NCBI GenBank assembly: GCA_016871445.1
Contig: VHDH01000014.1
Coordinates: forward strand, 1-46,983
Length of the DNA stretch: 46,983 nucleotides
Source: Verrucomicrobiota bacterium
GTDB lineage: Bacteria; Verrucomicrobiota; Verrucomicrobiia; Limisphaerales; SXTU01
Reading direction: 5' to 3'
Positions 1 through 46,983 of this stretch are shown here, piece after piece. Position 1 is the stretch's first letter. Every line of letters begins with the position of its first letter. The notes under the pieces were generated by a model that worked only from the letters and a program-made list of their open reading frames with translations, had not been told where the DNA came from and did no database searches. A program made the translations under genes and the position numbers.

Positions 1-2037
1 ATGCTCAAGACCTTGCAGGAAAACCAGGGCAAGAAGGAATTCAACCCGGTTTATTTGATGGTGGACTCTGGCGCGCGTGGCAACAAGGCGCAGGTCCGGC
101 AGCTGGCCGGCCTCCGCGGCCTCATGGCCAAGCCGTCCGGGGAAATCATTGAGAAGCCAATTCTCTCTAACTTCCGCGAGGGCCTCACGGTTGTGGAATA
201 CTTTATGTCCACGCACGGCGCGCGCAAGGGCCTCGCTGATACCGCCCTCAAGACCGCTGACTCCGGTTATATGACCCGTAAGCTCGTGGACGTGGCGCAG
301 GACGTCATCGTCCGCATGAACGACTGCGGCACGACCAACGGCATCTGGGTCTCTGAAATCCGTGAGGGCGAGGAGGTTGTCGTGAAGCTCGCCGAGCGCC
401 TGATTGGCCGGCACGCTGCCGAAGACATCGTAGATCCGACTAGCCCAAAGACCAAACTGGTCAAGGCCAACGAGGAGATCGATGAGCTCAAGGCCAAAGC
501 CGTCGAGGCCGCCAACGTTGAGCGTGTTAAGATCCGCTCTGTCCTCACCTGTGAGGCCAAGGTCGGTTGCTGCATGCTCTGTTACGGGCGCCATCTAGGC
601 ACCGGTCAGACCGTTAAGCTGGGTGAGGCTGTTGGCATTATTGCCGCGCAGTCCATCGGTGAACCGGGTACTCAGCTCACCATGCGCACGTTCCACCTCG
701 GCGGCACCGCGCAGGGCACGTTTAAGCAGCCGCAGATCAAGACCAAGGTGGACGCCACCGTCCGCTTCAACGATCTTCGTATTGTTGAGCTAGAGGATGG
801 CAACTGCATTGTCCTTAATAAGAACGGCTCGCTCACGCTGCTGGCGAGCGACGGCCGCGAGCTAGAAACGCACAACATCGTCATCGGCTCCGTTATCTCT
901 GTTCGTAACGGCGGCAAGGTAAAGAAGGGCGACACGTTTGTGCAGTGGGATCCTTACAACGTTCCCGTGCTCTCCGAAAAAGCGGGCAACATTGTCTTCA
1001 ATGACATCATTGAAGGTGTGACGATGAAGCAAGAACTCGAGGAATCGACTGGCCAAGAGGCCATGGTCATCATCGAGCACAAGGAAGATCTACACCCGCA
1101 GATCATCATTGAGGATAAGCGCGGCGAGCCGCTTGCGCAGTATCCGATCCCGGCTGGCGCGCATATCGTGGTCAATGAGGGCGATCACATTGTCGCTGGC
1201 TCGTTGCTCGCAAAGACGCCGCGCAAGTCTTCCAAAACGAAGGATATCACCGGCGGCCTGCCGCGCGTGGCAGAACTGTTCGAGGCGCGTCGCCCGAAGG
1301 ACGCCGCCGAAATCGCAAAGATCGATGGCATAGTGGACTTCGGTGCAAGCGTGCGCGGTAAGCGCTGCATCCTCGTCAAAGACGCCAAGACTGGCCTTGA
1401 GGAAGAGCACCTGATCGCCATCGGCAAGCACGTCATCGTCTTCAAGGGCGACTTCGTCAAGAAGGGACAACAGCTCACCGAAGGCCCAGTGGTACCCCAT
1501 GAAATCCTCGACGTCTGCGGCACGCAGGAACTCCAAGAGCATCTCGTAAATGAGATTCAGGAGGTTTACCGTGTGCAGGGTGTGACCATCAATGACAAGC
1601 ACATCGAGATCATCATTCGGCAAATGCTCCGCAAGGTTCGTATTACCGAGCCAGGGGACACCACGTTCCTCTGGGGCGAGCAGATTGATAAGATCGTCTT
1701 TGATGAAGAAAACGCGCGCGTCGATAAGATGGGCGGCAAGCCCGCCGAGGGTGCGCCCGTGTTGCTGGGCATCACCAAGGCCTCGCTTGAGACCGAGTCG
1801 TTCCTCAGCGCCGCGTCGTTCCAAGACACCACGCGTGTCCTGACCGAGGCTGCAACCATGGGCAAGAGTGACTACCTGCGTGGCTTCAAGGAGAACGTCA
1901 TTATGGGCCATATCATTCCTGCGGGCACGGGTTTCCCCATGCACCGAAGTGCAACTCTGAAGCCCACTGTTGAGGAACTACCGGTCGAGGAAGTGCCTGT
2001 TAGCGATGCACCGGCTCCGGCGCCGCTGTTGGCCTGA
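1..2037 (+). CDS. rpoC: RNA polymerase beta' subunit, C-terminal part (5' truncated by window)
   Basis: This is the downstream part of the beta' subunit of RNA polymerase. The first codon is an ATG, but it corresponds to an internal methionine about 700 residues into a full-length protein, so the gene starts before the window. The second zinc-binding site is complete (C109, C184, C191, C194 in window numbering). The trigger-loop sequence ([20 protein letters not shown]) runs from about residue 213 to 232. Roughly 190 residues then intervene before the [14 protein letters not shown] segment, which matches the SI3 insertion of the trigger loop in Gram-negative enzymes. The last 25 residues are a Pro/Val/Glu-rich tail. 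rpsL follows after 115 bases with no terminator visible, so rpoBC and the str genes may be co-transcribed. Confidence 0.97.
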
Positions 2038-2152
2038 GATCAAATGTTCCCTTCAACCCAAAAAACAGGTTGCCACATAAAAAGCGTTCGCTAACAATCC
2101 GCGTCCCTTTCCCAAAATCGGGGCGGGGTGCACAACTGAAGGCTGACAAGCA

Positions 2153-2542
2153 ATGCCGACCATCAACCAGCTCATTCGCAAGGGCCGCAAAAAGATCGTT
2201 TATAAGTCCAAGTCGCCCGCGCTCGAAGGCTCCGCGTTTCGCCGCGGAGTTTGTGTGCAGGTCATGACCCGCACGCCCAAGAAGCCTAACTCCGCGCTTC
2301 GCAAGGTTGCTAAGGTTCGTCTTACTAACGGCTACGAGGTCATTGCTTACATTCCCGACGAGGGCCACAACCTCCAAGAGCACTCTATCGTGCTCGTGCG
2401 CGGCGGCCGCGTGAAGGATCTCCCCGGCGTGCGTTATCACATCGTTCGCGGCACGTTTGACGCCGCTGGTGTCGAGAAACGCCGGGTAAGCCGCTCCAAA
2501 TACGGCGTCAAGCGTCCAAAGGCCGCCAAGAAGGCCGCGTAA
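2153..2542 (+). CDS. rpsL: 30S ribosomal protein S12
   Basis: S12 sits at the decoding centre of the small subunit. The 129-residue product is nearly collinear with E. coli S12. The TPKKPNS loop (residues 41-47) and the [12 protein letters not shown] loop are intact. K44, counted from Met, is the residue whose change gives streptomycin resistance in other bacteria, and it is the wild-type lysine here. The C-terminus has a short Ala/Lys tail (AAKKAA). The ATG has no convincing Shine-Dalgarno sequence. It is the first gene of the str cluster and rpsG follows after 25 bases. Confidence 0.98.
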
Positions 2543-2567
2543 GCAGTCATAAACAGAAAGCTCTGCC

Positions 2568-3041
2568 ATGTCCCGTCGTCGCCAAGCCAGTAAACGCCAA
2601 ATCATCCCCGACGGCCGCTATACCAGCGTGCTCGTTGGTCGTCTCATCAACACCGTCATGCAGTGCGGCAAGAAAAGCGTCGCCCAGCGCATCGTTTATG
2701 GGGCCTTTAATTCGCTCGCTGAGAAGGTGCCTGATGCTAGCCCAGTGGATATCCTTCAGCGCGCCGTGGACAACGCCAAGCCGCGCCTCGAGGTCAAGCC
2801 CCGTCGCGTCGGCGGTGCCACCTATCAGGTGCCGCTGGAAGTCCCCGCCGATCGTCAGGCTTCGCTTGCTGTGCGATGGATTGTGAGCTTTGCTGACGCC
2901 CGCAAGGGTGTTCCCATGAGTCAAGCCCTTGCCTCTGAGATAATGGACGCTTACCAAGGGCAGGGAAACGCCATCCGTAAGCGCGACGAAGTCCACAAAA
3001 CTGCGCAGGCGAATAAGGCCTTCGCGCACTTCCGCTGGTAG
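2568..3041 (+). CDS. rpsG: 30S ribosomal protein S7
   Basis: S7 nucleates assembly of the 30S head and contacts the E site. The 157-residue length is normal. Recognisable elements are the N-terminal MSRRRQASKR, the central RRVGGATYQVP segment and the C-terminal region ending AFAHFRW. The start follows S12 by 25 bases and has no clear ribosome binding site. A strong intrinsic terminator begins 18 bases after the stop codon, so S12 and S7 form a transcription unit that is at least partly separated from fusA. Confidence 0.98.
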   Translation: MSRRRQASKRQIIPDGRYTSVLVGRLINTVMQCGKKSVAQRIVYGAFNSLAEKVPDASPVDILQRAVDNAKPRLEVKPRRVGGATYQVPLEVPADRQASLAVRWIVSFADARKGVPMSQALASEIMDAYQGQGNAIRKRDEVHKTAQANKAFAHFRW

Positions 3042-3059
3042 GCAAACCCAAGTTTCTGC

Positions 3060-3097
3060 CGCCCCGAAGGCGCACCACGCATCGGGGCGTTTTTTTT
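3060..3097 (+). terminator. Intrinsic terminator or attenuator between rpsG and fusA
   Basis: A perfect 8-bp GC-rich stem (3060-3067 paired with 3082-3089) with a 14-base loop is followed directly by eight T residues (3090-3097). It lies only 31 bases before the fusA start codon, which leaves little room for a separate fusA promoter downstream. Confidence 0.85.
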
Positions 3098-3128
3098 GAC
3101 TAAGATCCCATCCCAAAGCTGAACTTAC

Positions 3129-5324
<2,196 letters not shown>

Positions 5325-5343
5325 ACAATATTTGCTTCAAACC

Positions 5344-5377
5344 AAAGCCCGCCGCCCGAAAGGAAGGCGGGCTTTTT
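5344..5377 (+). terminator. Intrinsic terminator after fusA
   Basis: A 10-bp perfect stem (5344-5353 with 5366-5375) and 12-base loop runs into a T-tract (5373-5377). It starts 20 bases after the fusA stop and ends the str unit. Confidence 0.88.
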
Positions 5378-5659
5378 GTTGCCACGCGAGAAAGCCAAGG
5401 GTTGGACGAATCTAAAAAGCCAAATGGAAGCACCCTTGCAATTAACATCCCACCTGACGCTAAGCGCATAGGGGCAAGTGCCGGGAATTGACTGCTCCCG
5501 GCCTTCAATTGTGCCGACAATGGTAGTGGTTTCACGGGCGGTGGGCTTCTGCAAGGTCACCGACAGGTTTTTGATCTTACAAAATGGCGTGGTTAGTGCC
5601 GTCCTGAAGAGAGTTTTGGCCGTCAAAAATCGTCCCGGCAAAAAAGTTTGAAAAAAGCA

Positions 5660-5687
5660 TTGCACTGAAAAGGCAGGCTGGTACTAT
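5660..5687 (+). promoter_or_regulatory. Candidate sigma-70-type promoter for the S10 operon
   Basis: A TTGCAC -35-like box (5660-5665) and a TACTAT -10-like box (5682-5687) are separated by 16 bases. An A-rich stretch (5641-5656) just upstream could act as an UP element. It lies 160 bases before rpsJ and after the fusA terminator, where a promoter is needed. The assignment is from sequence match only. Confidence 0.55.
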
Positions 5688-5734
5688 TTCCGTCCTTTCG
5701 TCGGGTGAACACGGCGAGGGAAAACGAAGACACG

Positions 5735-5827
5735 GTGACTAAACGTCAGACAATTCGTGGATTGATGAGCACGCTGGGCCAGCTCGCGGAGCTGGCGGGG
5801 GCGTGTGTAAGCGCACATTGCGCATAA
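5735..5827 (+). other. Candidate leader ORF upstream of rpsJ (30 codons, or 20 from an inner ATG)
   Basis: An open frame starts with GTG at 5735 (or ATG at 5765) and ends with TAA at 5825-5827, 21 bases before the rpsJ start. From the ATG it would give a 20-residue peptide starting MSTLGQLAEL. The hairpin at 5779-5795 lies inside it. There is no clear ribosome binding site and no homology I recognise. It may be chance. Confidence 0.2.
5779..5795 (+). promoter_or_regulatory. Hairpin in the rpsJ leader
   Basis: A perfect 7-bp stem (5779-5785 with 5789-5795) with a GCG triloop lies 53 bases before the rpsJ start. It is not followed by a T-tract, so it is not a terminator. A protein-binding or mRNA-folding control element is possible. 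Confidence 0.4.
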
Positions 5828-5848
5828 TCACTCTCACTCGTTCTTTGT

Positions 5849-6157
5849 ATGGCTGGACAACGCATTCGCATTCGCCTTAAGGCTTACGACCACCGAGTCA
5901 TTGACCAATCGGCGCACGACATTGTCGAGACCGTCAAGCGCTCGGGCGCCAAGGTTGCCGGCCCCATCCCCCTTCCCACCCGCATCGAGCGCGTCACCGT
6001 GTTGCGCTCGCCTCACGCGGATAAAAAATCCCAGGAGACGTTCGAGCAGCGCACGCATAAGCGCCTGCTGGACATCCTTGACCCTACCGCCAAGACCGTG
6101 GACGAGCTCAAGAAGCTCAACCTCCCCGCCGGCGTGGACATTACCATCAAAATCTAA
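5849..6157 (+). CDS. rpsJ: 30S ribosomal protein S10
   Basis: S10 is part of the 30S head and, as NusE, of antitermination complexes. The 102 residues are full length and align throughout with the family: [13 protein letters not shown] near the N-terminus, [16 protein letters not shown] in the middle and a C-terminus ending DITIKI. It opens the S10 operon, with rplC six bases downstream. The 20 bases before the ATG are pyrimidine-rich and contain no Shine-Dalgarno sequence at all. Confidence 0.98.
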
Positions 6158-6162
6158 TTCCT

Positions 6163-6891
6163 ATGATCGGCTTGCTCGGAAAAAAACTTGGCCACACGCG
6201 CGTGTATGACGCGTCGGGCAACGCCATTGCCGTGACCGTGGTGCTGGCGGGGCCGAACCGTGTGTTGCAGGTCAAGTGCAAGGATGGTCGAGATGGCTAT
6301 AACGCGGTGCAACTCGGCTTCGACGATCAGAAACAGCAGCGCCTCACCAAGGCCGTGCTCGGTCACATTACTAAGCACAAGGGTGCAGCAGTGAAACGCA
6401 TCAAGGAATTTCGCGACTTCGCGCTGACGGTGAAGCCGGGCGACGTGGTCGGGCCGGACATCTTTGCCGTCGGTGATTACGTGGATGCCATCGGGACGAC
6501 CAAGGGTCGCGGCTTCGAGGGCGTTGTGGGCCGCTGGGCCTTTGCCGGTGGCGATGCTACGCACGGTTGCAAGGGCTGGAAGCGCCGCTCGGGCGCGATC
6601 GGTCAGCGGCTTTTCCCCGGCACGGTGCGCCGAGGCCTGAAAATGCCGGGCCACATGGGGCAGCAGCGGCGCACCACGCAAAACCTAGAGATCATACAGG
6701 TGCGTAAGGACGATAATCTTCTCCTCATCAAAGGCTCCATTCCTGGTTCCGAGGGCGACTACGTAGTAATTCGCGAAGCCAAGAAATATCCGGTGGTGCA
6801 GGCCCGCAAGGATCGTGAGGCGGCCGCGAAAAAGGCCAAGGAACTCGCCGAAGCGCTCGCGAAGGGTAAGAAGGAAGCCAAGAAGAAGTAA
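6163..6891 (+). CDS. rplC: 50S ribosomal protein L3
   Basis: L3 is an early assembly protein whose long loop reaches the peptidyl transferase centre. The 242-residue product has the expected start (MIGLLGKKLG) and the central loop with GTTKGRGFEG and the PGHMGQQRRT segment; the glutamine of this loop is the methylated residue in E. coli. A Lys/Ala-rich tail of about 30 residues at the C-terminus goes beyond the usual 205-210. The start codon is six bases after rpsJ and lacks a ribosome binding site. Confidence 0.97.
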   Translation: MIGLLGKKLGHTRVYDASGNAIAVTVVLAGPNRVLQVKCKDGRDGYNAVQLGFDDQKQQRLTKAVLGHITKHKGAAVKRIKEFRDFALTVKPGDVVGPDIFAVGDYVDAIGTTKGRGFEGVVGRWAFAGGDATHGCKGWKRRSGAIGQRLFPGTVRRGLKMPGHMGQQRRTTQNLEIIQVRKDDNLLLIKGSIPGSEGDYVVIREAKKYPVVQARKDREAAAKKAKELAEALAKGKKEAKKK

Positions 6892-6894
6892 GCC

Positions 6895-7521
6895 ATGAAA
6901 CTTCCGTTATTGGACAACAAGGGCGTGAGCCGCGGCGAAATCGAGATTGGCTTTGAGCTGATCGAGAACGGGCGTGGCACGCAGGCAGTGCACGATACGG
7001 TGGTTGCCTATAACGCGGCTCAACGTAGCGGCACCGCCTGTACCAAGACCGTCGGCGAGGTCGCTGGCACGAACAAGAAGCCATGGCGGCAGAAGGGCAC
7101 CGGTCGTGCCCGTGCTGGCTCCTTCCGTTCGCCGCTGTGGCCCGGTGGCGGTGTGGTCTTTGGCCCAAAACCGCGTGATTTTTCCAAGAAGGTTAACAAA
7201 AAGGTTCGCGCACTCGCGCTTCGCAAGGCGCTCAGCGAACGGCTCAAAGCGGGCGATGTAGTGGTGGTGGACGACTTCAAATTGGCCACGCACAAGACCA
7301 AGGAGTTCCTCGGCACGCTCGGTTCCCTGAAACTAGCGGGCCGCACAGTGCTGTTGGTGGCCGGTGACGATAAGAATCTCACGCTAGGCTCACGTAATGT
7401 GCCCAATGTAACTCTGACCAGCGGCGACAGCCTGAACACATATCAGGCCTTGCTGTGTGACAAACTCGTGTTCACCAAGGCTGCCCTTGAGAAGGTCGCG
7501 CTCCGGCTAGCCAGCAAGTAA
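6895..7521 (+). CDS. rplD: 50S ribosomal protein L4
   Basis: L4 lines the nascent-peptide exit tunnel; in gammaproteobacteria it also represses its own operon. The 208 residues include the tunnel loop with KKPWRQKGTGRARAGS and the following GGGVVFGPKPRDF. The start is three bases after rplC, suggesting coupled translation. The known L4 repression site of E. coli is not recognisable in this S10 leader, so the regulation here is unknown. Confidence 0.97.
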   Translation: MKLPLLDNKGVSRGEIEIGFELIENGRGTQAVHDTVVAYNAAQRSGTACTKTVGEVAGTNKKPWRQKGTGRARAGSFRSPLWPGGGVVFGPKPRDFSKKVNKKVRALALRKALSERLKAGDVVVVDDFKLATHKTKEFLGTLGSLKLAGRTVLLVAGDDKNLTLGSRNVPNVTLTSGDSLNTYQALLCDKLVFTKAALEKVALRLASK

Positions 7522-7526
7522 ACGCC

Positions 7527-7808
7527 ATGAATTCCTTTGATATCATTAAAACGGTACGCATTAGCGAGAAGGGCGCGATGCAGGCTGAGCGGTTCAATCA
7601 ATATACGCTGGTAGCCGACCGTCGCGCGAACAAGATCCAGATCCGCAAGGCGGTCGAGGAATTGTTTAAGGTCAAAGTGCTCCGGGTTAACACCTCTCAA
7701 GTACGGGGCAAGGCGCGACGTCAGAACACCAAGCAGGCCGGCCGCGATTCGCATTGGAAAAAGGCCATCGTCACCCTCAAAGACGGCGACAAGATTAACC
7801 TCACCTAA
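7527..7808 (+). CDS. rplW: 50S ribosomal protein L23
   Basis: L23 sits at the tunnel exit and docks trigger factor and SRP. The 93-residue length is normal. It has the expected ISEKG motif near the N-terminus, the NKIQIRKAVEELFKVKV segment and a basic loop (KARRQNTKQAGR). The start lies five bases after rplD. Confidence 0.96.
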   Translation: MNSFDIIKTVRISEKGAMQAERFNQYTLVADRRANKIQIRKAVEELFKVKVLRVNTSQVRGKARRQNTKQAGRDSHWKKAIVTLKDGDKINLT

Positions 7809-7817
7809 GCCCCCGCC

Positions 7818-8672
7818 ATGCCCGTAAAGATTTTCCGTCCGCTTACGCCGTCCACGAGATACATCACGATCTCGGACTACAGCGACATCACCAAGAGCAA
7901 GCCTGAAAAGCGTCTTGTGGTCATTCGTAAGAAGACCGGTGGCCGCAATAATTACGGCCGCGTTACTGCGCGTGGCATTGGTGGCGGGCATAAGCAGAAG
8001 ATCCGCCTTGTGGACTTTAAGCGGAACAAGCACGGCGTGGAGGCCGAGGTCTCCGCCATCGAATATGATCCCATCCGTACAGCGCGGTTGGCGTTGCTCA
8101 CTTATCAAGACGGCGAGAAGCGTTACATCATCGCGCCGCTGGGGTTGAAGGTGGGGGCTAAGATAGTTTCCGGCCCGGCCGCTGCTCCGGACTTGGGTAA
8201 CAGCGTGTTGCTCAAGAATGTTCCGGTGGGTCTGCCCATCCATAACATTGAGATGATCCCTGGTCGTGGCGCACAAATGGTCCGGTCCGCTGGTTCTGCT
8301 GCTACGGTAATGTCCGTGGACGGGGGCTACGCGCAAATCCGCCTGCCATCGGGCGAAATCCGCAAGGTCAACGAGAATTGCTATGCAACCATCGGGCAGG
8401 TCGGCAACTCCGAACACGAAAATGTCGTCCTCGGAAAAGCTGGCCGCAGTCGCCACCGCGGCATTCGGCCCATTTCCCGCGGCGTGGCCCGTAACCCAGT
8501 GGATCACCCTAACGGCGGTGGGGCGGGCAAGTCTAAGTCCGGCGGTGGCTGGCAGCAGCTCACCTCGCCTTGGGGCCTGATCGCGAAGGGTTACCGCACC
8601 CGTCGTAAGACAAAGGAATCTAACCGGTTCATCGTGGTCCGCCGCGATGGTCGCCCGATGAAGCAACAGTAA
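7818..8672 (+). CDS. rplB: 50S ribosomal protein L2
   Basis: L2 helps subunit association and supports the peptidyl transferase centre. The 284 residues cover both RNA-binding domains. The conserved GVARNPVDH segment is present, with H230 matching the important E. coli H229. The next residues differ from the common pattern: the usual HPHGGG is HPNGGG (N232), and the following stretch reads SGGGWQQLTSPWG in place of the common GGKHPVTPWG type. These are probably lineage features. The start is nine bases after rplW. Confidence 0.97.
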   Translation: MPVKIFRPLTPSTRYITISDYSDITKSKPEKRLVVIRKKTGGRNNYGRVTARGIGGGHKQKIRLVDFKRNKHGVEAEVSAIEYDPIRTARLALLTYQDGEKRYIIAPLGLKVGAKIVSGPAAAPDLGNSVLLKNVPVGLPIHNIEMIPGRGAQMVRSAGSAATVMSVDGGYAQIRLPSGEIRKVNENCYATIGQVGNSEHENVVLGKAGRSRHRGIRPISRGVARNPVDHPNGGGAGKSKSGGGWQQLTSPWGLIAKGYRTRRKTKESNRFIVVRRDGRPMKQQ

Positions 8673-8678
8673 GAGACT

Positions 8679-8960
8679 ATGGGACGCTCAATCAAAAAAG
8701 GCCCGTTCGTGGAGGCGAGCTTGCAAGACAAGATCGTCAAGGCCAAGGCTGCGAACTCCAAGACCCCGATCAAGACTTGGTCGCGGCGTTCAACCATTAC
8801 GCCGGATTTCATCGGGCTGACCTTCAACGTTCACAACGGGAAGCAGTTCCTGCCGGTGTTCGTCACTGAGAACATGGTCGGGCACAAGCTTGGCGAGTTC
8901 TCGCTCACACGCACCTTCAAGAAGCACGGCGCTCACACCGCCAAGGCGGAGGCCAAATAG
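8679..8960 (+). CDS. rpsS: 30S ribosomal protein S19
   Basis: S19 binds 16S rRNA in the 30S head together with S13. The 93-residue product begins [12 protein letters not shown] and holds [17 protein letters not shown]-type and [14 protein letters not shown] segments typical of the family. Its final codons contain a GGAGG sequence that is placed to serve as ribosome binding site for rplV, whose ATG follows one base after the stop. Confidence 0.97.
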
Positions 8961-8961
8961 C

Positions 8962-9294
8962 ATGGAAGTTCAAGCCCTTCTCAAAAATTTCCGAATGTCG
9001 CCCCAAAAGGTGCGTGAGGTCGTTCGCCAAATCCGGGGTCTCCCTGCGGTGGAAGCCAAACATGTGTTGGCTTTCATTCCGCGTAAATCCGCACGCGCCG
9101 TGGCTAAGACCCTCGATTCCGCCATCGCCAACGCGGAAAATAATAATGGCCTTAAGGCTGAAAACCTCAAGGTGCGCGAGGCCCACGCGCTTACCGCCGG
9201 TCGGCTAAAGCGTTTCACGCCAAAGGCGCGCGGCTCTGCCGGCCCCATCATCAAGCGTAGCAGCCACATCAAGATCGTCCTTTCTGACCAGTAA
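8962..9294 (+). CDS. rplV: 50S ribosomal protein L22
   Basis: L22 spans the large subunit and forms the tunnel constriction with L4. The open frame extends further upstream into rpsS, but the ATG at 8962 is chosen because it follows the rpsS stop by one base and gives the usual 110 residues starting [20 protein letters not shown]. The C-terminal beta-hairpin ([18 protein letters not shown]) is the tunnel loop. A GGAGG nine bases upstream, inside rpsS, could guide initiation. Confidence 0.96.
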
Positions 9295-9298
9295 ATCT

Positions 9299-9973
9299 AT
9301 GGGCCAAAAATCTAATCCCATCGGCCTGCGCGTCGCCGTCAACAAGGACTGGCGTTCGAAGTGGTATTCCGACAAGAAAGGCTTCGGCACACTGCTCACC
9401 GAGGACTTCAAGATCCGCGAGATTCTGAAGAAGAAGCTCGAGTCCGCCTCCGTCCCGCGCATCGGCATCGAGCGCGCTGCCAGCCGGTGTCGCGTCACCA
9501 TTTACACGGCTCGGCCCGGCGTGGTCATCGGCCGCAAAGGTGCGGAGATCGACAAACTTAAGGAAGAACTTAGCAAGATGACCGGCAAAGAGGTCTATGT
9601 GGACATCATTGAGGTAAAGTCCCCCGAGGCTGACGCCCAGTTAGTCGCGGAGAATATCGCGCTGCAGCTAGAGCGCCGCGTCTCTTTCCGTCGTGCGATG
9701 AAGAAGGCCGTGCAGACCGCAATGCAAATGCAGGGAGTTCAGGGCATTCGCGTTCGCTGCGCCGGCCGGCTCGGCGGCGCGGAAATAGCCCGCGTCGAAA
9801 AGTATCTCGAAGGCAGCGTTCCATTGCACACGCTGCGCGCCAACATTGACTACGGCTTCGCTGAGGCGAAGACCATGTATGGCAAGTTGGGCGTGAAGTG
9901 CTGGATCTGTAAGGATGAGCCGAAGGACAAGGACGCCAAAATGGCCGCCCCGGCGCCGGCTAACACTAACTAA
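9299..9973 (+). CDS. rpsC: 30S ribosomal protein S3
   Basis: S3 lines the mRNA entry channel and helps unwind mRNA. The 224 residues include the N-terminal [11 protein letters not shown], a KH domain with the GxxG loop [11 protein letters not shown] (about residues 79-89) and the C-terminal [15 protein letters not shown] segment. It ends with a short Ala/Pro-rich tail. It starts four bases after rplV. Confidence 0.97.
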
Positions 9974-9994
9974 TTTTCAGACAGAGGACTTGAT

Positions 9995-10414
9995 ATGGCA
10001 ATGATGCCCGCAAGAGTGAAGTATCGCAAAATGCAGCGCGGCGCGCGGCGTGGTCTGGCCACGCGTGGTAACACCGTGGCGTTTGGCGAATATGGCTTGA
10101 TGGCGATGGAGCGTTGCTGGCTCGATAATAAGGTTATTGAGGCCTGCCGAGTTGCCATCTCCCGTCACATGAAGCGACGTGGTAAGATGTGGATTCGCGT
10201 CTTCCCAGATAAGTCCTTCTCCAAGAAACCCCTCGAAGTCCGCATGGGCACTGGCAAGGGTGGAGTCGAGGGCTGGGTCGCCGTCATCCGCCCTGCCAAC
10301 GTCCTCTTCGAGGTGGACGGCATCCCTGAAGTCATGGCACGCGAGGCCATGCGCCTAGCCGCCACCAAGATGCCCATTAAGACCAAGTTCATCGCGCGAC
10401 ACGCGCACGCCTGA
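9995..10414 (+). CDS. rplP: 50S ribosomal protein L16
   Basis: L16 binds near the A-site tRNA and helps position the CCA end. The 139 residues contain the RGARRGLATRGNTVAFGEYG segment near the N-terminus and RMGTGKGGVEGWVA, the loop with the arginine that is hydroxylated in E. coli. This is one of the few genes of the block with a plausible ribosome binding site, GAGGA, ending seven bases before the ATG. Another ATG at 10001 is possible. Confidence 0.97.
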   Translation: MAMMPARVKYRKMQRGARRGLATRGNTVAFGEYGLMAMERCWLDNKVIEACRVAISRHMKRRGKMWIRVFPDKSFSKKPLEVRMGTGKGGVEGWVAVIRPANVLFEVDGIPEVMAREAMRLAATKMPIKTKFIARHAHA

Positions 10415-10416
10415 CC

Positions 10417-10629
10417 ATGAAATTTGCCGAGCTTAAAGACATGACCGCGGCCGAGCTGGCCGCCAAGAGCCGCGACCTGCGCCAGGAGCTCTTCAACCTC
10501 CGACTCCAGAAGGCCACCGCCCAGTTGGAGAAGCCTGCACGCATCCGCGTCCTGCGCAAAGACATCGCCCGCTTAGAAACCCGTCTCACCCAGCTCCGCC
10601 ATCAGGCGGTGCAACCTAAAGCCGCTTAG
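10417..10629 (+). CDS. rpmC: 50S ribosomal protein L29
   Basis: L29 is a small two-helix protein beside L23 at the tunnel exit. The 70-residue product has the classic [14 protein letters not shown] start and the [19 protein letters not shown] motif. It begins two bases after the rplP stop and is followed two bases later by rpsQ, so rplP, rpmC and rpsQ are tightly coupled. Confidence 0.96.
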
Positions 10630-10631
10630 CC

Positions 10632-10928
10632 ATGCCTGATCCTGTCACCCCAACTCCGCGCCACCAGCGCAAGGAACGCACTGGCGAAGTCGTCTCCAGT
10701 AAGATGCAGAAGACCATCGTCGTCAGCGTCCGGCGTCGCTTTCCGCACCCTCAGTTCAAGAAGGTTGTCACCACCTTCAAGAAATTTTACGCCCACGACG
10801 AAAAAGCCGAGGCCAAGGTGGGTGACATCGTCCGCATCGTTGAGACCCGTCCCCTTTCCAAGACAAAGCGTTGGCGGCTCGTCGAAATCATCGAGCGCGC
10901 CGAAGAAACCGCTCAGGTCACCGCGTAA
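10632..10928 (+). CDS. rpsQ: 30S ribosomal protein S17
   Basis: S17 is an OB-fold protein that organises the 5' domain of 16S rRNA. The 98 residues contain [16 protein letters not shown] and the [21 protein letters not shown] segments of the family. A 14-residue N-terminal lead rich in Pro and Thr precedes the usual start region. It overlaps no neighbour and lies two bases after rpmC. Confidence 0.96.
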
Positions 10929-10940
10929 CCCGCTCTGCCC

Positions 10941-11306
10941 ATGCTCCAGATCCGCTCCATCCTCGATGTCGCTGACAACACCGGCGCCAAGCGCGCTGCC
11001 ATGATCGGCGTCCAGGGCAAGAACCAGACTTACGCCCGCGTCGGCGAAGTCATCAAGTGTCACATCAAGGAAGCCGCCCCCGATGGCACCGTCAAGAAGG
11101 GTGAGGTCTGCGACGCCGTTGTCGTGCGCACCAAGCAGAGCATTCGTCGCGCGGACGGCTCTTACTTACGTTTTGACCGCAACGCCATCGTCATTATTGA
11201 TGCTGAGCGTAACCCCAAGGGTACTCGCATCTTCGGCCCCGTCGCCCGGGAACTCCGCGACCTCAAGTTCATGAAAATCATCTCTCTCGCCCCGGAGGTC
11301 ATCTAG
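10941..11306 (+). CDS. rplN: 50S ribosomal protein L14
   Basis: L14 lies at the subunit interface and is the target of the silencing factor RsfS. The 121-residue product starts [19 protein letters not shown] and has the [12 protein letters not shown] and [13 protein letters not shown] motifs of the family. It is the first gene of the spc part, with only 12 bases between it and rpsQ, so S10 and spc appear to be one transcription unit. Confidence 0.97.
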
Positions 11307-11308
11307 CC

Positions 11309-11599
11309 ATGCGCCACCGACTGCACGTTAAAACTGGCGACGAAATCGTCGTTCTCACCGGCAAGGACAAGGGCAAGCGCGGTAAGATTAAATCCGTGCT
11401 GACCAAGCGCTGCCGCGTCCTCGTCGAGGGCGTCAACCTTCAGAAAAAGCACCTCAAGAAAAGCCAGCAGCATCCCAATGGCACCATTCTAGAGCGTGAA
11501 GGTTCCATTCACGCCTCCAATGTCATGCTTGCGACCAAGTTTGACGCTCGCCGCGCCAAGCGCACCGTTGCTGACCCGGCCCCTGCCGCCACCGTCTGA
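11309..11599 (+). CDS. rplX: 50S ribosomal protein L24
   Basis: L24 initiates large-subunit assembly and sits near the tunnel exit. The 96 residues contain the KOW motif (GDEIVVLTGKDKGKRGKI, about residues 10-27) and the EGVNLQKKHLKKSQQHPNG segment. A short Ala/Pro tail ends the protein. The start is two bases after rplN. Confidence 0.96.
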   Translation: MRHRLHVKTGDEIVVLTGKDKGKRGKIKSVLTKRCRVLVEGVNLQKKHLKKSQQHPNGTILEREGSIHASNVMLATKFDARRAKRTVADPAPAATV

Positions 11600-11603
11600 C
11601 CTT

Positions 11604-12146
11604 ATGGAATCCCGCCTTTATCAAAAATACCGCGACCAAGTCCGGCCCGCTCTAATGCAGCAGCGCGGTTACCGGAATCTCCATCAAGTCCCCAAGCTGG
11701 AGAAAATCGTAATCAACATGGGCGTAAGTGCTGCGCTGGAGAAGAGCGCGATCGATGATGCGGCCAAAGATCTAGCTGCCATCACTGGCCGGCGGCCTGT
11801 GATTGCCAAGGCGCGCAAGAGCGTGGCCAACTTCAAGTTGCGGCAGCATCAGCCCTGTGCGTGTTTCGTTACGCTGCGGCGGGATGCGATGTACGAGTTT
11901 TTCGACCGCCTCGTGGCTACGGCCTTGCCGCGCATCCGGGACTTCCGGGGCATCAGCCCGCGTAAGTTTGACGGCCGGGGTAATTACTCCTTGGGTCTCC
12001 CCGATCAGACCATTTTTCCCGAAATTGACTTGGACAAGATTAAGCGTCAGCAGGGCATGGACGTGACCATCGTGACCAGCGCACCGACCGATGGTGAGGC
12101 GCGGGACCTGCTCAAGTTGATGGGGATGCCTTTCGCCGAGAAGTGA
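11604..12146 (+). CDS. rplE: 50S ribosomal protein L5
   Basis: L5 binds 5S rRNA and contacts P-site tRNA and S13. The open frame extends upstream into rplX, but ATG 11604 gives the usual 180 residues and begins four bases after rplX (MESRLYQKYRDQVRP). Family segments include EKIVINMGVS, ARKSVANFKLR and PRIRDFRGISPRKFDGRGNY. The common GxPxGxxVTLR motif is varied here, reading HQPCACFVTLR with two adjacent-spaced cysteines. Confidence 0.96.
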   Translation: MESRLYQKYRDQVRPALMQQRGYRNLHQVPKLEKIVINMGVSAALEKSAIDDAAKDLAAITGRRPVIAKARKSVANFKLRQHQPCACFVTLRRDAMYEFFDRLVATALPRIRDFRGISPRKFDGRGNYSLGLPDQTIFPEIDLDKIKRQQGMDVTIVTSAPTDGEARDLLKLMGMPFAEK

Positions 12147-12158
12147 TGTCCTGAGCAA

Positions 12159-12193
12159 CGAACTTTAAACTCCGAACCAAGAACCCTCGAACA
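12159..12193 (+). repeat. Degenerate 7-nt tandem repeat between rplE and rpsN
   Basis: Five successive 7-base units (starting at 12159, 12166, 12173, 12180, 12187) mostly carry the core GAAC in the same position: CGAACTT, TAAACTC, CGAACCA, AGAACCC, TCGAACA (core shifted by one base in the last). They fill most of the 49-base gap before rpsN. See the related arrays at 34238 and 34988. Confidence 0.5.
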
Positions 12194-12195
12194 AT

Positions 12196-12465
12196 ATGGC
12201 TAAGACCGCCTGGTTGGAGCGCGATAAGCGCAAGCAGAAGACAGTGAAGAAATACGCCGCCAAGCGCGCTGAATTGAAGGCGAAGAAGGACTACGCCGGT
12301 TTGGCGCAGCTCCCGCGCGATGCTTCGCCCGTACGACAGGTGAACCGCTGCGCCGTCAGCGGTCGCCGGCACGGCTTCCTGCGCAAGTATGGTGTATCCC
12401 GCCTGACCTTCCGTGAACTAGCTCTGAGCGGCATGATCCCCGGAGTGACCAAAGCAAGCTGGTAA
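12196..12465 (+). CDS. rpsN: 30S ribosomal protein S14 (zinc-independent type)
   Basis: S14 is a late 30S head protein. The 89-residue length and the single cysteine in [17 protein letters not shown] show that this is the zinc-free form, which lacks the two CxxC pairs of the zinc form. The C-terminus ([11 protein letters not shown]) is canonical. It starts 49 bases after rplE, and this gap is filled by a degenerate 7-base repeat. Confidence 0.96.
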
Positions 12466-12466
12466 T

Positions 12467-12856
12467 ATGAGCGACCCCATTGCTGACCTACTTACCCGCA
12501 TCCGCAACGCCGGCAACGCCTTGCTGCCGACCGTCGAGATTCCGCACTCCAAACTGAAGGAGAACATCGCCCACGTCCTTAAGCGTGAGGGCTGGATCAG
12601 CGACGTGGCCGTTGAGGGCGAGGTCGCGAAAAAGCGCATCAAGCTCAAGCTCAAATACGCTGGTCGCCGCAGTGTCATAGACGGCCTTAAGCGCGTCAGC
12701 AGTCCTGGGCTGCGGCGTTACGTGGGCGCGCAAGAAATCCCCCGCGTCCGCAACGGCATGGGTACCGCCATTCTTTCTACGCCCGCCGGCATCCTGACCG
12801 GTAACGAGGCCCGCCGCCAGAATGTCGGCGGCGAGTTGCTTTGCTACGTTTGGTAA
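12467..12856 (+). CDS. rpsH: 30S ribosomal protein S8
   Basis: S8 binds the central domain of 16S rRNA and represses the spc operon in E. coli. The 129 residues run from MSDPIADLLTRIRNA to the canonical GGELLCYVW end. The motif VLSTPAG-like (ILSTPAGILTG) is present. It starts one base after rpsN. Confidence 0.97.
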   Translation: MSDPIADLLTRIRNAGNALLPTVEIPHSKLKENIAHVLKREGWISDVAVEGEVAKKRIKLKLKYAGRRSVIDGLKRVSSPGLRRYVGAQEIPRVRNGMGTAILSTPAGILTGNEARRQNVGGELLCYVW

Positions 12857-12873
12857 CTTTTCCTGCTACGCAT

Positions 12874-13410
12874 ATGTCACGCATTGGTAAACAGCCTGTA
12901 AGCATCCCGGCCAAGGTCAAGGTTGAGGTGCGCGGTCGCCAGGTTCTCGTCGAAGGCCCGAAGGGCAAGTTGCAGCAAGCCATCCCCGCACGCGTTACCG
13001 CCGCCGTGGACAAGGACAAGGTCTTGGTCGCCCGTGACGGCGACGACGCCGAGGCTAAAGCGCTGCATGGCCTGACGCGTGCCTTGATTAACAACATGGT
13101 CAAGGGCGTCAGCGAGGGCTACGTCAAGAAGCTCGAAATCCACGGTGTCGGTTTCAAGGCCGCGGTGAAGGGCAAACAGCTTGACCTCGCGTTAGGCTTT
13201 TCGCACCCGATTCTCTTCAACATCCCCGACCAGATTAAAATTACCGTGGACGAGAACACCAAGCTCACCGTCGAAGGTCCCGACAAGCAGGTTGTCGGAC
13301 AGGTAGCCGCCGAGATTCGCGGCTACTACCCGCCCGAGCCATACAAGGGCAAGGGCGTCCGCTACGTGGGCGAGCACATCGTCCGCAAGGAAGGCAAGAC
13401 GGTGCAGTAA
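12874..13410 (+). CDS. rplF: 50S ribosomal protein L6
   Basis: L6 is a two-domain protein at the base of the factor-binding stalk. An in-frame ATG at 12841 lies inside rpsH; ATG 12874 is preferred because it yields the standard start MSRIGKQPVSIP and 178 residues. The C-terminal signature PPEPYKGKGVRYVGE is intact. The start lies 17 bases after rpsH. Confidence 0.96.
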   Translation: MSRIGKQPVSIPAKVKVEVRGRQVLVEGPKGKLQQAIPARVTAAVDKDKVLVARDGDDAEAKALHGLTRALINNMVKGVSEGYVKKLEIHGVGFKAAVKGKQLDLALGFSHPILFNIPDQIKITVDENTKLTVEGPDKQVVGQVAAEIRGYYPPEPYKGKGVRYVGEHIVRKEGKTVQ

Positions 13411-13446
13411 TTTTTGGGCTACGGCTGACACCGTGGTTCACATGTC

Positions 13447-13809
13447 ATGAGAACTCAGAAGAAACAACAGCTTCGCCAACTCCGCGTCTGGCGCATTCGC
13501 AAAAAAGTCGTTGGCACTGCCGCGCGCCCGCGCATGAGCGTCACGTTCACCGGGCAACACATTTACGTGCAGTTCATTGACGACGGCAAGGGCGTGACCC
13601 TTGCCGCGGCTTCGACTCGCGCGAAGCAGTCAGGTGGCGCGAAACTTGCCGCGAACGTTAAGAGTGCTGTCGTCGTCGGCAGGGCGGCCGCCGAAGCCGC
13701 CAAAGCCAAAGGCATTTCCGCCGTGGTATTTGACCGCCGGGGCGCGCAATTTCATGGCAAAGTGAAAGCGCTAGCCGATGCCGCTCGAGAGGCCGGCCTG
13801 CAATTTTAA
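13447..13809 (+). CDS. rplR: 50S ribosomal protein L18
   Basis: L18 binds 5S rRNA with L5. The 120-residue protein has a basic N-terminal tail and family segments [20 protein letters not shown] and [27 protein letters not shown]. It starts 36 bases after rplF with no ribosome binding site. Confidence 0.96.
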
Positions 13810-13831
13810 CCGCGAACAGGAGACTTGAATC

Positions 13832-14497
13832 GTGTCTGAAACAAATCCCAATCCCCCCGAGGCCGCCGTCGAACAGGCTCCAGTCCCCGCTGCAGCATCC
13901 GGCCCGGCCGAGCGCAGTGAGCGTGGTGAACGCGGTGAACGCGGTGGCCGTGGTCGTGGCCCTGGTCGCGGCGGCCCCCGCCGGCGCATGGACAGTGACC
14001 AGCCCGCTGAGCCGAGCGAGTTCACCGAGAAGGTCATTTATATCAATCGCTCTGCGAAGGTCGTGAAGGGCGGTCGCCGCTTTAGCTTCAGCGCACTCGT
14101 GGTCACTGGCGATCGTAAAGGGCGCATTGGTATCGGGCTGGGCAAGGCCGCCGAGGTGTCAGACGCAATTAAGAAGGGTGGCGAGGCTTCGAAGCAGAAC
14201 ATGATGTCCGTGTCGCTTAACGGCGCGACCATTCCGCACGACGCTTATTGCGTGTTTGATGGCGCGAAAGTGCTCCTGCGACCCGCCTCGCCCGGCACTG
14301 GCCTCATCGCTGGTAAGACCGTTCGCGCAGTGCTCGAGACCGTCGGCATTAAAGATGTATTGAGCAAATCGCTTGGCTCTAAGAACGCGGCGAACGTCGC
14401 CAAAGCAACTTTGGCTGCGCTGCAAAGCCTCCGCCTCCGCGAGGACGTGGCGAAGCGCCGCGGCGTGCAACTCAGCGGTTCGAAGTCGGCCGCCTAA
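13832..14497 (+). CDS. rpsE: 30S ribosomal protein S5 with RG-rich N-terminal extension
   Basis: S5 contributes to decoding fidelity and the mRNA entry channel. The core is recognised by [18 protein letters not shown] and the C-terminal [16 protein letters not shown]. The 221-residue product is about 50 residues longer than the family norm because of an N-terminal tail: about 27 Ala/Pro/Glu-rich residues and then an Arg/Gly-rich stretch (about 28-52) with repeated RGER and RGG units. The start is GTG 13832, chosen because an AGGAG lies 10 bases upstream; this is one of the clearest ribosome binding sites in the block. No rpmD follows, and rplO starts 12 bases later. Confidence 0.95.
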
Positions 14498-14509
14498 CCC
14501 CCGTTTCTC

Positions 14510-14992
14510 ATGACGATGCGTCTCCACAATCTCAAGCCCCGTCCCGGTGCGAAGCACCGTAAGAAGCGCCTCGGCCAGGGCGAATCCAGCGGCCACGGTA
14601 AAACCTCTGGGCGCGGCGGCAAAGGACAGTCCGCGCGCAGCGGCTCGTCTATTCGACCCACATTCGAGGGTGGCCAAATGCCGCTTTTCCGCCGCTTACC
14701 CAAGCGCGGCTTTAGTAATGCCCGGTTTGCCACCACCTATTTGCCCGTCAATGTCGAGAGCTTAAACGACTTCGAAAACGGCTCCCGGGTGGACCAGGAA
14801 ACGCTTCGTCAGAGTGGTTTGGCCAAGGGCAAGTCCAGTGGGGGTATCAAGATTCTCGGCGATGGCAAGCTCACCAAGAAGCTAACCGTGGTGGCGGACG
14901 CGTTCAGCGCGTCTGCTCGCAAGCAGATCGAGGCTCTCGGCGGCGCCTGTGAGGCGCCAGCCCCGAAGCCGGCAGCCCCAAAGGCCGCTTAG
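14510..14992 (+). CDS. rplO: 50S ribosomal protein L15
   Basis: L15 is a late assembly protein that threads through the large subunit. The 160 residues contain the basic Gly-rich N-terminal arm (RLHNLKPRPGAKHRKKRLGQ) with GRGGKGQSARSG, and a FEGGQMPLFRRLPKRGF segment. An Ala/Pro/Lys tail ends it. The start could be ATG 14510 or ATG 14516; the latter gives the family-typical MRLHNLKP. It directly follows rpsE because rpmD (L30) is absent. Confidence 0.95.
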   Translation: MTMRLHNLKPRPGAKHRKKRLGQGESSGHGKTSGRGGKGQSARSGSSIRPTFEGGQMPLFRRLPKRGFSNARFATTYLPVNVESLNDFENGSRVDQETLRQSGLAKGKSSGGIKILGDGKLTKKLTVVADAFSASARKQIEALGGACEAPAPKPAAPKAA

Positions 14993-15013
14993 TCCCGGCG
15001 GACGCTGCGCCCC

Positions 15014-16405
15014 ATGCTCAAGAACATCGTCAATACGTTCGTCAACTGCTTCAAGATCGCGGAGTTGAAGGATCGAATATTCTTCACCTTGATCTTGTTG
15101 GCCATCTGCCGGCTCATCTCGATGCTGCCGTTGCCGGGGTTGGATGGACAAGCGTTGCAGGCGTTTTTTGATGAAGTGGCTAAGAAGGATGGAGGCGGGT
15201 TGCTGGGCATGTATTCCATGTTCACGGGCGGTGCGCTGGAGCGCTGCGGCATCGGGTCGCTGGGTATCATGCCTTACATCAGCGCCACCATCATCATTCA
15301 GCTCCTCAGCGCGGTGATTCCCCAGTTAAGCAAGCTCGCTCGCGAGGAGGGCGGTCGCGCGAAGATCATTCAATACGGACGTTACCTCACAGTCGTTCTA
15401 TGCCTCGGGCAGGGGTTCGTCATGGCGATGGCGTGGGAGAATCCGGAAAAGATTTTTCAGGGTTTCACGGGTCAACTCGTGGGGGATCCGGGGTTGGGTT
15501 ACCGGTTACAAACCACGCTTTTGTTAACGACGGGAACGCTGTTGATGATGTGGCTGGGCGAGCAGATCAGCGAGCGGGGCATCGGCAACGGGGTGTCGCT
15601 GGTGATCACGGTGGGCATTCTGGCTCGGGTGCCGCAGACGGTGCAGGCGTTGTGGGAGATGTTCGTGACGCCGGAGGGAATTACGGCCAAATTCAATTTG
15701 TTCCATGGGGTAGCATTGGTGTTGTTGCTGCTGGCGGTGATCGCGGGGGTGATTGCGGTCACGCAGGCGCAGCGGAAGATTCCGGTGCAGTACGCGCAGC
15801 GGAACGTGGGCCGGAAAATGGTGCAGGGCGGCAGCTCATTCATGCCGTTGAAGGTGAATTATGCAGGCGTGATGCCGATCATCTTTGCGCAGGCAATCCT
15901 AATGTTCCCGGAAAAGTTGCTGGGGATGGCGGGGCAGGCCCTAGATGTGAAGTTCCTTGTGGATCTGTCGGTGCATTTCCGGGAGGACCAGTGGGCGCAC
16001 ATGGGGGCGCTGGCCGCAATGATCTTGTTTTTCTCTTACTTCTGGGTGGCCACGCAGTTCAACGAGGTGCAGATCGCGGATGACTTGAAGAAGTATGGTG
16101 GCTACATCCCCGGGGTGCGGCCTGGGCAGGCCACCAGTGATTACCTGCATCACACGATGAGTCGGATAACGCTGGCAGGGGCGATCTTCTTGTGCGTGAT
16201 CGCAATCATCCCGACGTTCATGACGCGGTCGTTTGGGATCAATTATTTTGTGTCGCAGTTTTTCGGAGGCACGAGCCTGCTAATCACGGTGGGCGTGGTG
16301 CTAGACACGATGCGAATGATGGAGAGTCACCTCTTAATGCGCCATTACGACGGTTTTTTAAGCACCGGGAAGGGGAAAGGACCAAGGTTGCGGGGAAGGT
16401 TTTGA
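15014..16405 (+). CDS. secY: Protein translocase subunit SecY
   Basis: SecY forms the inner-membrane channel of the Sec translocon. The 463 residues include about ten hydrophobic segments and family motifs: GLGIMPYISA-like (SLGIMPYISATIIIQLL), EEGGRAKIIQYGRYLT, GEQISERGIGNGVSL and QRKIPVQYAQR. The C-terminal cytoplasmic tail ends LMRHYDGFLSTGKGKGPRLRGRF-like and is normal. It starts 21 bases after rplO. From here to rpmJ, codons prefer G in the third position, unlike the C- and T-ending codons of the ribosomal genes on both sides. adk, often the next gene, is absent. Confidence 0.97.
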   Translation: MLKNIVNTFVNCFKIAELKDRIFFTLILLAICRLISMLPLPGLDGQALQAFFDEVAKKDGGGLLGMYSMFTGGALERCGIGSLGIMPYISATIIIQLLSAVIPQLSKLAREEGGRAKIIQYGRYLTVVLCLGQGFVMAMAWENPEKIFQGFTGQLVGDPGLGYRLQTTLLLTTGTLLMMWLGEQISERGIGNGVSLVITVGILARVPQTVQALWEMFVTPEGITAKFNLFHGVALVLLLLAVIAGVIAVTQAQRKIPVQYAQRNVGRKMVQGGSSFMPLKVNYAGVMPIIFAQAILMFPEKLLGMAGQALDVKFLVDLSVHFREDQWAHMGALAAMILFFSYFWVATQFNEVQIADDLKKYGGYIPGVRPGQATSDYLHHTMSRITLAGAIFLCVIAIIPTFMTRSFGINYFVSQFFGGTSLLITVGVVLDTMRMMESHLLMRHYDGFLSTGKGKGPRLRGRF

Positions 16406-16476
16406 AAGTAGAGTGTGAAATGGGTGAATCGACCATCACCAACAGGAAATGTGGTCTGTTTTTTACGAATTGTTCT

Positions 16477-16553
16477 TTGAAGGTCGGCAATTGGAATTGA
16501 AGGTTCGGAATTTGATCTGAAATCTGACGTCTATAGTCGAAAGTCTGTGGCGA
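16477..16553 (+). repeat. Degenerate 7-nt repeat array between secY and map
   Basis: Eleven 7-base steps fit exactly between 16477 and the map start codon. Recurring units include TCGGAAT/TCGGCAA, TGAAGGT and GAAATCT/GACGTCT/AAAGTCT. The stretch is richer in A and T than its neighbours. The periodicity is decayed and was judged by eye. Confidence 0.35.
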
Positions 16554-17333
16554 ATGATTGTCTATAAGACAGAGCGCGAGCAGGACATCATGCGGGCTGC
16601 TGGGGCGATAGCTTCAGTAGTGCTGAATGAAGTCGGGGCGTTTGTTCGGCCCGGCTTGACGACGCGGGAGATCGATGAGTTCGCGGCAGGGCGCATCCGG
16701 CATTACGGGGCAAAGAGCGCGTTCCTCGGTTACCGAAAGTATCCATGCAACATTTGCATCTCGGTTAACGAAGAAGTGGTGCACGGGCTGGCGGGGCCGC
16801 GGCGGATCCAATTCGGCGACATCATCAGCCTGGATGTAGGAGTGCGATACCAGGACTACATCGGGGATACGGCCAAGACGGTGGCGGTGGGTGGGTGCGG
16901 TTTGTTGGCGCAAAAACTGATTGATGTGACGACGCAAGCCTTGTATAGAGGAATTTCCCGCGCGATGGCCGGGAACCGCGTGGTAGACATCTCGCGGGCG
17001 GTGCAGAGTTACGTTGAGGCAAACGGCTTCAGCGTAGTGCGGGAGTTTGTCGGGCACGGCGTGGGTCGCACGGTGCACGAAGACCCGCAGGTGCCGAACT
17101 TTGTGGAGCCGGGCAAGGGCACGGTGAAACTAAAGCCGGGTATGACGATCGCGATCGAACCGATGGTGAATGCAGGCACGCCGGCGGTGAAGGTGCTGGG
17201 CGACCAGTGGACCGTGGTGACGCAGGACGGGTTGCCGTCGGCGCACATGGAGCACACAGTGCTCATTACTGATGGTGAGCCGGAAATTTTAACATGTCCG
17301 GAGAATCTGCCTTCGTCGTTGCAGGCGCGGTAG
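16554..17333 (+). CDS. map: Methionine aminopeptidase, type I
   Basis: This enzyme removes the initiator methionine from new proteins in the cytoplasm. The five metal ligands of the pita-bread fold are all present: D94 (SLDVGV), D105 (GDTAKT), H168 ([12 protein letters not shown]), E202 (IEPMV) and E233 (MEHTVLIT). H77 matches the substrate-contacting histidine. The 259-residue length is standard for type I without a zinc-finger extension. The gap of 148 bases after secY holds decayed 7-base repeats and no adk. Its last 40 bases overlap the start of infA. Confidence 0.96.
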
Positions 17334-17518
17334 TGGAAGTGACGGTGAGCGGGCTGCTCCGAGTGGAGTTGGCCAATGGCCACCAATTGCTAGGCCACGT
17401 GGTGAAACGGCAGCGGGCGCGGGTGGCGCGGGTGCCGGTGGGCGCGACGGTGATGGTAAAATTGTCGCCCGGCGACTTGTCGCACGGGCAGGTGATGTTA
17501 AACGAAGAAAATTTATGA
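17294..17518 (+). CDS. infA: Translation initiation factor IF-1 (divergent)
   Basis: IF-1 blocks the A site during initiation. The 74-residue OB-fold protein is recognised by [17 protein letters not shown] and [17 protein letters not shown], which align with the family. The central loop, usually SGKMRKNYIRI, is replaced by [11 protein letters not shown], so the copy is divergent though equally basic. The start at 17294 lies 40 bases inside map. The end overlaps rpmJ by four bases (ATGA), so map, infA and rpmJ are translationally linked. Confidence 0.88.
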
Positions 17519-17628
17519 AAGTCAGGGCGTCGGTGAAAAAAATGTGCGAAAACTGCAAGATCGTGAAGCGCAAGAACGTGATTCGCGTGATTTGCACGAA
17601 CGCGCGGCACAAGCAACGGCAGGGTTAA
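17515..17628 (+). CDS. rpmJ: 50S ribosomal protein L36
   Basis: L36 is a tiny zinc-ribbon protein of the large subunit. The 37-residue product reads [20 protein letters not shown] at its start and ends HKQRQG. The zinc ligands are C11, C14, C27 and H32, so this is the zinc-binding form. The ATG overlaps the infA stop codon. The short length is normal. Confidence 0.95.
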
Positions 17629-17640
17629 ACGAGAGAATTT

Positions 17641-18036
17641 ATGGCACGCATACTTGGTGTAGATATCCCCGGCGACAAGCGCATCGACATTGCGCTGCGT
17701 TACATTTACGGCATCGGCCCGGTCAACGCCCGAGCGATCATCGCGCAGGCGCAGATTGACCCCGCCATCCGCGCGAAGAACCTCACCGAGGCGCAGCTCT
17801 CGCAGATCGTCCACGCGATCCAAGACGGGAAGTATGTGATCGAAGGTGACCTGCGTCGCGAACTAGGCCTCAATCTCAAGCGCCTTCAGGCCATTAAATG
17901 CTACCGCGGCGTACGGCACTTGAAAAACCTTCCCGTGCGCGGCCAGCGCACCCAGACCAACGCCCGTACCCGCAAAGGCCCCCGTCGCACCGTCGGGGTT
18001 CAGCGCGCCGCCAAGCCTGCTGCTGCTGCCGCTTAA
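17641..18036 (+). CDS. rpsM: 30S ribosomal protein S13
   Basis: S13 bridges the 30S head to L5 and to tRNA. The 131-residue product starts [20 protein letters not shown] and carries the C-terminal [19 protein letters not shown] signature, followed by an Ala-rich tail. A GAGAG lies six bases before the ATG. It opens the alpha part of the cluster 12 bases after rpmJ. Codon choice returns here to the C-ending pattern of the other ribosomal genes. Confidence 0.97.
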
Positions 18037-18059
18037 TTTTCCTCAACTGAAACATCGTT

Positions 18060-18647
18060 ATGGCCGAAGAGAAGAAGAAATCTGCAGCTCAGAAGAAAGA
18101 CCCGAAGCCCGAGGCTCAAGCAGCCGCGCCCGTCGCCGAGCCGAAGAAGGACGTTGCCGCGTCCGCCGCTCCTGGGGCCACTCCCGCCAGTGCTCCAGCC
18201 GCAACAGGCCTCGCCGCTGCTGCCGCCGCGCCCACTGCCGCTGAGTTGCTTGCGGATGAGAATGCCGGCAAGAAAATCGTCAAGGCTAAGGGCGCCAAGA
18301 ACGTCGCCATCGGCATTGCGCATATCCGCTCGTCTTTTAACAACACCAACGTTTCCATCACAGACATGCAGGGCAACGTGATCGGCTGGTCTACCGCCGG
18401 CCGCGTGGGCTTCAAAGGGTCGCGCAAGAGCACTGCATTCGCTGCGCAGCAGGCCGCGCAGGACGCTGCTCGCCAAGCCATGGCGCACGGTTTGCGAGAG
18501 GTTGAAATCCGCGTCAGCGGACCCGGCTCCGGCCGCGAGTCCGCCATTCGCGCCTTGCAGGCCATCGGGCTTGAAATTTCCACCATCAAGGACGTGACCC
18601 CGGTGCCGCATAACGGTTGCCGTCCCCGCAAAAAGCGCCGCGTCTAG
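18060..18647 (+). CDS. rpsK: 30S ribosomal protein S11 with long N-terminal extension
   Basis: S11 sits on the 30S platform near the Shine-Dalgarno helix. The core (about residues 80-195) has [29 protein letters not shown] and the C-terminal [18 protein letters not shown]. The full protein has 195 residues against about 129 in most bacteria. The extra 66 or so residues are an N-terminal tail: a lysine-rich start, then an Ala/Pro/Thr-rich low-complexity stretch up to about residue 64. The ATG at 18060 is the only suitable upstream start and has no ribosome binding site. Confidence 0.95.
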
Positions 18648-18676
18648 TCACCCTTCACGTCCCACGATTCAAGCAT

Positions 18677-19288
18677 ATGGCTCGTTACACAGGTCCCCGC
18701 GTTCGCGTTAGCCGCCGTTTTGGTATCCCCATTTTCGGCCCGTCGAAGTATCTTGAGCGCCGTAATTATCCGCCCGGGGTGCACGGCCCCAAGGGCGCGC
18801 GTCGCAAGTCCACCGACTACGGTCTAGGTCTTATCGAGAAGCAAAAGCTCCGCTTCTACTACGGGCTACAGGAGCGGCAGTTCCGAAACGTGTATGAAAA
18901 GGCCCTCCGCCGGCGCGGCGTCACGGGTGAGCAAATGCTCCAGATTCTCGAGACCCGCCTCGATAGCGTCGTTTTTGGCCTTGGCTTCGCCACCACCCGT
19001 GCTGCCGCTCGCCAGATGGTCGGCCATGGCCACGTGAAGGTGAACGGCCGCAAGGTCAGTGTCGCCTCCTACGCCGTCAAGGTGAACGATGTGATCGAGG
19101 TACGCGACTCTAGCGTTTCGCGTCAGCTCGCAACCAAGAACCTAGAGCTGTCCACCGCCCGTGCGGTGCCCGAATGGCTGACGCTTAACAAGGACGCCTT
19201 TAAAGGCACTCTCATGCGCGTGCCGTCGCGCGACGAGATCCACCCCATCGCCAACGAGCAGGCGGTGGTTGAATTTTATTCCCGCTAA
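18677..19288 (+). CDS. rpsD: 30S ribosomal protein S4 (zinc-free type)
   Basis: S4 starts 30S assembly and, in E. coli, represses the alpha operon. ATG 18677 is chosen over an upstream in-frame codon inside rpsK because it gives the normal 203 residues starting MARYTGPRVRVSRRFG. No cysteines occur in the N-terminal region, so it is the zinc-free form. The S4 RNA-binding domain (ETRLDSVVFGLGFATTRAAA, RQMVGHGHVKVNG) is intact. Confidence 0.97.
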   Translation: MARYTGPRVRVSRRFGIPIFGPSKYLERRNYPPGVHGPKGARRKSTDYGLGLIEKQKLRFYYGLQERQFRNVYEKALRRRGVTGEQMLQILETRLDSVVFGLGFATTRAAARQMVGHGHVKVNGRKVSVASYAVKVNDVIEVRDSSVSRQLATKNLELSTARAVPEWLTLNKDAFKGTLMRVPSRDEIHPIANEQAVVEFYSR

Positions 19289-19295
19289 ACTAACC

Positions 19296-19346
19296 GTCCC
19301 CGCGGCCCGGGGACATAACGCAATTACATGGGCCGGCGCGCGCCGG
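19296..19346 (+). promoter_or_regulatory. Two GC-rich hairpins between rpsD and rpoA
   Basis: A 7-bp perfect stem (19296-19302 with 19308-19314, 5-base loop) is followed by a GC palindrome (19333-19346). Neither is followed by a T-tract. They lie in the 105-base rpsD-rpoA gap and may modulate rpoA expression or mRNA processing. Confidence 0.35.
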
Positions 19347-19393
19347 GAATAACGCCGTCGGCCAGATTAAAATTGCAGAAAAAGTAACCACCC

Positions 19394-20404
19394 ATGCCAG
19401 TACGCCTCGCCCGATTCGAAATGCCCAAGCGGTTGCAGAAGGAAGACGCCACCGCCACATCCACCTACGCCAAGTTCAGCGCCGAACCGTTTGAAACCGG
19501 TTACGGTCACACCATTGGCAACTCCCTTCGCCGCGTGCTCCTTAGCTCGCTCGAGGGTGCGGCTATCACCTCTGTCAAGATCGAGGGGGCGCAGCACGAG
19601 TTCACCATTGTGGACGGCGTGGTCGAGGATGTCACCGAGATCGTCTTGAATCTCAAAAAGGTCAAGTTCAAGGCTGACACCCACGAACCGCAGCAACTCA
19701 TCCTTTCGGTCAACAAAGACGGAGAAGTTACCGCTGGCGACATTGAGCTCAACCAGCACGTTACCCTTGTCAATCCCGACCAAGTCATCTGCACTCTGGA
19801 CAAGAAGAAGAAGCTCGTTATGGAGTTCGAAGTCCGGCAAGGCCGCGGTTTCTGCCCTGGCGACGAGAACAAGAAGACCGACCAGCCTATCGGGGTTGTT
19901 GCCATTGACAGCATTTTCTCCCCTGTCACCCGCGTGAAGTATGCCGTCGAGGCTGCCCGTGTGGGCCAACGGACCGACTATGATCGCCTCGTCGTCGAGA
20001 TCTGGACTGACGGTCGCATCACGCCCGATGACGCGCTCCTTCAGGCCAGCGCCATCCTCCAAAAGCACCTCGACGTCTTCGTCAACTACGACCGCAATGC
20101 CGTTCAGTTCACCGAGGTTGAGAACAAGCAGGACGAGGAGCAGGGCAAGCTCAAGAAACTGCTCAATATGAGCGTGAACGAGATTGAACTATCGGTCCGT
20201 GCGGCCAACTGCCTCAACAACGCCAACATTACCACCGTCGGTCAGCTTGCCATGAAGAGCGAGGGCGACATGCTCAAGTATCGTAACTTCGGCAAAAAAT
20301 CCCTTCAGGAGATCAAGGACAAGCTTCAAGCCCTTGGGCTTGGCCTGGGCATGACCTTCGACGCCTTGTTGCTCGACGCGCCGAAGGAAGACAAGCCCGT
20401 CTAA
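19394..20404 (+). CDS. rpoA: RNA polymerase alpha subunit
   Basis: Alpha dimerises to start RNA polymerase assembly and its C-terminal domain contacts UP elements and activators. The 336 residues contain the N-terminal dimerisation domain with GYGHTIGNSLRRVLLSSLEG (about 36-55) and the C-terminal helix-hairpin-helix domain with LSVRAANCLNNANI and GKKSLQEIKDKLQALGLGLG. The start at 19394 gives a slightly long N-terminus (MPVRLARFEMPKRLQKED). There is no clear ribosome binding site. Confidence 0.97.
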   Translation: MPVRLARFEMPKRLQKEDATATSTYAKFSAEPFETGYGHTIGNSLRRVLLSSLEGAAITSVKIEGAQHEFTIVDGVVEDVTEIVLNLKKVKFKADTHEPQQLILSVNKDGEVTAGDIELNQHVTLVNPDQVICTLDKKKKLVMEFEVRQGRGFCPGDENKKTDQPIGVVAIDSIFSPVTRVKYAVEAARVGQRTDYDRLVVEIWTDGRITPDDALLQASAILQKHLDVFVNYDRNAVQFTEVENKQDEEQGKLKKLLNMSVNEIELSVRAANCLNNANITTVGQLAMKSEGDMLKYRNFGKKSLQEIKDKLQALGLGLGMTFDALLLDAPKEDKPV

Positions 20405-20415
20405 TCCGTTGACCT

Positions 20416-20949
20416 ATGCGCCACCTTAAACGCACTGCCAAGCTGGGCCGTACCGGCGAGCATCGCAACGCAATGCTCGCCAACATGGCCGCCAGCCTCA
20501 TCAAAGCCAAGCGCGTCACCACCACCCTCGCCAAGGCGAAGGCTTTGCGCCCCGTCGTGGAGAAGCTGGTCACCCTTGGTCGCCGCGCCAATCGCGCCAT
20601 CGAGGCCTCCGGCTCGGCGGAGGCCAAGCAGAAGGCCGCGCTCGTCGCCGAGAACGTCCACTGCCGCCGCCTCGCCGCCGCACGTCTGCGCCAGCAGACC
20701 CGTGCTTTCTTCCGGGGTACGCCTTCGGTCAAAGGCAAGGATCGCCGTTTGAAGTGGCGCGAAAACGAGGACATCGTCCACATTCTCTTCGATAAAATTG
20801 CCCCACAGTTTAAGAATCGCCCGGGCGGTTACACTCGCATCCTTAAGCTCAACCAGCGCCAAGGTGACGCCGCCAAGTTGGCCATCATTGAGTTTGTTGA
20901 GGGCGAGGCCGCCGCGCCTGCCGAGGCCCCGAAGGCTGAAACGAAGTAG
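20416..20949 (+). CDS. rplQ: 50S ribosomal protein L17 with internal insertion
   Basis: L17 lies near the tunnel exit. The conserved start MRHLKRTAKLGRTGEHRNAM and the segment RPGGYTRILKLNQRQGDAA are present. The product has 177 residues against about 120-130 in E. coli-type proteins. Most of the excess is a basic insertion of roughly 35-40 residues between the KLVTLGRRAN segment and DIVHILFDKIAPQF, plus an Ala/Glu-rich tail. It is the last gene of the ribosomal block and is followed by a terminator. Confidence 0.95.
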   Translation: MRHLKRTAKLGRTGEHRNAMLANMAASLIKAKRVTTTLAKAKALRPVVEKLVTLGRRANRAIEASGSAEAKQKAALVAENVHCRRLAAARLRQQTRAFFRGTPSVKGKDRRLKWRENEDIVHILFDKIAPQFKNRPGGYTRILKLNQRQGDAAKLAIIEFVEGEAAAPAEAPKAETK

Positions 20950-20973
20950 GCTACTGCCGCAAGACTCAGCAAG

Positions 20974-20997
20974 GCCCGCTCGCTCGAGCGGGCTTTT
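20974..20997 (+). terminator. Intrinsic terminator after rplQ
   Basis: An 8-bp GC-rich stem (20974-20981 with 20986-20993) with a four-base loop runs into TTTT and a further T-rich stretch. It closes the long ribosomal gene block 25 bases after rplQ. Confidence 0.85.
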
Positions 20998-21371
20998 GCT
21001 TTTGGATGGAGTAATTCGAGCCGTGGCTGCAACTCGTTCGCACGGTGCAGTCACGGGACAGTCAAGAAACACCCAGCAGAGGAGAGAACACCAAGAAGGT
21101 TAGCAGCCAAGCACTAGACGCAAAACCCCGTTGGCCGACAGATTTTTGGCATCAAAAAACGACGAGAGGGCTTGGCCAATGGGAAATTTCGTTGACGCTT
21201 TGCGGAGGGGGCGGTTTCATCCGACACGTTGCCGCTAGTTAACTTGAGTGTGGAAGGGCGTTGCCACGTCCACGCTTGGCGGAAAATTGCGTAAACCGAA
21301 TGCGAACCAACTCATGGCTGGTCGTGGTGGTGGTTGACCCCCTCAGGGGTAATGGCTGTCAGCCTTAACTC
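20998..21371 (+). other. Non-coding gap between rplQ and the Gfo/Idh gene
   Basis: No gene, RNA or repeat is supported in this stretch. A TTGACG box at 21192 lacks a good -10 partner (TTTCAT at 17-base spacing). Just before the start codon two small hairpins occur: 21337-21350 (5-bp stem, CTCA loop) and 21354-21364 (4-bp stem). A promoter for the downstream operon must lie somewhere here because a terminator precedes it. Confidence 0.4.
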
Positions 21372-22493
21372 ATGAGCAAGAAGATCAACGTCGCTATTGT
21401 CGGACTCGGTTTCGGGGCGGAATTCATCCCCCTCTGGCAGAAGCACCCCCACACTACCTGTCACGCCATCTGCCAGCGCAACAAGCAGAAGCTCAATGAT
21501 GTGGGCGACTATTTCGGCGTGGACGTGCGTTATGAGGACTTCGCTACGCTCCTCAAGGATCCCGCGGTGGACGTGGTTCACATTAACTCGCCTATTCCCG
21601 ACCACGCGTGGATGTCCATCGCCGCGCTCAAGGCCGGTAAGCACGTCGCCTGCACCGTGCCGATGGCCACGAACATTGCCGACTGCAAGAAGATCGTGGA
21701 CCTCGCCAAGTCCACCGGCCTCAAATACATGATGATGGAGACCGTCGTCTATGCGCGCGAGTACCTCTTCATGAAGGAGCTGCTCGACGACGGTAAGCTC
21801 GGCCGACTCCAGTTCGTGCAGGCGTCGCACCAGCAGGACATGGACGGCTGGCCCAACTACTGGCCCGGTCTTCCGCCGATGTGGTACGCCACGCACTGTG
21901 TCGGCCCGGTCGCCGGCCTCGTAGGCAAACCCGCTGAATACGTGAGCTGCTTCGGCTCCGGCACCATTCGCAAGGAACTTCAGAAATGCTACGGCTCGCC
22001 CTTCGCCGTCGAGACCGCCCACATCAAGTTCAAGGGCAGCGACGTTTCCGCCCGCATCATCCGCAGCCTATTCGACACCGCGCGCCAGTATCGCGAGAGC
22101 ATTGATGTGTATGGCGACAAGAGGTCCGTGGAGTGGCCGCTCATCGAGCACGAACCGCTGGTGCTGCACACGGCGAAGAAGCCCGAGCCGAAGATCCCGA
22201 GCCACGTGAAGTGCCCCGACTTCGCGAGCCGGCTGCCCAGGAGCATCGCGAAATACACGACTCAGGGCGTCTACGACGCGAGCAAGAAGACGCACCTGAG
22301 CTTCACGCAGGGCAGCGGCCACGGCGGCAGCCACCCGCACCTCGCGCACGAGTTCGCGATGGCGCTGGTCGAAAAACGTGATCCGTTTCCGAACGCCGTG
22401 CAGTCCGCCAACTGGACCTGCGTGGGACTGTGCTCGCACGAGTCCGCCCTAAAGGGCGGGGCAATCGTCCAGCTTCCGGCTTTTACCCTTTAG
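21372..22493 (+). CDS. Gfo/Idh/MocA-family oxidoreductase with altered EKP motif
   Basis: This family uses NAD(P) to oxidise or epimerise sugars, polyols and related compounds. The 373-residue protein has an N-terminal Rossmann fold with VAIVGLGFGAEF (7-18). The usual EKP catalytic motif is replaced by TVP (residues 95-97), so the lysine is a valine (V96); the following PMAT is retained. H175 in the YATHCVGPVAG segment matches the conserved catalytic-site histidine region. No signal peptide is visible, so it is probably cytoplasmic. The following transporter gene starts 36 bases later, which suggests a small catabolic operon. The substrate cannot be told from sequence. The altered motif also occurs, as I recall, in a recognised subfamily, so loss of all activity should not be assumed. 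Confidence 0.85.
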   Translation: MSKKINVAIVGLGFGAEFIPLWQKHPHTTCHAICQRNKQKLNDVGDYFGVDVRYEDFATLLKDPAVDVVHINSPIPDHAWMSIAALKAGKHVACTVPMATNIADCKKIVDLAKSTGLKYMMMETVVYAREYLFMKELLDDGKLGRLQFVQASHQQDMDGWPNYWPGLPPMWYATHCVGPVAGLVGKPAEYVSCFGSGTIRKELQKCYGSPFAVETAHIKFKGSDVSARIIRSLFDTARQYRESIDVYGDKRSVEWPLIEHEPLVLHTAKKPEPKIPSHVKCPDFASRLPRSIAKYTTQGVYDASKKTHLSFTQGSGHGGSHPHLAHEFAMALVEKRDPFPNAVQSANWTCVGLCSHESALKGGAIVQLPAFTL

Positions 22494-22502
22494 TTGCCAG
22501 TC

Positions 22503-22526
22503 ATCCAACAATCCAACCATCCACTA
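22503..22526 (+). repeat. Three 8-nt direct repeats before the MFS gene
   Basis: The units ATCCAACA, ATCCAACC and ATCCACTA lie head to tail in the gap between the oxidoreductase and transporter genes, ending three bases before the ATG at 22530. Confidence 0.5.
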
Positions 22527-22529
22527 CAC

Positions 22530-24161
22530 ATGAGCACAGACACTACAGCAAACGGCGGCGCGCCCGTAGCGGCGAACGCCAACCGCCTCCTCTGGGCCGG
22601 CTTTATGGCGATTCTCGCCGCCGGCGTCGGCTTCGCCATCCGCGGCGGCATCTTCGACAACTGGGGCAAGGAGTTTGGCTTCACCGGCGCGCAGCTCGGT
22701 TCCATCGGTGGGGCCGGCCTTTCTGGCTTCTGCTTCGGCATCATCATCGGCGGCGTGATCTGCGATAAAATCGGCTACGGCAAACTGGTGATCACGGCGT
22801 TTCTGCTGCACATCCTGTCTGCGGTCGTTACGTTCGCCGCCGTTCCGGGCGATGGCGGAGAGGCAGCCAAGACTTTGGCCTACAACTGCCTCTTTGGCGG
22901 CATGTTCATCTTTGCATTCGCGAACGGAACCCTGGAGGCCGTTGCCAACCCGCTTGTCGCCACGCTCTTCCCGCAGAACCGCACGCATTACCTCAACATT
23001 CTTCATGCAAGCTGGCCTGCTGGCATGATCATTGGGGCTGCTCTGGGCTGGGTGCTTGACGACCAGATGAAGATGAACTGGAAGATCCAGTTGTCCCTCT
23101 ACCTCATCCCCACCGTCATCTACGGCATCATGTTCATGGGGCAGCACTTTCCGAAGTCTGAGGCGTCCGAGAAGGGGGCGAGCCTCGGTGAAATGTTCAA
23201 AGACGTAGGCATCCTTGGCGCGCTGGTCGTTGCGCCGCTGCTGCTGCTCTTTTGCGGCAGCTTTCTGCCCCTCTTCGGCATCTCGGCCAGTGCGTCAGAG
23301 AAGATCGGCTATGCCGTCGGCGGATTGACTGTGGTCGCAGTCGGCGTGCTGACCAAAGGGTCCATCGGCTCGCTCTTGCTCTTCCTTCTCTTCATCACTC
23401 ACGCGCTCATCGGCTCGGTCGAGCTTGGCACGGACCAGTGGATCCAGTTCATCACCGGCAACCTGTTCACCTCCGAACAGGGCAAATACCTGTTCCTTTG
23501 GACTTCAGCCATCATGTTTGGCCTGCGGTTCTGCGCCCACTGGATTGAAAACACCCTCAAACTCTCCCCGGTGGCCCTGCTGCTGAGTTGCTCCGTGCTG
23601 GCCGTCATCGGCCTGCAAATGGCGAGCATCATGGAAACCTTCACCACCGCGCTCATTGCGCTGGGCATCTACGCGGTGGGCAAGACCTTCTTCTGGCCCA
23701 CGATGCTCGCGGTGGCCTCCGACCGCTTCCCGCGCACCGGAGCCGTCGCGATTTCCATCATGGGCGGCATCGGCATGCTTTCGGTGGGAACGATTGGTGG
23801 CCCTGGACTCGGCTACCTGAAAGACCGTTTTGCAGGTGAGGCCCTCAAGGAAAAGGATGCTGCTCTGTTCGCCGAGTATAAGGCCGAAAAGCCGAGCACC
23901 TTCCTCGGCATCAAATCCATGGAGGCCGTTGGTCTCGATGGAAAAAAGCTGGGCGAGGCCAAGGACGCCAAGGAGAAGACTGACAAACAGAAGGCAGTTG
24001 TCGCCGCCGACCAATTTGGGGATCGCAAAACATTGAAGGTGGACTCTTACATTCCTGCGATCATGGCCGTGCTCTACCTCGGCATCCTGCTCTACTTCAA
24101 GTCCATCGGCGGCTACAAAGCCGTCCACATCGGCGAGGAAGATAAAAAGCCTGCCGCGTAA
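22530..24161 (+). CDS. MFS transporter, FucP-like (sugar:H+ symporter family)
   Basis: The 543-residue integral membrane protein has about twelve hydrophobic segments and the general layout of the FHS/FucP branch, with [17 protein letters not shown] and [17 protein letters not shown] resembling that family. A role in uptake of a sugar or polyol for the upstream oxidoreductase is inferred. The frame opens at a TTG (22494), but ATG 22530 is preferred because the first 12 codons are the repeat-bearing gap. A hydrophilic Lys/Glu/Ala-rich loop of about 70 residues (roughly 435-505) separates the last membrane span from the rest, which is unusual for the family. A strong terminator follows. Confidence 0.85.
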
Positions 24162-24182
24162 AAGAACCCGTGTCCTTCAGAG

Positions 24183-24209
24183 GGCGGCCTCGCGCGAGGC
24201 CGCCTTTTT
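24183..24209 (+). terminator. Intrinsic terminator after the MFS gene
   Basis: A 9-bp GC-rich stem (24183-24191 with 24196-24204) and tetraloop are followed by TTTTT (24205-24209). Confidence 0.9.
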
Positions 24210-24287
24210 CGTTGTCCGGCAGGCGCACACGCACCCGCGCGACAAACTTTTTTGCCCTCGCGCCATTCATCCAGCATCCTCGCGCCG

Positions 24288-27200
24288 ATGAGTTTCACCG
24301 AGTTGACGGAAGCCTTCTTCACGAAGGCGGCGGGCTGGGAGGCGGTCAAGAACGCCCGCAGCCTGCTCGCCGGCGGGAAGGTGATTTCCTCGAACTGGTC
24401 GCCGCCGCTGCTTAAGGGCGTGGTGCAGGAAGGCTCATCCTCGTATCGCGCGGGCCTCGTCATTAAGGGGCCGGTGGATATTGATAACCTCTGCCCCTGC
24501 CGCGCCTCCCGCGAGGGCGGCGTTATCTGTGCGCACTCGGTCGCCGTTGGGTTGCATCATGTCCTCAGCAACAAGCCCGCGCCGTGCGGCAGCGACACAG
24601 CGACGCCCTTGCCCGCGCGACTCGGAGCGAAGCCAACACCTTCCGCCGCCCGCGAGTCAGAGCCGCCGGCTGGGCCAAAGTTGAAGCGTGCCGCGAACGG
24701 CCAGCCGCTGGAAATCTCTGTCATCTTCCCGCCGACGTTCACCACCGGCATCGAGCGCGGGAAAGTCATGGCCACTTTCGAGGGTAAGTGGGCGCGGGGC
24801 CGCTCGCCCTTGAGCGCGCTGCCGATGAACCAGCCCTTCGCCCTCTCGCCCGAGGACGCGCGCCTGCTGGACAAGGCCGAGGAACTCGCCGGCAACGAAA
24901 CACCCGGCGGCCTGATGCTAACGCTCGTCGAGTTGACGCAACTTCTTGACGCGCTCAGCAGCCATCCGCGCGTGTCGCTCGGGCGCGCGCAGGCGTTGAA
25001 CATCGGCGCGACCTCGTGGCGCGTGCCGGTGGAGGTGACTTTGGAGACGTCCGGCGAAATTCGCATGAACCTCCCGCCCGGCTTGCGCGCCCCCACACTC
25101 ATCGCCGGCGAATCGCTTTGGGCCTTGCGGGGCGATGCGCTGGAGCCCGTGGGTTTACCGAAGCAGTGGCGCTCGCTCTTTCAAGCGCCGATGAAACTAC
25201 CGCGCTCGCGCGTCCCGCTCTTTCTCAGTCAGGAGCTGGTCGTACTCGAAGCCGAGAGCGAGGTGGAAGCGAATTTCACCATAGATGAGTTCACGTTGGA
25301 GCCGCAATCGCCACGTTTCATACTCTCGCTGGACGGCGGGCTGGCCCAGGTGCAGGCGCAACTCCAGTGTGCTTACGGCCCGCGCATCATGACGGTGGGC
25401 GTGACGGCGAAGGACGAATCGCTTTGGCTGCCCGACCCAAAATGCACGACGCGTTACTCGACGCGCGATTTCGGCTCTGAAGTCGGGGCCTCGGAGCTGA
25501 TGCGGCGCGCGGGCTTTAGAGGCCCCGACCCGCAGGGCCGCTGGAATCTCCACGGCGAGAGTAACGTCGTGCGCTTCTTCGCGAAGGATTACCCCCGCTT
25601 GCAAAAGGAATGGGACGTGACGCTGGAGGAGCGCCTGCAGCACAGCGCAGCGAAGAACTTTGAGCGGCTGGAACCGCGCTTTGAGATTCGACCCTCGGGC
25701 GAGCGGTGGTTCGATGTTCAAATGTCCCTCGGCTCAGCGGACGGCGAGAAGTTTTCCGCTGCGGACATTCAACGGCTCATTCTCTCCGGCAACGGCACGA
25801 CGCGATTGAAGAACGGGCGCATCGCTCTCATTGACACTGGTGCACTAGAGGAATTTCAAGAGGTACTGCGGGATTGTGCACCCCAGCAGCACGCCCACGG
25901 TTACCGCTTCAGCAACGAGCAGGCGGGCTTCCTTGATGCGACGTTGCGCCAACAGCCGGGCTGGCAGGTGCAGGCCACGTCCGGCTGGCGCGAGCGCGCC
26001 GCCCAGCAGAGCGGTCAGGCCAAGCTGGTCTGCCCGCCGCTCGGCCGCCTGGAGGAGGTGCTGCGTCCTTACCAGCGTCAGGGCGTCGCGTGGATGCAGT
26101 TTCTCCGCGAGAACAAGTTCGGCGGCATTCTCGCGGACGAAATGGGCCTCGGCAAAACACTCCAGACGCTCGCGTTCCTCCAGTCCTGCCACACGAATCG
26201 CAAGTTGTCCGGGCCCGTGCTCATTGTGTGCCCGACCTCGCTTGTGTTTAACTGGCTGGCTGAGGCGAAGAAATTCACAACGGAGCTTAAGGTCGTCACG
26301 CTGCACGGCGCGAACCGTCACGCGCGCTTCGACGAGGTCGCCTCCAGCCAGCTCGTCATCACCAGCTACGCGCTTATCCGGCGCGACGCGGAGAAGTATC
26401 GTGAGTTGGAGTTTGATACGCTCGTGCTCGATGAGGCGCAGCACATTAAGAATCGGCAGACGCAGAACTCGCAGGCCGTTAAGGCAGTGAAAGCCACTCA
26501 CCGTCTGGTGCTTACCGGCACGCCAATGGAGAACTCCGTGCTGGACCTGTGGAGTATCTTTGACTTCCTCATGCCCGGCTACCTCGGCTCAGCGGCGGAC
26601 TTTAAGGAGCGCTACGAGCAACCGATCACCCGCGACAAGGATGAAGTCGTGCAGGCGCGGCTCGGGCGGCGCTTGCGGCCCTTCATTCTGCGCCGACTTA
26701 AGACCGAGGTGGCGAAAGATTTGCCTGCGAAGCTCGAGCAAGTCTCCTACTGCGAACTTACCGACGACCAGGCAGAGGTTTACAAACAGGTGCTGGCCGT
26801 CAGCAAAAAGGAGGTTATGGATGCCGTCGGCGCGCAGGGCCTCGCGAAGAGCAAGATGGTTGTGCTTAACGCGCTGCTGCGTCTGCGGCAAATCTGCTGC
26901 GACCTGCGGCTGTTAAAGATGGCGGATGTGCAATTCACCGACGATCACTCAGGCAAGCTGGAGATGTTTGGTGAGTTGTTGGAGGAAGCAATCGACGGTG
27001 GGCATCGCGTGCTCGTGTTCAGCCAGTTCACCACGATGCTCGCGCTGCTCAAAGACAAGCTCACGGCAGAGCAGATTGAGTTTTGCTACCTCGACGGCGC
27101 GACGACGAACCGCGGAGCCGTGGTGGAAAAATTCCAGGGCAACGCGAGGATTCCGGTCTTCCTCATTAGCCTGAAGGCTGGTGGCGTGGGCCTAACGCTC

Positions 27201-27455
27201 ACCGGCGCTGACACGGTGGTTCACTTCGACCCATGGTGGAATCCAGCAGTTGAGGATCAAGCCACCGACCGCGCGCACCGCATCGGTCAGATGCGCGTAG
27301 TGACAAGTTACAAGCTCATCACGCGCGGCACGGTGGAGGAGAAGATTCTTGCGCTTCAACAGAAGAAACGGGCCATCATTAAGGCTACGTTAGGCGGTGA
27401 GGAGTCACTCACCGACAACCTAACTTGGGAGGAGATCCAAGGATTGTTCGAGTGA
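24288..27455 (+). CDS. SWIM zinc-finger SNF2-family DNA helicase/translocase
   Basis: This is an ATP-driven double-stranded DNA translocase of the SNF2 superfamily. The start is ATG 24288 (1055 residues); an upstream TTG at 24252 is less likely. An N-terminal SWIM finger has C69-x-C71-x9-C81-x-H83. A long middle region (about 100-590) of beta-rich character follows. The motor has RPYQRQGVAWM, Walker A DEMGLGKT (about 615-624), motif II DEAQH (715-719), TGTPMEN, and in the second lobe FSQFTTML, LKAGGVGLTL and TDRAHRIGQ. This layout matches bacterial SWIM-SNF2 proteins thought to act in transcription or repair; the exact role is unknown. It stands alone behind a terminator, not in an obvious defence cluster. 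Confidence 0.93.
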   Translation: MSFTELTEAFFTKAAGWEAVKNARSLLAGGKVISSNWSPPLLKGVVQEGSSSYRAGLVIKGPVDIDNLCPCRASREGGVICAHSVAVGLHHVLSNKPAPCGSDTATPLPARLGAKPTPSAARESEPPAGPKLKRAANGQPLEISVIFPPTFTTGIERGKVMATFEGKWARGRSPLSALPMNQPFALSPEDARLLDKAEELAGNETPGGLMLTLVELTQLLDALSSHPRVSLGRAQALNIGATSWRVPVEVTLETSGEIRMNLPPGLRAPTLIAGESLWALRGDALEPVGLPKQWRSLFQAPMKLPRSRVPLFLSQELVVLEAESEVEANFTIDEFTLEPQSPRFILSLDGGLAQVQAQLQCAYGPRIMTVGVTAKDESLWLPDPKCTTRYSTRDFGSEVGASELMRRAGFRGPDPQGRWNLHGESNVVRFFAKDYPRLQKEWDVTLEERLQHSAAKNFERLEPRFEIRPSGERWFDVQMSLGSADGEKFSAADIQRLILSGNGTTRLKNGRIALIDTGALEEFQEVLRDCAPQQHAHGYRFSNEQAGFLDATLRQQPGWQVQATSGWRERAAQQSGQAKLVCPPLGRLEEVLRPYQRQGVAWMQFLRENKFGGILADEMGLGKTLQTLAFLQSCHTNRKLSGPVLIVCPTSLVFNWLAEAKKFTTELKVVTLHGANRHARFDEVASSQLVITSYALIRRDAEKYRELEFDTLVLDEAQHIKNRQTQNSQAVKAVKATHRLVLTGTPMENSVLDLWSIFDFLMPGYLGSAADFKERYEQPITRDKDEVVQARLGRRLRPFILRRLKTEVAKDLPAKLEQVSYCELTDDQAEVYKQVLAVSKKEVMDAVGAQGLAKSKMVVLNALLRLRQICCDLRLLKMADVQFTDDHSGKLEMFGELLEEAIDGGHRVLVFSQFTTMLALLKDKLTAEQIEFCYLDGATTNRGAVVEKFQGNARIPVFLISLKAGGVGLTLTGADTVVHFDPWWNPAVEDQATDRAHRIGQMRVVTSYKLITRGTVEEKILALQQKKRAIIKATLGGEESLTDNLTWEEIQGLFE

Positions 27456-27531
27456 CATCCCGTTGACGCTCCGCCCTTGCCCTGCCCAAACTGATTTAAT
27501 AAACCCAGTCCGAAGCCATTCCTCCATCGCC

Positions 27532-28677
27532 ATGAAGTTTGCCATGAAGTTTGTCCTTGTCCTCGCTCTTGTCCTCGTCACCCCGGTCGTTGCCCAGCAG
27601 CCTGCGCCCAAGCCAGCTGCGAAGCCAGCCCCACCGAAGGCTACCGCGGGCACCATCCCCGCTGACGTAATGTGGCACGACGTTACCAAGTGGGGCGTCG
27701 AGGGGCGCGGTTGGGCTGACCAAGAGCGCAAACGGTGGTTCGACCGCCTGCCGGCTAAGGCCGAGGGCAAGGTCACGTCCGCCGTATGGAACCTGAGCCG
27801 CGACAGCGCCGGCATGATGGTGCGGTTCAAGACCGACGCGAAGACCATCTTCACCCGCTACACGCTTGCGAAGACGAATCTTGCGATGCCGCATATGCCG
27901 GCCACCGGCGTCAGCGGCTTGGACCTCTACGCGCGCGATGCGCAGGGCAATTGGAAGTGGGTGCAAGTTACGCGGCCGAGTTCGCCAAAAGTCGAGACGA
28001 CCCTCATTAGTGACCTCGCACCGGGCGAACGCGAATACGCCGCGTTCCTGCCGCTTTACAACGGCATCGAGTCTCTGGAGATCGGTGTGCCGGCAGACGC
28101 GAAGTTCATGGGCCTCGCTCCGCGCGCGGAGAAGCCCATAGTTTTTTACGGCACTTCCATCACGCACGGCGCGTGCGCGTCGCGGCCGGGCATGGTGCAC
28201 ACCGCGATCCTCGGCCGCCGCTTCGACCGGCCCGTATTGAACCTCGGCTTTTCTGGAAATGGCCGCATGGACGCCGCCGTGGGCGACCTGCTCATCGAGG
28301 TGGACGCGGCGGTGTATGTGATTGATTGCCTGCCGAACATGCAACCCGCCGACGTGAGGGCGAAGTGCGGGCCGTTGGTAAAACAGCTCCGCGCCGCGCG
28401 GCCCAACACGCCCATCGTGCTCGTGGAGGATCGGCGCTTTACCAACGACTGGATAACGCCGAACAAGAAGAAGTTCCACGACGACAACCACGCCGCGTTG
28501 CGGGCTGCCTACGAGCAGTTGAAAAAGGAAGGCGTCACCAAGCTCTCCTACATTCCCGGCGACGCGCTCTACGGCACCGACACCGAGGGCGCGACCGACG
28601 CCTCGCACGCGAATGACCTCGGTTTCATGCGGCAAGCGGATGTCTTTGAGCCGATCATTCGTGCGGCGCTCCGCTAG
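27532..28677 (+). CDS. Secreted SGNH/GDSL-type hydrolase
   Basis: A probable exported esterase. The 381-residue protein begins with a signal peptide (hydrophobic residues about 5-20, cleavage near VVAQQ) and a Pro/Ala/Lys-rich linker (24-38). The N-terminal half resembles the beta-sandwich that precedes this type of hydrolase. The catalytic half has block I GTSITHG with S209, block II/III GFSGNG with G242 and N243, and block V DASHAND with D356 and H359. Start ATG 27532 is chosen for the signal peptide; ATG 27544 would also work and the TTG at 27463 is unlikely. Substrate unknown; many relatives deacetylate glycans. Confidence 0.88.
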   Translation: MKFAMKFVLVLALVLVTPVVAQQPAPKPAAKPAPPKATAGTIPADVMWHDVTKWGVEGRGWADQERKRWFDRLPAKAEGKVTSAVWNLSRDSAGMMVRFKTDAKTIFTRYTLAKTNLAMPHMPATGVSGLDLYARDAQGNWKWVQVTRPSSPKVETTLISDLAPGEREYAAFLPLYNGIESLEIGVPADAKFMGLAPRAEKPIVFYGTSITHGACASRPGMVHTAILGRRFDRPVLNLGFSGNGRMDAAVGDLLIEVDAAVYVIDCLPNMQPADVRAKCGPLVKQLRAARPNTPIVLVEDRRFTNDWITPNKKKFHDDNHAALRAAYEQLKKEGVTKLSYIPGDALYGTDTEGATDASHANDLGFMRQADVFEPIIRAALR

Positions 28678-28690
28678 GCTGCGGGCACGG

Positions 28691-29143
28691 TCACGCGGGC
28701 GGCAATGGCACTTCGTGATATTCTAGTGCCCATTCTTGCATATAGCGGACGCGTGTGGGTCGGATGCGGTAGATGACGAGTTGCGGGTTGTCCAGTGAGC
28801 CGAGAAACTGGCGCATGAGTGGGTTAGCGTTCCAGATTTCCTCCAGCAAGGTGCGCTCAGTGAGGATTTCGGCTAAGCCGGTGAGGCGCACTTGGTTGTG
28901 GCTCTCGTCCATGTAGCAGAGTTCCACTTTCGGATTTGCCGCAAGCTCGCCGGTCTTGTGGTAGCTGCGGAGATTAGCCACATAAACAGTGAAGTCATCG
29001 GTGCGGACGGGGGAAACTGGACGCACACGAGGCTGGTCGCCGTCTTGAGTGGCGAGGACGGGGAAGCGGTCGATGCGGAGGACAGTGCGGGCGCGCTCGA
29101 GGACTTCGGCGGGCGCGATAGGTTCGGGAACCGGCTTGGCCAT
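28691..29143 (-). CDS. Pyridoxamine 5'-phosphate oxidase-like FMN-binding-fold protein
   Basis: A 150-residue single-domain split-barrel protein of the PPOX / general stress protein 26 type. Visible features are FPVLATQDGDQPRVRPVSPV (strand and flavin-phosphate region), the YHKTGELAANPKVELCYMD segment and the RLTGLAEI strand. Such proteins bind FMN, F420 or heme; which one cannot be told here. It lies five bases downstream of the zinc-ribbon gene on the same strand, so they form a two-gene operon. It converges with the SGNH hydrolase gene. Confidence 0.85.
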   Translation of the reverse strand: MAKPVPEPIAPAEVLERARTVLRIDRFPVLATQDGDQPRVRPVSPVRTDDFTVYVANLRSYHKTGELAANPKVELCYMDESHNQVRLTGLAEILTERTLLEEIWNANPLMRQFLGSLDNPQLVIYRIRPTRVRYMQEWALEYHEVPLPPA

Positions 29144-29148
29144 GCCGT

Positions 29149-29616
29149 TTAGGCCTTGTAATGGACGAGCACGCCGAACTCGGAGGTGGGAACAGTAGTT
29201 TCCTTGCCTTCGCCGTCTTTTTGCACGGTCAGGGAGGTGTATTGGAAGACCTCCAACCCGATCACTTTGTCGTCTCCCAATTTACCGATGAAGGCGGATA
29301 CGGTTTCATCAAAGGAGTCCTTACCATCCCTGACGTGCTCGTGGTGGCGAAAGGTTTTGACGCGGTGCTGCTCGACGGTCTTGGCCGCAATGTTGAGGGA
29401 CTTGGCGGCATTTTTAATGATCTTGGCCTCGGGTAAGTTGCCCTGTGGAATAAACGGGGCGCGCTCCTCCTCGGCCTCAACTGTCGTCTGACCGCTGGGG
29501 GCGGGGATAATGAGGACTTCCTTGCATCCTGGGCATTCGATCTCTTGCCCAATGCCGGACTCGTCAATGCTAAGTTCCAAGTTGCAGAAGGGGCAGTTGA
29601 AGGAGAAGTCAGCCAT
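29149..29616 (-). CDS. Zinc-ribbon protein of unknown function
   Basis: I do not recognise the family of the 155-residue product. It starts with a zinc ribbon: C8-x-x-C11 and C28-x-x-C31. An acidic and Pro-rich linker follows (about 38-60), then a mixed charged domain (61-155) with IKNAAKSLNIAAKTVEQHRVK and DKVIGLEVFQYTSLTV. No signal peptide or membrane span is seen. It is the first gene of a minus-strand pair with the PPOX-like gene and diverges from the His-rich gene at 29750. Confidence 0.75.
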   Translation of the reverse strand: MADFSFNCPFCNLELSIDESGIGQEIECPGCKEVLIIPAPSGQTTVEAEEERAPFIPQGNLPEAKIIKNAAKSLNIAAKTVEQHRVKTFRHHEHVRDGKDSFDETVSAFIGKLGDDKVIGLEVFQYTSLTVQKDGEGKETTVPTSEFGVLVHYKA

Positions 29617-29713
29617 GACGTGGATTGTTGTGTTTAGCGAAAACTAAGCGGGGATAAGTGTCCCATCCAGCCAAAAGTGGCAGTCAAAATCTCCGGATGC
29701 TCGAGCGTGAGGC

Positions 29714-29744
29714 TTGCAATTTCCTTAGCCGACACCTAGTGTCG
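29714..29744 (+). promoter_or_regulatory. Candidate promoter overlapping a perfect inverted repeat
   Basis: TTGCAA (29714-29719) and TAGTGT (29737-29742) are 17 bases apart. The -10-like box lies inside a perfect dyad, CGACAC-CTA-GTGTCG (29730-29744), which has the form of a repressor operator. It ends five bases before the TTG start of the His-rich gene. Confidence 0.45.
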
Positions 29745-29749
29745 CACTC

Positions 29750-30091
29750 TTGTTCAACTTGAATCGGTTTCGCCAACAAATTGCGCACTTTGCCCGACTG
29801 GTCCTTCTGCTAGGGCTAGTCGTGACGGTCTTTGGCGTGGGCTTCGTGGCGGTGATGCCGGAGGCGCATCAATGTCTCCATGCGCACGCCGACCATGAAG
29901 ACCATCATTGCTGGCTCAACCAATACCTCGATCACTCCGTGCTGCTGTTGGCCGGCGTGCCGCCACAGCCCGCGCCCGTGGTCGTGGTGGTGCTACAGCC
30001 CGCGCGCGCCGGAGAATTTCTTGCGTCGCCCGCCGACACGGAAAGTTTCTCGCCCCGGGGTCCGCCCTCCGTCGCTTCAGTCCTCGCCTGA
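29750..30091 (+). CDS. Small His-rich membrane-anchored protein (DUF2946-like)
   Basis: The 113-residue product has an N-terminal hydrophobic helix (about 16-36) that could be a signal anchor, then a His/Cys-rich patch (HQCLHAHADHEDHHC, about 40-54), a Pro/Val-rich stretch and a C-terminus ending SPRGPPSVASVLA. Small proteins of this kind, with a His-rich patch and Pro-rich tail, often precede metal-related TonB receptors; I link it to DUF2946-like proteins with low confidence. The start must be TTG 29750, since no ATG or GTG before the helix fits. Binding of zinc or copper in the periplasm is an inference from the histidines and the ZnuD-like neighbour. Confidence 0.6.
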   Translation: MFNLNRFRQQIAHFARLVLLLGLVVTVFGVGFVAVMPEAHQCLHAHADHEDHHCWLNQYLDHSVLLLAGVPPQPAPVVVVVLQPARAGEFLASPADTESFSPRGPPSVASVLA

Positions 30092-30119
30092 AGACGGACG
30101 GCCTCGTTTCCACTTGGTT

Positions 30120-30135
30120 CGAATCATGTGATTCG
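30120..30135 (+). promoter_or_regulatory. Perfect inverted repeat upstream of the TonB receptor
   Basis: The sequence CGAATCATGTGATTCG has 7-base perfect arms and a 2-base centre. It lies 85 bases before the receptor start at 30221 and 28 bases after the stop of the His-rich gene. Operator or small RNA hairpin are both possible. Confidence 0.4.
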
Positions 30136-30220
30136 GCGCGATGCCGCCCGTCAGGGCACCCCCGACCAATTGTGTGAGCCGGAGGTGCCACGTCGGATGT
30201 CCATCAAACCATTTTGTCCC

Positions 30221-32413
30221 ATGAAACGCTCGTTGTTGTCCTATCTATCTCCCTCGTTCCGCTCTTTGAACGGCCCCTTGTTGCTTGGCCTGTTGGCCCC
30301 AGCCGGTGGCGCGCTGGCTCAAACCGCGCCGCCCGCCGCGCCTGCATCTACTAACCAGACCCAAAAAGTCCAGGCGGAGCTGCCGCCGGTGGTCGTGACC
30401 GCGAGTCCGATCCCCAGCAGTCTCTTCGACCTCGCGCAGCCCGTCACCGTGCTGACGGATCAGAAACTTCGCCAGCAGTTGTCCTCCACGCTCGGCGAAA
30501 CGCTCGCGCGCCAGCCGGGCATCAACTCCACCTACTTCGGCCCCAACGCCAGCCGGCCTGTCATCCGCGGCCTCGGCGGCGACCGCGTCCGCATTCTGCA
30601 AAACGGTCTGGGCACGATGGACGTGTCCAATACCAGCGACGACCATGCCGTGGCCATGGACCCCATCGCTCTCAAGCGCATCGAAGTTGTGCGTGGCCCG
30701 GCGGCACTGCTTTACGGCCCCAACGCCGTCGGCGGCGTTGTTAACCAGATTGATGGGCGTATCCCTGAGCAGCGGCTGGACCGGGCTTTTTCCGGACGGG
30801 CGGATGTGCGCGTGGATTCGCCGTCCAGCGGTAAAGTGGGCGCATTAATGGTCGAGGGCGGAGCCAAAAACGGTTGGAACTACCACCTCGATGGTTTCCG
30901 GCGTGAATCCAGCAACATCGTCATCCCTGGTTTCGCGCAAACCGATGCAGAGCGTGCCACCACCGGCGACACCACTTCGGGTAAATTGCTCGGCAGCCAA
31001 GCCATATCCGACGGGGGAGCAGTGGGCACGTCATACGTATGGGATAAGGGGCATATTGGGGCGTCGTTTCAAGGGTTGAACAGCGACTATGGCGTCGTGG
31101 TTGAGCCCGGGATAAACATTCGGCTTTACCAGCGGCGCATTGACCTGGCTGGCTCGTTCCTACAGCCCTTCGATGGAATTCAGTCCATCAAATACAAAGT
31201 CGGTCGCGCCGACTATCGGCACACGGAATACGACGAGGGTGAAGTTGGGACGGTTTTCGACTCCCTCGCTTACAACGGTCGTTTTGAAGTTCTACATAAT
31301 CAAGTGGGTCGGCTCGAAGGTGCCATTGGCTACGAAGTTCGGCATGAAAAGCTTAGCGCTCGTGGCGAGGAGGCATTTCTGCCGCCAAGTCAGACGGTGA
31401 TCAATTCCATCTTCGCCTTCGAGGAAATGAAGTGGGATACGTTCCGTATTCAGTTCGGCGGACGCGTGGACTTTGTAAGTGTCGACGCGAGTCCCCTCCC
31501 GGGTAACCCATTTTTCACGGCTAACCAAACGCGCAGCTTCCCTACAGGCAGCGGCTCGTTCGGCATGGTCTATCGGCCCGTGCAAGAATGGTCTGGGGCG
31601 CTGAACTTCTCCTATACACAGCGTGCGCCAACCGCCACGGAGCTATATGCCAACGGACCGCATCATGCGACGGGGATGTATGAAATCGGCAATCGAAACT
31701 TCAATACCGAGGGCAACCTTAGCTTGGATGTTTCCGTGCGTCGCGAGACCGGCCCCTTCACGGGGCAAGTGGGTTTCTTTTACCACCGCTTCAGCAACTT
31801 CATAGCGCCCTTCGCCGGCGTCACAGATTTGGGCGCATCGCTCGTGAATAACGACGGGGGTAATGCCGACGATGGCTCGAACGGCGGCGTGGCTGGCGAC
31901 GGCGTGGCGGATCGCGATGCGGACGGTGACGGCAACGTGGACGAAACGTTGGACGTATTTAGGTTCCGTGGCGTCCGGGCGGAGTTCTATGGCTTCGAGG
32001 GCCTGTTGACGTGGCATATTCTGGAAGGGGAATCACAAAGCCTGCATCTGGACCTCAAGTCCGATTACGTGCGTGCGCGCGACCTCAGCAACAATAGCTC
32101 CCTGCCGCGCATTTCGCCCTTACGCTTCGGTGGTGAGCTCAACTACGAGCGTGGCGCATTCAGCAGCGGCGTTGAGTTGATGCGCGTGAGCCGGCAGGGG
32201 AGCGTCTCCGCCGGCGAGCGGCCTACAGCTGGTTACGTGATGCTCAACGCGGAAATCGCCTACAAGTTCGGCTCCTCGCCCAACTCGGTGGAGATTGCTC
32301 TGCGCGGCCTCAACCTGCTCGATCAGGAAGCCCGTAACCACGTATCGTTCCTGAAGGAAATCGCGCCCATGCCCGGCCGCGGCGCGATGATCTCGCTGCG
32401 CGCCACGTTCTGA
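30221..32413 (+). CDS. TonB-dependent outer-membrane receptor, ZnuD-like (putative zinc)
   Basis: An outer-membrane beta-barrel that imports a scarce substrate using TonB energy. The 730-residue protein starts with a signal peptide ending near GGALAQ, then a plug domain with PPVVVTASPIP, RPVIRGLGGDRVRILQNG, SDDHAVAMDPIALKRIEVVR and LLYGPNAVGGVVNQIDGRIP. These plug motifs and the end (ARNHVSFLKEIAPMPGRGA and a final aromatic, F) resemble the ZnuD zinc receptors. An extracellular-side loop has an Asp/Gly-rich run with a DxDxDGxxD calcium-loop motif (D566-D574). ATG 30221 is preferred; ATG 30197 is also possible. It follows the His-rich gene in the same direction, and a strong terminator follows it. 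Confidence 0.88.
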   Translation: MKRSLLSYLSPSFRSLNGPLLLGLLAPAGGALAQTAPPAAPASTNQTQKVQAELPPVVVTASPIPSSLFDLAQPVTVLTDQKLRQQLSSTLGETLARQPGINSTYFGPNASRPVIRGLGGDRVRILQNGLGTMDVSNTSDDHAVAMDPIALKRIEVVRGPAALLYGPNAVGGVVNQIDGRIPEQRLDRAFSGRADVRVDSPSSGKVGALMVEGGAKNGWNYHLDGFRRESSNIVIPGFAQTDAERATTGDTTSGKLLGSQAISDGGAVGTSYVWDKGHIGASFQGLNSDYGVVVEPGINIRLYQRRIDLAGSFLQPFDGIQSIKYKVGRADYRHTEYDEGEVGTVFDSLAYNGRFEVLHNQVGRLEGAIGYEVRHEKLSARGEEAFLPPSQTVINSIFAFEEMKWDTFRIQFGGRVDFVSVDASPLPGNPFFTANQTRSFPTGSGSFGMVYRPVQEWSGALNFSYTQRAPTATELYANGPHHATGMYEIGNRNFNTEGNLSLDVSVRRETGPFTGQVGFFYHRFSNFIAPFAGVTDLGASLVNNDGGNADDGSNGGVAGDGVADRDADGDGNVDETLDVFRFRGVRAEFYGFEGLLTWHILEGESQSLHLDLKSDYVRARDLSNNSSLPRISPLRFGGELNYERGAFSSGVELMRVSRQGSVSAGERPTAGYVMLNAEIAYKFGSSPNSVEIALRGLNLLDQEARNHVSFLKEIAPMPGRGAMISLRATF

Positions 32414-32435
32414 GCGCCAATCACAAGCTCCCGGC

Positions 32436-32468
32436 AAACCCCGGACGCTCTGCGCGTCCGGGGTTTTT
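32436..32468 (+). terminator. Strong intrinsic terminator after the TonB receptor
   Basis: A 13-bp perfect stem (32436-32448 with 32454-32466) and 5-base loop run into TTTTT (32464-32468). It separates the receptor from the convergent minus-strand operon. Confidence 0.92.
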
Positions 32469-32473
32469 CATTG

Positions 32474-32686
32474 CTACGTGAGCGGTGTGGTGGTGCCGGT
32501 GAGAGACTTGCGCACGATTTTTTTCACCGTTTCCAGATTCTTAGTCAGCTCGTAGGTGGCTTTAAGCAGTTCCTCCTGCGCGGCGGGATTACCCAGCGCG
32601 CGGATGGATGGTTGCAGCTTAAGCGTAGCCTTTGAGATTTCGTCGCAAGTTTGTTTGATGGAATCAGCGGCTTCGGTGGGAGTCAT
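32474..32686 (-). CDS. Small helical protein of unknown function (70 residues)
   Basis: I do not recognise this protein. The ATG at 32686 gives 70 residues starting MTPTEAADSIKQTCDEISKA. It is strongly helical in character, with heptad-like hydrophobic spacing and one cysteine (C14), and no signal peptide. The frame remains open further upstream into the molybdoprotein gene, but the longer form would be a shadow there. It is the last gene of the cyclase operon, 52 bases after the molybdoprotein, and ends beside the receptor terminator. Confidence 0.6.
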   Translation of the reverse strand: MTPTEAADSIKQTCDEISKATLKLQPSIRALGNPAAQEELLKATYELTKNLETVKKIVRKSLTGTTTPLT

Positions 32687-32738
32687 GGGGTCGTTTTGGA
32701 TGGGCCGGTTTGTGTAGTTTAGTGGTTTAAAACGCGGC

Positions 32739-33371
32739 TTAAGAAAACCGGTCTTCCGTCCACGGATCAGCGGTATTCGAGTAACCGCGCACTTCCCAGA
32801 AGCCGAGGATGTCGCGGTCGAGAAAGGTGATTTCGCGCACCCACTTCGCGCCCTTCCACGCATAGCGTTTGGGCACGATCACGCGCGCAGGGCCGCCGTG
32901 CTCGCTGGACAGCGGCTGACCGTTCCACGTGTGCGCGATGAGCACGTCGTCGTCGAGGCACACGTCGAGCGGGTTGTTGGTCGAATAGCCATCGTGGCTC
33001 TTAAAGAAAACGTGGGTGGCGCTGGCCTTGGGCTTCACGAGATCGGCGAGCGTGAAGAAGGCGACGCCGCTGAACTCCATGTCGAATTGGCTCCAAGTCG
33101 TGACGCAGTGGAAGTCGCTCGTGTCCGTGAACTGCGGCAGTGCGAGGAATTGCTGCCAGCTGAGCGTGACCGGATTTTCAACGTGGCCGTGGATTTTCAG
33201 CTCCCACTTGTCTAATGGCACTTCGGGGTGGGTGCCGAGGTCAAGCACGGGGAAGTTGTGGACCTGACGTTGGCCAGGAGGGAGGCGGTCGGCCGAGCGC
33301 ACGGTAGGCTTTTCCTGCCCAGCCATTTTGCGCGCCCAGCGTTCCTTGCGGGCTACGTAGTCAGCGTTCAT
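32739..33371 (-). CDS. Sulfite-oxidase-fold molybdopterin oxidoreductase
   Basis: The 210-residue protein belongs to the sulfite oxidase superfamily, which holds a molybdenum-molybdopterin cofactor. C89 in DFHCVTTWSQFD is the expected Mo-coordinating cysteine. Other family segments are WELKIHGHVENPVTLSWQQF, the STNNPLDVCLDDDVLIAH segment and HGGPARVIVPKRYAWKGAKW. There is no signal peptide or Tat motif, so it is probably cytoplasmic. The start is ATG 33371; the open frame upstream of it lies in the cyclase gene. The cyclase stop codon overlaps this ATG by one base (TGATG), so the two are translationally coupled. The natural substrate is unknown. Confidence 0.87.
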   Translation of the reverse strand: MNADYVARKERWARKMAGQEKPTVRSADRLPPGQRQVHNFPVLDLGTHPEVPLDKWELKIHGHVENPVTLSWQQFLALPQFTDTSDFHCVTTWSQFDMEFSGVAFFTLADLVKPKASATHVFFKSHDGYSTNNPLDVCLDDDVLIAHTWNGQPLSSEHGGPARVIVPKRYAWKGAKWVREITFLDRDILGFWEVRGYSNTADPWTEDRFS

Positions 33372-35635
33372 CAATGCGGGGAAGGTGGGGATGGGGGCTC
33401 GGCTTGGCAAGTGCCCGCCGCAGTCGCGTCCAGTCGGGCCACGGCTTCCAACGCGGCGACAGTGAAGACCATCGGATACAACCGCTCGTAATACCACAGC
33501 TTGGCGAAGTAGAATCCTATGGGTTCAGGTTGCGTCCAGGAGCCGTCCTCGACGCGGGAGAGAAGCCAACCAATGCCACGTTCAAGCGAGGTGAGCGCGC
33601 GTGGCTCGCTCAGTTGAGTAGCTTCAGCAAGAGCTTCGATGACAAGGGCAGTTTCAACGACGGACGCAGTTCCACTGGCAGCTTTGCCCCAGCCACTTGA
33701 AGAGGATTGGTTCCTCGCCGCCCAGGAGACGCAGGCGTTGTAGAGAAAACGTGGGACCTGGGTTTGGGCAGCCCCGCAGGTCATTGCGACGACGAACGCC
33801 TTTAAGGTTCTGGAAGTGCCATAAGCAGCGTTTGCCTCGGCTGGTAAATGTTGGTTCCCAAACCAAAGCGGTAACCAAGATTCATCCTTCTGCATTGATT
33901 TAGCGAAATAGGTCACTGATTTGCGTGAGGCCAAATCTATCCGTTTTTGCAAATCGGGCGGCATGTTGTCACGCCACGCCAGCCACGCTCGCACCGCGTG
34001 GGCCGTGATATCTGGGCTGCTGCGGTCAAAAGGCAAATTAGTCCAGCCCCGGCAGAAGGTGGGAATGCCCCCGTCGCGGTTTTGTAGGTCCAGCAGCCAC
34101 TTCACCCCCGCCATAGCTGCCTCTTGTACGTGCGGCTCAGGAGTACGTGTGGAATACACCGTGCGGCGTGCGGAATGGGTGGCTGGGGCCGCGTCATGTG
34201 TGCCTCCATCTCCGCCAGAAGTAAGACTCCTTATTTCGCATTCCGCATTCCGCATTCCGCCCTCGCTCAAAACCTTGAGTGCCAGTAGTGCACCCGCCGT
34301 GTCGTCCGCATCCGGCACGCCGCCGGGCAGGTCGGTCCAAGCCCAACCACCGGGCGCGGCTCCGGTGTAGGGATGCTCAGTGCGATATTGTTGGGCCAGC
34401 AGCCAGTCAAGGATGCGCCTGCGCTCCTCGGCGCTCATCACCCCGTGAATGCTCGGGCCTAGGGCGTTGACGGCGAGCGTGGTTACCCAAGTCGCGAGGT
34501 TGGTGTCAATTGGCCAGCTGCCATCTGGGCGCGCAGACTTGAGTAAAAAGCTCACGCCGCGCCGGGCCACGGGATGGTCAGCAAGTTCGCTGCCCGCGAG
34601 GCTCATAGTCACGAAGCTCGTCAGCGGCGTGGCTTCGAGGAACCCGCCGTTCGGCGGCTGAATACGCTCCAGCACGCGCAGTGTCTTCGCCCGCGCGCGG
34701 TCGCGGAGCAGGCGCAGGAGCGGGTTGCGGGTGGGCAGGTGATGATGCCTCACCCGCCCGATGGCGATGAGTGCTGGCAGCGCGTAGCTCACGACGGGCA
34801 ATTTCAGGGTGGCAAAAAACTTTTGCGGTAGTGTGGCCAGCTCGAACGGAAGCTGAATAACACCTCCCCAAGCGGCTTTGCCCTCGCCCAGCCGTCCGGC
34901 CAGTGCACACATTGTGAGAATGGGGACGGAGAAGGTACGATCCTTGCCGTAGCGCGCGATAATAGCGGAGATGAGCTGACGCGTTTCGAGTTTGGGGTTT
35001 GGGGTTTGAGGTTTGAGGTTTGGTTGGCTTGATGTGGTGGAGTGTTCGGTATTACCCATCCAGTTTTCTTTGGGCGTCGCGGAGGGCATGGGCTTGGGGT
35101 CAGAACTCTGGGCACGGCACACTGAACATTTCTCCACCAACCACGCCTCGGCGCGCCGCACCGTTTCAGGCCAACGCAACTCCGCTCCTGGCACTGCGCC
35201 AAAGGCCGCCCAGCAAAGCGCGGTGGTGCTGATGTTCGAGAAACTCAAGGTCGTGTCTCCCCAGCCGCCGTCGGCATTCTGGTGCTCCCCCAGCCATTTG
35301 AGGCCGGATTCGATGGCCAGTTGCTGACCGTTGACCGCCGGCCGCTCCCGCGCGTGCCGCTGCCAGAGTTCAAGCGCGGTGACAGCGGTCGCTGTGGAGA
35401 GTGCGCTGCTGGATAACCCTCCCTCCCAATGACTGTGTGGGCCGCGCTCGGCTAACAGCGCGGCTCGAGCCTTGGCGAGCGCGCGCTGCAACCGCTCGCG
35501 GTCAAGGCGCGGCGCCCGCTGCGGGGCGTCTGGTTGGGCGGCGGACACGGGCGGAGTTTCGCTGGAAGGCTGGTAAAATTCACGCTTGTTCGTTTCGTCT
35601 GAGAATGTTTTTGTTCGCAGCCGTTTATACGGCAT
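33371..35635 (-). CDS. Squalene-hopene-cyclase-like class II terpene cyclase
   Basis: Proteins of this family protonate and cyclise squalene or related isoprenoids at the membrane. The 754-residue product has the alpha/alpha-barrel repeats with QW-like motifs (HQNADGGWGD, ARPDGSWPID, LQNRDGGIPTF, VEDGSW) and the catalytic acid motif DADDTA (D442, D444, D445). The segment PFELATLPQKFFATLKLPVVSY matches the membrane-entry region of squalene-hopene cyclases. It is longer than the usual 630-720 residues, mainly from a polar N-terminus (1-45) and two low-complexity insertions (about 172-219 and 458-500). Each insertion contains translated 7-base tandem repeats. The product may be a hopanoid or another terpene. 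The divergent CBM48-like gene starts only 23 bases away. Confidence 0.85.
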   Translation of the reverse strand: MPYKRLRTKTFSDETNKREFYQPSSETPPVSAAQPDAPQRAPRLDRERLQRALAKARAALLAERGPHSHWEGGLSSSALSTATAVTALELWQRHARERPAVNGQQLAIESGLKWLGEHQNADGGWGDTTLSFSNISTTALCWAAFGAVPGAELRWPETVRRAEAWLVEKCSVCRAQSSDPKPMPSATPKENWMGNTEHSTTSSQPNLKPQTPNPKLETRQLISAIIARYGKDRTFSVPILTMCALAGRLGEGKAAWGGVIQLPFELATLPQKFFATLKLPVVSYALPALIAIGRVRHHHLPTRNPLLRLLRDRARAKTLRVLERIQPPNGGFLEATPLTSFVTMSLAGSELADHPVARRGVSFLLKSARPDGSWPIDTNLATWVTTLAVNALGPSIHGVMSAEERRRILDWLLAQQYRTEHPYTGAAPGGWAWTDLPGGVPDADDTAGALLALKVLSEGGMRNAECEIRSLTSGGDGGTHDAAPATHSARRTVYSTRTPEPHVQEAAMAGVKWLLDLQNRDGGIPTFCRGWTNLPFDRSSPDITAHAVRAWLAWRDNMPPDLQKRIDLASRKSVTYFAKSMQKDESWLPLWFGNQHLPAEANAAYGTSRTLKAFVVAMTCGAAQTQVPRFLYNACVSWAARNQSSSSGWGKAASGTASVVETALVIEALAEATQLSEPRALTSLERGIGWLLSRVEDGSWTQPEPIGFYFAKLWYYERLYPMVFTVAALEAVARLDATAAGTCQAEPPSPPSPH
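34238..34258 (-). repeat. Perfect 7-nt tandem repeat inside the cyclase gene
   Basis: Three exact GCATTCC units (34238-34244, 34245-34251, 34252-34258; GGAATGC on the coding strand), with a decayed unit on the low-coordinate side. They are translated in frame as part of GGMRNAECEIRSL (about residues 459-471), just after the catalytic DADDTA motif. Confidence 0.85.
34988..35022 (-). repeat. Near-perfect 7-nt tandem repeat inside the cyclase gene
   Basis: Five units: GAGTTTG, GGGTTTG, GGGTTTG, AGGTTTG, AGGTTTG (34988-35022). On the coding strand they read as CAAACCT/CAAACCC/CAAACTC and are translated as part of QPNLKPQTPNPKLETR (about residues 204-219), a Pro-rich linker. Confidence 0.9.
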
Positions 35636-35658
35636 CGGTTAAAAATTAATTTGAAACA

Positions 35659-35976
35659 ATGGCGACTTACAAACTCGGACCGGGTGGTACCGGAAATCTT
35701 TATAGCAACAAATCCTTTACCAAGCCCGTTAACTTCTTCTGCGTCGCCCCCGACGCGAAAGCGGTCTTCATCGCCGGGGATTTCAACGAATGGAATCCCG
35801 CGTCGCATCCGATGCAGCGCTCGCCGGACGGAAACTGGCTGGTGCAGGTACTGATGAATAACGGCCACCACCGCTACTGGTTTCTCGTGGATGGGGTGCC
35901 CACGCTCGACCCGCGCGCTCAAGGTGTGAGCCGTAACGATAAGAACGAGCGTGTGTCGTTGATTTCTTTAAGTTGA
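35659..35976 (+). CDS. Single-domain glycogen-binding (CBM48/AMPK-type) protein
   Basis: The 105-residue protein is essentially one E-set/CBM48 domain. It shows the GDFNEWNP signature (40-47), W60, the HHRYWFLVDG segment (70-79) and the DPRA turn (84-87) that in relatives bind alpha-glucans such as glycogen. No enzyme domain, signal peptide or membrane span is attached, so it could be a glycogen-targeting or regulatory subunit, or simply a structural relative. It diverges from the cyclase gene with only 23 A+T-rich bases between start codons, so its promoter must overlap the cyclase coding region. Confidence 0.85.
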   Translation: MATYKLGPGGTGNLYSNKSFTKPVNFFCVAPDAKAVFIAGDFNEWNPASHPMQRSPDGNWLVQVLMNNGHHRYWFLVDGVPTLDPRAQGVSRNDKNERVSLISLS

Positions 35977-36127
35977 GCCACAGGAGGGGCGCAAGCAGGC
36001 ACCAGCGGTTTCCTGGTTATGAGTCGGCGGCGCGAAAAACTTTTGTGGCTTCCTATGCGCCTAATATCTGCAGGCCGTTCGACACGGCTTGTTAACTTAC
36101 GTTGAGCTTATTTGTGCGTGCGCGCGA

Positions 36128-36628
36128 TTAATCTACCTTCGCCGCCTTGTTTGCAGCACGGCGGTCAGAAAAGAAGCTAAGGAGCAGCGCTCGGCATTCC
36201 TCTTCGCGCACGCCGCGGGTAATTTCGCACTGGTGATTGAGGCCCGGGAATTGCAAAAGGTTTAACGCGCCGCCCGCCGCGCCCCCCTTGGCGTCGCTCA
36301 CGCCATAGACTACCCGCCCGAGTCGTACGTGGACGATCGCTCCAGCACACATTGGGCATGGCTCCTTCGTGACGTAGAGCGTGCAGTCGTTGAGGCGCCA
36401 GTCACCGACGGCTTGCTCGGCGGCAGTGATGGCGAGCATCTCAGCGTGGGCTGTGGCGTCCTTAAGCAGTTCCACCTGGTTATATGCACGCGCGATCACG
36501 CGCCCGCCGCGCACTACGACCGCGCCTACGGGCACTTCCTCCGCCTCGTAAGCGCGTGCAGCTTGGCGCAGCGCCTCACCCATGAAATAGGCGTCGCTGT
36601 GCAGGTCAATGACTGGCTCGTCGTTCAC
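36128..36628 (-). CDS. tadA: tRNA-specific adenosine deaminase TadA
   Basis: TadA converts A34 to inosine in tRNA-Arg(ACG), and sometimes other tRNAs, for wobble decoding. The 166 residues contain the cytidine-deaminase-fold zinc site: HAE (H61, catalytic E63) and PCPMCAG (C91, C94). The VPVGAVVV strand and the NHQCEITRGV segment are typical. It lies 51 bases downstream of tlyA on the same strand. The product is somewhat longer than minimal at both ends. Confidence 0.93.
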   Translation of the reverse strand: MNDEPVIDLHSDAYFMGEALRQAARAYEAEEVPVGAVVVRGGRVIARAYNQVELLKDATAHAEMLAITAAEQAVGDWRLNDCTLYVTKEPCPMCAGAIVHVRLGRVVYGVSDAKGGAAGGALNLLQFPGLNHQCEITRGVREEECRALLLSFFSDRRAANKAAKVD

Positions 36629-36679
36629 GATGGAAGAAAACCACGAAGCTCAGCTTGCGGCACGCCGGAAATCGCCAGC

Positions 36680-37456
36680 TCACTTGCGCTCCCACCACAC
36701 GAGAAACTCCTTGTTCCCCGCCGGACCGAGCAGTGGTGACTCCGTCACGCCACGCCAAGCAAGGCGGGGCAAATTCACTTCCGTAAACGCCTCCAGCTCG
36801 GCCAGTACTCGCGCGTGGATCACCGGGTCCGTGATGACTCCCTCCCCTTTGTCTGCTTCCGCCTTGCCGGCTTCAAACTGTGGCTTCACCAGCGCAATGA
36901 GGTGTCCGCCTGGCGACAGCAAGCCATCGGCGGCTGGCAAAATCTTCCGCAATGAAATGAATGAGCAATCAGCAACCACAACCGAAACGGTGAATGATGC
37001 GGAACGCTGGATTACAGGTGCTGGCAGGGCCGCTGCGAGTTTCGCCCCGGTGAGTTCGCGCGCGTTGGTCTTCTCCAGCACGACCACCCGGGGATCATTC
37101 CTCAACTTCCACGCGAGTTGCCCATGTCCGACGTCCACGGCGAAGACACGTTCCGCGCCGTGTTGCAGCAAACAGTCAGTAAAACCGCCTGTGCTTGCGC
37201 CGAGGTCCACTGCGGTCAGCCCGCGAACGACCAGCGCAAAGTGTTTAAGGGCGTGCTCCAGCTTGTGGCCACCTCGGCTCACGTATTTCTCCGTGGCGTC
37301 GAGTGTAAGCGTGTCCGCCTCGCGCACCGGGTCGCTGGCTTTACGCGCTACCTGTCCGTTAAGCCGCACCAATCCAGCCATCACGGCACACTTGGCCTTT
37401 TCGCGGCTGTCGCACAGGCCGCGCGCCACCAAAGCCTGGTCGAGCCGCGTGTTCAT
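36680..37456 (-). CDS. tlyA: TlyA-family rRNA (cytidine-2'-O)-methyltransferase
   Basis: TlyA proteins 2'-O-methylate cytidines of 16S and, in some bacteria, 23S rRNA. ATG 37456 is chosen because it gives the canonical start MNTRLDQALVARGLCDSREKAK and 258 residues; the frame upstream is a shadow. An S4 RNA-binding domain (about 1-58) leads to YVSRGGHKL (58-66) and an FtsJ-type methyltransferase domain with the SAM loop DLGASTGGFTDCLL (84-97) and VVVADCSFISL, LVKPQFE. In some species TlyA activity determines capreomycin sensitivity. Confidence 0.92.
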   Translation of the reverse strand: MNTRLDQALVARGLCDSREKAKCAVMAGLVRLNGQVARKASDPVREADTLTLDATEKYVSRGGHKLEHALKHFALVVRGLTAVDLGASTGGFTDCLLQHGAERVFAVDVGHGQLAWKLRNDPRVVVLEKTNARELTGAKLAAALPAPVIQRSASFTVSVVVADCSFISLRKILPAADGLLSPGGHLIALVKPQFEAGKAEADKGEGVITDPVIHARVLAELEAFTEVNLPRLAWRGVTESPLLGPAGNKEFLVWWERK

Positions 37457-37565
37457 CGCGGCAAGCTTGCAGCTAAAGCCTGGCGCGACAAAGCTCAAAG
37501 CCGTGATGCGAACTGAACCAGCGGGAGAAGACCTGAGGAGTTCTTGTGAAAACACGCTGCGCGAA

Positions 37566-38477
37566 ATGAGCAAGGTGGCAGTCAATTCCACCTCCCATCG
37601 ACTTTTACTCCTTATCGGGCTTGCCATCGCACTATTGGGCTGCACGACTTCCGCACCACCCGGAGCGCGCAAACTTTCCAACCTGGAATACACGCGCGCT
37701 CCCGGCCGGCCCCTAAAGCTCGACCTTTACTTGCCCAATGGCGCAACTAACCAACTGCCTGTGCTGGTCTGGATCCACGGCGGCGCATGGAAGATGGGCA
37801 GTAAAAACTGGTGCCCTATCGCGCCACTTGTCACCAACGGGGTCGCCGTTGCCAGTATTGAATATCGCCTAAGTGATGAAGCTAAGTTCCCGGCGCAAAT
37901 CACTGATTGCCGTGCCGCCATCCGTTGGTTGCGCGCGAACGCGACCGCCCATGGCTTGGACGCGCAGCATATTTGTGCGTTTGGAGCGTCGGCGGGCGGG
38001 CACCTTGCTGCCCTGCTCGGCACTGCCCCCAACGTGCGGGAGTGGGATGCGGGCGAGCATCTAGCAGAATCTTCGCGCGTGCAGTGTGTCGTCGCGTTTT
38101 ATCCGCCGACTGATCTCGATGAGCTAACCGCTGGCTGGTTTTGGCGGAAGGTTTCTTTCAGCGACGTGGGGCGGCTTATTGGCGGTGCGGTGGAGCAGAA
38201 TCGCGATCGTGTGGCCCGCGCGAACCCGGCGAACTATGTTTCGAAGGACACGCCACCCTTTTACCTGCTACACGGCGAGCGCGACCGGCTCGTGCCCATC
38301 CGCCAAAGCGAATTACTTCACACGGCCTTGCAGCAGGCCGGAGTGCCGGTTCACTTTGAAATCGTTCCGCGTAAAGGTCATGCCATCGGCCCGCCCCCGA
38401 AAGCGGTGCCAAAGTTACAGGAATTCCTCCGGTTACATCTCGGTTTAGCCGGGAAAAGTGAGGCGGTGGGCCGTTAG
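37566..38477 (+). CDS. Alpha/beta hydrolase lipoprotein (BD-FAE/esterase type)
   Basis: A probable membrane-anchored esterase. ATG 37566 gives 303 residues starting with a lipoprotein signal peptide whose lipobox is ALLGC (C26). The open frame continues far upstream but only as the antisense of tlyA. The fold shows the oxyanion motif WIHGGAW (69-75), nucleophile elbow GASAGG with S142, an acid at D240 (HGERDRLVP) and H272 (KGHAI). The layout matches acetyl-xylan or feruloyl-type esterases. It diverges from tlyA across 109 bases. Confidence 0.9.
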   Translation: MSKVAVNSTSHRLLLLIGLAIALLGCTTSAPPGARKLSNLEYTRAPGRPLKLDLYLPNGATNQLPVLVWIHGGAWKMGSKNWCPIAPLVTNGVAVASIEYRLSDEAKFPAQITDCRAAIRWLRANATAHGLDAQHICAFGASAGGHLAALLGTAPNVREWDAGEHLAESSRVQCVVAFYPPTDLDELTAGWFWRKVSFSDVGRLIGGAVEQNRDRVARANPANYVSKDTPPFYLLHGERDRLVPIRQSELLHTALQQAGVPVHFEIVPRKGHAIGPPPKAVPKLQEFLRLHLGLAGKSEAVGR

Positions 38478-38521
38478 GTTCCGCTTCCCCCGCCGCGCGC
38501 AGGCGATTACGCTGCTGCTGC

Positions 38522-39478
38522 ATGACCAATGAGCCGTTGCCACCGGTGACAACGTCCCCGGCTCTCGCTGCGACCACCCCCTCCAAAGGGAAGGTCTTTT
38601 TGCGTCGGCTCACGAGCACCGTGGCGTTATGGGCAGTGGTGCTCGGGGCACTCTTTTGTGGCAACAAGACCGTCTCCGACCTCGTGTTCATCACCATCAT
38701 GCTGCTGCTGGCGGCGTGCGGCATGTATGAGTTTTACGGCCTTGTGCGCGCCCGCGGGTTGGTGTGCTTTCGAAAGTTCGGCATGGCAGCGGGGTTGGTG
38801 ATGGTAGCGGGCACCTTCCTGCATTGCGCGGGGAAGCTCGGGATCCACGACTCACCGGCGCGGGTGAACGACTTCGAGACCAGCTTTATTATCTTCTTTG
38901 TCCTTGGTCTGTGCCTCCGTCAGTTCCTCGCCAAGGATAATCCGCATGGCATCGTCGCGATGGCCACGACGTTGCTAGGTTTGTTATATGTGCCATGGCT
39001 GCTGAACTTCATCCAGAAGATCGAGTTCTTCCGCTTCCCGGCGGGCGCGCACGCGAATGCGGGGACGTTCTACGTGCTCTATTTCATTGTCGTGACCAAG
39101 TTCAGCGACTGTGGCGCGTATGTGGTTGGCTCGCTCATCGGGCGACATAAGATGATACCGCGCATCAGCCCCGGAAAGACGTGGGAGGGCTTTGGCGGCG
39201 CGGTGGTGGTCTCGACGGGCGCAAGCGTGGCATTCGCGCATTTCGCGGGTGACAAGCTTTACGGCATGAACCTCACGCACGCGCTTATCCTCGGGGTCAT
39301 CCTCAGCATCGCGGCGGTCATCGGCGATCTTATCGAATCACTATTCAAGCGCGAGGCCGGCGTGAAGGACTCCGGCGGCTACTTCCCCGGTATTGGCGGG
39401 ATTCTGGACTTGCTCGATAGCCTGCTGTTCAATGCGCCGCTGATGTACCTGTATCTGCGCCATGTACTAACGCACTGA
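38522..39478 (+). CDS. cdsA: Phosphatidate cytidylyltransferase CdsA (variant signature)
   Basis: CdsA makes CDP-diacylglycerol from phosphatidate and CTP in the inner membrane. The 318 residues contain about eight hydrophobic spans after a polar N-terminus. The C-terminal signature is clear but altered: SLFKREAGVKDSGGYFPG is canonical, then the usual HGG is IGG (I291) and DRxD is DLLD (L297 in place of Arg; D296 and D299 kept). Upstream, GKTWEGFGG matches the family. dxr follows after 103 bases, the common cdsA-dxr order. uppS and rseP, often adjacent, are absent. Confidence 0.9.
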   Translation: MTNEPLPPVTTSPALAATTPSKGKVFLRRLTSTVALWAVVLGALFCGNKTVSDLVFITIMLLLAACGMYEFYGLVRARGLVCFRKFGMAAGLVMVAGTFLHCAGKLGIHDSPARVNDFETSFIIFFVLGLCLRQFLAKDNPHGIVAMATTLLGLLYVPWLLNFIQKIEFFRFPAGAHANAGTFYVLYFIVVTKFSDCGAYVVGSLIGRHKMIPRISPGKTWEGFGGAVVVSTGASVAFAHFAGDKLYGMNLTHALILGVILSIAAVIGDLIESLFKREAGVKDSGGYFPGIGGILDLLDSLLFNAPLMYLYLRHVLTH

Positions 39479-39581
39479 ACTTCTTCCGCTTGCGCCCGCT
39501 TAACCCTGACCTTGCTCGGCCTCGAGCAAAATTTGGGGCGGGCAGGGGTGGGGTCAAAATTACGATCAAGACAAACCCTGT

Positions 39582-40733
39582 TTGATGAAAAACGTCGTCC
39601 TTCTCGGCTCTACCGGCTCCATCGGAACCAGCACGCTTAAGGTCGCCGACGACCTGCCTGACCGCCTGCGCATCATCGGCATGGCGGCAGGCGGGAACTC
39701 TGAACTGCTCCTCGAACAGACGCTCAAATATCAACCCGCTGCCATCTCCATCGCGGACCCAGCCAAAGCTGTTGAACTTCAAGCCGCCCTCGGCACCAAG
39801 GTGCAAGTCCACGCCAGCAACGACGGCCTGCTGAAGCTTGCCACCATGCCCGAGGCCGACATCGTCCTTATTGCCATCGTCGGCACCGCAGGTCTGCAAC
39901 CCGCGCTCGCTGCCATCCGCGCGGGCAAGGACATCGCCGTCGCCTCCAAGGAAATTCTCGTCATGGCCGGTGAGATCGTGATGAACGAAGCCCGCAAGCA
40001 TGAAGTGAAAGTCCTCGCCGTGGACAGCGAGCACTCCGCTATCTTCCAGTGCCTCGACGAAAAGCCGAGTTGCTCCGTCCGCAGCCTTTGGCTTACGGCT
40101 AGTGGCGGCCCCTTTCGCGACAAGACGGCGCATCCGAGAGAATCTTTCGCCGGAATCACCCTTGAGCGCGCCCTCAAGCATCCGAGTTGGGTTATGGGCC
40201 GCAAGATCACCATCGATTCCGCCACGCTCTTCAACAAGGGACTGGAGATGATCGAAGCTCGCTGGCTCTTTGACATCGGCATGGATCGCGTAAAAGTAAT
40301 AGTGCACCCGCAAAGTGTGGTGCACTCCATGGTTGAGTTCGTGGACGGCTCCATCATCGCCCAACTCAGCACGCCGGACATGTGCCTGCCCATCCAATAC
40401 GCGCTGACCTACCCCGATCGCGTCGGCAGCGACCGCGTGCAGACGAACTTCGCCAAGATCGGCAACCTGACCTTTGAGGAGCCGGACACCGACCGCTTTC
40501 CCTCCCTCAACCTCGCGCGACGCGCAGGCGAAGTTGGCGGCACCCTCCCCGCCGTGCTGAACGCCGCCAACGAAGTTGCCGTGGAAGCCTTCTGCAACCG
40601 CCAGCTCAAGTTCACCGACATCTCCGCCGCCGTCGCCCGCGCGATGGACGCGCACCGAGTCATCGCGCATCCCACCTTGGAGCAAATTCTAGGGGCAGAT
40701 TTGTGGGCTCGCCGTAACGCCCTAAGCGTATGA
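39582..40733 (+). CDS. dxr: 1-deoxy-D-xylulose 5-phosphate reductoisomerase
   Basis: Dxr makes 2-C-methyl-D-erythritol 4-phosphate with NADPH, the committed step of the MEP isoprenoid pathway. The 383 residues carry the NADPH loop GSTGSIG (8-14), ASKE (120-123), metal site DSEH (147-150), TASGGPF, the HPSWVMGRKITIDSATLFNK flap region, and E221 in KGLE. The last codon region overlaps the next gene by four bases (ATGA). No ribosome binding site is evident. Confidence 0.96.
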   Translation: MMKNVVLLGSTGSIGTSTLKVADDLPDRLRIIGMAAGGNSELLLEQTLKYQPAAISIADPAKAVELQAALGTKVQVHASNDGLLKLATMPEADIVLIAIVGTAGLQPALAAIRAGKDIAVASKEILVMAGEIVMNEARKHEVKVLAVDSEHSAIFQCLDEKPSCSVRSLWLTASGGPFRDKTAHPRESFAGITLERALKHPSWVMGRKITIDSATLFNKGLEMIEARWLFDIGMDRVKVIVHPQSVVHSMVEFVDGSIIAQLSTPDMCLPIQYALTYPDRVGSDRVQTNFAKIGNLTFEEPDTDRFPSLNLARRAGEVGGTLPAVLNAANEVAVEAFCNRQLKFTDISAAVARAMDAHRVIAHPTLEQILGADLWARRNALSV

Positions 40734-41893
40734 CTCTGTCCATAAAGCACAGCACCCTGCGCGACTTGTATGACAAGGTCGTCGCGGGTGAGCGTTTGTC
40801 TGAGGCTGACGCTTTGCGCCTGTTCGAGAGCAAGGACATCAACGCCGTCGGAGCTATCGCGGACTTCGCGCGGCAGCAAAAGGTGGGCAACCGCGCTAGT
40901 TACATTCTCAACCGCTACATCAACTACTCGAACTACTGCATTCTTTCCTGCCAGTTCTGCTCCTTCGCCCGGAAGAAGCGCGATAAGGACGGTTTCGAAC
41001 TGACCCTCGATCAGATGGTGCAGAAGGCGCGCGAGGCGCTGGCGTTAGGGATCACCGAGCTGCACATCGTTGGCGGGCTGCACCCCTCGCTGCCGTTCAG
41101 TTACTATGTTGATTTTCTCAAGGCGCTCAAAGCCCTCGACCCGCGCCTTCAGCTCAAGTGCTTCACCGCCATTGAAATCCTCCATCTTGCGTGGATGGCC
41201 AAGAAGCCCGTGGAGCAAACTCTGGTTGAACTCAAGGCTGCTGGGCTAGAATCCCTCACCGGCGGTGGCGCGGAGATTTTCCGCAAGGAGGTTCGCCACG
41301 CCATTGCGCGCGGCAAGGAAAGTGCCGAGGAGTATCTCAACGTGCACCGCACCTGGCACCGGCTCGGTGGGCGCAGCACCTGCACGATGCTTTTCGGCCA
41401 TGTCGAGAAGCTCGAAGACCGTGTGCATCACCTGAGCTTGTTGCGGGGGCTACAGGATGAGACGCGTGGCTTCACCGGCTTTGTGCCGTTGCCCTATCAG
41501 CCGGAGAACAACGACATCCCCGTGCGTGTGCCGCCGACAGGCTTCGACCAGCTCCGCACGATTGCCGTGAGCCGGCTTTACCTCGATAACTTCGATCATA
41601 TTACTGCTTATTGGGTCGGCATGGGCCTCAAGCTCGCGCAAGTCGCCCTAAGCTACGGCGCGGACGACCTGCATGGGACCATCTTGGAGGAGCACATCTT
41701 TCATATGGCCGGCGCAAAATCCCCGCAGCTCCAGACTGAGGCGGAAATGCTGAAGGCCATTCGCGAGGCGGGGAGAACCCCAATTCAGCGCAACACGTTT
41801 TATGAGCCGGTGAAGGAATGGACGCCGGTGGCAACTCTGTCTGGCTCAGAAGGGCAGCGAAAGAATCTGGTTTCGTTGGCTGTCAATGGGTAG
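40730..41893 (+). CDS. mqnE: Aminodeoxyfutalosine synthase (radical SAM)
   Basis: MqnE joins 3-[(1-carboxyvinyl)oxy]benzoate to SAM-derived adenosine, an early step of the futalosine menaquinone pathway. The 387 residues hold the [4Fe-4S] motif C70-x3-C74-x2-C77 in NYCILSCQFCSFARKK, then ELHIVGGLHPSLPF, SLTGGGAEIF, VHRTWHRLG and LQDETRGFTGFVPL, which match MqnE better than the related MqnC. It overlaps dxr by four bases, so isoprenoid and quinone-ring synthesis are transcribed and translated together here. Other mqn genes are not in the window. Confidence 0.9.
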   Translation: MTLSIKHSTLRDLYDKVVAGERLSEADALRLFESKDINAVGAIADFARQQKVGNRASYILNRYINYSNYCILSCQFCSFARKKRDKDGFELTLDQMVQKAREALALGITELHIVGGLHPSLPFSYYVDFLKALKALDPRLQLKCFTAIEILHLAWMAKKPVEQTLVELKAAGLESLTGGGAEIFRKEVRHAIARGKESAEEYLNVHRTWHRLGGRSTCTMLFGHVEKLEDRVHHLSLLRGLQDETRGFTGFVPLPYQPENNDIPVRVPPTGFDQLRTIAVSRLYLDNFDHITAYWVGMGLKLAQVALSYGADDLHGTILEEHIFHMAGAKSPQLQTEAEMLKAIREAGRTPIQRNTFYEPVKEWTPVATLSGSEGQRKNLVSLAVNG

Positions 41894-41936
41894 TCTCGCC
41901 TCGTCCTGATCTTAGCTTTCAAAGCATAGACCGAAA

Positions 41937-42596
41937 ATGAAAACCACCATCGAAGGCGCGCCCTCATTTGCCTACCTCCACGTGGATCTCGATCCGGGTG
42001 AGTCGGTCATAGCTGAGTCCGATGCCATGGCCAGCATGGCTGCCGATCTTGGGATGCAGGCGAGTTTAAATGGCGGGTTACTCTCCGGCCTCGCCAAAAA
42101 GTTCCTCGCAGGTGAGTCGTTGTTCGTGAACACCTTCACCAATACCACTACGGGACCGCGCCGCGTGACGCTGGTGCAGACTACGCCGGGCAACATGCGG
42201 CAAGTTCAGCTCAACGGCGAGAGTGTATGCCTCCAGCCAGGGGCTTACATCGCTTCCACTCCCGGCCTGAAGCTCGGTCTGCGTTGGGCCGGCCTGGTCA
42301 GTGGCATCGCGCGCGAGGGCTTCTTCAAGCTCACCGTCTCCGGCACGGGCACACTCTGGTATGGCGCGTATGGCGAGCTGCTTGAACGGCAGGTGGATGG
42401 TGAATACATTGTAGACACTAGCCACCTGGTCGCTTACGAGCCCCAAATGAAGCTCAAGCTCCAACTCGCCGGGGGGCTGTTCTCAAGTCTTTTTGGCGGG
42501 GAGGGCTTTGTTACCCGCGTTGAGGGTAAAGGTAAGATTGTCATCCAGACCCGCAGCATCAGCGGCTTGGCAAGTTGGTTGAACCCGAGAATCTGA
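41937..42596 (+). CDS. AIM24-family protein, paralog 1
   Basis: A 219-residue member of the AIM24/TIGR00266 family, which has a beta-rich double-helix fold and no settled bacterial function. Shared motifs with the two following genes are KKFLAGESLFVNTF, GTGTLWYGAYGE, VDGEYIVDTSHLVAY and GGEGFVTRVEGKGKIVIQTR. No signal peptide or membrane span is obvious. The start at 41937 follows mqnE by 43 bases. The next paralog starts nine bases after its stop, so the three form an operon. Confidence 0.85.
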   Translation: MKTTIEGAPSFAYLHVDLDPGESVIAESDAMASMAADLGMQASLNGGLLSGLAKKFLAGESLFVNTFTNTTTGPRRVTLVQTTPGNMRQVQLNGESVCLQPGAYIASTPGLKLGLRWAGLVSGIAREGFFKLTVSGTGTLWYGAYGELLERQVDGEYIVDTSHLVAYEPQMKLKLQLAGGLFSSLFGGEGFVTRVEGKGKIVIQTRSISGLASWLNPRI

Positions 42597-42605
42597 TTTC
42601 CCTGC

Positions 42606-43283
42606 ATGCAAATCGACCTCCTCAAACGGCCCGGCAATTCTGCCGCCCGCGTCACGCTCTCGCCCGGCGAACACCTCACTTCCGAGTCTGGCGCGATGAT
42701 CGCCATGAGCGACAATCTGGAACTCACGACCACGACGCACAAGCGGAACACCGGCTCTTTGTTTGCGGCTGCCAAGCGGTTGCTCGCGGGTGAGTCGTTG
42801 TTCCTCAACCACTTTTCCGCCAGCAGCGTGGCGGGTGAGGTCTTTCTCGCTGCCACGCTGCCGGGCGATATGCTGCGTTATGATTTACAGGGAGAGAACC
42901 TCATCGTGCAGTCCGGCTCGTTCGTCGCCTGCGAGAGCAGCGTGAATCTCAATCTCGGCTGGCAAGGGTTCAAGTCCTTCTTCTCCGGCGAGAGCGTCTT
43001 CTGGCTCCAGCTCAGCGGCACCGGCCCCGTCATCATCTCCAGCTTCGGGGCGATTTATCCGATCGAGGTGGACGGCGAATACATCGTGGATACCGGACAT
43101 ATCGTCGCGTTCCAAGAGACGTTGAACTTTACCGTCACCAAGGCCGGCGGAAGCTGGGCCACGGCCATCCTCGGCGGCGAAGGTCTCGTCTGCCGCTTCT
43201 CCGGCCGCGGCACGGTCTGGTGCCAGAGTCATAACGCAAAGGGCTTTGGCGTGGAACTCGGGCCGGAACTCAAACCTCGTTAA
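42606..43283 (+). CDS. AIM24-family protein, paralog 2
   Basis: The second of three tandem AIM24-family genes, 225 residues. It has AKRLLAGESLFLNHF, WQGFKSFFSGESVF, VDGEYIVDTGHIVAF and GGEGLVCRFSGRGTVW, which align with both neighbours, while the rest has diverged widely. That suggests old duplications rather than a recent copy event. It sits nine bases after paralog 1 and five bases before paralog 3. The function is not known; a joint assembly of the three is plausible. Confidence 0.85.
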   Translation: MQIDLLKRPGNSAARVTLSPGEHLTSESGAMIAMSDNLELTTTTHKRNTGSLFAAAKRLLAGESLFLNHFSASSVAGEVFLAATLPGDMLRYDLQGENLIVQSGSFVACESSVNLNLGWQGFKSFFSGESVFWLQLSGTGPVIISSFGAIYPIEVDGEYIVDTGHIVAFQETLNFTVTKAGGSWATAILGGEGLVCRFSGRGTVWCQSHNAKGFGVELGPELKPR

Positions 43284-43288
43284 CCGCC

Positions 43289-44209
43289 ATGGCCATGCAA
43301 GTTTACATCCTCCGCACCGGCACGCAGGAAGGTCCGTTTCCCATTGAGCAAGTCCGTCAAATGCTTGCCGCAGGCGACCTGTTGCCCACGCACCACGTCT
43401 TCCATGAAGGTCTCACCAACTGGGTGCTGGCCAGTCAGTCGCCCGCATTAGCAAAGCCCGGCGGGCCGCCGCCCCTCCCCGCCGCTCCCGCAGCATCTGG
43501 CAATTCCGGACTGCTCACCAGCAGCTACAGCACAGATACGCGCAGAGAATTCCAATATACCATCGAGGGCCGCCCTGACTTTGCCTTCCTCACCGTGCAA
43601 GTCCCCGCCAACCAGACGCTCAAGGTCGAGGCCTCCGCGATGGCGACCATGGACACAAACATGGAGATGAAGACCAAGATGCGTGGCGGCCTGGCGCGCC
43701 TGCTCACGGGCGAAAGCATCTTCGTCAACGAGTTCACCGCTGCGAACGCCCCCGGCAGCATCGGCATCGCGCCGGGCGCCCCGGGCGATCTCGAGCACGT
43801 CTACATCGACGGCGACACGATTTACCTCCAGAGCAGCGGCTTCGTCGCCAGCGGCATGGGCGTGACGCTCGACAGCAAGTGGCAGGGCTTGAAAGGCTTT
43901 TTCACCGGCGAGGGCCTCTTTCTCATCAAGTGCTCCGGTAAGGGCGACCTCTGGTTTAACACCTATGGCGCGATGTTCTGCGTGAACGTCTCAGGCAGTT
44001 ACGTGGTAGACACCGGTCACATCGTTGCCTTCACTGACGGGCTGCAATATGAGGTCGGGCGTATCGGCGGCTACAAGTCGCTGTTTTTCTCAGGTGAGGG
44101 CTTCGTCTGCCGATTCCGTGGTCAGGGCAAGGTTTGGGTGCAGACGCGCAAGCTTGGCGCGTTTGCAAGTTGGGTCTGGCCATTCCGCCCGGTGCAGCGG
44201 GGCAATTAA
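43289..44209 (+). CDS. AIM24-family protein, paralog 3, with N-terminal GYF-like domain
   Basis: The third tandem paralog has 306 residues. Residues 1-52 form a GYF_2-like domain (VYILRTGTQEGPFPIEQVRQ, then HEGLTNWVLAS), which in relatives binds Pro-rich peptides. A Pro/Ala linker (58-72) leads to the AIM24 domain with RLLTGESIFVNEF, WQGLKGFFTGEGLF, YVVDTGHIVAF and GEGFVCRFRGQGKVW. The start may be ATG 43289 or ATG 43295. The GYF domain makes this member the likely one to contact another protein. A gap of 197 bases without recognisable signals follows. Confidence 0.85.
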   Translation: MAMQVYILRTGTQEGPFPIEQVRQMLAAGDLLPTHHVFHEGLTNWVLASQSPALAKPGGPPPLPAAPAASGNSGLLTSSYSTDTRREFQYTIEGRPDFAFLTVQVPANQTLKVEASAMATMDTNMEMKTKMRGGLARLLTGESIFVNEFTAANAPGSIGIAPGAPGDLEHVYIDGDTIYLQSSGFVASGMGVTLDSKWQGLKGFFTGEGLFLIKCSGKGDLWFNTYGAMFCVNVSGSYVVDTGHIVAFTDGLQYEVGRIGGYKSLFFSGEGFVCRFRGQGKVWVQTRKLGAFASWVWPFRPVQRGN

Positions 44210-44406
44210 CCCGATGGTAAATTGCAGGACCCACCCAGGGAAAAAGGCCGGACGCGCCGCTGATACTGGCGAGGTTGTGCCAACGAGAATTCAAACAAAC
44301 ACTTTCAAGAGGTGATCACCAGCCGGACCCAAGACAAGCTGCCCACTACAAAAGCATTGCTAGCATCGCGTATTATCTGAAGGATTCTTTTTTGGATCCG
44401 AATCTT

Positions 44407-46707
44407 ATGAAACATATCCTAATCATTGCCGCCTCTCTTGCCCTCGCGTCTGGTCTGTCCGGCGCGCCCGCGGGCAACTCCGCAGACGGCATTTTACGCG
44501 GGCCGTTTTTCTCCGGTACCATCATGGCTAGCGACGGCAAGCAGCTCGCCGCCGGCAAGGGCATCGTCATAACGGTTGGGCCAAACAAGGATCATTACGT
44601 TTGTTATGACACCGACACGCTGCGTTGCGCGCTGGGCTGGTCGGGTGACTTCCTAGAATTCGGCAAGACTCAGGAGCGCATCGAGTGGCCACCGCCGCCG
44701 AAGATTAAAGGTAAGCTCGCGTTCGAGACGAAGATTGGGTCGGGTTGGGCGACGAGCGAGGATTTCAGCGACCCGCGTCCGAACCAGCAAGGCCCGCTGC
44801 CGCGCGCACAGGCGAAGTATCGCGGCCTCTACGTCCACAGCGACAATGTGGTGCTGTCGCACACGGCGGGCGACGCGGGCGTGCTGGAAATGCCCGGCCT
44901 TGAAATCATCGGTGGTCGGAGCGTGTTTACCCGCACGGTGAACATTGGCGCGGGGAAGCAGACGCTGCGCTTCCTCAGCGGCGCGGGCTTGGTGCCCGGT
45001 CTTGAGGATAGCGCGGTGAAGACCGAGTCGGTCAAGGAGTTCAAGCTCGTCATCTTTGGCAACAGCACGAACCGTCTGGTCATCGGGGTCACGGGTAACA
45101 CTGACCTGAGCAAGCTCACCGCCGCCAAGCGCAACCAAGCTGGGGCTTGCGAACTGGCACTCGTGGTGGAGCCCCGGACCAAGGCGCTCAACTTGAAAGT
45201 TTTCATTGCTCGCGTGGACACCGATACGGAAGTGGACGCTATTCGCGCTGCGCTCAAGTCTGCCAAGGCCCCGGCTGACCTCGCCTCGCTCACCAAAGGC
45301 GGCTCCGCGCAGTGGCCCGCTGTCGTCACCAAGGGCGTGCCCGGCACCAACGCAGGCCCTTATGTCGTGGACCACATTACCGAACCCACCCCCAACGCGT
45401 GGAACGCCAAAACCTACTTCGGCGGGCATGACTTCTTCCCCGACGGCCGCGCGGCGGTCTGCACTTTCCACGGTGACGTGTGGGTGGTCAGCGGCTTGGA
45501 TGAGAAGCTGGAGAAGATTACTTGGAAGCGTTTCGCCTCCGGGCTGTTCCAGCCGCTCGGCCTGAAGATCGTGGATGGAAAAATCTACATCACTGGCCGC
45601 GATCAGATCACGCGGTTGCATGACTTGAACGGCGACGGCGAGGCGGACTTCTACGAGAACTTCAACAACGACACGTTCGTCACCGCGAACTACCACGAGT
45701 TTTGCCTCGGCCTCGACACGGACAAGGCGGGTAACTTTTATTACGCCAAAGGCGCACCGTGGCCGCCCACCGTGCAGTCCGCGCATCAGGGCACGATGCT
45801 CAAGGTGTCCAAGGACGGCTCCAAGCTCGACGTCATGGCCACCGGCCTGCGCGCGCCCAACGGCATGGGCATCGGCCCGAACGGTTGGATCACCGTGAGC
45901 GACAACCAGGGCCACTACATGCCGTCGAGCAAGCTGAACCTCATCCGCGAAGGCGGCTTCTACGGGATGCGTCAGGCTGCGCATGGCAAAGCCCCGCCCG
46001 ATGACAACATCCACGCCTATGACCAGCCCATGTGCTGGTTGCCGATGAACATGGACAACTCCAGCGGCGGCCAAGTTTGGGTCGAGAGCACGAAGTGGGG
46101 TCCGCTTAATGGTCAGTTACTCTTCATGAGCTACGGCAAGGGCACGCTCTTTTCTGTGATGCCGCAGGAAGTGGACGGCACGGTGCAGGCGGGCATGGTG
46201 CAGTTCCCGCTGAAGTTCCCGAGCGGCACGATGCGCGGTCGCTTCAATCCACAGGACGGCCAGCTCTACACCACCGGCCTGCGTGGCTGGCAGACGGCGG
46301 GCGTGCGTGACGGTGGCTTCAGCCGTGTGCGCTACACCGGCGCGCCCGTGCGGATGCCGCAGGCGCTCCACGTCTCGAAGGACGGCGTGCGCATCACCTT
46401 CACCACCGCGCTCGACGAAGCCAGCGCCAAGGACGCGGGCAACTGGAACATCGAGATGTGGAACTACATTTACTCCGCCGGTTACGGCTCGCCGGAAGTC
46501 TCCACAAAGGACCCGAAGGTGAAGAAGCACGACAAGCTGGAAGTGACTGGCGTTGAGCTCAGCGCGGACAAAAAGAGCGTCACGCTCAAGCTCTCCGAGC
46601 TGACCCCGGCGATGCAGATGAAGATCAAGTTTAACGTGAAGTCCGCCGATGGTGAGAATGTGGTGGCCGACATCTACAGCACCATCCACAAAGTGGCGGC
46701 GAAGTGA
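44407..46707 (+). CDS. Secreted beta-propeller protein (sorbosone-dehydrogenase-like, DUF6797-type)
   Basis: A large exported protein of the type common in planctomycetes and verrucomicrobia. ATG 44407 gives 766 residues with a signal peptide (MKHILIIAASLALASGLSG). The N-terminal domain (about 25-300) resembles DUF6797. A beta-propeller region (about 310-630) has GLKIVDGKIYITGRDQITRL, a Ca-loop-like DLNGDGEADF, NGMGIGPNGWITVSDNQG and GLRGWQTAGVRDGGF, as in PQQ or sorbosone dehydrogenase-like proteins. An Ig-like C-terminal domain follows. No CxxCH heme motif is present, so it lacks the cytochrome domain often fused in this group. Its stop overlaps the GTG of the broken gene that follows. Confidence 0.8.
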   Translation: MKHILIIAASLALASGLSGAPAGNSADGILRGPFFSGTIMASDGKQLAAGKGIVITVGPNKDHYVCYDTDTLRCALGWSGDFLEFGKTQERIEWPPPPKIKGKLAFETKIGSGWATSEDFSDPRPNQQGPLPRAQAKYRGLYVHSDNVVLSHTAGDAGVLEMPGLEIIGGRSVFTRTVNIGAGKQTLRFLSGAGLVPGLEDSAVKTESVKEFKLVIFGNSTNRLVIGVTGNTDLSKLTAAKRNQAGACELALVVEPRTKALNLKVFIARVDTDTEVDAIRAALKSAKAPADLASLTKGGSAQWPAVVTKGVPGTNAGPYVVDHITEPTPNAWNAKTYFGGHDFFPDGRAAVCTFHGDVWVVSGLDEKLEKITWKRFASGLFQPLGLKIVDGKIYITGRDQITRLHDLNGDGEADFYENFNNDTFVTANYHEFCLGLDTDKAGNFYYAKGAPWPPTVQSAHQGTMLKVSKDGSKLDVMATGLRAPNGMGIGPNGWITVSDNQGHYMPSSKLNLIREGGFYGMRQAAHGKAPPDDNIHAYDQPMCWLPMNMDNSSGGQVWVESTKWGPLNGQLLFMSYGKGTLFSVMPQEVDGTVQAGMVQFPLKFPSGTMRGRFNPQDGQLYTTGLRGWQTAGVRDGGFSRVRYTGAPVRMPQALHVSKDGVRITFTTALDEASAKDAGNWNIEMWNYIYSAGYGSPEVSTKDPKVKKHDKLEVTGVELSADKKSVTLKLSELTPAMQMKIKFNVKSADGENVVADIYSTIHKVAAK

Positions 46708-46983
46708 CGTCGAGGCTCTTAGGACTGGCTGCGAGTGCAGTCTTTTGCCTCCCCGGCGTTGCCGCTGAGTTCCCGGCAATTAGCTCGGACGGATTCCGTG
46801 ACAGTGGTGGTCACTGGCGCAACATCCGCGACACCAATCGCTTCATTCAAGCCACAGCTGGGGGCGAATTATGCTCCGACGCAAGTTCGTGAAGTGGTGG
46901 AAAACTTACTCCTCTTTCAGCGAACAAACGGAGGTTAGCCGAAGAATTATGACATGTCGGCGGTGCTCACTCCGGAGTAAAGC
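46704..46983 (+). pseudogene. Broken 5' part of a pectate-lyase-like gene (cut by window end)
   Basis: The region reads like the start of a secreted pectate lyase. In the first frame, from GTG 46704, a signal peptide (MTSRLLGLAASAVFCLPGVA) is followed by SSDGFRDSGGHWRNIRDTNRF. Homologous sequence then continues in another frame as NYAPTQVREVVENLLLFQR. The frame change lies near 46855-46870. In the second frame the expected NGGWPKNYDM has a stop (TAG at 46936-46938) at the Trp position, and another stop (TAA) follows at 46978-46980. At least three lesions argue for a decayed gene rather than one sequencing error. The GTG overlaps the stop of the propeller gene, so it was probably the next gene of that operon. 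Confidence 0.7.

Follow-up and report, generated by a model that had tools for sequence, protein, structure and literature searches.

The AIM24 genes of the window

The window, i.e. the whole stretch of 46,983 nucleotides that was analysed, contains three tandem genes of the AIM24 family, here referred to as A, B and C, which are listed with their domains and associated features in Table 1. All three are open frames on the same strand, separated by gaps of only 9 bp (A-B) and 5 bp (B-C), and their scores lie far above the curated cut-offs. The Pfam AIM24 profile (PF01987, cut-off 25.7) matches A and B over the full length with 194.6 bits (E 2.1e-57) and 225.9 bits (E 5.5e-67), respectively, and the full domain of C with 207.8 bits (E 1.9e-61), and NCBIfam TIGR00266 (cut-off 96.6) scores between 199 and 221 bits for the three proteins (E 6.2e-59 for A). 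The proteins also match the sequences of the structures 1YOX and 1PG6, with E-values from 1e-18 to 1e-27. The tight tandem arrangement of three paralogs, as given in a preliminary description made from the DNA letters, is thereby confirmed.

Table 1. Features of the triplet, its surroundings and its putative partner.
Feature	Position	Strand	Basis or remark
Radical-SAM CofH/MqnC-type gene, 43 bp upstream of A	40730..41893	+	Pfam
Gene A, AIM24 protein, 219 aa	41937..42596	+	PF01987, TIGR00266; own tree group
AIM24 domain of A	41946-42554	+	PF01987
Gene B, AIM24 protein, 225 aa	42606..43283	+	PF01987; own tree group bar one long branch
AIM24 domain of B	42636-43232	+	PF01987
Gene C, AIM24 protein with N-terminal GYF_2, 306 aa	43289..44209	+	PF01987, GYF_2; own tree group
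Accessory GYF_2 domain of C (residues 6-54)	43304..43450	+	Pfam; weak match to AgmX GYF, 7z3c
Linker of C from GYF_2 to AIM24, Pro/Ala-rich, GGPPPLPAAPAA	43451..43555	+	sequence
AIM24 domain of C	43556-44149	+	PF01987
M48 partner in source genome	G000:C117:487-1692 (outside the window)		72% identity with the linked congener gene

The paralogs have diverged considerably, B and C being 36% and 38% identical to A. The motifs VDGEYIVDT and GESLF, which had been described as strongly kept, are indeed exact in A and B, but they are relaxed in C (VSGSYVVDT and GESIF). Judged from dN/dS values of 0.04-0.18 between congener pairs (with dS near saturation in some pairs), purifying selection acts on A, B and C alike. 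Hydropathy indicated no membrane helix in any of the three, and no AIM24 genes beyond A, B and C were found in the source genome (a draft of 3.49 Mb in 236 contigs).

The gene upstream of A, of the MqnC type, was considered as a partner and set aside: since the gene beside the triplet varies even within the genus, this neighbour is unlikely to belong to the system. The gene downstream of the triplet (44275-46707) matches DUF6797 and, weakly, DUF7133; the TTG listed as its start probably lies too far upstream, and an ATG near 44408 opens a signal-peptide-like stretch. Elsewhere in the window, a gene on the minus strand (33374-35638) matches the N- and C-terminal domains of squalene-hopene cyclase and is located near a TonB-dependent receptor (30092-32410). 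At eight triplet loci (e.g. L039 6916-7530, L044 6716-7309 and L048 7415-8053), the opposite strand encodes an NADPH-dependent FMN reductase directly behind the triplet or close to it.

Conservation and phylogeny of the triplet

A contig scan with C as the query, which limits the sampling to loci that have C, yielded 33 loci. The order is A-B-C at every one of them wherever the contig extends far enough, and among the examined loci, contig ends aside, no A, B or C orthologs were found separated from one another; at a single locus (L065) A is disrupted by a frameshift and the frame of the adjacent M48 gene, discussed below, is broken as well. The loci are labelled as Verrucomicrobiota, Gammaproteobacteria (Alcanivorax, Kistimonas, Kangiellaceae and others), Bdellovibrionota, Bacteroidota, Sumerlaeota, Spirochaetota (Leptospiraceae), Cyanobacteriota and others. 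The neighbourhood survey that the preliminary description had proposed thus recovers a conserved triplet, in fixed order, from at least seven phyla.

The triplet is rare and sporadic: it was found in 3 of 289 sampled Verrucomicrobiota and, in the samples of Gammaproteobacteria and Bacteroidota, in the centre genome only; most other AIM24-bearing genomes in these three samples have one AIM24 gene. Seven of ten relatives from the same genus have at least three AIM24 genes, and genomes from the other families of the order mostly carry a single gene or none. When 17 triplet genomes were searched as a whole, A, B and C usually constituted the complete AIM24 complement. A common copy number of one among relatives had been named beforehand as the observation that would speak against a three-part system. 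It is true family-wide, but the single-copy sequences of the order that were placed in the tree (see below) belong to a subfamily different from A, B and C.

A maximum-likelihood tree of 94 AIM24 sequences (bootstrap not fully settled) separates the positions of the triplet into three groups, A (support 98/89), B (100/99) and C (97/83), each of which spans the triplet phyla; the B group also draws in one very long single-copy branch. Because the groups are separate and each extends across phyla, the three-way split is, as far as the tree goes, older than the spread of the operon, which may have been inherited or transferred as a whole. A recent lineage-specific duplication was ruled out on the same ground. 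That the genes are redundant tandem duplicates without a joint assembly would agree with the AIM24 fold that is predicted for all three; nevertheless, with each position forming a separate group across phyla, with the order fixed and with purifying selection on all three members, we regard redundancy as highly improbable. The sequence comparisons rather support the view of the triplet as one conserved unit of three non-interchangeable members. The three-part assembly that had been suggested earlier can in that sense be retained, whereas a physical complex is a plausible extension based on modelling (see below).

Several side observations concern the sampled genomes. Loci L004-L027, from the same order, contain the common, separate single-copy AIM24 subfamily, with proteins of about 260-350 aa. 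Genome G008 has two different triplets, on contigs C13 (L030/L048) and C189 (L037/L073), one with the M48 gene and a C that lacks GYF, the other with GYF and without M48, and this genome may be a mixed bin. Five loci (L034, L035, L039, L044 and L047) stem from metagenome-assembled genomes (MAGs) labelled Akkermansia muciniphila or Klebsiella pneumoniae; their genes group with Pedosphaera-like Verrucomicrobiota and the labels look wrong.

The N-terminal modules of C

The presence of a GYF domain on the third protein, as described earlier, was borne out by the Pfam match to GYF_2 (40.9 bits against a cut-off of 25.8, E 1.8e-10). This domain had been taken to suggest that C binds a Pro-rich partner. 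In favour of such recruitment as the core function of the triplet, the domain is real, it is kept in the C orthologs of the genus, where it usually lies beside a Pro-rich linker, and it is also found in C of other Verrucomicrobiota and at the loci L040 and L060. However, C begins straight with the AIM24 domain in Bacteroidota, Bdellovibrionota, Spirochaetota, Cyanobacteriota, Sumerlaeota and Kistimonas, and it has a different N-terminal domain in several Gammaproteobacteria. Moreover, the GYF tripeptide is absent from the domain in the window, and the nearest Pro-rich stretch is the linker of C itself, which is among the clearest Pro-rich stretches of the window ORFs, such that binding by the domain, if there is any, may be in cis. 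Since GYF_2 is missing or replaced in the C of most other phyla, it appears from these comparisons to be an exchangeable adaptor added on to C and not the core of the triplet; the idea of a Pro-rich partner is thereby weakened, and we consider it improbable that it describes the central function. The related remark that Pro/Ala-rich tails occur on several proteins holds weakly, as such ends were seen on only a few ORFs of the window.

In the case of L049, L050, L053, L055 and L063, GYF_2 is replaced by a domain that is close to the C-terminal domain of ribosomal protein L7/L12, together with a Pro/Ala-rich linker. The assignment relies on one sub-threshold Pfam hit, i.e. that of the N-terminus of C from L053 (E 1.7e-5, just under the Pfam cut-off).

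An M48 metallopeptidase is linked to the triplet

The survey revealed a partner that the preliminary description did not mention. A gene for an M48 metallopeptidase adjoins the triplet in 24 of the 30 loci with a visible flank (L033, L051 and L061 start inside the triplet and were left out of this count). It is located upstream everywhere except in the cyanobacterium, where it lies downstream, and the junction is typically either a 4-base stop/start overlap (ATGA) or a spacing of a few bases, with wider gaps at L034, L050, L056 and L058. For L035, L036, L037 and L040 the M48 ortholog is encoded elsewhere in the genome. The same holds for the source genome, as for several of its congeners. In the source genome this separation looks real, given that the MqnC-type gene and A stand 43 bp apart on an uninterrupted contig. 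No M48 gene of this type was found in two triplet carriers, Kistimonas and the Leptospiraceae MAG. According to their annotation, the isolates Aureibacter tunicatorum and Flammeovirga kamogawensis carry an M48 gene followed by three TIGR00266 genes on large plasmids.

The association is also apparent from gene content. A full-length M48 partner is encoded in 11 of 12 triplet genomes and in 4 of 54 others (p 1.4e-8 for the 66 genomes, in which relatives are not independent; p 1.5e-5 when every genus is counted once), and some genomes (G006, G052) have the M48 gene without a triplet. The genomic link between triplet and M48 gene is thus well supported. That a link between AIM24 and M48 exists outside the triplet as well is evident from locus L091 (G177:C35, 3396-5178), where 8 bp separate a single-copy AIM24 gene from a divergent M48 gene.

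The peptidase domain of the partner was identified by PF01435 in five proteins (E 1e-25 to 1e-32), and the zinc motif HExxH is present in 20 of 20 partners, including that of the source genome. An AF2 model (pLDDT 85, pTM 0.72) shows seven strands and a helix, followed by a long helix with a membrane segment and the M48 domain. In Foldseek searches the protease part matched 3C37 and BepA, and the N-terminus, for which no Pfam family was found at E 0.01, matched many PH domains weakly (E about 0.002-0.02). The fold of the N-terminus is therefore predicted to be PH-like. The charge balance around the membrane helix (+7 before, -1 after) follows the positive-inside rule and argues for a predicted topology with a cytosolic N-terminus, one anchoring helix and an extracytoplasmic protease, a prediction with which hydropathy and the AF2 model are in agreement.

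Assembly and possible mechanism

To model the contact between neighbouring members, B and C were folded as a single chain from twelve in-frame read-throughs, with Gly substituted for the stop codons solely for the purpose of modelling. When the relative placement of two equal domains is unknown, we estimate that the pTM should be near 0.5. The AF2 model of the B-C pseudo-fusion reached 0.76, an uncontrolled value in the sense that homologous domains could pack alike, and as it exceeds the estimate, packing of B against C is suggested. The B-C model made from the proteins of L044, as distinct from those of the window, matches the fold of 1PG6/1YOX (TMt 0.78-0.81). A 523-aa open frame in G034 had the appearance of a natural B-C fusion; this was ruled out by a TAA between B and C. 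TRAP-like proteins, yeast Aim24 included, have been reported as oligomers, and a physical three-part assembly of A, B and C is plausible in the light of these models.

Three genes of old, separate subfamilies thus occur in the order A-B-C, frequently next to an M48 gene with which they also co-occur. The reading that we favour, at an even chance, is that the three proteins assemble in the cytosol into one hetero-oligomer, which works together with a dedicated protease of the PH-membrane-M48 type at the inner membrane. A, B and C would be three specialised TRAP-like beta-sandwich subunits of this oligomer, which would most likely dock on the inner face of the membrane, on or beside the predicted PH-like domain of the protease. 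The docked assembly could then position or restrain the M48 protease, and changes in the state of the membrane would be relayed to protein quality control on the opposite membrane face. We infer the hetero-oligomer, the contact that it would make with the protease and the direction of the control from the genomic pattern and the models.

Alternatively, the triplet could be a scaffold for the membrane or the respiratory chain that organises lipids and complexes, with the M48 protease serving for clean-up from the same operon and making no contact with the AIM24 proteins. The known role of yeast Aim24, which supports MICOS, cardiolipin remodelling and respiration, fits such a scaffold, and so do the exceptions without M48 (Kistimonas and the Leptospiraceae MAG), in which the triplet stands alone. 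Yet the linkage to M48 recurs in distant phyla and even next to a single AIM24 gene, which favours a closer functional tie, and we therefore judge a scaffold with an uninvolved protease to be rather unlikely. A different role again, in a Ter-type stress system in which bacterial AIM24 acts with TerD, was proposed on the basis of Ter gene neighbourhoods and has a precedent in the AIM24 genes reported beside TerD in other bacteria (PMC5822837, citing Anantharaman 2012). For the triplet it is extremely improbable: of 27 triplet genomes, 24, the source genome included, lack TerD, and the other three encode it on contigs other than that of the triplet, so that a link to TerD is unsupported by any of the 27.

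Going one step beyond a docked, protease-associated oligomer, the M48-AIM24 operon might be a bacterial inner-membrane stress module akin to Aim24/OMA1 at MICOS, in which an AIM24 ring in the cytosol, built from three types of subunit, senses the membrane state and gates the M48 protease. We consider this specific version a long shot. If true, it would provide the first defined molecular role for a bacterial AIM24 protein and would suggest a bacterial root for the mitochondrial Aim24-OMA1 link. In line with the preliminary description, according to which AIM24 proteins have no settled bacterial role, a study from 2019 stated that the physiological function of every bacterial AIM24 protein was not known (PMC6677890). 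With the triplet and its recurrent partner protease, that role becomes testable biochemically in the culturable Alcanivorax, Flammeovirga and Aureibacter.

The component domains are already known. In the literature searched (which mostly lay outside the subscription journals) we found neither a three-subfamily AIM24 operon with an M48 partner nor a joint treatment of AIM24 and M48, and the link between the two appears to be unreported there. Nor did that literature yield a paper on bacterial GYF domains in connection with GltJ.

Comparison with known systems

A, B and C are full-length members of the AIM24/TIGR00266 family and match by sequence both of its structures, 1YOX (Pseudomonas PA3696) and 1PG6 (Streptococcus SpyM3_0169). 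The usual form of the family in the sampled genomes is a single gene, whereas here it comes as a fixed set of three subfamilies with an M48 neighbour. As to AIM24 proteins in a recurrent bacterial neighbourhood, the TerD-associated members of the group I ter clusters are comparable, but the triplet has another neighbour and most triplet genomes are devoid of TerD. In the case of GYF_2 (PF14237), for instance in AgmX/GltJ of Myxococcus, C shares the GPF-containing fold region (by the Pfam match, the match to 7z3c being weak); on C it is an optional module that is lost or replaced in most other phyla. The protease domain of the M48 partner matches BepA and Geobacter Q74D82 (3C37) by sequence and fold, and relative to these proteins the partner is predicted to have an additional N-terminal PH-like domain and a membrane helix.

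The mitochondrial system combines an AIM24 protein and an M48 protease at the inner membrane as well. Yeast Aim24 is a TRAP-like inner-membrane protein that is found at about 400 kDa and supports MICOS, and the M48 protease OMA1 has been reported to associate with MICOS; a direct contact between Aim24 and OMA1 is not reported in the literature consulted. Yeast has one Aim24 where the triplet genomes have three AIM24 subfamilies, and the likeness of the bacterial partner to OMA1 considered here is membership of the M48 family. The parallel is a lead by analogy, and the bacterial AIM24-M48 linkage points to a possible direct link between Aim24 and OMA1 in mitochondria that is worth a look.
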